DNA of 64,000 bases from Halanaerobium saccharolyticum (lineage in GTDB: Bacteria > Bacillota > Halanaerobiia > Halanaerobiales > Halanaerobiaceae): NCBI RefSeq assembly GCF_003259895.1, contig NZ_QLME01000004.1, forward strand, positions 1 to 64,000. Reading direction: 5' to 3'. Numbering within the stretch: position 1 is the stretch's first letter; each line of letters begins with the position of its first letter. The position numbers and the translations under genes are program-made. The notes under the pieces are model-generated. The model was not told where the DNA came from, ran no database searches, and was given only the letters and a program-made list of their open reading frames with translations. Positions 1-64,000 of this stretch are shown here, piece by piece.

Positions 1-110
1 TCCTTCAGATTCCACCTCACGATGGACACCCTTGTCTTCAGCTAGTGGTTGGTACTATTAACCCCCACATCAGACTTTCACTGACTAGCAAATATTCATG
101 CCAGGCAAAC
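1..110 (-). mobile_element. Group IIC intron, 5' end (partial, runs off the left edge)
   Basis: Read on the minus strand from position 110, the RNA begins GUUUGCCUGGCAUGAAU. It then carries GUGAAAGUCUGAUG, a GUACC block, ACAAGGGUGUCC and GGUGGAAUCUGAAGGA. The order and wording match the 5' domain I of bacterial group IIC introns such as the Oceanobacillus iheyensis intron, recalled from knowledge and not aligned here. The presumed 5' splice site falls directly after the U-run of a terminator hairpin, the classic IIC target. The remainder, including any reverse transcriptase gene, lies outside the window. Confidence 0.8.
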
Positions 111-140
111 ATAAAAGGGCTCCACTGCTGGAAGCCCTCA
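111..140 (-). terminator. Intrinsic terminator of the DUF5320-like gene
   Basis: On the minus strand a stem of AGGGCT/AGCCCT plus CCA/TGG (one bulged base) with a four-base loop is followed by TTTTAT. It lies just after the stop codon at 164 and just before the group II intron start at 110. Confidence 0.75.
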
Positions 141-163
141 AGTTATGAGTATAAAATTTATAT

Positions 164-532
164 CTAATTATTTTTTAGTCTGTCAATTTCTCTTTTCACA
201 ATTTCCAACTCACTAGTAAGAGTATTGGCCAGATTTTCTAATCTTGTTATTTCACGCTCCCTGCATTCAGAGCTGTTAAATTCTACTGCTTCATTGTTCT
301 TAGCAGATCTATGATGAGATCTTCCACCGTGAAGTGCAGCACCTCCATAAATTTTCCCACATTTTCTGCCATGACCAGAACCAAACCCTGGATCATTTTT
401 AAATCCTCTTCCTGCTCGATTGGATACAACATCAGCTGTATATCCCGTCTGGCCATTTCCTGTACAACAACCTAATCCTCTTCCTGGCATTGGACCACTA
501 ACTTCTGGACCTCTTCTAAATCCTACTGGCAT
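164..532 (-). CDS. DUF5320-like small Gly/Cys-rich protein
   Basis: A 122-residue protein. The N-terminal part is rich in Gly, Arg and Pro (RGPEVSGPMPGRGLGCC). The middle has Gly/His/Cys segments (GSGHGRKCGK, LHGGRSHH), and the last 35 residues form a charged coiled-coil-like helix. This is the pattern of DUF5320 proteins, which in anaerobes often sit beside Mrp-type ATPases and nitrogenase-cofactor-like genes. An Fe-S or metal-related role is inferred from context only. The ATG at 532 is chosen because AAGGAG lies 9 bases upstream; an in-frame TTG at 538 is too close. mrp follows on the same strand but after a separate promoter. Confidence 0.65.
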   Translation of the reverse strand: MPVGFRRGPEVSGPMPGRGLGCCTGNGQTGYTADVVSNRAGRGFKNDPGFGSGHGRKCGKIYGGAALHGGRSHHRSAKNNEAVEFNSSECREREITRLENLANTLTSELEIVKREIDRLKNN

Positions 533-589
533 AATCAATCACTCCTTATTTTAATAATATTGAACATATGCTCTTTATCTTGTAATTGC

Positions 590-618
590 ATTATACTCTT
601 GTTTTGGACATATGTCAA
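590..618 (-). promoter_or_regulatory. Promoter of the DUF5320-like gene
   Basis: TTGACA (613-618) and TATAAT (590-595) on the minus strand are both perfect matches with a 17-base spacer, about 58 bases upstream of the start codon at 532. Confidence 0.8.
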
Positions 619-640
619 TAATCAAGAAAAAATTTTTGCT

Positions 641-718
641 TTAGTACCGGGTACTTGTAAAAAATTGTAATTTAGAATAAAATTTATTTATCAATTTTTT
701 ACAAGTACCCGGTACTAA
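641..718. repeat. GGTACC-core inverted repeat, copy 1
   Basis: A perfect 27-base inverted repeat (641-667 and 692-718) with a 24-base loop. Each arm carries AGTACCGGGTACTTG, itself nearly palindromic. It starts 14 bases after the mrp stop codon. Related copies occur at 53352-53394 and 59104-59159. As RNA on the minus strand it would form a very stable hairpin and could help end mrp transcripts. Confidence 0.85.
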
Positions 719-731
719 ATGTTATTTTTCA

Positions 732-1577
732 CTAATGTTCTGGATTCATATTTAATTTGAGTGGCTCAACATTTTCATCAAAACCAGTTTCTCTTTCAGC
801 AAGACGTTTTGCAATTTTGATAAATTCTCTAGAAATTTCAGCTTCTGGTTCATCAAAAACAATTGGTTTTCCAGAATCACTGCGGCGTCGAACTTCCGAA
901 ATTAAAGGCAGCTGACCAAGCAATTCTGTTTTCATGAAGTCTGCTAAATCCTGGCCTCCATTTTCCCCAAAAATGTAGTCTTTATGTCCACATTCAGGAC
1001 ACTTATAATAGGCCATATTTTCTACTACTCCAATGATCTTATGCTCCATCTTATCTGCCATGGCTCCAATTCTGCCTGCTACCTTAGTTGCTGTTATCTG
1101 TGGAGTAGTGACAACTAAAGTTTCAGCATGAGGGACCTTCTGCATAATATTTAAGGGCATATCTCCTGTTCCTGGAGGTAAATCAATCAGCATGTAATCT
1201 AATTCACCCCAGCGTACATCTTTAAAAAACTGTTCTAGTGCTCCGGCAAGCAGTGGTGCACGCCAGATCACTGGTTCATTTTCTCCCACAAAAGATCCCA
1301 TAGAAATTGCCTTAATTCCATTAACTTCTGGAGGAATGATTTCCTTTTCACTAACTGCTCTGGGTTTATCGGTAACTCCCAGAATGCGAGGAACACTAAA
1401 ACCTCTTACATCTGCATCTATAATTCCAACTTTATATCCCAATTCTGCCAGGGCAGTTGCAAGATTGACAGTAACAGTAGATTTTCCTACTCCACCCTTG
1501 CCACTTGCTACAGCAATAATTCCCTTATTGATTGAGCCGTGTTCTAATTGTGCTTTCTTTTCTTTAACATCATACAT
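732..1577 (-). CDS. mrp: Mrp/ApbC (NBP35-like) Fe-S cluster carrier ATPase
   Basis: A 281-residue cytoplasmic ParA/MinD-fold ATPase of the Mrp/ApbC/NBP35 family, which binds and transfers [4Fe-4S] clusters. The deviant Walker A GKGGVGKST lies at about 26-34, DxD-type residues near 54-56 (IIDADVRG), the LIDLPPGTGD block at about 130-139, and the bridging-cluster CPEC motif at 193-196. No extra ferredoxin domain is present. The start has GAGGTGAT upstream. The gene sits between the DUF5320-like gene and divergent mnmH, and a large inverted repeat follows its stop. Confidence 0.93.
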   Translation of the reverse strand: MYDVKEKKAQLEHGSINKGIIAVASGKGGVGKSTVTVNLATALAELGYKVGIIDADVRGFSVPRILGVTDKPRAVSEKEIIPPEVNGIKAISMGSFVGENEPVIWRAPLLAGALEQFFKDVRWGELDYMLIDLPPGTGDMPLNIMQKVPHAETLVVTTPQITATKVAGRIGAMADKMEHKIIGVVENMAYYKCPECGHKDYIFGENGGQDLADFMKTELLGQLPLISEVRRRSDSGKPIVFDEPEAEISREFIKIAKRLAERETGFDENVEPLKLNMNPEH

Positions 1578-1629
1578 TAAATAATCACCTCATTATATAT
1601 TATGGTCATTTGTTCATTTAACTGTTTTA

Positions 1630-1658
1630 ACTATAACACTTTTTTATTTCCAATTCAA
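1630..1658 (-). promoter_or_regulatory. Promoter of mrp
   Basis: Minus strand TTGAAT (1653-1658), 17-base spacer, TATAGT (1630-1635), about 53 bases upstream of the mrp start. Confidence 0.55.
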
Positions 1659-1818
1659 GTAGCAAACTTACGTCTAATTTTTTTTATTATAGATTTTCAT
1701 TTTACTTCATTTTAGGATAGAATAATATACAAGACAATTTATTTTGTTCAGCTAATGAACTCAATTTAAGCTAACTAATATCTAATCCATTAATAATTTT
1801 ATCAAAGGGTGTAAATAA

Positions 1819-2886
1819 ATGAGAAAAGAAAGATTAATCACTTACCAGGAAAGTCTAAAATTAAAAAATAGCATCTATATCGACGCCAGAACTAAAACTG
1901 AATATCAGGAAGCTACAATCCCGGGTGCAGTTAATATAGAATTACTTAATCACGACGAAAGAAAAATTATTGGTACTATTTATAAACATCAGAGTCCCAA
2001 AAAAGCAAAGTTAAAAGGAGTTGAATTAGTTTCTCCAAAAATTCCAGATTTAATTGCAGAAGTTAATCAGCTTGCTCAAAATTATGATAATCTAATTATA
2101 TTTTGTTCCCGCGGTGGACTTCGCAGTAAAAGTCTGGCTGAGTTTTCTGATCTGGCAGGAATTGAAGTTTACAGATTAGAGGGGGGCTATAAAAATTACC
2201 GTCATTATATTATGGATCAACTTGAAAACTATAAATTCAAAGGAAAAATAGTTGTTCTCCACGGTAATACTGGTGTCGGTAAAACCTATATTTTAAAAGA
2301 ATTAGAAAAACTGGGAGCAAATATTATTGACTTAGAAGGAATTGCCAACCACCGGGGATCAGCTTTCGGCAGTATTGGACTTCAGAAACCATATAATCAA
2401 AAATATTTTGAATCTCTACTCTGGAATAAATTAAAGAATAAAGATCAAAAAAATGACTTTATTTTTGTAGAAGCTGAAAGTAGAAGAGTTGGACATTCCG
2501 TAATTCCAGAGTTTTTTAACCAGAATATGAAAGCTGGTGATGATTTACTGATTACAGCTTCGATGAAAAAAAGGGTAGAAAATATTTATCTAGAATATAT
2601 AAAAGACATAGAAAGTAATCAGCAGGAATTTATTGAAAGAGTTTTAGAATCTTTAACAGCAATAAAAAAATATATAATCAAAAAAGCTGGTAAAAATTCT
2701 TATTATAAGCTTTTAGAACTGGCTGAAGCAGCTAACTTTAAAGAATTAACTAAATTACTTTTAGAAGAGTATTATGATCCAATGTATGAACATTCTCAAA
2801 ATAAAGTTAATAATTATAGAGCTGAAATCCAGGCTGAAGATATCAAAAGAGCAGCCCTTAAAATTAAAAATCTCTATCAAATTTAG
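1819..2886 (+). CDS. mnmH: tRNA 2-selenouridine synthase (MnmH/SelU)
   Basis: A 355-residue enzyme that replaces the sulfur of 2-thiouridine at wobble U34 with selenium, through a geranylated intermediate and selenophosphate. The N-terminal rhodanese domain (about 15-135) carries the catalytic Cys96 in FCSRGGLRS. A P-loop, GNTGVGKT, lies at 149-156 and is followed by the family block GANIIDLEGIANHRGSAFG. Length is normal for the family. The start has AAAGGGTG about 8 bases upstream. It is 34 bases upstream of rnfC and could be co-transcribed. Selenophosphate synthetase is not in the window. Confidence 0.93.
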   Translation: MRKERLITYQESLKLKNSIYIDARTKTEYQEATIPGAVNIELLNHDERKIIGTIYKHQSPKKAKLKGVELVSPKIPDLIAEVNQLAQNYDNLIIFCSRGGLRSKSLAEFSDLAGIEVYRLEGGYKNYRHYIMDQLENYKFKGKIVVLHGNTGVGKTYILKELEKLGANIIDLEGIANHRGSAFGSIGLQKPYNQKYFESLLWNKLKNKDQKNDFIFVEAESRRVGHSVIPEFFNQNMKAGDDLLITASMKKRVENIYLEYIKDIESNQQEFIERVLESLTAIKKYIIKKAGKNSYYKLLELAEAANFKELTKLLLEEYYDPMYEHSQNKVNNYRAEIQAEDIKRAALKIKNLYQI

Positions 2887-2920
2887 TAGGTGTTTTATTA
2901 AAATACAGGAGCTGATTAAA

Positions 2921-4246
2921 ATGTCTGATGAAATTAAATTCTCTTCTATGGGAGGAATTGAAATCCCTCCTCGAGAAGAATTAAATACTGATTTACAAAT
3001 TGAAGAATTACCACTGCCAGAGGTTGTTTATTTACCTGTCAAACAGCATATTGGTCGACCTGGTAAAATAATTGTTAACAAAGGTGATTATGTTAAAAGG
3101 GGCCAGTGTATTGTAGAAGAACAGGAGGGAGTTTCCGCCAGACTCCACGCCAGTGTTTCAGGAGAAATTCTGGATATTAAAGAAATACCTGATGGCATGG
3201 GGGGAAAATCAGAGGCTATCATTATCAAAAGAGACCAAAATTCAGAATTTAAAAGGATAGATTTTTCATTAAAAAACAAAAAAGAAAAAAGTGCTGAAGA
3301 AATACGAGAGATTATTAAAAACTCAGGTATTATTGGAATGGGTGGGGCTGGATTTCCTACTCATATCAAATTATCACCACCTGCAGATAAGCCCATTGAT
3401 ACTATAATTATTAATGGTTCCGAATCTGAACCTTATATTGCTGTTGATGATCGGACAATGCAGGAAAAAACAGCTAAAATTTTTAGAGGCCTGGAACTGA
3501 TTAAAAAAGCAGTTGGAGCAGAAAACGGCTTTATTGTTTGTGAGGAAAATAAAAAAAATGCAATCAAAAAATTAGCTGCTGAATCCCAAAATTGGCCTGA
3601 GTTAAATTATCAGATTGTGGATTCACTTTATCCTCATGGGGCAGAAAAAATGCTGATTGAAGCCTGTTTGAATCGAGAAATTCCAGAAGGCGAATTGCCC
3701 ATGGAAGTTGGAGTCATAGTAAATAATGTTCAGACTGCAGTTGCTGTTGCAGAGGCTGTAGATGAGCAGCAGCCTGTAGTTGATAGAATAGTTTCTGTAA
3801 GTGGATATGGTATTAAAAATCCTAAAAACCTGATTGTGCCGCTGGGAACTCCAATTAAAGAATTAATTGATTACTGTGGTGGTTTAGTTTCTAAGAAAAG
3901 TATTTTAATAATTGGAGGAACAATGACCGGATTTAGAGCTGAGAGTACAAAAATTCCAGTTTCTAAAACAGGGTTTGGAATAATTGTATTATCAGAGGCT
4001 GAATATAAGGAATATGAAAGCAGGGTCTGTATTCGCTGTGCTAAATGTGTTGATGCATGTCCTGTTTATATTACTCCCAATAGAATTACTGATTTTATAA
4101 ATAATGATTATTTAGAAGAAGCTGAAGCTTTAAGTCTTGCCAGCTGTATAGAATGTGGAAGCTGTGCCTATGTCTGTCCTGCCGGCAGGCCGCTGCTCAG
4201 ATGGTTAAGAGAAGGTAAAGCGCGAGTAAGAAAAAGAAATAATTAA
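2921..4246 (+). CDS. rnfC: RnfC-like NADH-side subunit of an Rnf-type complex
   Basis: A 441-residue peripheral subunit. In Rnf complexes RnfC binds FMN and NADH and carries two [4Fe-4S] clusters. The N-terminal region (about 8-60) has the RnfC barrel-sandwich pattern KQHIGRPGKIIVNKGDYV. The flavin/NADH region has GMGGAGFPTHIK and NGSESEPYIAVDDR (165-178), where canonical RnfC usually has a Cys in AECEPY. Two ferredoxin motifs are intact: C370, C373, C376, C380 and C409, C412, C415, C419. The ATG at 2921 is preferred over an upstream in-frame ATG (2774) inside mnmH because AGGAG lies at 2907-2911 and the conserved region begins here. It leads a cluster lacking rnfG and rnfB. Confidence 0.88.
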   Translation: MSDEIKFSSMGGIEIPPREELNTDLQIEELPLPEVVYLPVKQHIGRPGKIIVNKGDYVKRGQCIVEEQEGVSARLHASVSGEILDIKEIPDGMGGKSEAIIIKRDQNSEFKRIDFSLKNKKEKSAEEIREIIKNSGIIGMGGAGFPTHIKLSPPADKPIDTIIINGSESEPYIAVDDRTMQEKTAKIFRGLELIKKAVGAENGFIVCEENKKNAIKKLAAESQNWPELNYQIVDSLYPHGAEKMLIEACLNREIPEGELPMEVGVIVNNVQTAVAVAEAVDEQQPVVDRIVSVSGYGIKNPKNLIVPLGTPIKELIDYCGGLVSKKSILIIGGTMTGFRAESTKIPVSKTGFGIIVLSEAEYKEYESRVCIRCAKCVDACPVYITPNRITDFINNDYLEEAEALSLASCIECGSCAYVCPAGRPLLRWLREGKARVRKRNN

Positions 4247-4260
4247 TGGAGGTGGCCTAA

Positions 4261-5265
4261 ATGAATTTAAAACTTTCTGGTCCTCATATTGGAACAGATG
4301 ATACAATAGAAAAAACAATGTGGAATGTTGTGCTGGCTTTAATACCAGCAGCTGCAGCCGCAGCGGTATTTTTTGGTTATTATGCACTCTTTTTAATTTT
4401 TTCAACTGCAGTATTTTCAGCTTTATTAGAATATCCTTTTACTAAAAAATTTCCGGGTGATGGCAGTGCTTTTGTAACCGGAATGCTTTTAGGAATGAGT
4501 ATTCCTGCTGACTCCCCTTTCTGGCTGCCTTTAGTTGGGGCATTTTTTTCAATAATCGTTGCTAAACAGCTTTTTGGTGGTCTGGGAAATAATATCTTTA
4601 ATCCAGCTCTGGCCGGTAGAGCAGTTATCAGGATTTCTTTTGCCAGTCATTTTAGCAGCTGGCCTGCACCCTTTGATGCAGTTGCCGGAGCTACACCCCT
4701 GGCCCAGCGAGCAGCCGATTCTTCTTATACTTATCTCAGCGAAAATGGTCTCAGTGGACTCTGGAATTTATTTAGCGGAAATATACCTGGGGCTATTGGA
4801 GAAACATCTGCTCTGGCATTATTAATTGGTGCAGCCTTTTTATATTATAAAGGTTATATAGACTGGAGAATCCCCGGGGCTTTTATAACAGCAGTAATTA
4901 TTACCTCAGCCTTACTGGGAGTTAACCCGGCTTTAAGTATTTTTTCTGGTGCTGTTATTTTAGGAGCGTTTTTTATGGCAACAGATATGGTCACATCCCC
5001 TGCTGCTAAAGAAGGTAGATTGTTCTTTGGAGCTGGCTGTGGAGCTTTAACTGTCCTGATTCGCTATTTTTCCAGCTACAGCGGTGGAGTTACTTTTGCA
5101 ATTTTAACAATGAATAGTCTCTCCTATTTATTTGATCATTTATTTGAAGGCTTCCACTATGGTCAGTATCAAATTCGAAAAATAAACTATAAAATCATTG
5201 GAGCTGCTGTTATTGCTGCAGTAATAATAGTTTTATTTAGTTATTTTTCTCTATTAATTTCTTAA
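4261..5265 (+). CDS. rnfD: RnfD-like membrane subunit with a flavinylation-type motif
   Basis: A 334-residue, roughly ten-helix membrane protein of the NqrB/RnfD family. The ApbE-type covalent FMN site appears as DAVAGATPL (139-147), with Thr145 the expected FMN acceptor. The usual Ser/Thr three residues before it is Ala. Other family blocks are GGLGNNIFNPALAGRA (106-121) and MATDMVTSPA. GGAGGTGG precedes the start, and the gene follows rnfC by 14 bases. It would carry electrons and couple to ion movement in the membrane. Its usual partner RnfG is not encoded nearby. Confidence 0.88.
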   Translation: MNLKLSGPHIGTDDTIEKTMWNVVLALIPAAAAAAVFFGYYALFLIFSTAVFSALLEYPFTKKFPGDGSAFVTGMLLGMSIPADSPFWLPLVGAFFSIIVAKQLFGGLGNNIFNPALAGRAVIRISFASHFSSWPAPFDAVAGATPLAQRAADSSYTYLSENGLSGLWNLFSGNIPGAIGETSALALLIGAAFLYYKGYIDWRIPGAFITAVIITSALLGVNPALSIFSGAVILGAFFMATDMVTSPAAKEGRLFFGAGCGALTVLIRYFSSYSGGVTFAILTMNSLSYLFDHLFEGFHYGQYQIRKINYKIIGAAVIAAVIIVLFSYFSLLIS

Positions 5266-5312
5266 AAATAAATAAGATAATATAAAAAATAGTTAGAAAG
5301 GAGAATGATTAA

Positions 5313-5909
5313 ATGAATAATAATTTGAGCCTGGTAAATAAAATAAGTCTTTTAGGCTTACTTGCTCTACTTACAGGGACAGGAAACGGAGTCTTTTTTG
5401 CTCTTATTTTTACTCTAACACTTAGTTTTTCAGCAGCAGTTATTAAAATTATTTATTTACAATTTGAAGATTTTTTTCAGAAAAAAACAGGCGAGATAAT
5501 TCTCTGGGGTACAGGTCTTGGAATTTCTTATTTCCTTTATGCACTGCTGCCGCAAATTTTTAAAAGTCAGGTAGAATATTTTAACTATTATTTTATTTTA
5601 ATTGGAGTTACACCTCTGCTTTATGCTGAACTTAAAAATAGAAGTTTAGTTAATTTTATAATTAACCATACTTTATTTTTTGATTTAATGCTTGCAGTTT
5701 CACTTTTAAGAGAGCTGCTTGGTCAAGGTAGTATTTTAAACTATCAAATATTTACAGAACCACCTCTCTCACTGGCTGCAAATCCCCCGGGAGCCTTTTT
5801 AATACTGGGTCTGGTAGCTTTTATTTATGAAATAATCATCAACAAATTCAAATTAGAAAAAAGAACTGCTAATGATGCTGAATTGGAAAGTGGGGTAAAA
5901 TATGAGTAA
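5313..5909 (+). CDS. RnfE-like membrane subunit lacking all cysteines
   Basis: A 198-residue, six-helix membrane protein. Its C-terminal half matches RnfE/NqrD (LLRELLGQGSI, then NPPGAFLILGLVAFIYE), and its first helix aligns with the canonical LGLCPLLA region as LGLLALLT. Canonical RnfE and NqrD hold one Cys in each half to bind an intramembrane iron centre with RnfA or NqrE. This protein has no Cys anywhere; the second site reads LIGVTPLL. AGGAG lies upstream. It overlaps the next gene by 8 bases, implying coupled translation. The identity as an RnfE homologue is fairly firm; function without the iron site is unknown. Confidence 0.75.
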   Translation: MNNNLSLVNKISLLGLLALLTGTGNGVFFALIFTLTLSFSAAVIKIIYLQFEDFFQKKTGEIILWGTGLGISYFLYALLPQIFKSQVEYFNYYFILIGVTPLLYAELKNRSLVNFIINHTLFFDLMLAVSLLRELLGQGSILNYQIFTEPPLSLAANPPGAFLILGLVAFIYEIIINKFKLEKRTANDAELESGVKYE

Positions 5910-6453
5910 AATAATTTTGCTTTTCTGGGATCAGCTTTTAAATAATAATACAGTTTTGATCTCTTTTACAGCAGTACTGCTGATCATCGTAGAGACACCA
6001 AAACTTAGAGCAGCTTTTAAAGATGGGTTGGTTATCACAGGTGCTATGGCCTTTAGTACAGTATCTGCCTGGATTTTTTCTTATTATCTCAGTTCAGCTG
6101 CCTTTCTACTGCCGGCTATTTATTTCTTGAACTCGCTGATTGCAGTTAAATTAATAAAAACTGGAAATCTACTGCAGGGAAATTGGATCGCGGGTATAAA
6201 AAGAGAATTTATTGCTCTCCCGGCTTTATTATCATTACAGTTTAATATTATAGAAAGAACAAATTATAATTATCAGGATTTAATTATTTTAGCAGCAGCT
6301 CTGACAACCATTTATCTTATTTTTATTGTTATTGCTGCTATAAAAGAGCAGCTGGATCTTAAAGAAAGTAAGAAAATTTTTCACAAAGAATACACCCTAT
6401 TTTTAGTTCTTGCTTTTTTAAGTGCTGTAATGTCCGGTTTTGATTTTTTATAG
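5902..6453 (+). CDS. RnfA-like membrane subunit lacking all cysteines
   Basis: A 183-residue hydrophobic protein, the last gene of the Rnf-like cluster. The C-terminal half matches RnfA/NqrE: IAAIKEQLDLKESKKIF aligns with the canonical AGIRERLELADVPKPF, and the protein ends FLSAVMSGF like the canonical LSLAFMGFSG. The N-terminal NNNTVLISF replaces the NNFVLxRFLGxCP block, and LPALLSLQFNI replaces LPLITTNCAVL. Both iron-ligand cysteines are therefore missing and the protein contains no Cys at all. It overlaps the RnfE-like gene by 8 bases and is followed by a terminator. Confidence 0.72.
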   Translation: MSKIILLFWDQLLNNNTVLISFTAVLLIIVETPKLRAAFKDGLVITGAMAFSTVSAWIFSYYLSSAAFLLPAIYFLNSLIAVKLIKTGNLLQGNWIAGIKREFIALPALLSLQFNIIERTNYNYQDLIILAAALTTIYLIFIVIAAIKEQLDLKESKKIFHKEYTLFLVLAFLSAVMSGFDFL

Positions 6454-6460
6454 AATATTT

Positions 6461-6500
6461 AAGCAGACAGATATTAAATTTTAATCTGTCTGCTTTTTAA
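6461..6500 (+). terminator. Terminator after the Rnf-like cluster
   Basis: AAGCAGACAGAT pairs with ATCTGTCTGCTT across a short AT loop and is followed by TTT. It lies 8 bases after the RnfA-like stop codon. Confidence 0.8.
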
Positions 6501-6572
6501 TGATTATTTAATGATTATTTTAAAATTTTATTAAAGTCGAGCCTTAAAAAACTTTAAGGTTATTTTATATTT

Positions 6573-7259
6573 TTATATTATCCCATCCTTTATCAGATCA
6601 TACTCTCCACTTCTAAGCAGAGAACAGAGCTCCCTCATATCTGATGGCAGCCCCGCGGCAGCAATTCCTCCTCTTGCTAAATCTTCCTCCTCATGAAAAT
6701 CAGATCCAGAAATCATTTTTAATTCATGTTTTTTTGCATAACACAATGCTTTATCATTTTGTGAATCATGGCGCGGATTACCATTATAGACTTCCAGACC
6801 ATCCAACAGAGCATTAGATACAGGAGCCATTCCCGGTCGAAATGGATGAGCCTGAAAGACTAATACTTCGTCTTTTTGATCTACAGTTAAAGTTCTAAAT
6901 TCTTCTAAAGAAAGCTGATACAAATTGGGGTGTTTAAACAAAAAATCTTTATTTAATCCATAAATCAGATATTCATTTGGATCATCACCAAATTTAATCT
7001 CAAGTCCCAGAAAAACTTTAAAATCCAAATTTTTCGCAGCCTCACAGGCAGTCTGATAACCTTTTAAATAATTTTCCAGTTGATCTTTCCAGCTTAAATA
7101 AGATATTTCCTCAAAAAAGCGAGCATAATAATGATCGGTTAAAACTAAGGCACTATAGCCAGCCTCATCATATTTTTTTACCATTTCTTCTGCTCCAATT
7201 GACCCACAGCGGCTGGTTTCAGCACTGTGGGCATGAAGTTCGATTTTATATTTTTTCAT
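6573..7259 (-). CDS. PHP-domain metal-dependent phosphoesterase
   Basis: A 228-residue protein of the polymerase-and-histidinol-phosphatase (PHP) superfamily, trinuclear-metal phosphoesterases. Metal-ligand motifs are visible: ELHAHSAETSRCG (8-20), LTDHYYA (about 40-46), FQAHPFR, EVYNGNPRH and SGSDFHEEE. The last two are the typical C-terminal ligand pair. The substrate cannot be told from sequence. GAGGAG lies before the start, and the gene follows a nitroreductase gene by 34 bases on the same strand, so the two are probably co-transcribed. Confidence 0.85.
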   Translation of the reverse strand: MKKYKIELHAHSAETSRCGSIGAEEMVKKYDEAGYSALVLTDHYYARFFEEISYLSWKDQLENYLKGYQTACEAAKNLDFKVFLGLEIKFGDDPNEYLIYGLNKDFLFKHPNLYQLSLEEFRTLTVDQKDEVLVFQAHPFRPGMAPVSNALLDGLEVYNGNPRHDSQNDKALCYAKKHELKMISGSDFHEEEDLARGGIAAAGLPSDMRELCSLLRSGEYDLIKDGII

Positions 7260-7293
7260 AAATTTACTCCTCTAGCTTAGCATTCTAAATTAT

Positions 7294-7794
7294 TTACCAT
7301 TTTTCCTGATGAATAATCTCATCACTTAACCTATCAACTTTTCCTTTTTCTTCAGCGGGATAACCAACTGAAATTAAAGAAAGTGTTTTTACATTCTCAG
7401 GTGCTTCTAAATACTCACTTATTGCTTTTTCCCTATCTTCAGCCGGATGACAGCCAATCCAGACTGCGCCAAGATCCAAAGAAACAGCCTCCAGTAAAAT
7501 ATTTTGAGTTGCTGCTGAACAGTCCTGAACCCAGAAACCATCATATTTTTGCTTATTTAGATCTGCACAGACTGCAATTGCCAGTGGTGCCTCTTTTAAC
7601 ATTTTGGCATAAGGATGAATTTCAGCCAGCTGATTAAGACGTTTTTTATCTTTAATCACAATAAAATGCCAGGGCTGTTCATTACCTGCTGAAGGAGCCG
7701 CTACAGCTGCTTCTAATAATTTTTTTATTTTCTCTGCTTCTACTTCTTGATTCTTATATTTTCTAATACTTCTGCGTTCAAAAATTTCTTTCAT
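7294..7794 (-). CDS. Nitroreductase-family FMN-dependent oxidoreductase
   Basis: A 166-residue nitroreductase-fold protein. The FMN-binding start ERRSIRKYKNQEV (6-18), the AAPSAGNEQPWHF block (32-44) and the IGCHPAED / SLISVGYPAEEK C-terminal blocks are all present. The physiological substrate is unknown for this short subfamily. It is the first gene of a likely two-gene unit with the PHP-domain protein. A wobble-rich hairpin upstream belongs to the neighbouring transporter. Confidence 0.88.
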   Translation of the reverse strand: MKEIFERRSIRKYKNQEVEAEKIKKLLEAAVAAPSAGNEQPWHFIVIKDKKRLNQLAEIHPYAKMLKEAPLAIAVCADLNKQKYDGFWVQDCSAATQNILLEAVSLDLGAVWIGCHPAEDREKAISEYLEAPENVKTLSLISVGYPAEEKGKVDRLSDEIIHQEKW

Positions 7795-7916
7795 TAGTAA
7801 TTCCTCCTTCTCATCTTTAAATAAAATTTTAAAAATAAACTTAAGTATACTAAAAGTAAAGATTTCCTAATATCAATTCCATAAATAATTATACAGTATA
7901 AAGAAGTAATAGTTCA

Positions 7917-7966
7917 AAAAAAGACCAACTCCAATATCAAAATATTAAAGTCAGCCTTCTTTTTCT
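7917..7966 (-). terminator. Probable terminator of the first NSS transporter gene
   Basis: On the minus strand AAGGCTGACT pairs with AGTTGGTCTT (ten pairs, several G-U) and is followed by a run of seven T. It lies about 70 bases past the stop at 8033. Confidence 0.5.
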
Positions 7967-8032
7967 CATTATTAAATTATATACTTAATTTAAGCAATTG
8001 ATTTTCAAAATTAATTCAAAAGCCTAAACTAC

Positions 8033-9502
8033 TTATACAGTTCTTTCTTTTTTGCCAAGATAAATTGCAACAAGTAGTACTAAAGCTACAGCTAACCAGC
8101 CAAATGTAATAACCTCAGCTAAAGGATAACCGCCATAGACAGTAGCAAACTCAGAAATTACATTCTGAATTAAACCAATACCAATTAAAACTGGACTAAC
8201 AAACTTAACCATAGCCTTCCAGGTTGGTCCAACCTGCAGATCAGAACTTGGGTTCATATTATCTTTAATCTTATCTAAATCAAAAGCATAACTTAAAACA
8301 AGCATTTCCACAAAACCAACTGTTAAGAGACCAAAGATATTAACAAAGTGATCAAAAATATCTAAAATTGCCAGACCACCCTGAGTCACCATCGGTAATC
8401 CCATTAAAAATCCTACAATTGAAACTATTGTAACAGCCTTTTTACGGCTTAAACTAAAGTTATCAATTAAGGATGAAACCACTGATTCAATTAAAGAAAC
8501 ACTTGAAGAAAGACCAGCAACTGTTAAGGATAAGAAGAATATTAATCCAAATAGCTGTGGCAGAGCTGGTAATAAGTTAATTGCCTGTGGAAAAGCAATA
8601 AAAGCTAATCCAATACCAGAGGTAGCAACATCTGCAATACCTACACCCTGTTCTACAGCCATATAACCTAAAACACCAAATACACCGATACCGGTAATAA
8701 TACTGAAGGCAGCATCTGCAAAAGCAGCAATGATACCATTTTTAATAACATCCGATTTTTTAGGCAGATAACTTGAATAGGCAATCATAATTCCAAAACC
8801 AAGACTTAAGGTAAAGAATATTTGACCATAAGCATCAATCCAGATACCTAAATCAAAAATTCTGCTGAAATCTGGTGTTAAAAATGCTCTAATTCCCTCC
8901 ATGGAACCTGGTAAAGTTATACCTCTAAATACAATAATTAAAAGCATTCCTGCAAGTAAAGGCATAAATATTTTACTTGCTTTTTCTATACCTTTTTGTA
9001 CTCCTCCAGCAATAATAGTATAATTTATTGCCCAGATTGCAATTAAGGCAAAGAAGATAGGCCATTGAACCCCACCTAAATTAAAGGCACTACCTGAAAA
9101 CTGAAGAAACTCACCAAAGAAATAAGTTTCAGGATTGGTAGTCCAGCCCAGATTAAATGATTTGAAAACAAATAACAAACTCCAGGCAATAATAACAATG
9201 TAATAGACTGTAACTGTAAAGGCAACCAGTACAGACCACCAGCCTATCCATTCAAACTTTTTTCCAACTTTACGAAATGCACTTGGTGCTGAAGTTCTGG
9301 TGAAAAATCCAAAACCCATTTCCAGCAGTAACAGAGGTATACCTGCTGTCAGCAGAGCAAAAATGTAGGGAAATAAAAAGGCACCCCCACCATTTTCGTA
9401 GGCCATATAGGCAAAACGCCAGATATTACCAAGTCCCACTGCTGAACCAATTGTTGCTAAAACAAAACCAACTCTACTTCCCCATTGATCACGTTGTTCC
9501 AT
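8033..9502 (-). CDS. Na+-dependent NSS-family (SNF) transporter
   Basis: A 489-residue neurotransmitter:sodium symporter family protein with about 12 predicted membrane helices (LeuT fold). TM1 carries the family signature GSAVGLGNIWRF with Na+/substrate-site residues, and YENGGGAFLFPYI follows in TM2. FTLSLGFGIMIAYSSYL matches the unwound TM6 region. Substrates of bacterial members are mostly amino acids; this one cannot be assigned. GGAGG lies before the start. It is divergent from a second NSS gene, with 444 bases between them. Confidence 0.9.
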   Translation of the reverse strand: MEQRDQWGSRVGFVLATIGSAVGLGNIWRFAYMAYENGGGAFLFPYIFALLTAGIPLLLLEMGFGFFTRTSAPSAFRKVGKKFEWIGWWSVLVAFTVTVYYIVIIAWSLLFVFKSFNLGWTTNPETYFFGEFLQFSGSAFNLGGVQWPIFFALIAIWAINYTIIAGGVQKGIEKASKIFMPLLAGMLLIIVFRGITLPGSMEGIRAFLTPDFSRIFDLGIWIDAYGQIFFTLSLGFGIMIAYSSYLPKKSDVIKNGIIAAFADAAFSIITGIGVFGVLGYMAVEQGVGIADVATSGIGLAFIAFPQAINLLPALPQLFGLIFFLSLTVAGLSSSVSLIESVVSSLIDNFSLSRKKAVTIVSIVGFLMGLPMVTQGGLAILDIFDHFVNIFGLLTVGFVEMLVLSYAFDLDKIKDNMNPSSDLQVGPTWKAMVKFVSPVLIGIGLIQNVISEFATVYGGYPLAEVITFGWLAVALVLLVAIYLGKKERTV

Positions 9503-9946
9503 TTTACTTTCCTCCCTCTCTCTTCTTTACTACTCAATTTATTTTTTCCTGATATCTCTGGCTCAGCTAATCTTTTTAAAAATTACTTAAAATATCACCT
9601 AAATCTCAGCTCAATATAATCTAAATTCTCCTGCTAAACAACTTATTACTTTAATAAAGATTATATACTATTCTCAACTCATCTATTCAGGTTGAATGTA
9701 TTATAACAAATATATAGAATGATTTCCAGCTTTTATGAGAAAAAACAATTAAATGTATTTAACTTTACTTAATCGTTTTCATATCTCAGAGTTAATTTTA
9801 TCATTTTACAAATACTACCATTGTTGAATTGGGATGTTAGTGTAAAATAAAAGTGGGATTTAGAAATTGATGCCTGAGCTCTAATATGATAAAATAAACA
9901 GGCAAAAGTAAATATTATAAACGAAATAACAAGGGGGGATTTATTT
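9503..9946. other. Intergenic region between two divergent NSS genes
   Basis: 444 bases, strongly AT-rich. It holds the promoter of the rightward transporter (9867-9895). I see no convincing gene or hairpin in the remainder. An open frame on the minus strand (9769-10020) overlaps both the promoter and the next gene and looks spurious. Confidence 0.6.
9867..9895 (+). promoter_or_regulatory. Promoter of the second NSS transporter
   Basis: TTGATG (9867-9872), 17-base spacer and TAAAAT (9890-9895), about 50 bases upstream of the start at 9947. Confidence 0.55.
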
Positions 9947-11272
9947 ATGGAAAGAGAAAATTGGACTTCCAGATTGGGTTTTATTCTGGCTGCCTCTGGA
10001 TCTGCTATTGGTCTGGGCAATATCTGGCGTTTCCCATTTATTACTGGAACTAATGGGGGCGCAATTTTTATTTTAATCTATCTAGCTGCAATTTTATTTA
10101 TTGGTTATCCAATTTTAGTTTCGGAAATGTCACTGGGAAGAATCACTTCTAAAAATCCGATTGGTGCTTTTAAAAAAATGGCACCTAATTCTGCCTGGCC
10201 ACTGGTCGGAGCACTTGGTGTCTTATCAGGTTTTGTAATTTTGAGTTATTATTCTGTTGTGGCCGGGTGGGGTATGTCCTATATTTTTAAGTCTTTAAGT
10301 TTTACTGCTGAAAGTAATTTCCCAGCAATATTTTCTAGTCATATCAGCAGTTTTACTGAACCAATTCTGTGGCACGGAATTTTCATGTTTTTAACAATTG
10401 CTGTTATTGGGGCTGGAGTCGTTAATGGAATTCAGAAGCTGGTTAAAGTTTTAATGCCGATTTTATTTGGCATTATCTTTTTATTAATCATTCGTTCTGT
10501 AACTCTGGAAGGAGCTGCAGCAGGTTTAAGTTTTTATTTAAAACCTGATTTTTCAGCAATTGACTTTCAGACCTTTGCTGACGCAATCTCACAAGCGTTT
10601 TTCACCCTGAGTCTGGGCATGGGAGCTATGATAACTTATGGTAGTTATTTAAGCAAAAAAGAAAGTATTAGTGAAAGTGCAGGCTATGTTTTAATTTTTG
10701 ATACAGCTGTAGCTTTACTGGCTGGTTTTGCAATTTTCCCTGCAGTTTTTGCTTTTGGTCTTGATCCGGCATCGGGACCTGGCTTAACCTTTATTACTCT
10801 GCCGGCAGTTTTTACTCAGATGCCCTTTGGAACATTTTTCTCATTAATTTTCTTTATGCTGCTGACAATTGCAGCCCTAACCTCTTCAATCTCAATGCTT
10901 GAAGTGGTAGTTGCTTTTTTAGTTGATGAGTACGAATGGAAAAGAAAAAAAGCTTCCTATTTAATGGGCTTTTTGATCTTTTTAATTGGAATTCCATCAC
11001 TTTTGGGCTACAGTTCGTTTTCTAATTTCAGCTTTTTAGGAATGGATGTACTTGATACTTATGACTGGTTTTCTAACTCAATTTTTCTGCCAACAGGAGG
11101 TATTTTAACTTCTATCTTTGTTGGCCACATCTGGGGCAGCAAAAATGCAGTTAAAGAAGCAAATAAAAACAGCCGCTTTGAAATTGGAAATATCTATACT
11201 ATACTGTTAAAATATATTGTACCGACAGCTGTTTTATTTATCATGCTCTTTAATATCTATCAGACAATTTAA
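9947..11272 (+). CDS. Na+-dependent NSS-family (SNF) transporter, short type
   Basis: A 441-residue LeuT-fold Na+ symporter with about 11 helices, shorter at the C-terminus than its divergent neighbour, as in the LeuT/MhsT-like group. TM1 signature GSAIGLGNIWRFPF (residues about 18-31) and the TM6 block FTLSLGMGAMITYGSYL are present. AGGGGGG precedes the ATG. It is followed after 33 bases by an rRNA methylase gene on the same strand. The substrate is probably an amino acid, inferred from family. Confidence 0.9.
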   Translation: MERENWTSRLGFILAASGSAIGLGNIWRFPFITGTNGGAIFILIYLAAILFIGYPILVSEMSLGRITSKNPIGAFKKMAPNSAWPLVGALGVLSGFVILSYYSVVAGWGMSYIFKSLSFTAESNFPAIFSSHISSFTEPILWHGIFMFLTIAVIGAGVVNGIQKLVKVLMPILFGIIFLLIIRSVTLEGAAAGLSFYLKPDFSAIDFQTFADAISQAFFTLSLGMGAMITYGSYLSKKESISESAGYVLIFDTAVALLAGFAIFPAVFAFGLDPASGPGLTFITLPAVFTQMPFGTFFSLIFFMLLTIAALTSSISMLEVVVAFLVDEYEWKRKKASYLMGFLIFLIGIPSLLGYSSFSNFSFLGMDVLDTYDWFSNSIFLPTGGILTSIFVGHIWGSKNAVKEANKNSRFEIGNIYTILLKYIVPTAVLFIMLFNIYQTI

Positions 11273-11305
11273 TTATTGCTTTAATAAATTTTAGGAGGTT
11301 CAAAT

Positions 11306-12472
11306 TTGGTAAAAAACAAAGATTTATGTGTTCATTATGATCGCTGTGGAGGTTGCTCAATACAGGAAGTTCCCTATTCTGATCAGCTCGAAAATAAAAA
11401 AAATACGTTGTTAGACATTTTTAAGGAAAAAGAAATAGAAGTTGATAATTTTGAAGGAATTCTGGCAAGTCCTGAGATATATGAATACCGAAATAATATG
11501 GAATTCAGTTTTGGAGATCTAGAAAAAGGTGGTAAGCTGCAGTTGGGAATGCATCCCCGGGGCAGAATGTTTGATGTAATTACAGTTGACCAATGCTTAT
11601 TAGTTGATCAGGATTTTAGAGATATTTTAAGTACTATTATCGAATACTGTCGGGTAAATGAATTTAAAAAATATCATGTCAAATTAAGAGAGGGTTTTTT
11701 GCGCAATTTAGTAATTAGAAAAGGAATTAATACTGGAGAAGTTGTAGCCAACCTGATTACTACCAGTCAGCAGGATCATGATTTTACTTCCCTGACTGAA
11801 AAGTTAAAAGCTCTTAATTTAAAAGGTAAACTTGTGGGATTTGTGCAGACTATCAATGATGATTTTTCGGACCAGGTAAGCTGTGATGAAATGAAAATCT
11901 ATCACGGCCGCAATTACTTTTATGATCAGCTGCTAAATAATAAGTTTAAAATAGATTCTCTTTCTTTTTTTCAGACCAACACAAAAGGAGCTGAACTATT
12001 ATATTCTGAGGCAGAAAAATACATTGGTAGTGCTAAAGACAAAATAGTATATGACCTTTATTGTGGAGCCGGAACCATTTCGCAGTCTATCGCTGCTGAT
12101 GCTGAAAAAATATATGGAATAGAAATTGATCCAGATGCTGCAGAAAGAGCAGCTGAAAATGCTGAAATGAATAATGTACAAAATACAGAATATATTGCTG
12201 GAGACGTACTGGAGGAAATTAATAATATAGAGCAACAGCCCGATCTATTGATTATTGATCCACCAAGACCGGGTATCAATCCTAAAGCTCTGGCTAAAAT
12301 TGCTGCAGCAGATTCAGACGAGATTTTATATATCTCCTGTAATCCTAAAAGTCTGGCCAGAGATTTAAAAGAACTGGAAATACATAACTACAAATTGGAA
12401 AAGTTCAAAGCTGTAGATATGTTTCCTCATACAAAACATCTAGAAGTAATTACTCTTTTAAAGAAGGTTTAG
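11306..12472 (+). CDS. RlmCD/RumA-type 23S rRNA (uracil-5-)-methyltransferase
   Basis: A 388-residue SAM-dependent RNA m5U methylase of the RumA/TrmA family. The N-terminal iron-sulfur cysteines C8, C14 and C17 (CVHYDRCGGC) are present. The SAM site VYDLYCGAGTIS, the FFQTNTKGAELL motif, LLIIDPPRPGINP and the catalytic-Cys motif YISCNPKSLARDL follow in order. There is no N-terminal TRAM domain, so it is shorter than most Firmicute RlmCD proteins. The start is TTG at 11306, supported by AGGAGG 8 bases upstream and by the conserved region beginning at once. The target base is not certain (747 and/or 1939 are the known ones). Confidence 0.85.
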   Translation: MVKNKDLCVHYDRCGGCSIQEVPYSDQLENKKNTLLDIFKEKEIEVDNFEGILASPEIYEYRNNMEFSFGDLEKGGKLQLGMHPRGRMFDVITVDQCLLVDQDFRDILSTIIEYCRVNEFKKYHVKLREGFLRNLVIRKGINTGEVVANLITTSQQDHDFTSLTEKLKALNLKGKLVGFVQTINDDFSDQVSCDEMKIYHGRNYFYDQLLNNKFKIDSLSFFQTNTKGAELLYSEAEKYIGSAKDKIVYDLYCGAGTISQSIAADAEKIYGIEIDPDAAERAAENAEMNNVQNTEYIAGDVLEEINNIEQQPDLLIIDPPRPGINPKALAKIAAADSDEILYISCNPKSLARDLKELEIHNYKLEKFKAVDMFPHTKHLEVITLLKKV

Positions 12473-12560
12473 TTTAAAGAAAGTTTAGATTCATCTCTGA
12501 AATTAAATGAGTAAATAACCTGAAACCAAAAATATTAGCAGCAAATATCTAATAATTTAA

Positions 12561-12622
12561 CTAAAAACCATCTACTGCAGCTTAAACTATAATTTAAAAA
12601 CTGCGGCAGATGGTTTTTTTAT
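12561..12622. terminator. Bidirectional terminator between convergent genes
   Basis: AAAAACCATCTACTGCAG and CTGCGGCAGATGGTTTTTTT pair across an AT loop. T-runs lie on both strands, serving the methylase gene and, on the minus strand, the MntP/YtaF-like gene. Confidence 0.75.
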
Positions 12623-12634
12623 ACAAATTTATAT

Positions 12635-13201
12635 TTACGCAAAAAAAGTGTTAATCCCAATTAACAATAAAATAAAGCCCCCAACATAGTCTGCATATTT
12701 TTCTACTAATGCTATATGTTTAATGTAGACTACTATTCTAAATGCAGCTGCGGTAATTATGGAAGCAATTAAACCAATTACCAGAGAATCCTGAAAAATC
12801 AATGCATAGTCAAAATCAAAAAGAAGCGAAAAACCTGCTCCCAGAGCATCAATACTGACACTAACTCCAAGCACAACAACTGTCCAGAAACTGAGCCGTC
12901 TGTAGATACACTCTTCTCCGTTTTTATAACCTTCCCTGATCAGAAAAATTCCTAGCAGAAAAATCACCGCACCACTAAAATAATTAGAGATGGTAAAAAA
13001 ATTACGATCAATATAGTTTCCGGATAATCCTCCCATCAGAGCAAAGAAAAACTGAAAAAATCCAAAAGAAAAAACTACCTTAAGTTTTTCTGCTGCATTT
13101 GTCTTTGTTCCACAGCCAATTGCCATTGTAACTCCTGCTGCATCAAGAGCCAGTGCCAGTGCTACTAATAAAATATTAATTTGAGACCCCTCCATATTCA
13201 T
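12635..13201 (-). CDS. MntP/YtaF-like six-helix membrane protein
   Basis: A 188-residue protein made of two homologous three-helix halves, the DUF204 arrangement. Each half has an acidic residue in a helix: ALALALDAAGVTMAIGCG (about 13-30) and VLGVSVSIDALGAGFSLLF. This matches the Mn2+ exporter MntP and the sporulation protein YtaF; the exact role is not resolvable. The start is unclear. The ATG at 13201 has no ribosome-binding site before it, whereas GGAGGGG lies inside the frame, so translation may begin about 7 codons later at a non-ATG codon (ATT). It is convergent with the rRNA methylase gene. Confidence 0.78.
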   Translation of the reverse strand: MNMEGSQINILLVALALALDAAGVTMAIGCGTKTNAAEKLKVVFSFGFFQFFFALMGGLSGNYIDRNFFTISNYFSGAVIFLLGIFLIREGYKNGEECIYRRLSFWTVVVLGVSVSIDALGAGFSLLFDFDYALIFQDSLVIGLIASIITAAAFRIVVYIKHIALVEKYADYVGGFILLLIGINTFFA

Positions 13202-13458
13202 TAAACTTTAATTACATATTTTTAATTATATAAGTTAGTAATTAATATCAATTATATACATTATTATTTATTATAAGTTATCTAACTTAAAGATGCAATT
13301 AAGAACACAACTTTTATTATAAAAATAAAACATCAGGCTGAAAATTTGAAACTTTAGAACAAGAATAAAAAATTATTAAATACAATTTTACGTTGAAGTT
13401 TCACTTTAATTAAAATCTCTGCTATAATTAAGTTAACACTTACAGAGGAGGAAAAATT
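13202..13458. other. Divergent intergenic region
   Basis: 257 AT-rich bases. A weak promoter for the HutP-family gene is visible (TTCACT at 13400-13405, 17-base spacer, TATAAT at 13423-13428). Nothing else is recognisable. Confidence 0.45.
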
Positions 13459-13881
13459 ATGGAACATAATAGTTTAGAAACTGCAAAAGCAGCTATTAAA
13501 ATGGCTATTTCTACTAGAAGTGAAGAAAAACAATTAAAAAAAGAGTTTGCAGCTGACGAGATAAATACTGCTGCTGTAGATTTTGGTGGTGAATTTAATA
13601 AATCTGTTCCTGAAATCATTGAAAGAGCAGTAATTGCTGCCAAACGTGAAAATATAATAGACGAATCACATGTCGCCCAGGGAGCAGTTGCTGGAGCAGC
13701 TCATGATGCAGTTACTCAGATTATGCCCAGAACAATGGGTTTAAATGTCGGAGGTAAAATTGGTGTTGCCCGCAGTGGGGAACATATAGTTGTTGCTGTC
13801 TTTTTTGGAGTTGGGATGTTCAATTTAAATGAAGTTACTGTTGGTTTAAGTCACCGTTCATTACTTGATAAAGAGGCTTAA
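13459..13881 (+). CDS. hutP: HutP-family RNA-binding regulator
   Basis: A 140-residue protein. The block DESHVAQGAVAGAAHDAVTQ corresponds to the ESHxxxHATMEAL region of Bacillus HutP. The C-terminal FNLNEVTVGLSHRSL matches HutP's FGVGINH end, with the His that helps bind Mg2+/L-histidine. HutP hexamers bind UAG-containing mRNA and prevent termination in the hut operon. No hut enzymes are nearby. Its stop is only 39 bases before a strong promoter with a terminator-bearing leader for an ABC transporter, which suggests a local target (inference). GAGGAGG precedes the start. Confidence 0.78.
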   Translation: MEHNSLETAKAAIKMAISTRSEEKQLKKEFAADEINTAAVDFGGEFNKSVPEIIERAVIAAKRENIIDESHVAQGAVAGAAHDAVTQIMPRTMGLNVGGKIGVARSGEHIVVAVFFGVGMFNLNEVTVGLSHRSLLDKEA

Positions 13882-13920
13882 TTTGTTAATTAAATCACTG
13901 CTTTATATTAGCTCATTAAG

Positions 13921-13950
13921 TTGACAAAGGTACACATATAATAGTATAAT
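13921..13950 (+). promoter_or_regulatory. Promoter of the TrpXYZ-like ABC operon
   Basis: A perfect TTGACA (13921-13926) and perfect TATAAT (13945-13950) with an 18-base spacer. It lies about 185 bases upstream of the first gene, leaving a long structured leader. Confidence 0.8.
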
Positions 13951-13956
13951 AAAGAA

Positions 13957-14100
13957 AATCAAATAACTGGTAGCATGGTAATACGGTAGGAGAATTTGTA
14001 GGGAAGCTAAAGCTATTTGTTTAGACAAGGGGTATTTTTACCTAATTTTAAGCTAAATAGCTAAGAGCAATTTAACACTCCACCAGGAGTGTTTTTTTAT
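13957..14100 (+). promoter_or_regulatory. Structured 5' leader with an intrinsic terminator (unassigned class)
   Basis: The leader contains AGCTATTT (14011-14018), which can pair with AAATAGCT (14055-14062), and a GGGTA/TACCT hairpin (about 14031-14043). It ends in a clean terminator: ACACTCC and GGAGTGT around ACCA, then seven T (14075-14097). Five UAG triplets lie at 13971, 13987, 13999, 14022 and 14058. No T-box, SAM, purine, lysine, TPP, cobalamin, preQ1, glycine or ykkC consensus was recognised. It is either an unfamiliar riboswitch or a protein-controlled leader, possibly HutP-controlled. Confidence 0.6.
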
Positions 14101-14134
14101 TATCCCCACTACCAGTTAGAAAGGGGAATAAAAA

Positions 14135-15112
14135 ATGAAAAAGACTTTTTCGATTTTAATTGTTTTAACAGTTTTTTTAGTCTTAATCAGCAGCTTTGCA
14201 GGTGCCCAGGAGTATAGAATAGGTATTTCGCAATTTGTGGAACATCCTGCTTTAGATGCTGCACGCGAAGGTTTTATTAAGGGACTTGCTGAAGCAGGCT
14301 TTAGTGAAGAAAACATCGAATTTATTGAACAAAATGCACAGGCTGATTTTGCCACAGCTCAATCTATTGCTCAGCAGTTTAAGGGGGATAACCTTGACTT
14401 GATACTAACAATTGCTACTCCTAATGCTCAGGCTGCAGCAAATGTAATTACAGATACACCAGTATTATTTACTGCTGTAACTGATCCTGAAGAAGCAGGT
14501 ATAGTTGCAAGCATGGAGCGTCCAGGTGGAAACCTGACTGGAACTACAGATATGAATCCGGTTGCTCAACAGATTGAATTAATTAAAGAATTTATTCCCG
14601 AAATAACTGATCTGGGAGTCCTTTATAATCCAGGTGAAGTAAACTCTGTTGTCCAGGTTGATCTGGTAAAAGAAACTACAGCAGAAATGGGAATTAATTT
14701 GCATGAAGGTACAGTCAGCAACAGCAGTGAAGTTAGTCTTGCTGCCTCATCCTTAATCGGAGATGTTGATGCAATTTATGTTCCTACAGATAATATTATT
14801 GTATCTGCTTTACCTTCTGTTTTAAATATTACCAATCAAAATAATATCCCTGTATTTGCATCAGAAAATGGGCAGGTGAGACAGGGTTCAATTGCTACTT
14901 TAGGAATTGACTATAATTTATTAGGAGTTCAAACTGGTAAAATGGCAGCCCGGGTCTTAAATGGTGCTGATCCTGCAGAAATGGCAGTAGAATCTTCAGA
15001 TCAATTGAAATTATATCTAAATAAAAAAGCTGCTGAAAATTTAAACCTGGAAATTCCAGCTGCTGTCTTAGATAGAGCTGATGTAATTTACGAAGAAATT
15101 ACACAGGAATAA
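14135..15112 (+). CDS. ABC transporter substrate-binding protein (TrpX-like, PF04392 type)
   Basis: A 325-residue exported binding protein. A signal peptide (1-24) ends AGA-QE with no lipobox Cys. The mature part has the two-domain DUF534/TrpX pattern: YRIGISQFVEHPALDAAREGF, LILTIATPNAQAAANV, TDPEEAGIV and a hinge near IPVFASENGQV. This family serves amino-acid-like substrates in some Firmicutes. GAAAGGGG precedes the start. It is first in a three-gene operon with permease and ATPase, controlled by the leader upstream. Substrate not assigned. Confidence 0.87.
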   Translation: MKKTFSILIVLTVFLVLISSFAGAQEYRIGISQFVEHPALDAAREGFIKGLAEAGFSEENIEFIEQNAQADFATAQSIAQQFKGDNLDLILTIATPNAQAAANVITDTPVLFTAVTDPEEAGIVASMERPGGNLTGTTDMNPVAQQIELIKEFIPEITDLGVLYNPGEVNSVVQVDLVKETTAEMGINLHEGTVSNSSEVSLAASSLIGDVDAIYVPTDNIIVSALPSVLNITNQNNIPVFASENGQVRQGSIATLGIDYNLLGVQTGKMAARVLNGADPAEMAVESSDQLKLYLNKKAAENLNLEIPAAVLDRADVIYEEITQE

Positions 15113-15167
15113 AATTTAGAATAACTTTAAATAAAATATGTAGTTTAGAAATGGTGTGAGGTGTGTT

Positions 15168-16034
15168 ATGAATCTAAGTTTTGCAATTACGTCTTTAGAA
15201 CAGGGCCTGGCCTTTGGGATCATGGCCCTGGGTGTATTTATATCTTTTAGAATTCTTGATTTTGCTGATCTTACTGTAGACGGCAGTCTCCCTTTAGGAG
15301 CTGCAGTTTCGGCAAGATTATTAACCATGGGAATGAATCCTTTTATTTCTCTGGGAGCAGCTATCATTGCCGGTGGATTTGCTGGAGCAATTACAGGGTT
15401 TTTAAATACTAAATTAAAAATTGCTCCTCTCCTATCCGGGATTTTAACTATGACTTCTTTATATTCTATTAATTTAAGGGTCATGGGCAGACCAAATATT
15501 CCACTGATAGGTAAAGATACCATCTTTTCTTTTATTAGAGATCTTGGTGTTCCTTATCCCTGGAATAATCTGCTTTTATTAATTTTAATTATTGTCGCTG
15601 TTAAATTAGTTCTGGATGCATTTTTAAATACCCAGATTGGTTTTGCTCTCAGAGCTACTGGAGATAATCCACAGATGATTAGAAGTATGGGAATCAGTAC
15701 CAATTCAATGAAAATGCTGGGATTAATAATTTCCAACGCTCTAGTTGCATTATCTGGTGCACTTGTTGGTCAGTATCAGGGATTTGCAGATGTAAATATG
15801 GGAGTTGGTACAATTGTAGCCGGTCTGGCTTCCGTTATTATTGGTGAGGTTGTAATTGGAGAAAAATCAATTATGATTGCAACTATTGGAGTTATCATTG
15901 GTTCTATTCTTTATCGTTTTAGTATTTCTATTGCCCTGAATCTGGGACTTGCAGCTTCTGATTTGAAATTATTAACAGCTATACTGGTTATTATTTTTCT
16001 ATCAACTCCAAGAATAAAAAAAGCATTGAGGTGA
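15168..16034 (+). CDS. ABC transporter permease (TrpY-like, COG4120 type)
   Basis: A 288-residue membrane protein with about eight helices, of the LivH/BPD_transp_2-related group. The motif ALRATGDNPQMIRSMGIS is the cytoplasmic loop that contacts the ATPase. The ATG at 15168 is preferred over an in-frame GTG at 15156 because the GTG lies within the ribosome-binding region and GAGGTG is 4 bases before the ATG. It lies between the binding-protein gene and, after 6 bases, the ATPase gene. Confidence 0.88.
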   Translation: MNLSFAITSLEQGLAFGIMALGVFISFRILDFADLTVDGSLPLGAAVSARLLTMGMNPFISLGAAIIAGGFAGAITGFLNTKLKIAPLLSGILTMTSLYSINLRVMGRPNIPLIGKDTIFSFIRDLGVPYPWNNLLLLILIIVAVKLVLDAFLNTQIGFALRATGDNPQMIRSMGISTNSMKMLGLIISNALVALSGALVGQYQGFADVNMGVGTIVAGLASVIIGEVVIGEKSIMIATIGVIIGSILYRFSISIALNLGLAASDLKLLTAILVIIFLSTPRIKKALR

Positions 16035-16040
16035 TAAAAA

Positions 16041-16838
16041 ATGCTGAAAGTCAAAAATTTAGAAAAAATATTTTATAAAGGTACTCCAAATGAGAATGTA
16101 GCAATTAATAAAATTGATTTAACTGTCAATGAAGGAGATTTTATTACAATAGTAGGTAGTAACGGAGCAGGTAAATCAACCCTTTTGAATTCTATTGCTG
16201 GAGTTTTTCCAGTTGAAAATGGTACTATAATTTTAGATAATGAAGATATCACAAAAAAATCTGAATACAAATGTGCTCAGGAAATTGGGCGAGTCTTTCA
16301 GAATCCACTTGCTGGAACTTCTCCTGAGATGACAATCGAAGAAAATCTATCACTGGCTATTTCTAAAAGCAATAATCTTTCTCTTAAATGGGGTTTGAGC
16401 AAACATAAGAGAGAAATCATGCGTAAACACCTGGAAAAAATTGATCTAGGGCTAGAAAAAAGGCTAACTACAAAAGTTAAGCTCCTATCTGGTGGACAGA
16501 GGCAGGCTTTAACTCTTTTGATGGCGACGGTAGCTAATCCCCGTCTGTTATTATTGGATGAGCATACAGCTGCTTTAGATCCTGCAACAGCAATTAAAAT
16601 TAAAAATTTAACTGCAGAATTGGTCAATGAAAATAATATTACAACATTAATGATTACTCATAATATGGAAGATGCTATTAAAATGGGCAACCGTTTGATT
16701 ATGATGGATGGCGGCCAGATTATTTATGATATTAAGGCTGAAGAAAAAGAAGAATTAACAATAGAAAAACTGCTCAAAATGTTTGAAATCAAGCACGGTG
16801 GTAAATTTAATAATGATCGGATGTTACTATCAGTTTAA
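16041..16838 (+). CDS. ABC transporter ATPase (TrpZ-like, COG1101 type)
   Basis: A 265-residue ABC nucleotide-binding subunit. Walker A GSNGAGKST (about 38-46), Q-loop FQNP, signature LSGGQRQAL, Walker B LLLLDEHTAAL (the usual DEP is DEH here, a feature of this ATPase group) and the switch His in MITHNM are all present. It energises the preceding permease. It is last in the operon and is followed by a terminator 24 bases after the stop. Confidence 0.92.
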   Translation: MLKVKNLEKIFYKGTPNENVAINKIDLTVNEGDFITIVGSNGAGKSTLLNSIAGVFPVENGTIILDNEDITKKSEYKCAQEIGRVFQNPLAGTSPEMTIEENLSLAISKSNNLSLKWGLSKHKREIMRKHLEKIDLGLEKRLTTKVKLLSGGQRQALTLLMATVANPRLLLLDEHTAALDPATAIKIKNLTAELVNENNITTLMITHNMEDAIKMGNRLIMMDGGQIIYDIKAEEKEELTIEKLLKMFEIKHGGKFNNDRMLLSV

Positions 16839-16861
16839 CAAAAAATTTCAATATGATTATT

Positions 16862-16893
16862 CAGGCTCCCTTATAACACAGGGAGCCTTTTAT
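16862..16893. terminator. Terminator after the TrpXYZ-like operon
   Basis: AGGCTCCC pairs with GGGAGCCT across a short loop and is followed by TTT. It separates this operon from the convergent GH65 gene and may serve both strands. Confidence 0.8.
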
Positions 16894-16930
16894 TTTAAAA
16901 TGTCTATTTTTTGATTATTAATTTAAATTT

Positions 16931-19231
16931 TTATAATTCAATCTTAACTTCTTCACCAGGTTTAAGCATATATTTTTTTTCAAAAACATTAGATTCAAGT
17001 ATTTCATTATTTTCAACATTCGCTTTTAATTGAAATATATTTTTATTTAAAATTACTTTAAACTTTTTATTCCTGTAATTTAGATTAAATTCTACTTCTC
17101 TCCACTCCTGACAGAGAACAGGTTTAAATGAAAGACCTTCTTTATCAATTTTTAAACCAGCGAAACCATTAACTATTAACTGCCAGATTCCTCCTGCAGC
17201 AGCAGTATGAATACCTCCAATAAAAGTACCTCCACTGACAGCTTTATTAGTACTCATTAAATCAATAAATGCTGATTTTTTAAAATAATTATATGTTTCC
17301 TCTGCTCTCCCCAGTCTAGCAGCAACAACTGCATACTGAGAAGGACTTAAGGAAGAACCATGTTGAGTTCTTGGCTCATAATAGTCATAATTGGCTGCCA
17401 GTACAGTTTCTGAGAAAATATCATGTAAAGTAAATAATTGAATTACATCTGCCTGTTTTATTACCTGAGTAAAAACAGCTACTCCATTGGGCCAGCCCCA
17501 GTATTCGTCTTGATTGATTAATCTTTCTTCTAATACTTCTGCTGTTGTATCTTCTAAATCAAAATAACCATCAAACTGTTCAATCAAGTTATCTTGATCT
17601 GGACAGGGAAGATAAATTTTTTCAGCTATCTGCTGCCAGGAAGTAATCTCAGATTCAAGTAAATTAATTTTTTCCTTTAACATTTCTAGTTTCTCAGGAT
17701 ATTCATTTTCCATTTTATGATAAAAATAAAGTGCTTTTTTAAGGGCAAACTGGGTCTGATAATTAGTAAAAGCATTATTGTCTACATTCTCATGATATTC
17801 ATCAGGACCTAAGAGTCTAATTATCTCATAGTGGTCTTGATACTGGTTATAGTGAACTCTGGAATGTAAAAATCTTGCTACTTCAAATAAAATTTCACTT
17901 CCATAATTTATAACAAAATCAATATCTTCGGTAGCAAGATAATATTTCCAGATTGCATAACTAATATCAGGAGACACATGGATCTGCCAGTCATTAAAAT
18001 GATTTCTAATCTTACGGCCGCTGATGACATCTTTAAAGAAAAAAGAAGGACATAATTCTTCCCCAGTTTTTCCCGATATCCAGGCATAAAAAGCACCCGC
18101 ATAACCAAGTTCTTCTGCTTTTTTTCGAGCCCCTTTTAGTGTATGATATCGATATTTCAAAATGTTTTTTGCAGTTTCAGTTTCAGTAAACAAAAACATC
18201 GGCAGATTGAAAATTTCCTGATCCCAAAAAGCTGCTCCCTGATATGCCTGGCAGGATAAACCGCGAGCTCCAATTGGCAGACGTTCACTATGAGCAGGTG
18301 CAGCAATTATATTATGATAAAGATTAAATCTCACTGCCAGCTGATCCAGAAGATTACCCCTGACTTTAATATCCATCAGTTCCCATTTTTTATCCCAGAC
18401 TGCCTGATGTTCTCTTCTCAAATTCTCAAAACTTGATTCCAGAGCAGCCGCTGCATCATTCAGGGCAGCCTGAAGTGGATTTGCCAAATCATTGCTGGAA
18501 TAAACAATCATGTTTCTAGCCAACACAATTCTGTCTGATTCAGCATCAACACTAACTAAAAGATAAATAGATTTTTCTTCATTTTCTACTTTTATATTCT
18601 TAATTTTTCCTTTTTTAAATTTGAAAGATAAAGCAGTCACTAAAGTTATTTTGCTTTCTACAGTATTTGCTTTTAAATATAAAGTGTTTTTATTAGAATT
18701 ATATTCTCCTGTAAAGTTTTCAAGGTGAGTACCATTTAAATCCCAGACATCACCATTAATTCCAATTTTCAATTCAATCTCGTTAGCTTCAATATTATTA
18801 ATTTGAAAATTATTTGCAATCAAATGTAAATTATCAAATGAGGCAAATCGTTCTGAAACTACTTCAATATTTTTATCTGCAATTGATTTTCTCCTAAAAA
18901 TACCGTATTTATAATTAAAATTTAATTTAGTAGTCATTTCATTCTGGCCTGGATAATCTCCTAATCTTTCGCCATCTATTTTCAGCTCTGTGGTTAAAGC
19001 ATTGGGAGAATTAGAAAGTTCTTTCCATTTTCCATCAGCCAGATCATAGGTATCTGTTACAACACAGGCCTGATATTGCTCCTTATTCCATTCATCTAAT
19101 GTTCCTCTGTAGCCTAAATAACCATTACCACATAATAAATTGCTGCCAAAATGGACAAGCTGTTCTTCTTTTATACTTTCGATCTCTAAATTCCAGCCAT
19201 CTTTAACTTTAAAAAAATCTTGATGATTCAA
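16931..19231 (-). CDS. GH65 glycoside phosphorylase (maltose/trehalose/kojibiose phosphorylase family)
   Basis: A cytoplasmic enzyme of about 766 residues that cleaves an alpha-glucosidic disaccharide with inorganic phosphate to give beta-glucose-1-phosphate and glucose. The N-terminal beta-sandwich region (about 1-270) precedes an (alpha/alpha)6 barrel. The catalytic acid is Glu478 in GPDEYHENVDNN, and the phosphate-site region is near TQHGSSLSPSQY. Disaccharide specificity cannot be read from sequence. TTG at 19231 is preferred because GGAGGGGG lies 8 bases before it; the in-frame ATG at 19249 contains that motif. It lies downstream of the sugar ABC genes, with a strong hairpin between. No beta-phosphoglucomutase is adjacent. 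Confidence 0.88.
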   Translation of the reverse strand: MNHQDFFKVKDGWNLEIESIKEEQLVHFGSNLLCGNGYLGYRGTLDEWNKEQYQACVVTDTYDLADGKWKELSNSPNALTTELKIDGERLGDYPGQNEMTTKLNFNYKYGIFRRKSIADKNIEVVSERFASFDNLHLIANNFQINNIEANEIELKIGINGDVWDLNGTHLENFTGEYNSNKNTLYLKANTVESKITLVTALSFKFKKGKIKNIKVENEEKSIYLLVSVDAESDRIVLARNMIVYSSNDLANPLQAALNDAAAALESSFENLRREHQAVWDKKWELMDIKVRGNLLDQLAVRFNLYHNIIAAPAHSERLPIGARGLSCQAYQGAAFWDQEIFNLPMFLFTETETAKNILKYRYHTLKGARKKAEELGYAGAFYAWISGKTGEELCPSFFFKDVISGRKIRNHFNDWQIHVSPDISYAIWKYYLATEDIDFVINYGSEILFEVARFLHSRVHYNQYQDHYEIIRLLGPDEYHENVDNNAFTNYQTQFALKKALYFYHKMENEYPEKLEMLKEKINLLESEITSWQQIAEKIYLPCPDQDNLIEQFDGYFDLEDTTAEVLEERLINQDEYWGWPNGVAVFTQVIKQADVIQLFTLHDIFSETVLAANYDYYEPRTQHGSSLSPSQYAVVAARLGRAEETYNYFKKSAFIDLMSTNKAVSGGTFIGGIHTAAAGGIWQLIVNGFAGLKIDKEGLSFKPVLCQEWREVEFNLNYRNKKFKVILNKNIFQLKANVENNEILESNVFEKKYMLKPGEEVKIEL

Positions 19232-19343
19232 TATTACTGCCCCCTCCATAAATTAAAACTATTTTCTTCATATTAGTGATGATCTAATTAATTTTTTGGC
19301 TTAAATTTATAAAATAATCACCCTTTAAATAAACAAAGAAATT

Positions 19344-19383
19344 AGGCCATCAAATTATAGTACCCCCTATAATCTGATGGCCT
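19344..19383. terminator. Strong hairpin between the sugar permease gene and the GH65 gene
   Basis: AGGCCATCA pairs with TGATGGCCT, extended inward by AATTATAG/CTATAAT, around a CCCC loop. No clear T-run follows on the minus strand, so it may be a partial terminator or an mRNA-processing or stability element that lowers GH65 expression. Confidence 0.55.
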
Positions 19384-19468
19384 GATTTTCTCTAATTTCT
19401 AATCAGTTTAATATAATTTTAGTTAAATAAATATATATTTATTTAACCTTATTTTAAAGCAGCTAAAT

Positions 19469-20335
19469 TTAACCCTTTACAGCCCCAGCAGTTAATCCGG
19501 CTACAATACGTTTCTGGAAAATCAATACTAAAACAACAATTGGTACTGTAACTAAAACTGCAGCTGCCATAATTTCTCCAAAGGGTTCCTGCCTTGCAAA
19601 TTCACCCGAGAAGAATTGAATAGCTACCGGTACAGTTCTTGCACTTGGATCAATTGATGTAAATGTTAAAGCAAAGAGATATTCATTCCAGGCCTGGATA
19701 AATGATAACAAACCTGTAGTAACTAAAGCAGGTGCAGTAAGCGGCAGTAAAATCATATGAAAAGTCTGAAATGGTGTTGCTCCATCCACTTGAGCTGACT
19801 GCATAATTTCAATGGGTAGATCTCTAAAGAAAGAAGTCAGAACCCAGGTTGTAAACGGTAGGGTAAATAGTAGATATGTAAAAATCATACTTACCCTGGC
19901 ACTTAAATTAAGTGCATTAATAACTGCATATAAACCTGATAACACTGTAACCTGAGGAAACATTGTCATAGCCAGTATAACATACAGAGCAGGTGCTTTT
20001 CCTTTAAATCTTAATTTACCTAAAGCAAAAGCTGCAAAAGAACCTGTTAATAACGCTAAGATGGTTGTAGAAGTGGCTACAATTGTACTATTAACTAGGC
20101 CTCTAATAAAACCACCATTTGCAAAAACTGCTCTATAATTTCGGGTGAAAATCGATATTTCTCCTGTATCTGGATCTCTAGGAATCAAAGTTGCTGGTGT
20201 CATATTTAGCTGCGCTTCTGACTTTAAAGAAGAAGCTATTGCCCAGTAAAAAGGGAACAATAAATATATAACAATTAGTGCCAGCACAAAATAGAATAAG
20301 ACTTTCCTAAGTTTTTCTTTCTGCTTTCTTGTCAT
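19469..20335 (-). CDS. Sugar ABC transporter permease (MalG type)
   Basis: A 288-residue permease of the carbohydrate CUT1 family with six helices. The EAA loop reads MQSAQVDGATPFQTFHMILLP, near residues 185-205, and contacts the ATPase. Its start overlaps the end of the preceding permease gene by 4 bases (ATGA), implying translational coupling. No ATPase gene of the MalK/MsmX type is in this cluster, so a shared ATPase encoded elsewhere is expected. Confidence 0.9.
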   Translation of the reverse strand: MTRKQKEKLRKVLFYFVLALIVIYLLFPFYWAIASSLKSEAQLNMTPATLIPRDPDTGEISIFTRNYRAVFANGGFIRGLVNSTIVATSTTILALLTGSFAAFALGKLRFKGKAPALYVILAMTMFPQVTVLSGLYAVINALNLSARVSMIFTYLLFTLPFTTWVLTSFFRDLPIEIMQSAQVDGATPFQTFHMILLPLTAPALVTTGLLSFIQAWNEYLFALTFTSIDPSARTVPVAIQFFSGEFARQEPFGEIMAAAVLVTVPIVVLVLIFQKRIVAGLTAGAVKG

Positions 20336-21402
20336 TCTGTATCAACTCCCAGGGATTTCATATAAAGAATAGCAAAAGCAAAAATAATGATAAAGATTAT
20401 AACTCCAATTGCAGAGGCCATTCCCATTTGTCTGGCTGAAATCAGTTGAAAATAATTAAAACTTGCCATTGAATATCTTTTTTGTGAAAGCATTACCTGA
20501 AAAACATCAAATACTCTTAGAGCATCTAAAGTTCTAAAAATCAAAGCAACAGCCAGTGATGGCTTTAATAATGGTAATGTTATATTAAAAAACTGTCTAA
20601 TCTTACTTGCACCATCAACCCTGGCAGCTTCATAAAGTTCATTAGGTATCATCTGTAAACCAGCCAGAATCAATAAGGCCATAAACGGTGTTGTTTTCCA
20701 GACATCAACTGCTATAATTGCTGGCAGCTGAAGGCTGGCATTACTTAAGAAAGAATAACTTCCATCAATTAAACCAAATCTATCACCAAGCATATTAAAT
20801 AATCCGGCTCTGGTTGGCTCGAACATCCATTCCCACATTCTTGCAGAAACAACTGTAATAACTGCCCAGGGAACTAACATTACCGCTCTCATTGCACCTC
20901 TCCCTTTAAACTCACTGTTAACTACTAAGGCGACAACTAAACCAAACAGAGTTTCAAAAAAGACTGAAAAAAATGTGAAAACTAGAGTATTCCAGACTGC
21001 TCTAATAAAATCTGGTGTACGGGCACCAACCACATACTTGTTACCAAAAAAACTAAACTCAAAAGAAGGTCGATATAAATGTGGATCTCTGGGTAAAACC
21101 CGAATTGGTCTTTCAAATACCACTTCCCCACTCTCTTCATCAACTGCCTGTTCTCCTGTTTCTTCATCAATTACAGGTGGCAATTCTCTAATAGTAATTG
21201 ATAATAATGCCTGGTAATTATCTAAACCAACAAACTCTGTTTCTGTAGCTGATGCAAATTCCCGATTGGTAAAACTTGTATAAAAAACCTGACCTAAAGG
21301 ATACAAAGCAATTATAACTAAAATTAAAAATGCAGGTATTAATAATTTTAATGCAAGTTTCTGTTCTTCTTTCGCTAGATTTGATGAACTACTTGTTGCC
21401 AT
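20332..21402 (-). CDS. Sugar ABC transporter permease (MalF type) with a large external loop
   Basis: A 356-residue CUT1-family permease. The EAA loop is EAARVDGASKIRQFFNITLP. Compared with usual 290-310 residue partners it has an insertion of about 60 residues after the first helix (about 65-125), rich in acidic residues and carrying EETGEQAVDEESGEVVFE. On topology this should face outside the membrane. The gene follows the binding-protein gene after a 26-base palindrome and is 4 bases overlapped with the second permease gene. Confidence 0.88.
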   Translation of the reverse strand: MATSSSSNLAKEEQKLALKLLIPAFLILVIIALYPLGQVFYTSFTNREFASATETEFVGLDNYQALLSITIRELPPVIDEETGEQAVDEESGEVVFERPIRVLPRDPHLYRPSFEFSFFGNKYVVGARTPDFIRAVWNTLVFTFFSVFFETLFGLVVALVVNSEFKGRGAMRAVMLVPWAVITVVSARMWEWMFEPTRAGLFNMLGDRFGLIDGSYSFLSNASLQLPAIIAVDVWKTTPFMALLILAGLQMIPNELYEAARVDGASKIRQFFNITLPLLKPSLAVALIFRTLDALRVFDVFQVMLSQKRYSMASFNYFQLISARQMGMASAIGVIIFIIIFAFAILYMKSLGVDTE

Positions 21403-21425
21403 TTAATTCCCCCCCTTTATAAAAT

Positions 21426-21451
21426 CTGGAGAGGGATTAATCCCTCTCCAG
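21426..21451. promoter_or_regulatory. Perfect 26-base palindrome between binding-protein and permease genes
   Basis: CTGGAGAGGGATT is followed directly by its reverse complement. In mRNA it gives a strong hairpin just after the binding-protein stop. Such hairpins in transporter operons commonly stabilise the upstream binding-protein message and limit readthrough. Confidence 0.75.
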
Positions 21452-21478
21452 TTAATAAACAATTCTAAAGAATTCTAC

Positions 21479-22780
21479 TTATGGCTGTGTTGGCTCACCA
21501 GTTTCAAATCCTGTAGTATCCATCAGATCTAATTCCAGGTACTCAATAGCTGATTGAGCATCGCTTTCACCAGTCAGTACTGAATGTACAGCCTGGAAGA
21601 ATAGTTCAGATACCTGGTTATACTGAGGAGCAGTTTGAGTAGAAGGACGAGCTACAGCACTTGTAAATACATCATAAAGACTGCCAAAGAATGGAACTGC
21701 TTCAAGAACATCTTCATCTTCATATAATGATCTAATTGTAGGATTAAAAGATCCTTCAACAGCGCGCATCTTCTGTACTTCTTCTCCCGCTAAGAACATA
21801 GCCAGCTTGGCTGCTGCTTCAGGATGTTCACTGTATTTACTTACACTTAAGTTCCAGCCACCTAATGTCGCAGCAGAACTACCACTATCTCCAGCAGGTA
21901 AGGGGGAAACATCAAAATTGCCAGCAGTAGGTTTATCTTCTTGAGATGCTAGAGCATAAGCATAAGGCCAGTTACGCATAAATAGAGCATTACCGGCTTC
22001 AAACATTGCCCGTGCATCTTCTTCGCCCATACCTGTTACACCTGTAGGTGAAATATCTCCTACCCAGCCGGCAGCCTGGTCAATAATTTCGATTGCTTTC
22101 TCATTATTAATTGTTATTTCCTGATCTGTGCTTACAATTTTGCCGCCACCATTAGAATAAATCCATTCTAATGCATCACAGGTTAAACCTTCATAGGCAT
22201 CTCCCTGCCAGACATAACCATAAAAATCTTCGTTACCTGCAGCTCTTTCTTCTTCCATAATATAACGAGCTGTTTCTTCTAATTCATCCCAGGTTTCTGG
22301 TACTTCCCGGTCATATTTTTCTAAAAGATCTGTTCTATAATATAAAAGTCCTGCATCTGTAAACCAGGGCATAGAAACCAGACGACCATCAGTTGTAGTA
22401 TTGTTTTCTACAATTGCCTGAAAATGCTTATCTACAACCTCTTCTGCACCATAATCATAAAAATCAATAAAGTGCTCACCTAAATCACCAGGCCAGATAA
22501 CATCCACCTGGTATACATCTACTTCTGGGCTTTCTGCTTCTAAAAACTGTAAGTAAAGACCCAGTCTATCATTAGCAAGATCAGGAGTTTCTAAAACTTC
22601 AACTGTCACATTTGGATTATCTTCCATATACATTTCAGCTGCTTTTTCAGTTAATTCTTTCTCCTGACCAACAGCCCCCCCGGCAACTGTCAAAGAAATT
22701 TCTTCTTCCTGCGCCAAAACTATCCCACTAAAAGCAATTACAAAAACTAAAGCGATAACTAAAACTAAATTTTTTCTCAT
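21479..22780 (-). CDS. Sugar ABC transporter substrate-binding protein
   Basis: A 433-residue family 1 solute-binding protein, similar in layout to trehalose/maltose binding proteins (ThuE/LpqY-like). A signal peptide (1-23) ends VLA-QE with no lipobox Cys, consistent with a soluble periplasmic protein. The mature protein is acidic. Recognisable blocks are YQVDVIWPGDLGEHF, MPWFTDAGLLYYRTDLL and ARAMFEAGNALFMRNWPYA. AAGGAGGAG lies before the start. It follows the LacI-family gene by 65 bases and precedes two permease genes. With the GH65 enzyme downstream, an alpha-glucosidic disaccharide substrate is likely (inference). Confidence 0.9.
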   Translation of the reverse strand: MRKNLVLVIALVFVIAFSGIVLAQEEEISLTVAGGAVGQEKELTEKAAEMYMEDNPNVTVEVLETPDLANDRLGLYLQFLEAESPEVDVYQVDVIWPGDLGEHFIDFYDYGAEEVVDKHFQAIVENNTTTDGRLVSMPWFTDAGLLYYRTDLLEKYDREVPETWDELEETARYIMEEERAAGNEDFYGYVWQGDAYEGLTCDALEWIYSNGGGKIVSTDQEITINNEKAIEIIDQAAGWVGDISPTGVTGMGEEDARAMFEAGNALFMRNWPYAYALASQEDKPTAGNFDVSPLPAGDSGSSAATLGGWNLSVSKYSEHPEAAAKLAMFLAGEEVQKMRAVEGSFNPTIRSLYEDEDVLEAVPFFGSLYDVFTSAVARPSTQTAPQYNQVSELFFQAVHSVLTGESDAQSAIEYLELDLMDTTGFETGEPTQP

Positions 22781-22845
22781 TAATAATTCTCCTCCTTAAA
22801 TAAGCTTGAATAATTTAAATTAATTATGTTAAAAATATATCTTAA

Positions 22846-23895
22846 CTACCCCCTATTATTTGATATCACCTCCTTGTTAGTAGTAAATTCATTTAATTTA
22901 TTTGTGCTTTCTCTAACCACAAGTTTATGTGGAATAAAGACTTTGTTATCTTCAATTTTTTCCTGATTGATTACCCTATTTAAAATTTCAATACTTCTCA
23001 ATCCCAGTTGATATCCTGACTGCTTGATAGTAGTTAAAGCAGGATCTATATATTTACCCAGTTCAATTCCATCAAATCCAACTACTGAGATATCTTCGGG
23101 TACTTTTATATTATGTTCTTTTAAATAACTTATTACCCCAACTGCCATTTCATCATTAAAGGCAAAAATTGCTGTTACATCCGGGAATTTATTAATTATT
23201 TTTTTAGCGGCAGAATAACCACTTTCAAAAGTAAAATCACCTTCAATAAACCTTTTGGGATCATATTCTATGTCACTGAGCCTCAGTGCAAGCTTAACAC
23301 CTCTCAACCTCTCCTGACTGGCAAGCAGATCTAAATCAGGACCTTTAATAAATGCAATATCCTGATGACCTACCTGACAAAGATATTCTACAACATCATA
23401 GGCAGCAGCAACATTATCCACCGTTACACAGCTGATCTCCGGGTCATTAATATAACCTGAAGCAAAAACAACTGGAATTTTATAATTTTTAACAATTGAA
23501 AGCAGATCATTATAATAGTTTGTCGTAATCAAAATAATACCGTCAATCTTTTTTTGCTTCATAATATTTAGATAACTCTGTTCCTTTTCTAATTCCCCAT
23601 CTGAGTCACCATAAATTAAGGCAAATCCTCTTTCTCTGGCTTCTGCTTCTATCCCTTTGAGTAAATTAGCCAGAAAAGGTCTTTCCATTCCAGCACCAAT
23701 AACCCCAATTAAGTTGCTTGTATTGGTCCGGAGTATTCGCGCAGAATCATTAATTTGATAGTCCAACTTATCAACAGCCTTCTTTACTTTTCTGGCTGTT
23801 TCTTCTCGAACCAGTGAACTATCATTTAAAACACGAGAAACTGTGCTTAATGAAACACCTGCTAATTTTGCTACATCTTTCATAGTAACATCCAT
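22846..23895 (-). CDS. LacI/GalR-family transcriptional regulator
   Basis: A 349-residue repressor-type regulator. The N-terminal HTH reads MKDVAKLAGVSLSTVSRVLN (residues 5-24), followed by the hinge and a periplasmic-binding-protein-like effector domain (PVVFASGYI, FAFNDEMAVGVISYL, SVVGFDGIELGKYI). ATG at 23895 is chosen because GGGAG lies about 9 bases upstream and the HTH begins here; the frame is open 19 codons further. It is the first gene of the sugar cluster and probably controls it in response to the imported sugar. Confidence 0.92.
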   Translation of the reverse strand: MDVTMKDVAKLAGVSLSTVSRVLNDSSLVREETARKVKKAVDKLDYQINDSARILRTNTSNLIGVIGAGMERPFLANLLKGIEAEARERGFALIYGDSDGELEKEQSYLNIMKQKKIDGIILITTNYYNDLLSIVKNYKIPVVFASGYINDPEISCVTVDNVAAAYDVVEYLCQVGHQDIAFIKGPDLDLLASQERLRGVKLALRLSDIEYDPKRFIEGDFTFESGYSAAKKIINKFPDVTAIFAFNDEMAVGVISYLKEHNIKVPEDISVVGFDGIELGKYIDPALTTIKQSGYQLGLRSIEILNRVINQEKIEDNKVFIPHKLVVRESTNKLNEFTTNKEVISNNRG

Positions 23896-23953
23896 ATTTT
23901 TTCGCTCCCAGTCAATAATGAAATCCATTTCACTATTAAATATATTCAACACT

Positions 23954-23981
23954 AAATTAAAAGTTCCTGCAAAAATGTCAA
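23954..23981 (-). promoter_or_regulatory. Promoter of the LacI-family gene and sugar operon
   Basis: Minus strand TTGACA (23976-23981), 16-base spacer, TAATTT (23954-23959), about 59 bases upstream of the LacI-family start codon. Confidence 0.55.
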
Positions 23982-24041
23982 TTTTTTTTGATTATTAAAG
24001 TTATTTTGCCTAAAAAAGAGTTTTTTTGCGATAAAATACAT

Positions 24042-24057
24042 TATTTAACGTTAAATA
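24042..24057. promoter_or_regulatory. 16-base palindrome, candidate LacI-family operator
   Basis: TATTTAACGTTAAATA is a perfect palindrome with the central CG typical of LacI-family operators. It lies about 60 bases upstream of the promoter at 23954-23981, further than usual for simple repression. Confidence 0.4.
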
Positions 24058-24122
24058 TCAAATTTGAGTGGATAAATAGGTAAATTAAAAATTTTTATAA
24101 CTTTCAGTTAATTTAAGTCTTG

Positions 24123-24162
24123 AAAAAAGCTTGAAAATTAATGAAATGGTTTTCAAGCTTCT
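24123..24162 (-). terminator. Terminator of the extra family 5 binding-protein gene
   Basis: On the minus strand AAGCTTGAAAA pairs with TTTTCAAGCTT and a T-run follows. It lies 16 bases after the stop at 24178. Confidence 0.8.
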
Positions 24163-24177
24163 GGTTTATTTAATTTA

Positions 24178-25764
24178 TCATTCAAAATAGAGCATTTCAA
24201 AGTTGTATTTTGAATAGATATTTTTGAAAATTTCCTGATTTTTTATTTCCTCAGAAATCAAATAACTATCTGCTCCCTGAATTAGGAATAAAAATGGACT
24301 ATCATTAACCAATATTTCTGTAATAATTTCGTAAGCTCTCTCTCTGCTTTCATTATTATTTACTAATTTTAAGTAATCTATTAAGTTGTCCATTCTTTCA
24401 TTTTGATAATTAAAAAAATTATTCTCTGCAGTTGAATAAAAATTATCATTGATAAATTCAAATCTATTGTTATAATTAGCTGACATAATAAATAATTGAG
24501 ACTCAAATACCGGACTGTTTAATTTTTTAAAGTATTCAGCCCAGTTGTATTCTTTTATTTCTAAATCTATATTATCTTCTTTAAACTTATTTTTTATAAA
24601 CTCAGCAAGCTGATTATTTATTTTTGAATTATTTGTTATTAATTGCAAATTTTTTAGCTGACTACTAATATTATCATTTACATCTTTTAATAAACCTTCG
24701 TTAATTTTATTAAATAATAGATGACTATTATTACCATCTTCAGGAAAAATAAATCTGTTAAAATTTGAACTATCAGCAAAATTACATTTATCTAAACTAT
24801 ATCTTAACCTCTTTTTAAGTTCGTTACTGTTAGAAGTCTGATCTAAATAACTGTTATAATTAAATGCAGCATAATAAAGATTCTTATCTGCCAATTTCTG
24901 CATCTGATAATTGCTGTATCTATTTTTTTGCTGTTGATAGCTAGCAAAATCAGCTGAATTAAGTTGAAATAAATCAAATTCCTCTAAATTATCTTCTAAA
25001 TTTTTTTCTCCCTCAAAATTAACTTGGATCTGATCTAAATAAGGTAGATCTTGCTCCTGGTAGTTATTTTTCCAGTAATTATCGCTTTTAACCAGAGTAA
25101 CTTGATTTTTAGAAAAACTGTCAAATCTAAAGGCCCCTGTGCCAACTGGAGTTATTGAAAAATTAAAATAATTATTCAACACTGCTTCTAGAGGCATTAC
25201 CACCGCTGCTCTCTTTGCCAAATTATATATAAATGGAGCGTAAGATTCCTCCAGTTCAATTTCTAAATTATATTTATCAAGAATCTTTATACCCGATATT
25301 TCTTCACTTTCTCCCTGACGATACTCATCATAGCCTTCAACTTCAGTAAAAAGTTCAGCATATGGAGATTTATTTTCAGCAGCTGCTAAATATTCAAAGG
25401 ACTTTTTCCAGTCTTCTGCCTTTACCTCTCTCTCATTTAGTGGTACTGATTTTCCATTAATTTGATATGGATGAAAATAAACATTCTGCTTTAAATTAAA
25501 AGTAAAGACTGTAGAATCCTCATTTACCTGCCATGATTCTGCTAAATTTGTAGTTAATTGACCCTGCTTATTATAATTTACTAGAGTATCAAAGATTTGT
25601 TTATTGATCATCAGGGCTGTATCATTAGCAGCATAAATAGGGTTCAAATTAAAGGGTCTAAGCTCAACTTTAATTTTTAAATCACCACCATAATTAGCCG
25701 CACTGGCAGAAAATAAATTTAAAAATAGAATAAGAATAATAATAACAAAAGTTTTAGTCTTCAT
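24178..25764 (-). CDS. Family 5 ABC substrate-binding protein (OppA/DppA-like), no linked permease of its own
   Basis: A 528-residue exported protein of the SBP_bac_5 family. A signal peptide ends SASA-AN without a lipobox Cys. The core pattern is visible: LKIKVELRPFNLNPIYAANDTALMINKQIFDTLVNY with spacing typical of the family, then ESWQVNEDSTVFTFNLKQNVYFH and ITPVGTGAFRFD. The C-terminal half is Asn/Lys-rich and divergent. ATG at 25764 is preferred (GGAGG 11 bases upstream); an in-frame TTG lies within that motif. It sits between two terminators, downstream of the complete peptide ABC operon, so it may supply an alternative specificity to that transporter. Confidence 0.8.
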   Translation of the reverse strand: MKTKTFVIIILILFLNLFSASAANYGGDLKIKVELRPFNLNPIYAANDTALMINKQIFDTLVNYNKQGQLTTNLAESWQVNEDSTVFTFNLKQNVYFHPYQINGKSVPLNEREVKAEDWKKSFEYLAAAENKSPYAELFTEVEGYDEYRQGESEEISGIKILDKYNLEIELEESYAPFIYNLAKRAAVVMPLEAVLNNYFNFSITPVGTGAFRFDSFSKNQVTLVKSDNYWKNNYQEQDLPYLDQIQVNFEGEKNLEDNLEEFDLFQLNSADFASYQQQKNRYSNYQMQKLADKNLYYAAFNYNSYLDQTSNSNELKKRLRYSLDKCNFADSSNFNRFIFPEDGNNSHLLFNKINEGLLKDVNDNISSQLKNLQLITNNSKINNQLAEFIKNKFKEDNIDLEIKEYNWAEYFKKLNSPVFESQLFIMSANYNNRFEFINDNFYSTAENNFFNYQNERMDNLIDYLKLVNNNESRERAYEIITEILVNDSPFLFLIQGADSYLISEEIKNQEIFKNIYSKYNFEMLYFE

Positions 25765-25824
25765 AATTATAAATTCCTCCAAAATAAAAAATCCTCTTAG
25801 TTATTATAATAGTTCTCTAAAAAG

Positions 25825-25869
25825 AAAAAAATCCCTGTCTGGATTTTAAATATCCTAAAACAGGGATTA
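25825..25869 (-). terminator. Terminator of the peptide ABC operon
   Basis: On the minus strand AATCCCTG pairs with CAGGGATT, with extra inner pairing (GGATAT and ATCC), followed by seven T. It lies 24 bases past the stop at 25893. Confidence 0.8.
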
Positions 25870-25892
25870 AAATTCATCTATTTAATTAATAA

Positions 25893-26867
25893 TTATTGAT
25901 CTAATAAATGACAGGCCGCAAAGTGTCCATCTCCATATTCTTTAAACTCTGGTTCTTTAACAGGACAGGGTTCAAACGCTTTTGGACAGCGGGGATGAAA
26001 TCTACAGCCAGAAGGTGGATCTACAGGAGAAGGTACATCTCCCTCCAGAATAATTCTGTCCTTTTTTTTCTTCGGATCTGCCTCTGGTATTGCAGATAAT
26101 AGTGACTGGGTATAGGGGTGCATCGGATTGCGGAATAATTCTTTTTTATCAGTTAGCTCCACTAATTTACCCAGATACATTACTGCTACTCGATCACTGA
26201 TATGTTTTACAACACTCAAATCATGAGCAATAAAGAGATAGGTTAATCCATATTCCTTCTGTAAATCCTGCAGCAGGTTTACAACCTGTGCCTGAACCGA
26301 GACATCAAGAGCAGATACTGGCTCATCAGCAATAATTAACTTCGGATCTACTGCTAAAGCGCGGGCTACTCCAATACGCTGGCGCTGACCCCCACTAAAC
26401 TCGTGGGGATAGCGGTTCATATATTCTGCGCCCAGGCCAACATTTTCGAGAATCTCCTTAACTTTTTCATTTCTTTCCTTCTTGTTTTTAGCAAGATTGT
26501 GGATATCAAGTGGCTCACCTACAATATCCGCCACTGTCATCCGGGGATTAAGAGAAGCATATGGATCCTGAAAAATAATCTGCATATCACGTCTGATAGC
26601 ACGCATTTCTTTTTTATCAAGTTCCATAACATTTTTACCTTCAAATAGAACTTCTCCAGCTGTTGCTTCCAGCAGTCGTAAAATTGTTCTACCTGTGGTT
26701 GACTTACCACAGCCAGACTCTCCTACCAGACCGAGTGTTTCTCCCTCTTCTACAGCAAAGGAAATATCATCAACAGCTTTTACATGAGCTACTGTTCTTT
26801 TAAATATTCCAGCTTTTACCGGGAAATATTTTTTTAGATTGTTTACTTCTAATAAATTCTCAGCCAT
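25893..26867 (-). CDS. Oligopeptide/dipeptide ABC transporter ATPase (DppF/OppF type)
   Basis: A 324-residue ABC ATPase. Walker [11 protein letters not shown]-loop [11 protein letters not shown], signature [10 protein letters not shown], Walker [13 protein letters not shown] and the switch His in FIAHDL are present. The C-terminal oligo/dipeptide-transporter extension ends [21 protein letters not shown], whose four-Cys pattern in OppD/DppF proteins binds an Fe-S cluster. It is the last gene of a five-gene operon, and its ATG overlaps the preceding stop as TAATG. Confidence 0.92.
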
Positions 26868-27907
26868 TATTTTTGAACACCTCGATCCTCATAAATTCTT
26901 TCTCCACGTTTTTTGATTTCTTCTAAATGTTCATATCTCCAGCAGCGAACCATATGGCCTCCATCTGTATCTTCTAAAGGTGGTTCTACATCATAACATT
27001 TACCTTTAGCCAGAGGACAGCGAGTATTAAACTTACATCCCTCTGGAAAATTCAGCGGAGACGGAACACTACCTGGAATTGCTTCTAAACGATCAACATC
27101 TTTATCCAATTTAGGGATAGAATTCATTAAACCCCAGGTATAAGGATGTTTAGGATCATCAAATAAAGTATCTACATCAGTATACTCTACTACTTTACCA
27201 GCATACATTACTGCAACTCTATCAGAAACCTCTGCAATTACTCCCAAATCGTGAGTAATCATCATGATTGCCATTCCATAACTTTCTTTTAAAGAGTTCA
27301 TTAACTCTAAAATTTGAGCCTGGATTGTAACATCAAGTGCTGTTGTTGGCTCATCAGCAATTAAGAGCTGAGGATCACAGCTTAAAGCCATCGCAATCAT
27401 AACCCGCTGACGCATACCTCCAGATAACTGGTGAGGATATTCGTCCACTCTCTGTTCTGGCAGCGGAATTCCAACTTTCTGCAGCATTTCTATAGCCTGA
27501 CGTCTTGCTTCTTTTCTTTTTACACCCTTATGCAGCGTAATTGCTTCTATTATCTGATCACCAACAGTATAAACAGGATTTAAAGAAGTCATTGGTTCCT
27601 GGAAAATCATTGAGATATCATTACCTCTAATTTTTCGCATTTCCTTTTCGGATAACTTAGTTAAATCTGTTCCCTTAAAGTTAATCTCTCCTGCTTCAAT
27701 TCTGCCAGGAGGAGATTCTACCAGCCGCATAATTGATAAAGAGGTAACACTTTTTCCACAACCGGACTCTCCCACAATACCTAAAGTTTCACCTGGATAA
27801 ATTTCGTAATCTACTCCATCTACCGCTTTGACTACTCCTTCTTCTGTATAAAAATATGTTTTTAAGTTTTTAACTTCTACAAGTGCTTCTTTACTCAAAA
27901 AACTCAC
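26867..27907 (-). CDS. Oligopeptide/dipeptide ABC transporter ATPase (DppD/OppD type)
   Basis: A 346-residue ABC ATPase, partner of the DppF-type subunit. Walker [11 protein letters not shown]-loop [11 protein letters not shown], signature [10 protein letters not shown], Walker [13 protein letters not shown] and MITHDLGV are intact. The C-terminal extension has Cys residues in [16 protein letters not shown]. The GTG at 27907 lies within the ribosome-binding sequence (AGGTAGGTGAG), so the true start may be the TTG three codons further in, at 27898. Confidence 0.92.
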
Positions 27908-27936
27908 CTACCTTATTTAGCGTCAATTTAACTCAT

Positions 27937-28812
27937 CTAATTTAATTTTGGATCTAATATATCACGGAAAGCATCACCAATTAAGTTCCAGGAAAGACTG
28001 AAAAGCATAATTGCTGTACCTGGAATTACAACTGTATACCAGTACTTAAGTGCAGATCCCTGACCACCAAGAATCCAATCACGAGCAAAGGTAATCATCT
28101 GTCCCCAGTCAGCGTAGCCTTCTGGAGCACCTACCCCAAGAAAACTCAAAGCAGAGGCTGTAATAACCATTGAACCCATTCTCATAAAAGCCTGGATTAA
28201 GACCGGAAAAATACAATTTGCAATAATATGTTTAAAAATAATTCTAGTATCACTGGCACCCAGAGCAATAGATGCCTGCACAAACTCTTCATTTTTAATT
28301 TCTAAAACCTGAGACCGCATCAAACGAGCAGTCCCCATCCAACCAAATGTAACCAGAGCAATCATAACATTGTCTAGTCCCTTACCCAAAATAGTTGTTA
28401 AAACCATTGCAGCAACTAAGAAAGGAATCGACATAAAAACATCGGTAATCCTCATAAAAAATTCATCAATTATCCCTCCATAATAAGCTGAAAGGGTACC
28501 AATTATTATACCAAACAAGGAACTTAACCCAACTACTATAACTCCAATTCTAAAAGCAGTTCTGGTTCCCCAGACCATACCATAAAATATATCATATGAT
28601 CCCTGTGCTGTTCCAAAAAGATATCCTTCTCTAGGAGGTTGGGGCTCTACCTGCCAACCTGCCCTAGGTATTTCATAAGCATCTTCTGGTGAGCGCGGGG
28701 GTGCTAAATATGGTGCAAATACCGCAACCAAAACAAAGAATAATATTATTATAAGTCCAAATAAAGATAATTTATTTTTTATTAATCGAGTTAAAATTTC
28801 TTTCCACTCCAC
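27937..28812 (-). CDS. Oligopeptide/dipeptide ABC transporter permease (DppC/OppC type)
   Basis: A 291-residue inner permease with six helices. The N-terminal OppC_N segment KNKLSLFGLIIILFFVLVAV is followed by an extended external loop and the EAA-like loop VQASIALGASDTRIIFKHI. The start is GTG at 28812 with GGAG 9 bases upstream, only 6 bases after the DppB-type stop. It pairs with the DppB-type permease. Confidence 0.92.
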   Translation of the reverse strand: MEWKEILTRLIKNKLSLFGLIIILFFVLVAVFAPYLAPPRSPEDAYEIPRAGWQVEPQPPREGYLFGTAQGSYDIFYGMVWGTRTAFRIGVIVVGLSSLFGIIIGTLSAYYGGIIDEFFMRITDVFMSIPFLVAAMVLTTILGKGLDNVMIALVTFGWMGTARLMRSQVLEIKNEEFVQASIALGASDTRIIFKHIIANCIFPVLIQAFMRMGSMVITASALSFLGVGAPEGYADWGQMITFARDWILGGQGSALKYWYTVVIPGTAIMLFSLSWNLIGDAFRDILDPKLN

Positions 28813-28818
28813 TTACCA

Positions 28819-29850
28819 TCACTCCAATCTAATCCGTGGGTCAATTACAGCATAAGAAACATCTACTATTAAGTTAATTAAAATCAATAGAAAGCTAAAG
28901 TACATTGCAACACCTAAAATACCCGAGTAATCGAGCTGCTGAGCAGCCTGAGCTGCATACTGGCCAATACCTCTATAACCAAAAACAGACTCTACTATAA
29001 CAACCCCTCCTAAGAGGCCCAGTACCATAGGTCCAGCAACTGTAACTACAGGGATCAAGGCATTTCTTCTGGCATGTTTATTAATCACAAATTTTTCTGC
29101 CACACCTTTTGCTCTTGCAGTTCTAATATAATCTTTACGTAAAGTTTCTAACATACTTGAACGAGTAATTCTTAAAATATATGACCACCAAACAATCGCT
29201 AGAGTAACAATAGGACCGATTAAATGTCTAAATGCATCAAATACTACATTAATTTCCAGATTTAAAATACCATCCAAAACATTTAAACCAGTATATCGTA
29301 CAAATTCAGCAGATCTAATAATTGCTGCTGCATCAGCACTAAGTCTCCCTGGTGGAAACCAACCTAAAACTCCATAAAAAATCATCAATACTAGTAAACC
29401 AAATACAAATGTTGGAAATGACCACCCAATGGTTGAAATAATTCTGATTATATGATCAAATTTTTGATTATGATGAACGGCCGAAAGCACTCCCAGCCAG
29501 ATACCTCCCATAACAACTGGAATCACTGCAAATAAAGCAAGCTCTAGAGTTGCTGGAAAACGACTAAAAATAGCTTCTGTTACCGGTTGTCCAGCTGATT
29601 CTGACCAGCCAAAATCACCATGTACAACTCCTCCAATCCAACGACTATACTGTTCATACCATGGATCATCCAATCCATATTTAGAAATTAACTTATCCAT
29701 ATCTTGACCTTTTAACTGTGCAGGATCATTAATATAAGTACTTAATCTTTGATAAGGACCAAGCATCATAATCATTGAAAATACCAGTATTGTAACACCA
29801 AACAGTATAAAAGGAAGTATTAAAAAACGTCTAATAATATAATTTATCAA
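28819..29850 (-). CDS. Oligopeptide/dipeptide ABC transporter permease (DppB/OppB type)
   Basis: A 343-residue six-helix permease. It begins MINYIIRRFLILPFILFGVT, the DppB start pattern, and has the coupling loop YIRTARAKGVAEKFVINKHA. It lies after the binding-protein gene, with an eight-pair GC-rich hairpin in the gap, and directly before the DppC-type gene. Confidence 0.92.
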   Translation of the reverse strand: MINYIIRRFLILPFILFGVTILVFSMIMMLGPYQRLSTYINDPAQLKGQDMDKLISKYGLDDPWYEQYSRWIGGVVHGDFGWSESAGQPVTEAIFSRFPATLELALFAVIPVVMGGIWLGVLSAVHHNQKFDHIIRIISTIGWSFPTFVFGLLVLMIFYGVLGWFPPGRLSADAAAIIRSAEFVRYTGLNVLDGILNLEINVVFDAFRHLIGPIVTLAIVWWSYILRITRSSMLETLRKDYIRTARAKGVAEKFVINKHARRNALIPVVTVAGPMVLGLLGGVVIVESVFGYRGIGQYAAQAAQQLDYSGILGVAMYFSFLLILINLIVDVSYAVIDPRIRLE

Positions 29851-29912
29851 CTCATAACTCTCCTTCCTCGTGTAATAAAGTCCTCCTTAAAACCTTTCCC
29901 TAACATAATTAG

Positions 29913-29932
29913 CAGGGAGGTTGCCCTCCCTG
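29913..29932. promoter_or_regulatory. Intercistronic hairpin after the peptide-binding protein gene
   Basis: CAGGGAGG and CCTCCCTG form an eight-pair stem around a four-base loop, 35 bases after the binding-protein stop. Its placement equals that of the palindrome in the sugar operon. Confidence 0.65.
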
Positions 29933-29966
29933 AGTAATTTTTATATTAAATTTAGTAATTTATTCT

Positions 29967-31793
29967 TTATTCAGCAACTTTGTCCATTGAGTAGAAATCT
30001 ACACCTGGACGCACAGCGTTTGGATACCACCCTTTAACCCAGGTTCTTCTCGTATTAGACTTTGTTGGTTGATCTATCCAGAGATCAATAGCATTATCAA
30101 TTGACATCTTCTGTAATTTTTTGTATATTTCTTCACGTCTTGCAGAATCAGTTGTAGAAATACCTTCTGCAATCAAATCATTAATTCCAACTTCGTCTGC
30201 CCAGTTTTTATAAGTATCTCCACGTCTATTAGCATAATAACCTGAACTATCTAAAAATGGTTGCACAAAATTATGTGGATCAGGAAAATCCGCTAGCCAA
30301 CCACCAAAAGAAGCAGGTAATGTACCTCTTACAGATGCATCAAGATAAGTCGACCACTGCACACCACGAACATTAATGTTAAATTTCGGATTAATTCTCT
30401 CAATATAACTTTTTAACATATCCGCAGCAGTTTTACGAGGATCATTACCACTATTGTACACTAAATCCATTGTAAATCCTGTTTCCCAAAGTTCTCCATC
30501 AAATGCTTTCTGAAAATGTTCTTCAGCTTTTTCAAGATTTAAACTATAAACTTTTGAATTTTCATCATAACCAAGTAATGGATCTACTATTGGACCTCTC
30601 AACTGTATTGCTTCACCCATTCTGACCTGCTCAATAAAAGCTTCATAATTAAATGCATAACTAAACGCTTTTCTTACATCTTCATCAGCAAAAAAATCAG
30701 ATGGAATACCTTCACCGTCTAATTTTCCACTACCAATATAACTATTACCTTCAGTCGTAATATCCCAGTTTAATATCATATTCATATTTTGTAGCGCTGG
30801 AATACCTGTTGTAACGACTATACCATCTTCACCTTCAACCTGAGATCTATACTGAGTTGGAGCATAAATCATATCTGCATCTCCACGTAATAACATTAAT
30901 TTACGTGTGGACCATTCATCAACATTTCTAATAATAGCTGTTTTAAAGTTAGCAGGCCCTCTCCAATAATTATTATTCCTATTAAATACAACATGATCAC
31001 CGTTAACCCATTCAGTCAAAACAAATGGTCCTGTACCCATCATTTTATCAAACAATGGATCTTCTTCTTTTACCGGATCATGACTAGCAACAATATCAGC
31101 AGCTGTTCCATCCCAAGCTCCCTGCTCGATTGACCATTCTTTATCTAAAATTGATCCCCAGGAAGCACCTTGAGCTAAAATATTTAAGAAAGGCGGATAT
31201 GGGGACTCCAAATGAAATGTTACTCGATTACCATCAACAGTAATTTTATCTTCTAATACAGCCAATACTTTTTCTGCCTGCTCATCAGTTAACTGTTTGG
31301 GATCTTCAACTCCAACTACGTCTGCTGTTACATCACTTAAACCAGCAAAACCAGCACCAAATAATGGTTCATATAACATCCAGATTGGGCCACCAGAGCG
31401 GTCACTAATCATCCCCCTTAAAAAACTGTATTTAACATCTTCAGCAGTTAAAGAATTCCCGTTACTAAATTCTACTCCTTCTCTAATTAGAAAAGTATAG
31501 TCTGATCCATCTTCAGAAATAAGACCATTTTCCTGGCTCGGAACTTCTGTAGATAATAAAGGTGTAAAATTCTTTACACTTTCTCCATCATAACCAATTA
31601 AAGTTTCATAAACCTGATAAATAACTTCTGAACTACCAGTATCATAAGCAAAGTGAGGATCTAAAGTGCTCTGGTCACCAATGTTTACATAAGTAAATGT
31701 ATTAGGACTATTTACTTCTTCCTGAGCTCCTACTACTGAAAATACTGAAAACACTAAAACTAAAGTTAATAAAACTACTAATTTTTTTTGCAT
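29967..31793 (-). CDS. Family 5 peptide-type ABC substrate-binding protein
   Basis: A 608-residue exported protein of the SBP_bac_5 family, longer than the usual 510-550. A signal peptide (1-23) ends VGA-QE with no lipobox Cys. Family blocks include GDQSTLDPHFAYDTGSSEVI, YTFLIREGVEFSNGNSLTAEDV and MMGTGPFVLTEWVNGD. The ligand may be a peptide or an oligosaccharide, since many family 5 proteins of fermentative bacteria bind sugars. It is the first gene of the operon, with a 5' leader of about 150 bases. Confidence 0.9.
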   Translation of the reverse strand: MQKKLVVLLTLVLVFSVFSVVGAQEEVNSPNTFTYVNIGDQSTLDPHFAYDTGSSEVIYQVYETLIGYDGESVKNFTPLLSTEVPSQENGLISEDGSDYTFLIREGVEFSNGNSLTAEDVKYSFLRGMISDRSGGPIWMLYEPLFGAGFAGLSDVTADVVGVEDPKQLTDEQAEKVLAVLEDKITVDGNRVTFHLESPYPPFLNILAQGASWGSILDKEWSIEQGAWDGTAADIVASHDPVKEEDPLFDKMMGTGPFVLTEWVNGDHVVFNRNNNYWRGPANFKTAIIRNVDEWSTRKLMLLRGDADMIYAPTQYRSQVEGEDGIVVTTGIPALQNMNMILNWDITTEGNSYIGSGKLDGEGIPSDFFADEDVRKAFSYAFNYEAFIEQVRMGEAIQLRGPIVDPLLGYDENSKVYSLNLEKAEEHFQKAFDGELWETGFTMDLVYNSGNDPRKTAADMLKSYIERINPKFNINVRGVQWSTYLDASVRGTLPASFGGWLADFPDPHNFVQPFLDSSGYYANRRGDTYKNWADEVGINDLIAEGISTTDSARREEIYKKLQKMSIDNAIDLWIDQPTKSNTRRTWVKGWYPNAVRPGVDFYSMDKVAE

Positions 31794-31949
31794 ACTCGAA
31801 ATTCCCTCCTAATTTTTTAATATATATATCTACTCACTAATCACTAATCTCTTCTTTTTAAATTTACACCCCCTTGTCAGATGTATTTGTTTTTAAAAAG
31901 AAAAAAAACAAAATTATTAGTTTAACACTTAAATTATTTACTAACTTAA

Positions 31950-31978
31950 ATTATATAATTATTTACTAAAAAAATCAA
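31950..31978 (-). promoter_or_regulatory. Promoter of the peptide ABC operon
   Basis: Minus strand TTGATT (31973-31978), 17-base spacer and perfect TATAAT (31950-31955). Transcription would start near 31943. Confidence 0.7.
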
Positions 31979-31991
31979 GTTGTATACAACT
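31978..31991. promoter_or_regulatory. 14-base palindrome abutting the -35 box
   Basis: AGTTGTATACAACT is a perfect palindrome that shares its last base with the -35 element of the peptide operon promoter. Its position suits an activator or repressor site; the binding protein is unknown. Confidence 0.5.
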
Positions 31992-32041
31992 ATATTATAA
32001 ATATGGTTTGATATATAAAATTAAATATTGTTTGAAGTATC

Positions 32042-32650
32042 TTATTCGAATGAATTAGATAACAATAATTTGAAACTTGATAGTCTGAAAATATTAAGCG
32101 TGTTTTTTTGATAATAATCTCTGGTAGAAATTACTCTTCGTACAAAATCATCAGTTTCTTCAAAAGGTAATTTTTGTTCGATTTCTCCATTCCAACCATC
32201 GTTAATCCAAATTCTAACATTATTTTCTCCTGCATTATAGGCTGCAATAGATTTTATTAAATCATTATCAAATTTGTGGTACAGATAAGAAAAATACCAA
32301 CTGCCAAATTTAATATTTAATTCTGGATCATCCAGATCTTCTAAACTAAAATCTTTATGCTCCAATTTTTCTGCAATCCAGAAAGCTGTAGAAGGCATTA
32401 ACTGCATTAAACCTAGAGCACCTTTCGGAGATTCAGTATGTTTATCAAAACGGCTTTCTACATATATTAAAGCAGCTAATAATTCAGCCTCCAAAGAAAA
32501 CTCTTCCGCATATTTATTTATTTCCTCCTGATATTTAACAGGTTCTATATTTCTTCTGATTGTCCATAAATCAAAATCACTATTAACAGTTAATAACAAT
32601 ATTGATAAAAACAAAAGAATAACCCCTTTTTTAATGTATTCTTTCCACAA
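32042..32650 (-). CDS. Membrane-anchored lytic transglycosylase (SLT type)
   Basis: A 202-residue peptidoglycan lytic transglycosylase of the Slt70/MltC-like GH23 family. An N-terminal hydrophobic helix (about 8-24) anchors or exports it. The catalytic Glu lies in ALIYVESRFDKH (about 60-71), followed by GALGLMQLMPSTA and the AAYNAGENNVRIWI motif. The start is TTG at 32650 with GGAGG 8 bases upstream. It is last in the polA-mutM-coaE row, 20 bases after the CoaE-MgsA gene. Confidence 0.88.
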   Translation of the reverse strand: MWKEYIKKGVILLFLSILLLTVNSDFDLWTIRRNIEPVKYQEEINKYAEEFSLEAELLAALIYVESRFDKHTESPKGALGLMQLMPSTAFWIAEKLEHKDFSLEDLDDPELNIKFGSWYFSYLYHKFDNDLIKSIAAYNAGENNVRIWINDGWNGEIEQKLPFEETDDFVRRVISTRDYYQKNTLNIFRLSSFKLLLSNSFE

Positions 32651-32670
32651 CTGCTTTATCCTCCCTCTGG

Positions 32671-33651
32671 TTAAGCTCTGTTTTTTTCAGCCAGAGAATG
32701 AATAATCATTTCTGCAGTTGCCAGATTAGTTGCCAGCGGTATCTCATGTACATCACAGAGCCTTAAAAGAGCGCTTACATCTGGCTCATGAGGCTGGGCA
32801 GTTAGAGGATCCCTCAAGAAAATAACACCATCCAGGCGATCTTTTGCAATTTCTGCTCCAATCATCTGATCTCCCCCAATTGGACCAGAAGCCATTCTTT
32901 CTACATCCAATCCAGTTTCATCGATTAATCGCTGGCCGGTTGTTCCAGTTGCAATCAACCTCATTTTCACCAGAACATCTCTATGTTTTTTTGCAAATCT
33001 AATCATATCTTCTTTTTTCTCATCGTGAGCTACTAGAGCTATTCTAATCAATTTAGTATCTACTCCCTTCAATACTTTCTCCCAGTATAAATCTAATTTT
33101 GATTTCAAAGCTTCAATTGTAGAATTATTTTTGATAATTACATCGGCTTTTTCTTTTTTCTTTTCCAGAGACATTTGAGAATTTATTCTCTTTAGGGCTT
33201 CCTCTTGATTAAGATTATTTCTTTTTTCTAATCTTTTTATCTGATTTTCTTCGGAACAGGAAATTACCCAGACCTGATCACAAAATCGGGCCAATCCAGC
33301 TTCATATAATAAAGGAGCCATAAAAACAACAATCTCATCATTTTTTAGATATTGATGAGCCTGTTCCTTCATCTCATAAATAATTAAGGGATGGAGCAGT
33401 GATTCCAATCTTTTTCTCTTATCCGGATCAGAAAAAACAATTTCTCCCAGTTTTTCTCTATTAAATTCTCCATCTTTTTTTAAAATCTCTTCCCCAAATT
33501 CATCAACCACCAGCTGCCAGCCTTTTTCTCCTTTTTGACTAATCTGATGAGAAATCTGATCAGCATCAATAATCCTGGCTCCTTTTTGCGCCAAATACTC
33601 AGCAGCTGTTGATTTCCCACTAGCTATACCACCTGTTAAACCAATAATCAT
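32671..33651 (-). CDS. coaE-mgsA: Fusion of dephospho-CoA kinase (CoaE) and methylglyoxal synthase (MgsA)
   Basis: A 326-residue two-domain protein. Residues 1-195 are CoaE: Walker [10 protein letters not shown] (7-15), [17 protein letters not shown] and APLLYEAGL, phosphorylating dephospho-CoA in the last step of CoA synthesis. Residues 200-326 are a complete Mgs[11 protein letters not shown] (H209, D210), [14 protein letters not shown] (D261), [11 protein letters not shown] (H288, D291) and LATNLATAE. These correspond to the known catalytic Asp71, His98 and Asp101 of the E. coli enzyme, which turns dihydroxyacetone phosphate into methylglyoxal. The frame is continuous with a short linker. 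It lies between mutM and the transglycosylase gene. Confidence 0.93.
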
Positions 33652-33672
33652 GGTTATCCCCTTTCTTTATTT

Positions 33673-34503
33673 CTATTTTTGACATTGAGGACAAAAATAA
33701 GTTGAGCGTCCACTTACTTTAATTTTTTCTATTATACTTTCACATTCCAGGCATTTTTCTCCCTCACGCTGGTGAACTCTGAGTTCTTCCTGAAATGAAC
33801 CTTTTTCGCCAAAGGCATTAACATAATCACTAAAACTGGTGCCTCCATAAATTATTCCTTTTTTAAGTATCTCCCGCATATTAAGAAAGACAGCTTCTTT
33901 TTCGGACTCAGTTATAGTATCAGCAGTCCTGTCAGGTCTGATTTGAGAGCGGAAAAGAATTTCATCTGCATAAATATTACCGATCCCAGCCACAAAATGC
34001 TGATTTAAAAGTAGAGATTTCATTAAAGCTCTTCTCTTCTCAAAAAGTTTTTTGAAATCCTCTACAGTCAGATCATCACTTAAAGGCTCGGGACCTAAGT
34101 CAGCCAGTCCGCCAGCCTGCTCGGGATGATTTTTATCTATCAGATAAACACGCCCAAATTTACGAATATTATTAAAGCGAATTTCCTGCCCGTCATTGAG
34201 ACTAAAAATAACATGAGTATGTTTATCCCGGAATTCTTTAACCTCTTTAACCAGCAGTTTTCCGGTCATCCGCAGGTGAATAACCATGTTTTTATCTGTA
34301 TTAAGTTCAATAATTATATATTTACCACGACGGTTAATTGCCTCAATTTTTGAGCCAATTAAAGAATTTTTAAAAGCCTGAATATCATCCTCGGGATAGG
34401 CAATCATATTCTTTTCTCTAATTTCTACTGCAGTTACAATTCTATCTGTAATTAAAGGACGCAGCCCCTTAACTACAGTCTCTACTTCTGGTAGTTCAGG
34501 CAT
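33673..34503 (-). CDS. mutM: Formamidopyrimidine-DNA glycosylase (Fpg/MutM)
   Basis: A 276-residue base-excision repair enzyme removing 8-oxoguanine. The catalytic N-terminus MPELPEVETVVKGL is intact (Pro2 nucleophile, Glu3). Other blocks are HLRMTGKLL, GPEPLSDDLT, QHFVAGIGNIYADEILF and the C-terminal zinc finger CLEC...CPQC. It overlaps the end of polA by 8 bases, so the two are co-translated. Confidence 0.95.
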   Translation of the reverse strand: MPELPEVETVVKGLRPLITDRIVTAVEIREKNMIAYPEDDIQAFKNSLIGSKIEAINRRGKYIIIELNTDKNMVIHLRMTGKLLVKEVKEFRDKHTHVIFSLNDGQEIRFNNIRKFGRVYLIDKNHPEQAGGLADLGPEPLSDDLTVEDFKKLFEKRRALMKSLLLNQHFVAGIGNIYADEILFRSQIRPDRTADTITESEKEAVFLNMREILKKGIIYGGTSFSDYVNAFGEKGSFQEELRVHQREGEKCLECESIIEKIKVSGRSTYFCPQCQK

Positions 34504-37138
34504 TCTTTTTCACCTCATAATCTTCTTTGTCTCTCCAGTTTTCTCCGATCTGAAGATCAACTATCAGGGGTACATCCAACTCTGCTGTATTTTCCATTTT
34601 TTCCTTGATCAATTTAGCTGCCTGGTCTAAATCTGATTTATTAACCTCAAATACCAGTTCATCATGAACCTGAAGTAAGATATTCAAATCAAGATTTGCT
34701 TCTTTTAAAGCATCATAAACATCAAGCATTGATTTTTTCATTATATCAGCAGCTGTACCCTGAACCGGGGTGTTAATCGCAGTTCTTTCTGCAAATGAAC
34801 GACGGTGATAGTTACTGCTGTTAATCTCGGGAATATAGCGGCGGCGGCCAAACATGGTCTCTGCATAACCGCATTCTTTGACTTTTTCTATAGTCTGATC
34901 CATATATTTTTTAACTCCAGAAAAACGTTCAAAATATTTATCTATATATTCCTGAGCTTCTTCAACCGAAATATCAAGATCCTGACTTAAACCATAAGAA
35001 CTCATTCCATAGGCAATACCAAAATTTATTACTTTAGCATGCCGGCGTAAATTAGGAGATACTTCTTCTGGAGCAACTTCAAATACCTCAGCTGCTGTTT
35101 CAGTGTGAATATCTGCACCGGTATTAAATGCTTCTTTCAGTTTTTCATCTCCACTCAAATGAGCAAAAACCCGCAGTTCAATCTGAGAATAATCTACTGC
35201 CAGCAATACCATATCCTCAGCAGATGGAATAAAGGCTTTGCGGATCTCACGCCCTTCCTCAGTTCGAATCGGTATATTCTGCAGGTTTGGATCGGTACTG
35301 CTCAACCTTCCGGTAGCTGTTACCATCTGATTAAAAGATGTATGGATTTTCCCCGTTTCTTCGTTGATCAAGGGAGGTAGTGAGTCGATATAGGTTGATT
35401 TTAATTTTGCCAGTTCTCTATATTCTGAGATTAAAGGAATAATCTCATGTTTACCTTCCAGTTTTTCTAAAACACTGGCATTTGTAGAATAACCAGTTTT
35501 AGTTCTTTTAATCACCGGCAGCCCTAATTTTTCAAATAAAATTTCTCCCAGCTGTTTAGGGGAATTTAGATTGAATTCTTCTCCTGCCAGTTGATGAGCC
35601 TTTTCAGTAATTATATCAAGCCGTTTACCAAGCCTTTCTGATAAAGAAGCAAGCCAGTCTTTATCAACCTTAACTCCATTATACTCCATCCGGGCTAAAA
35701 CCTTAATTAAAGGTAATTCAATTTCCTGATATAATTTAAGCAGATTATCCTTTTCTAATTTAGCCATCAGTTTCTCTTTTAATTCAAATAACTTAGAAAT
35801 TTTAACTGCCAGTTTATTTTCATTTTCTAGCTCCTCAAAAGATAAAGTTAATTCCCGGCTGAAAATTTCTTCTACCTCTGGTAGTGAAGATGAGGGCTGC
35901 AGTAAATAAAAAGCAAGTAGTGGCTCAAAATTAATATTTAAAACTTCTATTTGCTGATTTAATAAAGCAAGAGAGGCCTCTTTAGCACCAGTCATTAATT
36001 TTGCAATCTTTTTCGACTCCATAATTTCTTTAATAGTGGCATTTATTTTATCTTCAGGCCGGTATGAAAATATATTCTCTTCAGCTTCTAAAGCAAATAG
36101 GAATTCTTCTATCTTCCCTTCAATTGCCTTACTATCTTTTTTTAATCTTAAAGCCACAGCAATTTCGCCAGCTTTTAAAGATTTTTCTTTAAAACCATCC
36201 AGATCTTCGTCTTTTAAACTTTTAATTTCAAGCTCCTCAAAATTGGCTTCTTCTTTAAAATCAAAACGGTCAAGTAAAGAAGTGAAACCAAGTTTTTCAA
36301 ATTGCTCTGCTGCTTCCTGATCATCATAAAGATCCAGTCGGCACTGATCAAAATCAATATCAACTGGGACATCTCTTTTAATTTTCCCCAGTCTGTAGCT
36401 CATTCGAGCCTGTTCAGTATATTTACGCAGATTTTCTTTTCTCTTTTTACCTGAAACTTTGTCTATGTTGGCTAAAATTTCTTCCATCGATCCAAATTCT
36501 TTTAGCAATTTTAAAGCTGTTTTTTTACCAATACCAGGAACTCCCGGAATATTATCAGAACTATCCCCCATTAACCCCTTGCGGTCTATTAACTTTTCAG
36601 GTGGCAGCTCATATTTCTCCATTACCTTATCCAGGTCAAATTTAACTAAATCAGAAATTCCTTTTCTGGTATACAAAATATTCACATTTTCTGAAACCAG
36701 CTGCAGGGCATCTCTATCTCCGGTAACAATATAAACTTTATAACCTGCTTCTGCTGCTTCTTTAGAAAGAGTACCCAGTAAATCATCAGCTTCATAACCC
36801 TCTTTCGCCATCATTGGAATCTTTAACTTTTCTATCGTCTGCTGCAGAAGTGGAATTTGAGGAACAAGTTCCTCAGGCATTTTTTTTCTACCTGCTTTAT
36901 AATCTTCATATTCTTCATGTCTAAAAGTAGGTGCTTTTTTATCAAAAGTAATAATCATTCGATCAGGATTCCACTCTTCTGTTAGACTAAAGAGCATCCG
37001 TACAAAACCAAAAACAGCATTTGTATATTCTCCGTCATCATTTGTCAGCAGAGGTAAGGCATAAAATGCACGGTGTGTGAGGCTGTGACCATCTAATAAA
37101 AAAAGTGTTTTTTTCTCCTCATTTTCTTTGTTTGACAA
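34496..37138 (-). CDS. polA: DNA polymerase I
   Basis: A family A polymerase of about 880 residues. The 5'-3' exonuclease domain (about 1-300) carries DGHSLTHRAFYALP, TGDRDALQLV and DSSDNIPGVPGIGKKTA. The middle 3'-5' exonuclease-like domain (about 305-480) lacks the DxE metal motif (IAVALRLKKD), so proofreading is likely absent, as in Bacillus Pol I. The polymerase domain has LLAVDYSQIELRVFAHLSGD (about residue 650), RRHAKVINFGIAYGMS and LQVHDELVFE. TTG at 37138 is favoured because GGGAG is 9 bases upstream; the ATG at 37147 directly abuts that motif. Confidence 0.93.
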   Translation of the reverse strand: MSNKENEEKKTLFLLDGHSLTHRAFYALPLLTNDDGEYTNAVFGFVRMLFSLTEEWNPDRMIITFDKKAPTFRHEEYEDYKAGRKKMPEELVPQIPLLQQTIEKLKIPMMAKEGYEADDLLGTLSKEAAEAGYKVYIVTGDRDALQLVSENVNILYTRKGISDLVKFDLDKVMEKYELPPEKLIDRKGLMGDSSDNIPGVPGIGKKTALKLLKEFGSMEEILANIDKVSGKKRKENLRKYTEQARMSYRLGKIKRDVPVDIDFDQCRLDLYDDQEAAEQFEKLGFTSLLDRFDFKEEANFEELEIKSLKDEDLDGFKEKSLKAGEIAVALRLKKDSKAIEGKIEEFLFALEAEENIFSYRPEDKINATIKEIMESKKIAKLMTGAKEASLALLNQQIEVLNINFEPLLAFYLLQPSSSLPEVEEIFSRELTLSFEELENENKLAVKISKLFELKEKLMAKLEKDNLLKLYQEIELPLIKVLARMEYNGVKVDKDWLASLSERLGKRLDIITEKAHQLAGEEFNLNSPKQLGEILFEKLGLPVIKRTKTGYSTNASVLEKLEGKHEIIPLISEYRELAKLKSTYIDSLPPLINEETGKIHTSFNQMVTATGRLSSTDPNLQNIPIRTEEGREIRKAFIPSAEDMVLLAVDYSQIELRVFAHLSGDEKLKEAFNTGADIHTETAAEVFEVAPEEVSPNLRRHAKVINFGIAYGMSSYGLSQDLDISVEEAQEYIDKYFERFSGVKKYMDQTIEKVKECGYAETMFGRRRYIPEINSSNYHRRSFAERTAINTPVQGTAADIMKKSMLDVYDALKEANLDLNILLQVHDELVFEVNKSDLDQAAKLIKEKMENTAELDVPLIVDLQIGENWRDKEDYEVKKNA

Positions 37139-37194
37139 AAAAATCATCTCCCATTTAAAACTTCTATTTAAAGTAATTTATATAGTAGTTTTTA

Positions 37195-38601
37195 TTAATC
37201 ATAACTATTATTATCTTCATCTACATTTAAAGGTAAAATAATGATGAATTTTGTTCCTGTTCCAGCTTCACTTTCCACATCAATATCTCCCTGATAACTA
37301 TCAACAATCTGTTTAGCTATAGCTAATCCCAGGCCAGACCCCTTATTATCTTTTCTTGTCCGAGATTTATCAGCCTGATAAAAACGATCAAAAACAAATG
37401 GTAGATCGTCACTGGAAATTCCAGGGCCATTATCTGTTATAGAAAAATAAAATTTATCTGTTTCAATCTTATCAATTTTAATCTCTATCTTACCTCTATG
37501 TGAGGTAAACTTAATCGCATTGTCCAGAAAAATTCGCAGCAGCTGTTTAAATAAATTCGGATCACCATAAAAATCAATTTTAGCTTCTTCTGCAAATTCT
37601 AAGTCTATTTCTTTTTCCATTAATTCAAATTCTTTAATGATTTCTTTGATTAAATTATTAAAATTAAAAAGTTCTTCTTCCTTTTTAAACTCACTGTCAT
37701 CACCACGAGCCAGAAGCAGTAAATTCTCCATCAGCTGTTTCATACTAACTGTTTCTTTCTTAATCGCTTCTATCGCTTCGTCTCTAACATCCTTTTTTTC
37801 TTTACCCCAGCGGTCAAGTAAATCAACATAACCTTTAATTACAGAAATTGGTGTCCTTAATTCGTGAGAAGCATCAGATACAAACTGTTTCTGCCTTTTA
37901 AATGACTTTTCCAGTCGATCAAGCATTGAATTAAATGTCAAAGCCAGTTTTTTTAGTTCATCATCAGGTCCACTAACTTCAAGTCTGCGCCCTAAATCGC
38001 TGGAACTAATTTCTCTAGCTGTTTCGGTAACCTTATTGATTGGGGAAAGCATTCTTTTGGTGGTAAAATAACCTAAAAAAACCGAAATCAAAGCTCCGAT
38101 TCCAGCAGCTATAGTTAAGACTATAATTAAAAAATCGAGGAAGTTTTTCTCAAAAGTAATATCTCTAACTACCTGCAGATAGCCGCGGGAAAAAACAAAA
38201 TTATTCATTGGAATAGTTTTAACAGCCAGCACCTTTGTCCCAGAACGGAATTCTTCTATTTCTGCACTAATAGGAATATCCATCTCTTCTAAATATTTTG
38301 ATTGGGCCTGAACTTTTCCGTCTTTATTCAGCACCCTGAAAAATATATTTTCTTCACTTCTACTAATCTGCTGTAAAAGATCGGTATCAAAAAAATTAAC
38401 CGGATCTCCAATCCCCGAAAATTGTGATAACACAAGCTCAGTTGTATTATTGATACTCTTTTTAATATTATCATCAATAAAACTGGAAAGAAAAAAATAA
38501 ATTGATAAATTAATTAAAAAAATGAGCATCATAAACATAAAAGCATAAAGAATTGTGATTTTCCAGGAAATCTTACTTTTCTTATTTACAAAATCAAACA
38601 T
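37195..38601 (-). CDS. Sensor histidine kinase (HAMP, HisKA)
   Basis: A 468-residue membrane kinase. Two helices (about 15-40 and 157-180) flank an extracytoplasmic sensor of about 120 residues. HAMP follows (about 180-235), then HisKA with the phospho-acceptor His in FVSDASHELRTPISV and a HATPase domain with N-box, DNGPGISSDD and GSGLGLAIAKQIV. It overlaps the response-regulator gene by 8 bases and precedes polA by about 50 bases. The signal sensed is unknown; neighbouring htrA is a possible envelope-stress target (inference). Confidence 0.92.
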   Translation of the reverse strand: MFDFVNKKSKISWKITILYAFMFMMLIFLINLSIYFFLSSFIDDNIKKSINNTTELVLSQFSGIGDPVNFFDTDLLQQISRSEENIFFRVLNKDGKVQAQSKYLEEMDIPISAEIEEFRSGTKVLAVKTIPMNNFVFSRGYLQVVRDITFEKNFLDFLIIVLTIAAGIGALISVFLGYFTTKRMLSPINKVTETAREISSSDLGRRLEVSGPDDELKKLALTFNSMLDRLEKSFKRQKQFVSDASHELRTPISVIKGYVDLLDRWGKEKKDVRDEAIEAIKKETVSMKQLMENLLLLARGDDSEFKKEEELFNFNNLIKEIIKEFELMEKEIDLEFAEEAKIDFYGDPNLFKQLLRIFLDNAIKFTSHRGKIEIKIDKIETDKFYFSITDNGPGISSDDLPFVFDRFYQADKSRTRKDNKGSGLGLAIAKQIVDSYQGDIDVESEAGTGTKFIIILPLNVDEDNNSYD

Positions 38602-39283
38602 TCTTATCTGTCCTCAATACATAACCAACACCACGGACTGTATGTATTAATTTTTGATCATAGGGGTCATCAATTTTACTGCGTAAATAACGGATATAAA
38701 CATCTACAATATTGGTTTCTCCAGTGTAATCATAACCCCAGACATTGTTTAATAATTTATCTCTACTGACAACAATACCTTCATTCTTAATTAAGTAAAC
38801 TAAAAGATCATACTCTTTTTTAGTTAATTCTATTTCTTCTCCCGCTCTTTTGACAATATGAGCATCTAAATTAACCTCTACATCAGCAGTTTTTAATACA
38901 TTATCTGCTTCAACATTCCCCTCATCTCTTCTTAAATGGGCTCTTATTCTGGCCAACAATTCTTCTATTTCAAAAGGTTTGGTTAAATAGTCATCTGCCC
39001 CAGTATCCAGTCCCATTATCTTATCTTCAAGGTCAGATTTTGCAGTCAGCATAATTATTGGAATATCCGAAAATTCTCTTATTCGACTGCAGACTTCAAT
39101 CCCATTCAGCCCCGGCAGCATTATATCTAATAATAATAGATCAAAATCATTAGCTTTTAAAGTATTAATTCCATCATATCCATTATCAAATTTTTCAACC
39201 TGATAACCTTCATGTTCAAGTTCTAATTCCACAAATCTTGCAATTTGAGCATCATCTTCGATCAGAAGTATTTTTTTGTCCAC
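38594..39283 (-). CDS. OmpR/PhoB-family response regulator
   Basis: A 229-residue two-domain regulator. The receiver domain has the acidic pair in IEDDAQ, phospho-acceptor Asp in LLLLDIMLPGLNG, Thr in MLTAKSD and Lys in LTKPFEIEEL. The C-terminal winged-helix DNA-binding domain ends in IVDVYIRYLRSKIDD and HTVRGVGYVLR. GTG at 39283 is chosen because GAGGGGTGA lies upstream and the conserved KKILLIEDD follows; the frame is open 11 codons further. It is co-translated with the sensor kinase. Confidence 0.93.
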   Translation of the reverse strand: MDKKILLIEDDAQIARFVELELEHEGYQVEKFDNGYDGINTLKANDFDLLLLDIMLPGLNGIEVCSRIREFSDIPIIMLTAKSDLEDKIMGLDTGADDYLTKPFEIEELLARIRAHLRRDEGNVEADNVLKTADVEVNLDAHIVKRAGEEIELTKKEYDLLVYLIKNEGIVVSRDKLLNNVWGYDYTGETNIVDVYIRYLRSKIDDPYDQKLIHTVRGVGYVLRTDKNV

Positions 39284-39384
39284 TTTACTCACCCCTCTTA
39301 TTATATCAATTATCAAGCTAAAATTAAAGACATACTAATTTATAATTTCTAATAACTAAAGTCTCTACCCGATAACTCAAAAAG

Positions 39385-39411
39385 AAAAACCGGGCCAGTA
39401 AAGCCCGGATT
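39385..39411 (-). terminator. Terminator of htrA
   Basis: CCGGGC and GCCCGG form a stem around a short loop, and the minus strand continues with TTTTTCTTTTT. It lies 21 bases after the stop at 39432. Confidence 0.8.
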
Positions 39412-39431
39412 CTTAATATTATCCTTATTAT

Positions 39432-40574
39432 TTAAAGATCATTTGGCTTATCACCGATTCTACCAAAGAGTACTTCTGTATTTCCATTTCTAATAACCTT
39501 AAACATTATTTTATCTCCGACCTCTTTTTCTGAGATGATTTCAGTTAAATCTGAAGTGCTCTCGATTTTCTGCTGGTCTACTTCCTTAATTATATCATAG
39601 TTTTCAAGGCCTGCCTCTTCTGCTGGACTATTCTCATAAACTTCAATAACTACTACACCTTCTCGATTATCCAGGTTAAAATATTCCTGAACATCTCTTG
39701 TTATTTCGCTGAATGCTATTCCAATCCAGGGTCGTGTTACCTCACCTGTATTTTCCAATTCGTTGACTATATCTTTAATTTCATTAACAGGAATTGCAAA
39801 CCCAATACCCTGTCCTGCTCTTGAGACGGCCGTATTTATACCGATTACCTGACCATCATTATTGAGCAGAGGACCTCCACTATTACCAGGATTAATTGCT
39901 GCATCAAGCTGAATTAAATTTTGATAAGTCCTTACCTGTCGCTCTGCAGTAGGAATCTGAATTGGTCGCCCTGTAGCACTTATTACACCTACTGTTACAG
40001 TGTGCTCAAATCCCAGCGGATTACCAATAGCGATTGCCCACTGTCCAGGTCTGATTGCTTCAGAATCTCCCATTTCTAAAGGTGTTAATTCCTCTTCTAA
40101 ATCAGAAGTATCAATTTTCAAAACTGCAAGATCCAGACTGAAATCAGACCAGGCTACTTCTGCCTGAACAGGTTCTTCAATACCATTAATTTCTACTTCT
40201 ATCTTATCTGCATCATTAATCACATGCTGATTTGTTACAATATAACCATCTTCAGAAACTATAAAACCTGAACCAAAACCCTGTCTTTCCCGGGGCTGTT
40301 GTTCCGGAGTCTGAAAACGGTCTCCAAAAAAGAATCTAAAGTAAGGGTCATTAAACATCTCTGGCAGCTGCTGATTACCTGAGGTTTCAACAGTTGTGGT
40401 AACTTTAACAACACCATCATTTACTTCTTCTGCAATATCTGCAAAATGATCTGTTTGATAAATGTTTTGGTTCTGCTGATCCTGAGCTAATACAGCTGGA
40501 GCTGAACCTGCTATTAATGAAATAATAATTAAAGCTAATAATGTTTTCTGAAGTAAAGACTTGTTTTTTCTCAT
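39432..40574 (-). CDS. htrA: HtrA/DegP-type serine protease
   Basis: A 380-residue exported quality-control protease with one PDZ domain. A signal peptide or anchor (about 8-31) ends AVLA-QD. The trypsin-like domain has the catalytic His in IVTNQHVIN, Asp in FSLDLAVLKI and Ser in NPGNSGGPLLN. The PDZ domain (about 270-365) includes VVVIEVYENSPAEEAGL. The start was moved 4 codons inward from the first ATG because AAGGA directly touches that ATG. It lies next to the two-component system and ends in its own terminator. Confidence 0.93.
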   Translation of the reverse strand: MRKNKSLLQKTLLALIIISLIAGSAPAVLAQDQQNQNIYQTDHFADIAEEVNDGVVKVTTTVETSGNQQLPEMFNDPYFRFFFGDRFQTPEQQPRERQGFGSGFIVSEDGYIVTNQHVINDADKIEVEINGIEEPVQAEVAWSDFSLDLAVLKIDTSDLEEELTPLEMGDSEAIRPGQWAIAIGNPLGFEHTVTVGVISATGRPIQIPTAERQVRTYQNLIQLDAAINPGNSGGPLLNNDGQVIGINTAVSRAGQGIGFAIPVNEIKDIVNELENTGEVTRPWIGIAFSEITRDVQEYFNLDNREGVVVIEVYENSPAEEAGLENYDIIKEVDQQKIESTSDLTEIISEKEVGDKIMFKVIRNGNTEVLFGRIGDKPNDL

Positions 40575-40777
40575 TACTAACACCATCCTTAATGAATTTT
40601 AAAATAAAACAGCAAAGACAGATCTTATCTCCAAACTCTGTCATCCAGAGCAGGGAAGAATATTAAAAAAGGAATTTCAATCTGTTTTCAGTTTTGACTT
40701 TACTGTTTTAGCTTCCAATTATAATATAGCAGAGATAAATTAAAGAATAATTAAGCAAAAATTAGATTTAGATTAAA

Positions 40778-41518
40778 TTATTTTTTTGCCTGATTTTTTA
40801 CTTTTTTCATTTCTTTTTCTATTTCTTCCTGATCACCGAGATAATATTTATCTTTCACATTCATCTCCAGATCAAATTCATAAACTAAAGGCCTTCCGGT
40901 TGGGATATTTAAAGAAGAAATATCTTCATCTGAAATACCATCAAGGTGTTTAACCAGGGCTCTCAAACTATTGCCGTGGGCTGAAATAATTATTTTTTTA
41001 CCTTTTTTCATCTCTGGTACAATTTCATTTTCCCAGTAGGGCATAACTCTATCAATTGTCATTTTCAGACTTTCTGCAGTTGGCAGCTCTGATTCGCTTA
41101 ACTCTGCATACTTGTCTTCGTGTCCGGGATAACGATCATCATCTTTATCTAACTCAGGTGGTGGCGTAGCAAAACTTCGGCGCCAGATATGCACCTGTTC
41201 TGCTCCTTCTTTCTCAGCAGTTTCAGCTTTATTTAATCCCTGAAGCGCTCCATAATGTCTTTCATTCAATTTCCAGGATTTAATTACTGGAATCCAGTGT
41301 AAATCCATAATATCTAATATTATATTTAAGGTTTTAGTTGCTCTTTTTAAATATGAAGTATAGGCAAGATCAAATTTAAATCCTTCTTCATTTAATAATC
41401 TACCAGCTTCTTCTGCTTCTTTAACTCCCTGTTCACTTAAATCAACATCTGTCCAACCTGTAAACCTGTTGGCTAAATTCCATTCACTCTCTCCGTGTCT
41501 GACCAGTACAATTTTCAT
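40778..41518 (-). CDS. gpmA: 2,3-bisphosphoglycerate-dependent phosphoglycerate mutase
   Basis: A 246-residue glycolytic enzyme interconverting 3- and 2-phosphoglycerate. The phosphohistidine motif [18 protein letters not shown] lies at 5-22. [14 protein letters not shown], the [12 protein letters not shown] block and the second catalytic His in [16 protein letters not shown] are intact. Length is normal for dPGM. ATG at 41518 is preferred to an in-frame TTG one codon earlier. It appears to be a single-gene unit. Confidence 0.95.
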
Positions 41519-41618
41519 CAAATCACCCTTTCAATCTTTAGTTTGTTATCAAAGCTTTTCTATACTTATATAATTATAGGCAAAACTGTTCAAAAAATAT
41601 ATTAATTAATTTACAAAT

Positions 41619-44600
41619 TTAAATGTCCATAAATTGAGACTCTATCTCCCAGCCAGCTTCAAGTTTTTTCTCTAATAGTTCCTGGTATTTTTTAAGCTGA
41701 GCAGGATCTCGATAACTACCACTTTTATAATCTATAATCTTAACTTTTCTATTTTGCTGATCCACCAGCAGCCTATCAATTCGATACTGCTTTTCCCCTG
41801 ATTCAGTATTTTCTTTTAATAAATATTCATTAAAAACCTGATATTCTTCAGCAAATATTTCTGAATGAGAACTTATAAATTGATCTGCTTCTTTAATTAC
41901 TGCCTCGATTTTTTCTATTCCCAGCAAATTTCCATACTTGCTTTTAAGCAGCTTACGAGCAGACTCCTTTTCGGAGTCCTGATTGTATTTAATATTTTCC
42001 AGATAGTAATGAAGTGCCAGTCCTTTGACCTTAGTTTCAGAAATCTTTAAACCACTAGCCTGTTTTTGAAAAAATTTGTATTTTTTATCTTCAGCTTCCG
42101 GACCAGCAAATGAATCTGCTTTCTGCTTTAAATATTTATTTAATTCTGCTAATTTATAATCACTAGCTTGTACTTGAGCTTTTACTTTTCTTGACTGTCC
42201 TCTAATTTCAGACTGCAGCAGTCCCAGCAGATTATCAGCTTCGACTGCATTTAAAAGCATCTTTTCGTAATAGTCATAACTGCTGCCTGACCACATTAGA
42301 TCACTGTCTGGTTTGATTTTTCTGGGAGCTTCGACATAAAGATGAAGATCATTTTCTGCCCTGCTTAAAGCTACATAAAGATTATTAATCTCTTCCATCT
42401 CTTCTTTTTTCTCATTTTTTTCTTTAAAATCATAGTCTAACCAGTCTAAAATTGATAAATATTCATTCTTGATGAAAAGATACTCATTTAGATTATCATA
42501 ATTATCATCAAAATCCAGATAAAAATTGATTCCTTCACCTTCATTCCCTCCCCTGCGGCCGGGATTCCAGTAAAAATATTCTACCGGCAGAGAAAGACCC
42601 TTAGATTGATGGATAGTCATTAGGGTTACAGCTTCTTTATTTTCCACTTTATTCTGTTTTAATTCTTCACTATCTCTATATTCAGTTAAATAGTTAATCA
42701 GTCTTTTAAGCGAAGAAAACGAATTTAAGATTTCAAAAAAACTGTAGATGTTTTTTAAAGTTAAACTATTTTCTGCTGCTAAATTAATAACTTCAGTTTT
42801 TTGGTATAAATAATTAAGCAATTCTTGATACTCTAAGTTAACTGTTTTTTTAATTTCAGTCAAAAGCCTATTTAAATCTTCTTCCTTTTTGAAAACGCTA
42901 AGAGTTTCAGCTTCAGAAGAATTAAAATATTTTTTTATTTCGCTCTTATTTTTGAGTATCAATTTTAATTTTTGCTGACTCAATCTAATCAGATCACTGC
43001 GCAGAAATTTGAGCAGTGAATAAAAATCTCTATAAGCTGCAAAATAAAGAAAATTAAACAACGCAGCTGGCAGAGGAGCATCTAAAAGTGAATTTCTGTT
43101 TTCTAAAATATAGGGAACCCCTTCCGCTTCCAGACTTTCTGCAATTAGATTCAGTTCTTTTGCCGTTCGGGCCAGCACACTCACCTGACCATAATCTGCT
43201 GCATATCTTTTTTTAATATCTGCTGCTATTTCAGCAGGCAGATCCCCTTTGATTTGACTATTTAATTTTTCAATTTCTTTCTGCTTTTCTGCTGCCAGTC
43301 CGGCAAATTTTTTGGTCTTAGTATTATAATGAGCAGAACTACCTCCATAAACTATACTGCTTAAACCCTCAGCCTTAGAATCAGCTTCCACAGGATGATA
43401 TTCCCAGTCAACTTCTGCCCCAGAAAAGAAATCATTGAGCAAATTTATTATATTCTGATCACTGCGATAGCAGCGCTCCAGACGCTCACTTTCGGCATCA
43501 ATAATTTCTGCCAGAGATGCAAAAAGATTTTTTTCTCCTCCACGCCAGCCGTAAATTGACTGTTTTTCATCACCAACAGCAATAAAATCCTCTGCTCCTT
43601 TAATTAAAGGCTGCAAAATTTTCCACTGCAGAACACTGGTGTCCTGAAATTCGTCAATATATAGAGCTTTATATTCTCCTCCTAATAGATCAAGCAAATA
43701 ATCAGTTGCTTTTCCGTCTTCAATTAGCCCAATTTCTTTATTTTTTAAATATTTAAATGTATAGTTGCTGAGATCAGCATGAGTAAACTTGCCACTTTTA
43801 AATTTAAGCTTTTCGTAAATTGACAAAACAAGTTCAGCAAAATCAATGATTTCTTTTTCAGCTGGAATAACTTCCTGATTAAAAACTTCTACAGCCAGTT
43901 TTTTTCTAAATAAATCATACTCAAACTCTAATTTTGTTTTTAGTTCTTTTGTTTTTTTAGCACGCAGTTTATTCCCGCTCCAGTAACTATCATTCAATAA
44001 ATAATTTCTCCTTCGATAAAGAAATTCCTTTTTTTTAGCTTCTGTTTTAAGCTCCGGGTACTGTTCAAAAAAAGGCCGCCCATCCTTGACAAAATATGAA
44101 GCTGAAAAATTTTCTCCTCTCAGTTCAGCAACTTCCTTCAATGTCTGATAACTGTCTTCAAATAATTTTACGATATCAGCCTGGGGTAGTTTTTCTTTGT
44201 CTGTAGACTCTAAAAGTATAAATTTCCAGGCATTATTTACTATTTCTTTGATAAAATTTAAATAGGGTTCTAAATCCCGGGCAGTATTCCCTTCTAAAAA
44301 GCCCTGCAGTTGTTTATAATATTTTTCATTATTTAAAATTATTTTTAAAAGTTCTTCTATAATCTCTTCATTCTGGCTTTCATCTATAATCTGATAATTG
44401 TATAATTCTAAAAAAGGAGCAATTCCCCGACTAAAAATTTGATTTGTAAAGGCATCAATTGTGTAAATTTTTATATCCTCATCATTTAAAATCATTTTTT
44501 GATAGATTTTTGCTAATTTTTCTTTTTCAATTTTCAGCCCTGGATAAATCTTTTTTAAAGAATTAATAATATTTTCTTTCTCAGAACTATCAGTGATAAT

Positions 44601-44771
44601 CGCTCTTAAATGTTGAAGTATTCTGTTTTTAATCTCAGCTGTTGCCTTTTTAGTAAAGGTCATAACAATAATTTCTGAAAAATCTATATCTTTTAAAAGT
44701 GCAGCCAGGTATTCTAAAGATAATCTATAGGTCTTTCCTGTACCTGCACTGGCTTTAATAACTTTTTTCAT
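41619..44771 (-). CDS. addA: AddA-type helicase-nuclease (ATP-dependent exonuclease subunit A)
   Basis: A 1050-residue UvrD-like helicase with a C-terminal RecB-type nuclease, part of the AddAB double-strand-break resection complex. Walker A KASAGTGKTYRL lies at 5-16, then Walker B IDEFQDTSVLQW, VGDEKQSIYGWRGGE and TIHQSKGLSLPV. The nuclease motif YRIDRLLVD ... KIIDYKSG lies in the last 70 residues. It is shorter than Bacillus AddA (about 1230). ATG at 44771 is chosen for its upstream GGAGG and because the Walker A follows; the open frame continues 29 codons upstream inside addB. It overlaps addB by 17 bases. Confidence 0.9.
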   Translation of the reverse strand: MKKVIKASAGTGKTYRLSLEYLAALLKDIDFSEIIVMTFTKKATAEIKNRILQHLRAIITDSSEKENIINSLKKIYPGLKIEKEKLAKIYQKMILNDEDIKIYTIDAFTNQIFSRGIAPFLELYNYQIIDESQNEEIIEELLKIILNNEKYYKQLQGFLEGNTARDLEPYLNFIKEIVNNAWKFILLESTDKEKLPQADIVKLFEDSYQTLKEVAELRGENFSASYFVKDGRPFFEQYPELKTEAKKKEFLYRRRNYLLNDSYWSGNKLRAKKTKELKTKLEFEYDLFRKKLAVEVFNQEVIPAEKEIIDFAELVLSIYEKLKFKSGKFTHADLSNYTFKYLKNKEIGLIEDGKATDYLLDLLGGEYKALYIDEFQDTSVLQWKILQPLIKGAEDFIAVGDEKQSIYGWRGGEKNLFASLAEIIDAESERLERCYRSDQNIINLLNDFFSGAEVDWEYHPVEADSKAEGLSSIVYGGSSAHYNTKTKKFAGLAAEKQKEIEKLNSQIKGDLPAEIAADIKKRYAADYGQVSVLARTAKELNLIAESLEAEGVPYILENRNSLLDAPLPAALFNFLYFAAYRDFYSLLKFLRSDLIRLSQQKLKLILKNKSEIKKYFNSSEAETLSVFKKEEDLNRLLTEIKKTVNLEYQELLNYLYQKTEVINLAAENSLTLKNIYSFFEILNSFSSLKRLINYLTEYRDSEELKQNKVENKEAVTLMTIHQSKGLSLPVEYFYWNPGRRGGNEGEGINFYLDFDDNYDNLNEYLFIKNEYLSILDWLDYDFKEKNEKKEEMEEINNLYVALSRAENDLHLYVEAPRKIKPDSDLMWSGSSYDYYEKMLLNAVEADNLLGLLQSEIRGQSRKVKAQVQASDYKLAELNKYLKQKADSFAGPEAEDKKYKFFQKQASGLKISETKVKGLALHYYLENIKYNQDSEKESARKLLKSKYGNLLGIEKIEAVIKEADQFISSHSEIFAEEYQVFNEYLLKENTESGEKQYRIDRLLVDQQNRKVKIIDYKSGSYRDPAQLKKYQELLEKKLEAGWEIESQFMDI

Positions 44772-47355
44772 TGTCTTTAACCTCCACTCTACAAATTTCT
44801 CTGTAAGGACAGCGCTGACAGCGACTTTTATAAATCCGTTCATATTCTCCGGCCGCAAACAGCTGCAGACTAAGTTCTTTTAGCTCTGCACCCAGCTGGT
44901 CCTCTTTTCCGATTTTATGATAAGAGTGTTCAAAGTCTTCACCAAAAACATTATAAATTGCCTTCCGGCTTTCGGCAGGCAGCTGCTCCTCATAATTTTG
45001 GCGCAGCATTAGCGAATAAAAATCTAGCTGTTTAAAATCCCCACTCCCGGTTTTGAAATCAATAATAAAATATTGATTTTCACTTAATAACAGCAGATCA
45101 ATCCTACCGGAGAGATAAAAGTCTATCCTGCCAGCTTTAAAATACTTCTGCAGCTCTTTGTTCCACTGCGGCCATTCTACTAAAATATTACTGTAATCCT
45201 GCGGCAGATATTTTTGCAGCAGCCCGGCAAAGCGCATAAAAGAACAATCCAGACTTTTATATATTATTTGATAATAATAGTTTAAATAGTCCTGATCAAT
45301 TTTAAGCTCATTTGCTTTAATTGCCCTTGTAATAATCTTCTCTCGCACCGCTGCAGGAACTTGAGATGGCAATATTTTTTCTTTTCTGGCATAAACAATT
45401 AACTCTCCAAATATCTGATGAGTTAAAATTCCCAGGCTCAACAAAGAAAGATAGGGAGTTATTTTTAATTCAGTATTCAGCCGGATAAGATCTTCCAGAT
45501 AAAAACGATGATAACAGTCTTTTAAGTTTTTATACTTGTAATAACTGAAATTAAAGGAACTGCCAAAATCATCATTTGCAAGCTGCATTTCTTTATTAAA
45601 AGCAGCTGAGTTATTAACTTTAAGTTCTGGTTTTTTATTGAAATCAAATAAATTATTTAAAATTTCTTTTTCACTCAGATCTTTTAATCTAGATTCTTTA
45701 AACTTTAAACCGTATTTTAGAATAAGTTCTTCTAAGATAACTGCTGGTGAAATATTATGTTCTTCATTTTCGACAGTGAAGATCACTGCTTTATCTGCAC
45801 TAAAAAGGTGTCGCAAAAAATTATATTTTTTTAAAAGAAGTTTTTTATGCTTAAGCTGCAGGCCATTAACCTGAAGCTGTTTTTCACTTAAAAATAAGAG
45901 CCCATCTTTTTTAAGAGCAAATTCTTTTTGAATACAGTTGTTAAAAAGTAATTTTTGGTGCTGCTTCTGAGCTGTATTATCTAAACTTAGAAACTGAACT
46001 GCATCTTCATCTGCAGCAAGAGCCAGACTTTTAAATTTAAGGTGATTTAAAAACAATGCAAATAATCCGCCCCCCCTGTCAGAATAATAATCCTGCCAGC
46101 TGGTTACAATTCCCATTTCTTCAACACTCTGAAGTTCCAGTAAACTATCATTAAATCTTTCTACTATTTTCTGAGGCTGATCTTTTAGCAAAAAATCAAA
46201 CAAATTGCTTAATAATTCAATTAATCCAGCAGTATCTTTGATTTTTCTAATTTGCTGTAGAAAAAGTAATAATTGGCTTAAGGACGGAAGCTGCTGCTCA
46301 ATTAAATCCTGATCAAGATAATAATAATCATCTTCAATTAAATCCTTAATCTGAAGTAGGGAATTAGCATCCAGTTCAAGCCAGTTTCTAAATAATTTCT
46401 GCCCTGTTAAAGAATACAATTCTTTAAGATCGATTAAAATATTTGAAGCTTTTTTTCCCTGCTGATAAAGCTGATACAGACTTTCTAAAAAAATATAAGC
46501 TTCAGTTTCCTGCAAACTTTTATATCTGCCCAGATTAAGTTTCTGGCTCAAAATATGAGCTGTCTCAATTTCATCAGCAGGATCAATTATTTCAGTTTCT
46601 GCCTCATTTACACTTAACTCATTTAATATTGCAGCCAGACTCTTTAAAATAGAATTATTTTTTCGAATTTCAAATTTATTTTTATCAATTTCGGGCAGAG
46701 TTATTTTTTTGAGTTCTAAGCTATCTTCGTCAAAGTCTCCCCTTTTTAACTGTAAATGCAGTTTGACTTTAAAATTCTGACTCAATTCCTGCAGTAAATC
46801 TTTAAAATAAGGTGTGAAATCCAGGATATTAAAAAAATTAATGTTTTGGTAATCAGTTAAAAATTCCGTATTTAAATTCTTCTCTTCTTTCAGCAGTAGC
46901 TGATCTAGATATCCGAGTTCAGCTAATTTGTTTTGATATCTGGCTTTGATTTTGTTTAATCTCTGCACTCGTTCCTGCTGCCAATCTGCAAGTTCATTAA
47001 AACTTGACAGCCTGTAATTCTGCTTTAATTTAAAATAGTCAAAAAAGCGCTGAGAAAATTGATAGATATCCTGATAACTGTCCAGCCTGAGTTCTGACTT
47101 CTCTTTAGCAGTCAGGACTGAAAACAAAATTAAGGGTAACTTTTCTTCTTTAATTACAATCTGATCACTGCTAAAAAGCCGGTCTTTAAATTCCTTGACA
47201 GTTAAAAATAAACTCTGTTTCTGCAGCAGCTCCGGTTGATATACCCTGACTGCCTCTTTTAAGTCCTGATAATTTTTAAAAAGATAGATCTCAGCTTCCT
47301 GACCGATAATTTCTTTAAATAGATCCTGATCATACTCATAATATTTAAAGTCCAC
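44755..47355 (-). CDS. addB: AddB-type nuclease subunit (ATP-dependent deoxyribonuclease subunit B)
   Basis: An 866-residue partner of AddA, shorter than Bacillus AddB (about 1160). The helicase-like half is degenerate. The C-terminal PD-(D/E)XK nuclease shows FYLSGRIDLLLLSEN and FIIDFKTGSGDFKQL (near residues 760-790). The iron-sulfur staple has one Cys before the nuclease (KDCYHRFYLED) and three near the end (CQRCPYREIC), the four-Cys AddB pattern. It is first in the addB-addA pair, which overlap by 17 bases, and it follows the DUF368 gene by 16 bases. Confidence 0.85.
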   Translation of the reverse strand: MDFKYYEYDQDLFKEIIGQEAEIYLFKNYQDLKEAVRVYQPELLQKQSLFLTVKEFKDRLFSSDQIVIKEEKLPLILFSVLTAKEKSELRLDSYQDIYQFSQRFFDYFKLKQNYRLSSFNELADWQQERVQRLNKIKARYQNKLAELGYLDQLLLKEEKNLNTEFLTDYQNINFFNILDFTPYFKDLLQELSQNFKVKLHLQLKRGDFDEDSLELKKITLPEIDKNKFEIRKNNSILKSLAAILNELSVNEAETEIIDPADEIETAHILSQKLNLGRYKSLQETEAYIFLESLYQLYQQGKKASNILIDLKELYSLTGQKLFRNWLELDANSLLQIKDLIEDDYYYLDQDLIEQQLPSLSQLLLFLQQIRKIKDTAGLIELLSNLFDFLLKDQPQKIVERFNDSLLELQSVEEMGIVTSWQDYYSDRGGGLFALFLNHLKFKSLALAADEDAVQFLSLDNTAQKQHQKLLFNNCIQKEFALKKDGLLFLSEKQLQVNGLQLKHKKLLLKKYNFLRHLFSADKAVIFTVENEEHNISPAVILEELILKYGLKFKESRLKDLSEKEILNNLFDFNKKPELKVNNSAAFNKEMQLANDDFGSSFNFSYYKYKNLKDCYHRFYLEDLIRLNTELKITPYLSLLSLGILTHQIFGELIVYARKEKILPSQVPAAVREKIITRAIKANELKIDQDYLNYYYQIIYKSLDCSFMRFAGLLQKYLPQDYSNILVEWPQWNKELQKYFKAGRIDFYLSGRIDLLLLSENQYFIIDFKTGSGDFKQLDFYSLMLRQNYEEQLPAESRKAIYNVFGEDFEHSYHKIGKEDQLGAELKELSLQLFAAGEYERIYKSRCQRCPYREICRVEVKDNEKSY

Positions 47356-47371
47356 AATGATTCATCCTTAT

Positions 47372-48142
47372 TTAAGTATTTTTACCGATAATCTCTAAAA
47401 TTATTATCAAAATTGATCCTGCAGCAAAAGCTAGTAAACCTGTGATTTCAAGCTGAGCCGGGAAAACTGCTGCCGCTGAACCAAGAATTAGGCCTGTAAG
47501 AATTACCATAATCTTTGCCTGATGTTTTTTTAAGAGATAGGAAAAAAGCCAGGCAAATACCAAAAGGCCGGCTCCCATACCGAGGGCAAAAACAATTAAA
47601 GTTAAGATCTCTAAATTATTAACCGCTGCTAATATGGGATGATAAACTCCCATTAAAATTAACAGGGTTCCTCCACTGATTCCCGGTAAGATCATGGCAA
47701 TGCTGCCAAAGAAACCTGCTATAAAAAAGAGCATTAATCCCTGAGCATTAACAAAACCCAGCTGTATTTCACGGGAGAAAAACAGGGCCAGGGCGAAAGC
47801 TAAAACCATAAAAAGTAATTTGACAAAACTAATACTTCCTATTTTTTTATAAGTAGAATGAGCTGAAGTCACAACCAGACCAAACAAAAAATAATTGACC
47901 AGTAAAGGACTTCCGGCATAAAGATCTGTGATTACAGCTGAGCCAATAAAAACTCCCAGCACAGCTCCCAGTCCAATAAATGCAAGTTTCTTAATTTTAA
48001 TATCTTTAATCGCATTTATTAAAGTCTCATAAATATTTAAAACTAAGGCAATTGTTCCACCACTTACTCCCGGTAGAGTATTGGCCAGCCCAATTGGAAT
48101 CGATTTTAAAAATAAAGCTAAATATATATTTTTTCGTCGCAA
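47372..48142 (-). CDS. DUF368-family membrane transporter (PopT-like)
   Basis: A 256-residue, roughly eight-helix protein. The family repeat appears twice: IGLANTLPGVSGGTIALVL (17-35) and AMILPGISGGTLLILMGVY (about 148-166), indicating two inverted halves. DUF368 proteins have been linked to undecaprenyl-phosphate recycling across the membrane. The start is TTG at 48142 with AAAGGAAG about 7 bases upstream. It heads a row with addB and addA. Confidence 0.88.
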   Translation of the reverse strand: MRRKNIYLALFLKSIPIGLANTLPGVSGGTIALVLNIYETLINAIKDIKIKKLAFIGLGAVLGVFIGSAVITDLYAGSPLLVNYFLFGLVVTSAHSTYKKIGSISFVKLLFMVLAFALALFFSREIQLGFVNAQGLMLFFIAGFFGSIAMILPGISGGTLLILMGVYHPILAAVNNLEILTLIVFALGMGAGLLVFAWLFSYLLKKHQAKIMVILTGLILGSAAAVFPAQLEITGLLAFAAGSILIIILEIIGKNT

Positions 48143-48223
48143 ATAAATCTTCCTTTCTCTCTCTAATTTCTCTATATTATATATTCAAGATTAGCTCTTT
48201 TTTACCTTCTTTTTATTGCTGGC

Positions 48224-48691
48224 GAATATCCGAGAATTGATATCTTAGAACTTAGAGATGAGTTAAAAAAAGAAAAATCAAAAACTAATCGCAGCCGCAA
48301 TCAGGATAAGCAGTTTTTAGTTTTCCAGTTATGTTATCCAGAGAAGGAATTAGGGTTTAAAAGGGAGGGCAAATACTGGATCTATGATCAGCTTGATTTT
48401 GCTCTGGAAATTCCAGGCTCAGATCTTGCAGGCAATTATGGTAAAGTGAATGAAATCGAAATTGATGGTTTAAAAGCTTATATTATTGGAATTGAAGATA
48501 TTATTATTGATAGACTAAATTGATACAAGTTCTGGAAAGAGTATGCTGATCAGGAATGGATTGTTGGTATGATTTATTTAAATTATGAAGATATCGACTG
48601 GAATTATCTATATCAAAAAGCTGAGTCTGAAAAAACTTTAAACGAATTAGAAGAATTTAAAGAAATTGTAGATAAAAAAATAAAAAACTAG
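48224..48691 (+). pseudogene. Decayed nucleotidyltransferase-like gene (DUF6036/AbiEii-like)
   Basis: An open frame without a start codon reads EYPRIDILELRDELKKE and YDQLDFALEIPGSDL, then IEIDGLKAYIIGIEDIIIDRLN, a TGA at 48521-48523, and YKFWKEYADQEWIVGMIYL to a TAG at 48689. The IEDIIIDRLN...FW pattern resembles MNT/AbiEii-type nucleotidyltransferases used in toxin-antitoxin pairs. The N-terminal catalytic part is missing and the TGA interrupts the conserved helix, so it is dead. The family call is tentative. Confidence 0.65.
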
Positions 48692-48733
48692 GCTCAACAA
48701 CTGGATTTGCTGCCAGCAGTTGAGCTTTTTTGA
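48691..48733. terminator. Hairpin terminator, probably bidirectional
   Basis: GCTCAAC pairs with GTTGAGC, with inner CTGG/CCAG, followed by TTTTTT on the plus strand and preceded by an A-run. It would serve the minus-strand glyoxalase gene ending at 48774. Confidence 0.65.
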
Positions 48734-48773
48734 TAATCCATCTGTAAATTTAATTCAGGTTCCCGACCTGATA

Positions 48774-49157
48774 TTATCTCGCAATAACCTCTGTTCTATA
48801 GCCATCCGGATCTGTTATGAAATAATAGCCAGAAGAACCTTCGCTCAGACTTTTTAGATCTCCGACTTTATAACCGGCTTCTTTATGGCGCTGATATGAT
48901 TTTTGCAGATCGTCTACTTTAACTGCAATATGACTGTAGCCATTACCAATTGTGTATGGTTCTTCTCGATCATAGTTATAAGTTAACTCCAGCTCAAAAT
49001 TCTCATTCTGATCTGTCAAATAAACTAAAGTAAACTCAGCTTCTGGAAAATCCTTGCGATTACTTTCTTTTAAATTTAAAGCATCTTCGTAAAATTCGAC
49101 TGACTTTTCTAGATCCATTACCCGAATACAGGAATGAACAAAATCATAGTTTTGCAT
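48774..49157 (-). CDS. gloA: Glyoxalase I (lactoylglutathione lyase)
   Basis: A 127-residue metalloenzyme isomerising the thiol-hemithioacetal of methylglyoxal. Metal ligands align with E. coli GlxI: H8, E57 (FELELTYNY), H76 (YSHIAVKV) and E123 (YRTEVIAR). Length is that of the Ni/Co-type bacterial enzyme. It matches functionally with the methylglyoxal synthase domain at 32671-33651. It is a single-gene unit flanked by terminators. The thiol cofactor used by this organism is unknown. Confidence 0.92.
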   Translation of the reverse strand: MQNYDFVHSCIRVMDLEKSVEFYEDALNLKESNRKDFPEAEFTLVYLTDQNENFELELTYNYDREEPYTIGNGYSHIAVKVDDLQKSYQRHKEAGYKVGDLKSLSEGSSGYYFITDPDGYRTEVIAR

Positions 49158-49234
49158 TTATTATCACCGCTCCTTTAATTTTAATAATATTTATTCTGAT
49201 ATTAATTATAAAGATTTGTCAGTTGAATTGCAAA

Positions 49235-49268
49235 TAAAAAACTCCCCGGCTTATGAAAAGGAGGAGTC
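49235..49268 (-). terminator. Terminator of the VTT-family gene
   Basis: On the minus strand ACTCCTCC pairs with GGGGAGT, with one mismatch, and TTTTTTATTT follows. It lies 23 bases past the stop at 49291. Confidence 0.75.
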
Positions 49269-49290
49269 TCTTAACTTAAACAATATTTAA

Positions 49291-49992
49291 TTAATCTTCT
49301 TCTAAAACATCTCCATGTTTTTTCTTTAAATATTTAGGAATTAAAGAAATTGCAAATAAAGATACACCGGCAACTGCTAGATAAGCAATAATCTTAGTTG
49401 GACTACCACCCGCTGATACTGCGCCACCTGCAAAGGAAAATGCAAAACATCCGGGCAGCATAAAAATAAAAGTAGTTAATGCATAAACAGGTAATTTAAT
49501 AGCGGTCATAGCGTAAACATAGTTCTGGGCATTATATGGAAAAACTGGAACAAGTCTGGTTAACATTACAAAACGCCAGCCTTCCTTTTTTACCCCCTCA
49601 TCAATCTTTTTTAATTTAGGATTTTTTTCGACCAATCCTTTAACCAAATCTCTTGCCACATACTTACCAGCTAAAAATGCAGCTACTGCACCAATTGTAG
49701 ACCCCAGAGCAGTATAAAAAGTACCAAGCAGAGGTCCAAATAAAATACCCCCAACGATACCTAAAGCTGCTCCAGGTAAGAAAAACACCGCAGATGCTAT
49801 CCATAAAAAAATAAATACTACAGGTCCCCAAAAACCTAAATCATCAATTGCTTCTTTTAAGAGCTGTGGGCTCTGTAAATATTTCATATATCCCAATTGT
49901 CTTACTGCAATTACTACAGCCACAATTACTGCAACAAAAATAATAATCTTCAGCCAGTTACTTTTTTTAGCGGCTGCTGCTTCACTTGCCAT
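49291..49992 (-). CDS. VTT/SNARE-associated family membrane protein (TVP38/TMEM64-like)
   Basis: A 233-residue membrane protein with a helix at about 15-33 and the VTT domain at about 60-185. Motifs are FFLPGAALGIVGGILFGPLLGTFYTALGSTIGAVAAFLAGKYV and RLVPVFPYNAQNYVYAMT, the second being the conserved re-entrant region. Members of the wider DedA/VTT superfamily move lipids across membranes. The C-terminus is Lys/Glu-rich. It is monocistronic and divergent from the glutathione peroxidase gene. Confidence 0.88.
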   Translation of the reverse strand: MASEAAAAKKSNWLKIIIFVAVIVAVVIAVRQLGYMKYLQSPQLLKEAIDDLGFWGPVVFIFLWIASAVFFLPGAALGIVGGILFGPLLGTFYTALGSTIGAVAAFLAGKYVARDLVKGLVEKNPKLKKIDEGVKKEGWRFVMLTRLVPVFPYNAQNYVYAMTAIKLPVYALTTFIFMLPGCFAFSFAGGAVSAGGSPTKIIAYLAVAGVSLFAISLIPKYLKKKHGDVLEED

Positions 49993-50348
49993 AAATAATT
50001 CCTCCTTAAATTTTTATAATTCCACAATATAATAATATTTTCACAAACTGATTACAGTTACAATTATATACTGCTTTCAGGATTTTGTCTTTATATACAT
50101 AAGCTAAGTTTTATAATTATTTTTGTTGACAGCATACAATCCTTATCAAATCACTTTAATATAAAAATTTCTGTCTAAAAAGGCGAGATTTAAATTATTG
50201 TTTTTCACTTAAACAAATTTACTAATCCATTTAATTTAAATAAAATTATAATAAATTAGTTGCGAGCTTTCAACTTGACAAAAATACTAGACTATGTTAT
50301 ATTATATTGTATCAAATTAAATTGTGCAAAATACAAGGAGGAATATTA
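49993..50348. other. Divergent intergenic region
   Basis: 356 AT-rich bases between the VTT-family gene and the glutathione peroxidase gene. It holds the peroxidase promoter (50275-50303). I see no other gene or strong structure. Confidence 0.55.
50275..50303 (+). promoter_or_regulatory. Promoter of the glutathione peroxidase gene
   Basis: Perfect TTGACA (50275-50280), 17-base spacer, TATATT (50298-50303), about 45 bases upstream of the start at 50349. Confidence 0.75.
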
Positions 50349-50894
50349 ATGAGTATTTATGATTTTAAGGCAAAATTAAATAATAATGAAGAAAAATCTC
50401 TATCTGATTTTAAAAACAAGGTTCTGCTGATTGTCAACACAGCCAGTAAATGTGGTTTTACTCCTCAATATGAAGGTTTAGAAAAACTGTATCAAAAATA
50501 TAAAGATGATGGATTAGTTATCCTGGGATTTCCCTGCAATCAATTTTTAGAACAGGATCCGGGTAGTAATGATGAAATAAGAGAATTCTGTAAGATTAAT
50601 TATGGAGTAAGTTTCCCTCTTTTTGCAAAAATAGATGTTAATGGCGAAAACTCGCATCCTTTATTTACATATTTAAAAGAAAATGGTCCTGATCATGGTT
50701 TTGAAGATAATAAAAAAATGTCATCTAAGTTGAAAGAAATTTTAGTTGAACATTATCCTTCTTATTTAGAAAATAGTGAAATACGATGGAATTTCACTAA
50801 ATTCTTAGTTGATAGAGATGGCAAAATTGTAGAAAGATTTGAGCCTACAGTTGAACCAGAAGAAATGGAATCAGAAATCAAGTCTTTATTATAA
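50349..50894 (+). CDS. Glutathione peroxidase-family thiol peroxidase (Cys type)
   Basis: A 181-residue peroxidase reducing H2O2 and organic peroxides, in most bacteria with thioredoxin. The catalytic residue is Cys35 in [12 protein letters not shown], encoded TGT and not a Sec codon. GFPCNQF and [13 protein letters not shown] complete the active site. ATG at 50349 is preferred over an in-frame upstream ATG at 50307 because AAGGAGG is 8 bases before it and the conserved fold begins there. The role is oxidative defence in an anaerobe. It is a single-gene unit with a strong promoter. Confidence 0.93.
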
Positions 50895-50936
50895 ATTAAA
50901 TCCAGTTATTAAAAAATAACTCAATAAGATATAAAT

Positions 50937-50975
50937 TGGCTCCTTTTTAAGTGCAAACAACTTAAAAAGGAGCCA
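50937..50975. terminator. 15-pair hairpin between convergent genes
   Basis: TGGCTCCTTTTTAAG and its exact reverse complement flank a nine-base loop between the peroxidase gene and pyrE. No T-run follows on either strand, but internal T5/A5 tracts lie in the stem. It probably ends transcription from both sides. Confidence 0.6.
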
Positions 50976-50988
50976 TATAAATTTAAAA

Positions 50989-51570
50989 TTATTTTTCTTT
51001 ACTTCCTGGACGGGTAATTGGCATACCTTGCTGACATAATTCACATTGACCTGCTTTATAGGATTTAATATCGACCGGCAGCAGTGGTTTAAAATCATAA
51101 TTGAACCCAACTTCTCCATTACTGCGATCAACTATTGAGCTTAATCCAACTATTTCTACATCCAGCTCTTCTAGAACTGCCAGTACTTCTTTAACTGAGC
51201 CACCTGTTGTCACAACATCTTCTACAACCAGCACTTTTTCGCCAACTTCCAATTCAAAACCACGTCTGATCTTCATTTCACCACTTTTGCGTTCACTGAA
51301 GATTGAACGGACTCCAAGTTCTTCGGCCACCGCATAGGATAAGACAACTCCTCCCAGAGCCGGACCAATAACTACATCTATTTCTTCATCGGTCCATTTT
51401 TTTGCAATCTCAGCCGCCAGAGTTGAAGCATGTTCTGGATACTGCAAAACTTTTGCACACTGCATATAAATATCCGCATGTCGACCTGAGCTTAAAACAA
51501 AATGTCCTTCCTGAATTACATTCGTCTCTACTAATAATTCTCTAATTTTCTCTTTTGTCATCTCATCCAC
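50989..51570 (-). CDS. pyrE: Orotate phosphoribosyltransferase
   Basis: A 193-residue enzyme joining orotate and PRPP to make OMP. The PRPP-binding motif is VLVVEDVVTTGGSVKEVL (about 112-129). The N-terminal GHFVLSSGRHADIYMQCAKV and the IGPALGGVVLSYAVA block are present. The C-terminus carries CELCQQG, found in clostridial-type PyrE. It is the last gene of the pyrimidine operon, 15 bases after pyrD. The gene order ends D-E as in Bacillus without the F in between. Confidence 0.95.
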   Translation of the reverse strand: MDEMTKEKIRELLVETNVIQEGHFVLSSGRHADIYMQCAKVLQYPEHASTLAAEIAKKWTDEEIDVVIGPALGGVVLSYAVAEELGVRSIFSERKSGEMKIRRGFELEVGEKVLVVEDVVTTGGSVKEVLAVLEELDVEIVGLSSIVDRSNGEVGFNYDFKPLLPVDIKSYKAGQCELCQQGMPITRPGSKEK

Positions 51571-51585
51571 TCCTGTTTAATAAAT

Positions 51586-52569
51586 TTAATGAGCTGCTCC
51601 AATAATTGAACTCAAATTCGTAATTTGATGTTTAAGCATGTATTCTTTAATTTCACCGATAATTCTTGGCCCGGCTGTAGGATCAATCATATTGACTGTT
51701 CCAATTCCAACTGTTGTTGCTCCAGCCAGCATAAATTCAATCACATCACTGCCGCTGCGAACTCCTCCCAACCCTAAAATTGGGATATTAAGTTTTTTAT
51801 AACTCTGATAGACCATCCTTACTGCTACCGGTCGGACTGCTGGCCCGGAAAGACCACCAAAAGTATTAGCAAGCAGAGGCTTTTGCTGGTCAATGTCAAT
51901 TTTCATTGCCGAAAGAGTATTAATCATGGCCACTGCATCTGCTCCTGCATTTTCTGCAGCCAGAGCAGTTTCAGTAATATCAGTAATATTCGGAGTCAGT
52001 TTAACTATAATGTAACCAGAATAAATTTCTCTAACTTTTTTTGTGATCTGATAAACCTTTTCTGGAGCGGTACCAAAAATCATGCCACCACCTTTAATAT
52101 TGGGACAGGATAAATTAATTTCAATCCCGGCAAGTTCTTTTCTTCCTTCTAATTTTTCTGCCAGAGTTATAAAATCCTTCTGACTGTAGCCAGAAATATT
52201 AGCTAAAATTGGCAGACTATAATTTTTAGTTTCCGGCAAAATATCTTTAATAAAGCTATCTACACCTGGATTTTCTAAACCAATAGAATTAATAATTCCA
52301 GCTGCAGTCTCTGCTATTCGCGGTGTTTTGTTCCCAGTCTGGGGCTTAACTGTAATCCCTTTAGTTGTAAATGCTCCCAGCTGATTTATATCAAAAAAAT
52401 CAGCCAGTTCTTTCCCATTTCCACAGGTTCCTGAAGCAGTAATCAGAGGATTTTTCAATTTCAAATTATTCTGCTGCTGATGCTGTTGTGAGTTCATTAC
52501 TACTGATAAATTCAAGTTAGATTCAGTTAATTCATCGTTTATACTATCTACCTCTTCTTTAAGCACCAA
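51586..52569 (-). CDS. pyrD: Dihydroorotate dehydrogenase, class 1B catalytic subunit
   Basis: A 327-residue FMN enzyme oxidising dihydroorotate, working with PyrK and NAD+. Motifs are NPLITASGTCGNGKE, INSIGLENPGVDSF, the catalytic Cys in INLSCPNIKGGG, and GLGGVRSGSDVIEFMLAGA. The N-terminus is unusual: about 20 extra residues before NLSV, and a Gln/His-rich insertion (MNSQQHQQQNN) before LKLKNP. The start is TTG (52569) or the adjacent GTG (52566), both served by GGGAGG. It overlaps the end of pyrK by 11 bases. Confidence 0.93.
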   Translation of the reverse strand: MVLKEEVDSINDELTESNLNLSVVMNSQQHQQQNNLKLKNPLITASGTCGNGKELADFFDINQLGAFTTKGITVKPQTGNKTPRIAETAAGIINSIGLENPGVDSFIKDILPETKNYSLPILANISGYSQKDFITLAEKLEGRKELAGIEINLSCPNIKGGGMIFGTAPEKVYQITKKVREIYSGYIIVKLTPNITDITETALAAENAGADAVAMINTLSAMKIDIDQQKPLLANTFGGLSGPAVRPVAVRMVYQSYKKLNIPILGLGGVRSGSDVIEFMLAGATTVGIGTVNMIDPTAGPRIIGEIKEYMLKHQITNLSSIIGAAH

Positions 52570-53335
52570 GAATTACCTCCCCCAATCCAAAGACTGGACC
52601 TTCCACACAGGCTCTTTTATTTTTCTGATCCTGAGCACGAGATTCACAGCTGCAGGATAAACAGACTCCAATTCCACAGCCCATCCTCTTTTCAACCGAA
52701 AGTTCCCCACCAATATTATTTTTCAGGGCTTCCTTTTCAACTGCTGCCAGCATTTTTTCTGGGCCACAGGTATAAATATAATCTGGAGTATTTTTTTCAA
52801 GATAATTTAGCCATAATACAAGAGCTGAGCCCTTGATCTCCAGTTTTTCTTCCATTGCTGCCAGATGACATTCTACACCGAGTCCTTTAAACTTTTCTTC
52901 AAAAAATTCCAATTCTGCTTTATTTGCAGCTCCCAGGTATAGTGTCTGCCTGCTGCTTTTTAACTTCTTGGCAAGGTAATATAAAGGAGCAATTCCCATT
53001 CCTCCACCGATCAAATGAATATTTCCACCTGACTTATTTAAAGAAAAAGGAGTTCCCAGAGGGCCTAATACATCAAGCTCAGTACCATTATCTAAATTTG
53101 AAAGGATTTTTGTTCCTTTCCCAATTACTCTGTAAATAAATTCTATCTTTTTTTCTGCTGCATCAAAATCAAAAATACTAAATGGTCTTCTCAAAAGCGG
53201 ATCCTCACTACCATCCTGGCTGACTTTGATATTAAAAAAATGTCCTGGCTCTGGATTTTGAGGCAGCTGATCATAATTTAAAACAAGCTGAAAAATTCCA
53301 GGTCCAACCTCTCTATTAGCAATTATTTTAAACAT
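52559..53335 (-). CDS. pyrK: Dihydroorotate dehydrogenase electron-transfer subunit
   Basis: A 258-residue FAD/[2Fe-2S] protein passing electrons from PyrD to NAD+. The FAD motif is RRPFSIFDFD (about 50-59), the NAD region LIGGGMGIAPLYYLAKKL, and the [2Fe-2S] ligands lie in MGCGIGVCLSCSC with a fourth Cys in RACVEGPVF. AAAGGAGG precedes the start. A GGTACC-core palindrome separates it from pyrF upstream. Confidence 0.95.
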   Translation of the reverse strand: MFKIIANREVGPGIFQLVLNYDQLPQNPEPGHFFNIKVSQDGSEDPLLRRPFSIFDFDAAEKKIEFIYRVIGKGTKILSNLDNGTELDVLGPLGTPFSLNKSGGNIHLIGGGMGIAPLYYLAKKLKSSRQTLYLGAANKAELEFFEEKFKGLGVECHLAAMEEKLEIKGSALVLWLNYLEKNTPDYIYTCGPEKMLAAVEKEALKNNIGGELSVEKRMGCGIGVCLSCSCESRAQDQKNKRACVEGPVFGLGEVILGA

Positions 53336-53351
53336 AAAAATCCTCCTTTAG

Positions 53352-53394
53352 TGGTACCGGGTACCTGGGAATTATTCCCAGGTACCCGGTACCA
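53352..53394. repeat. GGTACC-core inverted repeat, copy 2
   Basis: A perfect 21-base inverted repeat with a single central base. Each arm contains TGGTACCGGGTACCTGGGA. It lies 8 bases after the pyrF stop and just before the pyrK ribosome-binding site, inside the operon, so it cannot be a full terminator. Confidence 0.85.
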
Positions 53395-53402
53395 GAACAC
53401 CA

Positions 53403-54308
53403 CTATTTTAAAACATCATTAATTTCCTTCTTCATCTTTGCGGCTGCAGCTCTTGCTGCTTTGGCATAGTTTTTTGACCCAAAATGAGAATATTCTTCTT
53501 TTCTGTAGGCAAAATTAATACCCCGCGATGAATTAACAACTGCTCCTCTGCCATCATTATCAAAACCTGCTTTTATATCTGCTGCTCCTCCACCCTGAGC
53601 GCCAAAACCAGGAATTAAGAAAAATACTAAATCAAGCTGAGCTCTTATTTCTTTTAATTCCTCTGGATAGGTTGCTCCAACCACTGCTGCCAGATTAGAA
53701 TATCCAGATTCACCAATATAATCTCTTCCTATTTCCTGTAGAAAATCTCCAACTGCCTGATAAACTGTTCTGCCATCATTCAGTTTAAGATCCTGCAGGT
53801 CTCCTGCAGAGGGATTTGAAGTTCTTAACAGTGCAAATGCTCCTCTTTCTCTATTTCTCAAAAACGGAAGTACTCCATCTCTACCTAAATATGGATTGAT
53901 TGTTATCGAATCTATTCCGATTTTTTTGTTTTCAAGATAAGCTTCCGCATATGCCCCTGCTGTGGAACTGATATCATTCCTCTTCCCATCCAGTAGTACA
54001 ATTAAGTCTTTAGTTTTAGCATAGGCTATTGTTTGCCAGAGACATTTCATACCAGGTACTCCAAGTTTTTCGTAAAATGCCATTTGTGGCTTTACAACTG
54101 CTGTCATATCAGCAACTGCATCAATTAAATCTTGATTAAATTTTAAGACTGATGCTGTGATTTCTTTCTGATTTGATTCCAGATCTTCTAGCAATTCAGG
54201 TGCCATAATGTTTTCCGGCATCAGTTCCAGGTGCGGATCCAGTCCTACACAAATTCTTGAATCTTTAGCTTCAATTTTCTGCTGCAGCTGATCAATAAAG
54301 TATTTCAT
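53403..54308 (-). CDS. pyrF: Orotidine-5'-phosphate decarboxylase (type 2)
   Basis: A 301-residue OMP decarboxylase of the longer subfamily 2, forming UMP. The N-terminal RICVGLDPHLELMP, the catalytic block VLLDGKRNDISSTA (Lys-Asp pair) and the VGATYPEELKEIR and FFLIPGFGAQGG phosphate-binding end are intact. ATG at 54308 is chosen for GAGGAGG five bases upstream; the frame is open 7 codons further. It overlaps the end of pyrC by 17 bases. Placing F before K differs from the K-D-F-E order of Bacillus. Confidence 0.94.
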   Translation of the reverse strand: MKYFIDQLQQKIEAKDSRICVGLDPHLELMPENIMAPELLEDLESNQKEITASVLKFNQDLIDAVADMTAVVKPQMAFYEKLGVPGMKCLWQTIAYAKTKDLIVLLDGKRNDISSTAGAYAEAYLENKKIGIDSITINPYLGRDGVLPFLRNRERGAFALLRTSNPSAGDLQDLKLNDGRTVYQAVGDFLQEIGRDYIGESGYSNLAAVVGATYPEELKEIRAQLDLVFFLIPGFGAQGGGAADIKAGFDNDGRGAVVNSSRGINFAYRKEEYSHFGSKNYAKAARAAAAKMKKEINDVLK

Positions 54309-55590
54309 TTTTTCCTCCTCGGTCATCATAGACTAGCTTACCACCGACAAAAGTCAGCTCATTTTTGCCACTTAACTTCTGACCGGCAAAGGGAGTATTT
54401 TTACCCTTAGATTTAAATTTGTTTTTATCAACAGTCCATTCTCGCTCCGGATCAAAAATCAGAAGATCTGCTCTTGCTCCCTGCTTTAAACCTTCAGACT
54501 CAATATTTAATATTTTACCAGGGTTGTAATAATACATTCTGAGTAAATCATCCCAGTCAATAATTTTTGTTTTAATAAAATTATGATATAAAAGTGAGAG
54601 TACTGTTTCTAAACCGGAAATTCCAAAAGCTGCATAATCAAATTCTCCCAGCTTATCCTCAAAGGTGTGAGGGGCATGGTCAGTTGTCAGCACATCTATT
54701 TCGCCAGCTTTTAGAGCTTCTACTAAAATATTTTTATCTCTTTCTGACCGGAGAGGAGGATGAACCTTGGTATCAGGATTATAATCTCCCACTTCCTTAT
54801 CAGTTAACAATAAGTGATGAGGTGTGACTTCGAAAGTTACATTTACTCCCCGTGATTTTGCCTCTTTGACCAGGTTTAGACTTCCTTCTGTGCTGAGGTG
54901 GGCTATATGGAGATGGATTCCAGTCATTTCTGCCAGCACTATATCTCGAGCCACCATAATTTCTTCAGCCGCCGCCGGAATACCTTTCAGTCCGAAAATT
55001 GTTGAATAATACCCTTCGTGCATTACCCCATCCTGAGAAAGATTTTTATCTTCACAGTGATCAATTATTGGCAGATCAAAAGCAGATGCATATTCCATTG
55101 CTCGCCGCATAATTTCAGAATTCATAACCGGATTCCCATCATCAGAAAGTGCTTTAACCCCAGTTTTCGCCAGAGTTCCAATTTCCGAAAGAACCTCTCC
55201 TTTGCTGTCCTGAGTAATACTTCCGATCGGATATACTCTAACAGCTGCTTTTTCTGATTTCAATTTAAGATGCTCGACCACAGCTGGATTATCAGCAATC
55301 GGTTTTGTATTTGGCATGGCTGCAACTGCAGAAAATCCTCCTGCAGCCGCTGCTTCACAGCCAGTTTTAACTGTTTCTTTTTCTTCAAAACCGGGCTCTC
55401 TAAGGTGAGTATGGATGTCAATTAAAGCAGGAATAATAATTTTACCTTCCGCATCTATCACTTCATAGTCCTGATTTTTTATCTCTTTATTTATTTCGAA
55501 AATTTTATTACCTTCAATTAAAATATCATTTTTTCCTGCAAGTCCATTTTTAGAATCAAAAACTCTTCCATTTTTAATTAAGGTTTTCAT
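54292..55590 (-). CDS. pyrC: Dihydroorotase (class I)
   Basis: A 432-residue zinc amidohydrolase cyclising carbamoyl aspartate. Metal ligands are in LIDIHTHLREPGFE, the bridging region near DDGNPV, IIDHCEDK, HIAHLSTEGS and LTTDHAPHTFEDKL. Length and pattern are those of Gram-positive PyrC. It overlaps pyrB by 17 bases upstream and pyrF by 17 bases downstream, so translation is probably coupled along the operon. Confidence 0.95.
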   Translation of the reverse strand: MKTLIKNGRVFDSKNGLAGKNDILIEGNKIFEINKEIKNQDYEVIDAEGKIIIPALIDIHTHLREPGFEEKETVKTGCEAAAAGGFSAVAAMPNTKPIADNPAVVEHLKLKSEKAAVRVYPIGSITQDSKGEVLSEIGTLAKTGVKALSDDGNPVMNSEIMRRAMEYASAFDLPIIDHCEDKNLSQDGVMHEGYYSTIFGLKGIPAAAEEIMVARDIVLAEMTGIHLHIAHLSTEGSLNLVKEAKSRGVNVTFEVTPHHLLLTDKEVGDYNPDTKVHPPLRSERDKNILVEALKAGEIDVLTTDHAPHTFEDKLGEFDYAAFGISGLETVLSLLYHNFIKTKIIDWDDLLRMYYYNPGKILNIESEGLKQGARADLLIFDPEREWTVDKNKFKSKGKNTPFAGQKLSGKNELTFVGGKLVYDDRGGKNEILY

Positions 55591-56515
55591 TATCTATCTC
55601 CCTCCCGGCCAGTAAATAAAGGAGTGCCATTCTAATTGCCACACCGTTTTTGACCTGTTCGGTAATTACTGACTGTGAGCTATCTGCAACTGAACTTTCA
55701 ATTTCAATTCCCCGATTCATTGGTCCCGGATGCATAATCATCGCTTTTTTGCCGATCCGCTCTAAGCGTTCTGCATTCATTCCGTAAATTTCTCTATATT
55801 CTCTAATCGAAGGAAAGAGTCCGCTTTCCTGTCTTTCCATCTGGATTCTTAAAATATTGACTACATCTACATTTTCCAGGGCACGATCCAGATCAGAATA
55901 TACTTTAACTCCCATTTTTTCTATTTCCCGTGGAATTAAAGTCTGTGGTCCGGCAACTGCAACTTCAGCTCCCAGTTTATTTAAACCCCAGATATTTGAT
56001 CTAGCCACCCGACTGTGAGCAATATCACCCACAATTAATACTTTAAGACCTGCAATCTGGCCAAGTTTTTCTTTGATACTGTAGATATCAAGAAGTGCCT
56101 GAGTTGGATGAGCATGAGCACCATCTCCTGCATTAAGTACACTTGCTGAAATATTCTCGGCCAGAAATTTAGCTGCTCCAGGAGCGCTGTGTCTGATAAC
56201 TACCACATCAGCTCCCATAACTTCCATAGTTTTTGCTGTATCCAGCAGACTTTCTCCTTTTGCTATACTGCTGGAAGATTTGGAAATACTCATCACATCT
56301 GCACTTAATCTTTTTGCAGCAAGATTAAAGGAAAACTTAGTTCTGGTTGAAGGTTCATAAAATAAATTGATAACTGTCTTTCCACGCAGAGTTGGAACCT
56401 TTTTTACGGTTCTCGTCAAAATATCTTTCATAGCTACTGCAGTATCCAGAATTTCATTGATTTCTTCTTTAGATACATCATAAAGTCCCAAAAAGTCTTT
56501 TCTTTTTAAACTCAT
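55574..56515 (-). CDS. pyrB: Aspartate carbamoyltransferase catalytic subunit
   Basis: A 313-residue enzyme making carbamoyl aspartate. The carbamoyl-phosphate motif FYEPSTRTKFSF (about 51-62), SSSIAKGESLLDT, HPTQALLDIYSIKE and the aspartate-binding region LRIQMERQ are present. No regulatory pyrI is in the window, so control is expected at the PyrR level. It is 21 bases after the uracil permease gene. Confidence 0.95.
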   Translation of the reverse strand: MSLKRKDFLGLYDVSKEEINEILDTAVAMKDILTRTVKKVPTLRGKTVINLFYEPSTRTKFSFNLAAKRLSADVMSISKSSSSIAKGESLLDTAKTMEVMGADVVVIRHSAPGAAKFLAENISASVLNAGDGAHAHPTQALLDIYSIKEKLGQIAGLKVLIVGDIAHSRVARSNIWGLNKLGAEVAVAGPQTLIPREIEKMGVKVYSDLDRALENVDVVNILRIQMERQESGLFPSIREYREIYGMNAERLERIGKKAMIMHPGPMNRGIEIESSVADSSQSVITEQVKNGVAIRMALLYLLAGREIDNENLN

Positions 56516-56536
56516 CTACTTACCTCCTGCCCGGAT

Positions 56537-57835
56537 TTAGTTAGCTTCATATCTCAATTCTGGCTCCAGATTTAGATCTTCATCAAGTTCTTCTACCTCA
56601 TCATCTTTGTCCATTGCTGGTAAGATTAAGTTCATTACTATTCCGACTATCGCTGCCAGTCCCATTCCACCAAATTCCAATCCAGCAAAGCTTAGAGTCA
56701 GATTCGAAATTCCAACTACCAGAGTTACTGAAACAATAACCAGATTTCTATTTTTAGAAAGATCTACTTCATTTTCAACTAAGGTTCTGAGTCCAATTGA
56801 AGCTATCATGCCGAAGAGTAGGAAAACAATTCCTCCCATTACTGCTGTGGGGATAGTTTGAATTAAAACTCCAACTTTCTGGACAAAAGAACTTAAGATT
56901 ACTATAACTGCTGTCAGCTGAATAATCATAGGGTTGTAAACTTTTGTCAGGGCTAAAACTCCTACATTTTCACCATAGGTTGTGTTAGGGGGTCCACCAA
57001 AAAGTCCGGCAACTAAAGTTGCAATTCCGTCACCTAGAAGGGTTCTGTGCAAACCGGGCTCTTCTATAAAGTCTTTTTTAACAGTAGAACTGATTGCTAC
57101 AACATCACCTAAATGCTCAACCATGGTTACTAAAGCAATCGGTGCTACCAGTGAGATTGCTCTTAAATTAACGCTGACTGCTGGCAAGGCAAACTTAGGC
57201 AGAGACAACCAGGAAGCTTCCATTACCGGAGCAAAGTTTACAAGTCCCAGGAAGGCAGCAAAGGTATATCCACCGATGATTCCGAGTAAGATTGGAATAA
57301 CTTTAATAATTCCCTTTGCAAATACACTGACTCCAACAGCGATTGCCAGAGTAACAAAGGCTACTAATAAATGTTCTGAAGCCATATCTTTAGCAGTTGG
57401 AGCAAGACCAAGACCAATTGTAATGATTACCGGGCCAATTACTACCGGTGGCAGCAGCTTACGGAAAAATTCTGTGCCCAGAAGTCTAATTACTACTGAC
57501 ATCAGAGCATAAACAAGACCAACTGTGATAATTCCGAGCATAGCTCCATCTCGACCAAACTGATTTTGAGCTGCTATGATAGGAGCGATAAAGGCAAAAG
57601 AAGAACCGAGATAAGCTGGTACTTTTCCACCAGTTATTAAGTGAAAAATCAGTGTTCCGAGACCGGAAGTGAAAAGTGCTACTGCAGGATTTAGTCCTGT
57701 CAGTGCCGGCACCAGTACTGTTGATCCAAACATGGCAAACATGTGCTGTAAGGCCAGAATAAATAATCGATGTCTTGTTATACCATCTTCCTTAAGTTGA
57801 GCTAAATTTTCTTTACTTTGTGTTAAAATTTTCAT
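56537..57835 (-). CDS. pyrP: Uracil permease (UraA/PyrP, NCS2 family)
   Basis: A 432-residue nucleobase transporter with about 14 helices. The NCS2 signature region reads VEHLGDVVAISSTVKKDF and GLFGGPPNTTYGENVGVLALTKV. FGSTVLVPALTGLNPAVALFTSGLG near the N-terminus is also typical. The C-terminal tail is acidic (DKDDEVEELDEDLN). It is the first gene after the second PyrR attenuator, so it is probably expressed when uridine nucleotides are low. Confidence 0.94.
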   Translation of the reverse strand: MKILTQSKENLAQLKEDGITRHRLFILALQHMFAMFGSTVLVPALTGLNPAVALFTSGLGTLIFHLITGGKVPAYLGSSFAFIAPIIAAQNQFGRDGAMLGIITVGLVYALMSVVIRLLGTEFFRKLLPPVVIGPVIITIGLGLAPTAKDMASEHLLVAFVTLAIAVGVSVFAKGIIKVIPILLGIIGGYTFAAFLGLVNFAPVMEASWLSLPKFALPAVSVNLRAISLVAPIALVTMVEHLGDVVAISSTVKKDFIEEPGLHRTLLGDGIATLVAGLFGGPPNTTYGENVGVLALTKVYNPMIIQLTAVIVILSSFVQKVGVLIQTIPTAVMGGIVFLLFGMIASIGLRTLVENEVDLSKNRNLVIVSVTLVVGISNLTLSFAGLEFGGMGLAAIVGIVMNLILPAMDKDDEVEELDEDLNLEPELRYEAN

Positions 57836-57916
57836 TTTATACCTCCTGGGTGTTATAAAATTATTGAAAAACTTCTGTCAAATTCCCTCTTTTTAAACTA
57901 TAAATTTAAATGGACA

Positions 57917-57957
57917 TTAAAAAACTCCCTACCAGTTTGACTGATAAGGAGTTTAAA
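57917..57957 (-). terminator. Attenuator terminator before pyrP
   Basis: On the minus strand AAACTCC pairs with GGAGTTT, with inner CAG/CTG, followed by TTTTTT. It sits between the PyrR-binding loop at 58019-58032 and the pyrP start, the normal layout of a PyrR attenuator. Confidence 0.85.
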
Positions 57958-58018
57958 TTCTTTAAGCATTTTCTATCTACTTTTACAGAGATAGAGTCTG
58001 CTGATTTAATTCCTTACC

Positions 58019-58032
58019 GGCCTCTCTGGACC
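58019..58032 (-). promoter_or_regulatory. PyrR-binding loop in the pyrR-pyrP intercistronic region
   Basis: The minus strand reads GGTCCAGAGAGGCC, matching the PyrR loop consensus ARUCCNGNGAGGYU apart from the first two bases. It is within 50 bases of the pyrR stop, so it acts on readthrough transcripts from pyrR. Confidence 0.88.
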
Positions 58033-58066
58033 AATTTAAAGGATATACTATTTAATTATTTTTATC

Positions 58067-58697
<631 letters not shown>

Positions 58698-58721
58698 CTA
58701 AAATTTATATTTTCCCTTACT

Positions 58722-58737
58722 AGCCTCTCTGGACTAA
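58722..58737 (-). promoter_or_regulatory. PyrR-binding loop in the pyrR leader
   Basis: The minus strand reads TAGTCCAGAGAGGCTA, an exact fit to the PyrR anti-antiterminator loop consensus, between the pyrR promoter and its attenuator terminator. Confidence 0.9.
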
Positions 58738-58766
58738 TTTAAAGAATCATTATCTTATTTGAAATA

Positions 58767-58795
58767 ATTTTATCAGAAGCATCAGATCAAGTCAA
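58767..58795 (-). promoter_or_regulatory. Promoter of pyrR
   Basis: Minus strand TTGACT (58790-58795), 17-base spacer, TAAAAT (58767-58772), placed just upstream of the PyrR loop. Confidence 0.7.
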
Positions 58796-58810
58796 GCAAA
58801 AATGGAATAT

Positions 58811-59089
58811 TTATTTTATAAATTCTTCAATCTTCTGCCAGGCTTCTTTGCTCTCCGGAATTGAAGGGGTAAAAAGATAAAATGTATGATACATTCCGGG
58901 ATATTCGATTAACTCTATTTCTACTCCTGCTGCTTTAGCTTTTTTCTCTATAATTCTACTGTCACTTAAGAGTATTTCGTCAGTTCCAGTCTGAATTAAA
59001 ATTGGCGGTAATCCACTTAAATCAGCATAGGCAGGAGAAAGATATGGATCCTTTAGATTATGATCCCCACCACTTTTTCTATTTTGAGC
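58811..59089 (-). pseudogene. C-terminal remnant of an alpha/beta-hydrolase (HSL-type esterase)
   Basis: A 92-residue open frame with no start codon, preceded by two in-frame TAA stops. It reads DPYLSPAYADLSGLPPILI, then QTGTDEILLSDS (catalytic Asp region) and IEYPGMYHTFYLF (catalytic His), ending KIEEFIK. This is the last third of hormone-sensitive-lipase-type esterases. The nucleophile elbow and oxyanion HGGG region are gone. It lies between carB and the pyrR promoter, its broken end close to the GGTACC repeat at 59104-59159. Confidence 0.8.
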
Positions 59090-59103
59090 TTATTATATCA
59101 TAA

Positions 59104-59159
59104 TTGGTACCAGGTACAAGTAAATTATATGGAAAATAAATCCAAGTACCCGGTACCAA
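59104..59159. repeat. GGTACC-core inverted repeat, copy 3 (imperfect)
   Basis: The left arm TTGGTACCAGGTAC and right arm GTACCCGGTACCAA pair with one mismatch around a loop of about 28 bases. The element begins 5 bases after the carB stop, the same type of position as the other two copies. Confidence 0.75.
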
Positions 59160-59164
59160 CATTA

Positions 59165-62100
59165 TTATTTTTGATAATCCTGAAGTGCTTTATACTCTAT
59201 TCTTTCTCCATGTTCAATCTCTTTTAAGACTTTGAGCATAGCATGAGTTGTGTCCAGTGAAGTTAAACAGGGAATTCCCATTTCTACTGCTGATCTTCTG
59301 ATTTTAAAACCATCTCTTTCCGGAATCTTACCTTTAGTCAGGGTGTTGATTACTAAATCAACCTGATCATCAGCAATCATTTCCAGTGAGTCAGGTGAAC
59401 CTTCACCTATCTTTTTAACGATATCAACTTCCAGACCCTCTGCTTTTAAAGCCGCTGCTGTTCCCTCGGTGGCAGCAATCTTAAAACCGAGACCTGCAAA
59501 GTCTTTAATATAATTGACTGCTTCTGCTTTATCTTTATCGGCAATTGTTGCCAGAATTGTTCCTGCCCGGGGAATTTCAAGTCCAGCTCCAATTAACCCT
59601 TTATAGAGGGCCTTTTCATAACTCTCAGCAAGTCCTAAAACCTCTCCAGTTGATTTCATCTCTGGTCCCAGATTGGTATCTACCTGAGTTAATTTAGAAA
59701 AGGAAAAAACTGGCACTTTAACTGCTACATGCTCTTTTTCAGGAACCATTCCACTTTCCCAACCTAAATCTTTTAGTTTTCTGCCCAGCAGAGCCTTTGT
59801 TGCCAGATCAACCATCGGCACACCTGTTACCTTACTGAGATAGGGAATTGTCCGACTGGAGCGGGGATTAACTTCAATGACAAAGATTTCACCTTCGCTT
59901 ACCACATACTGAATGTTAACAACCCCTTTGACATTTAGGGCCCGCGAAATTCTTTCAGTATATTCTACTGCTTTTTCTTTCAACTCTTCCGAAAGGCGAT
60001 GGGGTGGGTAAACAGCTATACTGTCACCGGAGTGAACTCCTGCTCTTTCTACATGTTCCATAATTCCTGGAACAATCACTGTTTCTCCATCAGAAATTGC
60101 ATCAATTTCAATCTCCGTTCCAGTTAAATATTTATCTACCAGAACTGGTCTATCTGGAGACACCTTAACTGCATTCCGCATATATTCTTCTAGTTCTTCT
60201 TTATTATAAACAACTTCCATTGCCCGTCCTCCGAGTACATAAGAAGGTCTAACAAGCACCGGATATTCAATCTCTGCTGCAATTTTTTCTGCTTCCGCAA
60301 GTGAAGCAGCGACTTCTCCAGCAGGAACAGGGATCTCAAGCTCATTTAAAAGCCCTATAAATCTATCCCTGTCTTCTGCCAGATCAATTGAATCAACTGA
60401 AGTTCCTAAAATTTCTACTCCTGCTTCTGCCAGCGGCTCTGCTAAATTAACGGCTGTCTGACCACCAAACTGACAGATTACACCTTCGGGCTTCTCGTTC
60501 TCAATAATATGCATAATATCCTCTTTTGTCAGAGGTTCAAAATATAATCTGTCTGAGGTATCAAAATCTGTACTCACAGTTTCTGGATTATTATTAACTA
60601 TAATCGACTCATAACCTTCTTCATTTAAAGTCCAGGCAGAATGAACACTACAGTAGTCAAATTCTATACCCTGACCAATTCTGATAGGCCCTGACCCAAT
60701 AACCATAACTTTTTTCTTATCAGTTGGCTCAGCCTCATTAATCTTCTCATAGGAAGAATAATAGTATGGAGTTTCTGCTTCAAATTCTGCAGCACAGGTA
60801 TCCACCATTTTAAATACTGGTTTAAGCTGCAGTTGGTCTCTAATAGATTTAATTTCTGCTTCAGTTCTTTCAGTTAAAAGGGCAATCTCCGAATCCGAAA
60901 ATCCTTTTTCTTTAGACTCCAGCAGAAGTTCTCGATTTTCATTTATCTTATCTTTATTTGCTGCCAGAGAGTTTTCTAACTCAATGATATTTTTAATTTT
61001 GTGTAAAAAGAAAGTGCTGATCTCAGTAATTTGATGGACTTTCTCCACTGTCCAGCCCCGGCGAAGTGCTTCAGCAATCACAAATAGTCTATTATCATCT
61101 GCTGCAAATAAGTCCTCTTCAATCTCCTGATCATTCATTTTTCGAAACTCTTCTAAATAAAATCCATAACGACCGATTTCCAGTGAACGCACTGCTTTAA
61201 GCATTGAAGCTTCCAGGTTTCTCTCGATAGCCATTACTTCTCCAGTGGCCTTCATCTGAGTTCCAAGACCCCGATCGGCATAATGAAACTTATCAAAAGG
61301 CCAGCGAGGAATTTTAAAGACTACATAATCCAGAGCCGGCTCAAAACAGGCAGTAGTTTTACCTGTAATCGCATTCTCTATTTCATCTAAAGTATAACCA
61401 AGAGCAATTCTGGCTGAAACCTTAGCAATTGGGTAGCCGGTTGCTTTTGACGCCAGAGCACTGGAACGACTGACTCGTGGATTCACTTCAATTATATAAT
61501 ACTGAAAGCTCTCCGGATCCAGGGCATACTGAACATTACAGCCTCCTTCGATTCCCAGGGCTCTAATTATCTTTAAAGCCGAGCTTCTAAACATCTGGTA
61601 TTCTTTATCTGTCAGGGTCTGACTGGGAGCGACTACAATACTATCTCCAGTATGAACACCCACCGGATCAAAGTTTTCCATATTGCAGACAACTATACAA
61701 TTATCATTCGCATCCCGCATTACTTCATATTCTATTTCCTTCCAGCCTTTAATACTTTTTTCTATTAAAACCTGTCCAATCAGACTGTGTTTAAAACCAC
61801 GGGCGGTAATTTCTTTTAATTCTTCTAAATTATCAGCAACTCCACCACCAGTGCCTCCCATTGTATAGGCCGGACGAACAATCACTGGATAACCAATTCC
61901 TGCTGCAATCTCTGCTGCCTGATCAATATTTTCGGCAATTTTACTGTCTAAAATTGGTTCTCCAATCTCATTCATTAATTCTTTAAAGGTATTTCTATCT
62001 TCTGCCTTCTCAATTGTATCAATTGGTGTTCCTAAAAGCTCTACATTCAAATCTTTTAAAATATTTGTTTCTTCTAAGTCAATTGCCAGATTTAGAGCAA

Positions 62101-62380
62101 TCTGGCCTCCTAAAGTAGGAATTAATCCATCCGGATTTTCCTTTTTCAAAATTTCTATAATACTTTCAACAGTTAAAGGTTCAATATAAACTCGATCAGC
62201 CATATTCTCATCTGTCATAATGGTGGCTGGATTACTGTTAACAAGTACAACTTCCAGACCTTCTTCTTTAAGTGCACGACAGGCCTGACTGCCAGAATAA
62301 TCAAATTCTGCTGCCTGTCCAATAATAATCGGGCCGGAACCAATAACCATAACTTTTTTAATATCTTCTCGTTTAGGCAT
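59165..62380 (-). CDS. carB: Carbamoyl-phosphate synthase large subunit
   Basis: A 1071-residue synthetase using bicarbonate, ATP and ammonia from CarA. Two ATP-grasp halves are visible. The first (1 to about 400) begins [22 protein letters not shown] and the second (about 550-930) begins [21 protein letters not shown], with [13 protein letters not shown] and [13 protein letters not shown] metal-site blocks. The C-terminal MGS-like allosteric domain (from about 935) contains [14 protein letters not shown]. Full length, with no defects seen. It overlaps carA by 8 bases. Confidence 0.96.
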
Positions 62381-63461
62381 CTTTTCCTCCTTTAAACATT
62401 TCTATAAATTGATCAAATAAATAGTGTGAGTCTTCCGGACCCGGAGATGCTTCTGGATGATACTGGACAGAAAAAGCCTGATATTTTTGATGTTTAAAAC
62501 CTTCTACTGTTTTATCATTTACATTAATGTGAGTTAACTCCAGTTCCAGATCAAGCAAAGATTCTTCCCTGATTGCAAAACCATGATTTTGAGAAGTAAT
62601 ATAGACTCTATTTGTACTTAAGTCTTTAACCGGATGATTTGCTCCCCGATGACCGAATTTAAGTTTATATGTGTCAGCACCACAGGCTCGACCTAAAAGC
62701 TGATGGCCAAGACAGATTCCAAAAATCACAACTTCACCCAAAAGATTAGCAATTGTATCTGCCACATAGTCTGCAGCTTCCGGATCTCCTGGTCCATTCG
62801 AAAACATTACTCCATCAGGTTCAAAATCTAAAATTTTCCTGGCTGAAGTACTGGCCGGAACCATTATTACTTCACAATTTCGCTTTAGAAGTGAATTCTT
62901 AATATTTGCTTTAGCCCCACAGTCAACTAAAACTACCTTATATTTATTTCCTGCTCCATATTTTTTTATTTTTTTCCTGCTGACGAGTGAAACTAAATCT
63001 CGACCAGACAGGCCTGGAGCTTCTTTTGCTTTCTCTATTAATTTTTCTTCACCTAAATTTTCAGTAGTTATGATTCCACGCATTGTTCCCTGTCGCCGAA
63101 GTATTTTAGTAAGAGCTCTGGTGTCTATTCCGCTGATTGCTGTAATCCCATTTTCATTTAAGTATTTCTCAAGTTTTCTTTTCAGGCGCCAATTTTCTGG
63201 TTCCTCAGCAAATTCTTTGACAATAAAACCATTAACATGTGATTTAGAAGACTCAAAATCATCAGTATTAATTCCATAATTACCTATCAAAGGATAAGTC
63301 ATGCATACTATTTCTCCTTTATAGGAAGGATCAGTTAAAATTTCCTGATATCCAGTCATGCTGGTGTTAAAAACAATTTCGCCAGCACTTTCTTTTTCAG
63401 CCCCAAAAATTTCTCCTTCGAAAATACTCCCTTCTTCTAGAACAAGTTTTGCTTTTTTCAT
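62373..63461 (-). CDS. carA: Carbamoyl-phosphate synthase small (glutaminase) subunit
   Basis: A 362-residue glutamine amidotransferase subunit. The N-terminal CPSase_sm domain has [21 protein letters not shown]. The class I glutaminase domain has [12 protein letters not shown], the catalytic Cys in [11 protein letters not shown] and the His/Glu pair in [18 protein letters not shown]. It is first in the carA-carB pair and is read from its own promoter through a PyrR-type leader of about 280 bases. Placing carAB ahead of pyrR differs from Bacillus, where it lies inside the pyr operon. Confidence 0.96.
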
Positions 63462-63587
63462 TGAACTACCTCCACTTTTTTTCTTTTACTAGAATCACTC
63501 CAGTGATTTTAGAAATTCTACTTTATTACTTTACTTCTTTATTCCCTTAATCTGCTTTTAAATCAAAGCACTAAAGTTTATTGATAA

Positions 63588-63626
63588 AAATAAAACCCTC
63601 GCACCAGAAAGAATGGTTTGAAGGTT
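63588..63626 (-). terminator. Attenuator terminator before carA
   Basis: On the minus strand AACCTTCAAACC pairs with GGTGCGAGGGTT, with small internal mismatches, and is followed by TTATTTTTAT. It lies downstream of the PyrR loop. Confidence 0.75.
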
Positions 63627-63685
63627 AAAATTGATATAGTTAGACTATAAAATGCTAAATATAGCTATACCTGTATACCTTTACC

Positions 63686-63700
63686 AGCCTCTCTGGACTG
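63686..63700 (-). promoter_or_regulatory. PyrR-binding loop in the carA leader
   Basis: The minus strand reads CAGTCCAGAGAGGCT, an exact consensus match. Flanking CCTTT and AAAGG (63678-63710) close the anti-antiterminator stem. Confidence 0.9.
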
Positions 63701-63738
63701 ATTTAAAAGGAAATTATATTCTTTTATTATTGTTGTAT

Positions 63739-63767
63739 AGTTTACCATTTAAAAATTAAACTGTCAA
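63739..63767 (-). promoter_or_regulatory. Promoter of carAB
   Basis: Minus strand perfect TTGACA (63762-63767), 17-base spacer, TAAACT (63739-63744), just upstream of the PyrR loop. Confidence 0.7.
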
Positions 63768-63844
63768 TAGAGAAGCTAAGATTAAGAAAATTAATTATTT
63801 TAGCTTAATTGGTACTTAATTTAATAGCAATTTATTAATTTTTA

Positions 63845-64000
63845 TTAAATTTTTCTGGCCTTATACTTAGTATGCAGTAACTTATGTGCAATTTCACTAC
63901 CTGGTTTTTCAAGATAGTTATCATATAATTTTTTTATATAAGGATTTTCGTGAGATTTTCTCATTTTTTTACTTTTATCAATTTTATAAATAGCCTGCTG
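63845..64000 (-). CDS. [FeFe] hydrogenase C-terminus (partial)
   Basis: The last 51 codons of a gene that enters from the right edge. The reading MRKSHENPYIKKLYDNYLEK, then PGSEIAHKLLHTKYKAR, matches the small-subunit domain at the C-terminus of iron-only hydrogenases (canonical RKSHENP..KLYxEFLGxPxxxxxHxLLHTHY). This enzyme evolves H2 from ferredoxin and/or NADH, consistent with a fermentative anaerobe. Whether it is monomeric or the bifurcating HydA type cannot be told from this part. Confidence 0.85.
   Translation of the reverse strand, partial: QQAIYKIDKSKKMRKSHENPYIKKLYDNYLEKPGSEIAHKLLHTKYKARKI

Follow-up and report, generated by a model that had tools for sequence, protein, structure and literature searches.

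We propose that the leader of a TrpX-like ABC transporter operon in the window (the whole 64,000-nucleotide stretch of Halanaerobium saccharolyticum DNA analyzed here) acts by transcription attenuation, with translational control as a second layer, and would be read by HutP-A, the protein encoded next to it, with an aromatic amino acid as the probable ligand. Based on sequence comparison and folding calculations, we put the probability of this reading at about two in three. To our knowledge, HutP has been described in a single role, histidine-induced antitermination. The HutP-A branch, found across anaerobic Firmicutes, apparently has a different ligand pocket and a different RNA code and probably exerts control in the opposite direction. 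If true, evolution would have arrived independently at another protein-based answer to the problem that TRAP solves, and the system would provide a likely ligand class for an orphan ABC transporter together with testable sites in dozens of genomes.

The locus and its leader RNA

The leader promoter follows 40 bases after the end of the hutP-A gene, and the locus contains the following features:

13459-13881, + strand: hutP-A, encoding the HutP-family RNA-binding protein HutP-A, the proposed regulator (PF09021, E 4.1e-45; fold comparison)
13921-13950, + strand: leader promoter of the sigma-70 type, TTGACA-18-TATAAT (12 of 12 consensus positions; kept in relatives)
13965-13973, + strand: AACUGGUAG, 5' strand of a long-range helix with the loop of the Shine-Dalgarno (SD) hairpin, overlapping repeat 1 (minimum free energy helix; swap test)
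13969-13992, + strand: array of three 8-nt repeats, GGUAGCAU GGUAAUAC GGUAGGAG, the proposed HutP-A binding site (conservation; sole exact match in the genome)
13985-13992, + strand: repeat 3, GGUAGGAG, the proposed antiterminator strand (nascent-RNA pairing with 14078-14084, about 7 expected pairs)
14006-14068, + strand: variable spacer hairpin, including the AGCUAUUU/AAAUAGCU and GGGUA/UACCU pairs (fold; comparison of relatives)
14074-14098, + strand: intrinsic terminator, AACACUCC-ACCA-GGAGUGUU plus U tract (terminator search; conserved core)
14078-14084, + strand: CUCCACC in the 5' arm and loop of the terminator, which would pair with repeat 3 (complementarity; nascent-RNA folding)
14103-14127, + strand: putative SD-sequestering hairpin UCCCC/GGGGA, whose loop holds CUACCAGUU (14109-14117; array-blocking accessibility calculation)
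14135-15112, + strand: ABC substrate-binding protein (SBP), TrpX-like (PF04392, 8.9e-89; NF041285 below cut-off)
15156-16034, + strand: ABC permease (PF02653)
16041-16838, + strand: ABC ATPase (PF00005)

The preliminary description of this DNA had reported a strong consensus promoter, a conserved-looking structured region and a terminator before the operon, all of which were recovered here. The promoter ranks first among 29 in the region, and the terminator consists of an 8-pair stem (14074-14093) followed by a T tract. The folding energy of positions 13957-14100 is -34.9 kcal/mol (z -2.6 relative to shuffles) and falls to -51.3 kcal/mol (z -3.6) when the leader is extended through the SD region to 14150; DNA matches to the leader occur in 14 of 61 relatives. 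Because the SD region is part of the switch, the interval is better drawn to approximately 14137 instead of ending at 14100. The downstream SBP scores 303 bits against the NCBIfam TrpX model NF041285, the cut-off of which is 390 bits, and the operon is thus described as TrpX-like or TrpXYZ-like, that is, related but not assigned.

The AGCUAUUU/AAAUAGCU and GGGUA/UACCU pairs that had been singled out earlier are indeed present in the fold, but they belong to the spacer between array and terminator, which varies widely in length and sequence among species while keeping its hairpin tendency. The most conserved part of the leader is instead CUGGUAGCAUGGUAAUACGGUAGGAG, in which three GGUA units recur with an exact 8-nt period (13969-13988). 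Aligning the leaders of orthologous operons, as had been suggested, supported conservation and revealed a few compensatory changes (3 of 31 pairs altered on both sides among eight relatives); covariation within the genus is limited, with the array and terminator nearly invariant. The ACACUCC/GGAGUGU terminator core is kept in most related leaders.

No Rfam covariance model exceeded its gathering threshold in the leader, where the top sub-threshold match reached 18.8 bits and permissive thresholds returned chance matches only. Nothing matching it was found in the literature searched, from which most subscription journals were absent and in which nothing paired HutP with chorismate mutase, aromatic amino acids, Halanaerobium or Moorella; the earlier placing of this leader in an unrecognized class therefore holds. 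Conservation, two alternative folds and the lack of an Rfam class would suit a new small-molecule riboswitch in which the RNA itself binds an amino acid. We nevertheless regard such a riboswitch as improbable: no conserved junction or pocket is present, the span from array to terminator varies in sequence and length, and the bases that are conserved fall into a periodic array whose distribution follows that of a protein gene. Of the two possibilities raised previously, a riboswitch is thus unsupported, whereas a protein-controlled leader is supported by this association with hutP and by the complementarity of the array to the terminator and SD regions. The gene upstream of the leader (13459-13881), overlooked at that time, is the likely regulator.

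HutP-A and the distribution of the array

HutP-A is, by profile and predicted fold, a HutP-family protein. Residues 9-133 match the whole-domain profile PF09021 with an E-value of 4.1e-45, compared with 2.4e-32 for B. subtilis HutP. Its AlphaFold model (pLDDT 92) retrieved HutP structures as all top 10 Foldseek hits in the PDB (1vea, E 3.2e-07, TM 0.77), and VIA-align gave a Z of 16.8 to HutP 4ok9 versus 8.1 for the next fold. HutP was identified by the Pfam profile and by the fold search but went undetected in PDB sequence searches, whether the query was the protein alone or a 10-member profile. In a sequence alignment with an ungapped helix register, H73, H77 and H138 of B. subtilis HutP, which we take to be the residues holding the metal and L-histidine, correspond to invariant G75, invariant G79 and L123 of HutP-A. 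With these histidines replaced by Gly, Gly and Leu, histidine sensing of the known type is unlikely. The branch carries no name in NCBIfam.

Two further HutP branches are encoded in the same genome. One (L173:4523-4993; approximately 156 aa) overlaps the start of an ABC exporter-like gene, and no array was seen there. The other (L174:4094-4885), located between ispF-like and gltX-like genes, joins the HutP domain to an N-terminal stretch resembling a CBS-domain pair; this CBS-like-HutP fusion represents a third branch of approximately 265 aa that occurs across the class.

The exact 3x GGUA(N4) pattern has a single occurrence in the H. saccharolyticum genome and was found in 0 of 100 shuffles of the window. 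Across 59 Halanaerobiia genomes it has 36 matches, 26 of them beside hutP-A; the remaining 10 are about as many as the matches given by a reversed control pattern in the same genomes (approximately 15). The order hutP-leader-SBP-permease is present in all 13 genomes of the family (Halanaerobium and its neighbors) that have the leader, and also in other families and orders. Elsewhere in Halanaerobiia and Clostridia, arrays, usually with a terminator, lie upstream of hutP-aroH-hisC-aroF-tyrA-aroA, of aroF alone or of the ABC operon. The arrays of family f8 comprise 3-6 repeats upstream of a hutP-A gene that heads this aro operon, and more degenerate GUAG clusters occupy the same position in family f11. 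Two repeat clusters occur in the aro leaders, compared with one cluster of three GGUA units in the window. HutP-A mostly adjoins aroH in the named genomes; in Thermoanaerobacterales and some Clostridium it adjoins SBP-permease-ATPase genes, and trpE-trpG-trpD comes after hutP-aroH in Moorella and Thermincola.

We also scanned 299 phylum genomes with a 21-nt pattern, GGTAG(N3) x3, blind to gene content. At 10 of the approximately 17 loci the array preceded aroF, hutP-aroH or ABC genes, mostly with a terminator and in several cases with no hutP nearby; L178, L179, L185, L186, L187 and L192, which have no leader features, were treated as chance. All genomes with leader-like arrays that were checked encode HutP-A (149-174 bits), whereas among the five genomes with chance-looking matches HutP is absent from three and scores 139-142 bits in two. 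Some HutP-A genomes have no visible array (L037, L040, L044 and several hutP-aroH loci). From the adjoining genes, the common theme of the putative regulon appears to be aromatic amino acids. The L177 array belongs to the leader preceding a tryptophanase/tyrosine phenol-lyase-like gene, a target in aromatic catabolism at which the direction of control may be different.

Several further observations were made at these loci. A gene for a small membrane-anchored protein recurs upstream of hutP-aroH (L078:5-571, with similar ORFs before hutP in L110, L125, L149 and L083). In L193 the array is located at the aroF start codon inside a hisC-aroF-tyrA operon, and no terminator was seen. The Clostridium-type genomes L117, L131 and L157 contain a second GGUAG array (GGAUGGUAGUAUGGUAG or near) over the SD and start of the SBP gene, which suggests direct translational control.

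TRAP itself is encoded in 47 of the 59 class genomes, including that of H. saccharolyticum (G000:C17:60476-60679), and a few UAG/GAG triplets are present in the leader, so that a tryptophan-bound TRAP ring might be thought to read it. A TRAP site comprises approximately 11 (G/U)AG triplets spaced 2-3 nt apart (PMC3913778); the leader has about four of them close to the array, with UAA in repeat 2, and UAA predominates in the arrays of family f6. Moreover, none of the five f6 genomes encodes TRAP, yet the array and hutP-A are kept there. A site typical of TRAP, with about eleven closely spaced GAG/UAG triplets, does occur in the trpE leader of the H. saccharolyticum genome (L175:1172-1230, contig C2) and is quite unlike the GGUA array. 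TRAP was accordingly rejected as the reader of the array on motif and phyletic grounds, and we consider this role for it highly improbable; the coexistence of two attenuation systems, TRAP and HutP-A, in this genome is somewhat favored.

The array might also be a DNA operator read by a DNA-binding protein just downstream of the promoter, as it starts about 12 nt past the expected transcription start in the genus of the window. This seems very doubtful, since the f8 and f11 arrays form two clusters and are not at a fixed distance, Clostridium arrays occur also at the start codon, and complementarity to the terminator and SD regions makes sense only in RNA.

Alternative pairings and the proposed switch

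Folding of the nascent RNA up to the terminator loop predicted approximately 7 expected pairs between repeat 3 (GGUAGGAG) and CUCC-ACC in the 5' arm and loop of the terminator, a helix that would enclose the spacer hairpin. Compared with shuffled arrays, this antiterminator pairing was more extensive in 15 of 16 aro leaders (9.2 versus 6.0 pairs), slightly so in 9 of 13 leaders of the genus of the window, and in only two of eight other ABC leaders. Four pattern-found leaders (L180, L188, L190 and L191) form 7-8 contiguous pairs with the last repeat, which in L190 and L191 are UCCUACC against GGUAGGA, and the array of L031 gave -16.6 with its own terminator versus -7.3 with those of others. Swapping repeat and terminator partners between leaders gave a weak signal (z -2.0 for all leaders, z -1.1 for representatives), so it is the aro leaders and the leaders found independently by pattern that support the antiterminator.

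The loop of the SD hairpin is complementary to the first repeats, through AACUGGUAG/CUACCAGUU in the window and through other sequences in other groups. Among nine representatives, own array and SD-loop partners were better than swapped ones (z -2.9; 162 of 100000 permutations). Blocking the array lowered predicted SD accessibility from 0.46 to 0.02 in the window leader and from a mean of 0.50 to 0.10 across leaders, compared with 0.51 for other 24-nt blocks; the effect was reversed in L012 and absent in L094 and L099.

We infer that abundant ligand, probably an aromatic amino acid, would lead HutP-A to bind the three GGUA repeats as single-stranded RNA and take repeat 3 from the antiterminator helix, so that the terminator would fold and the ABC operon would be off. 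In transcripts that read through, repeat 1 would be lost from the long-range helix, and the UCCCC/GGGGA hairpin would mask the ribosome-binding site. Under ligand scarcity, the free array would pair first with the terminator arm and later with the SD-hairpin loop, and the transporter genes would be on. The predicted terminator and SD effects point the same way, with protein on the array corresponding to genes off. Tyrosine fits the f8 operon as a candidate ligand, and tryptophan fits Moorella and the TrpX-like protein; ligand-dependent repression would sit oddly with the lyase-like target in L177.

HutP-A on the array could instead serve as a positive antiterminator, as in the hut operon, opening the terminator and turning the transporter on. 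This is unlikely in our judgment, even though the fold is shared with HutP, the aro leaders also have two clusters and one target is a catabolic lyase. The repeats are 5' of the terminator and overlap the antiterminating strand, and binding should therefore favor termination; biosynthetic operons, moreover, are expected to be repressed by their end products. Returning to repression by HutP-A, we lean slightly toward the broader view that a widespread, undescribed HutP branch constitutes an aromatic amino acid-sensing RNA attenuation protein with its own code (GGUAG in tandem, one per 8 nt). In Halanaerobiia and Clostridia it would control operons of the shikimate/tyrosine and tryptophan pathways and of aromatic transport, would be TRAP-like but independently evolved, and would coexist with TRAP.

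Comparison with known attenuation systems

HutP of B. subtilis, a hexameric RNA-binding protein, works as an antiterminator once L-histidine and Mg2+ have activated it, and its RNA target consists of two clusters of three NAG triplets (PMC7430163), an arrangement that is not found in the window leader. The two systems share the fold, the Pfam family, a regulator gene adjoining its target, a short motif that recurs in the RNA in groups of three and, as proposed for HutP-A, terminator-based control. They differ in the motif (GGUA(G) at an 8-nt period versus NAG triplets), in the apparent targets (aromatic amino acid transport and biosynthesis versus histidine utilization) and in the overlap of the HutP-A array with the antiterminator, which suggests opposite polarity.

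The control of trp by TRAP has the same architecture, an antiterminator-blocking repeat array combined with an SD-sequestering hairpin (PMC3913778). In the proposed logic, both systems would use a protein on a repeat array to block an antiterminator, with an SD hairpin adding translational control of aromatic genes. TRAP differs from HutP-A in protein fold, motif and spacing, and the genome of H. saccharolyticum has TRAP as well.

T-box leaders of trpXYZ-type transporters are similar in that a leader with a terminator stands ahead of an ABC operon of this type; unlike these, the window leader has no T-box match in Rfam. PyrR-controlled leaders, likewise protein-controlled attenuators with an antiterminator, occur three times in the window, where PyrR binding sites (RF00515) above the gathering score were identified on the - strand at 57916-58046, 58661-58749 and 63586-63714 as attenuators of pyrimidine genes. 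The PyrR target, in contrast, is a structured stem-loop, and its ligands are pyrimidines. We call the window system a HutP-family protein with putatively TRAP-like logic and a distinct RNA code.
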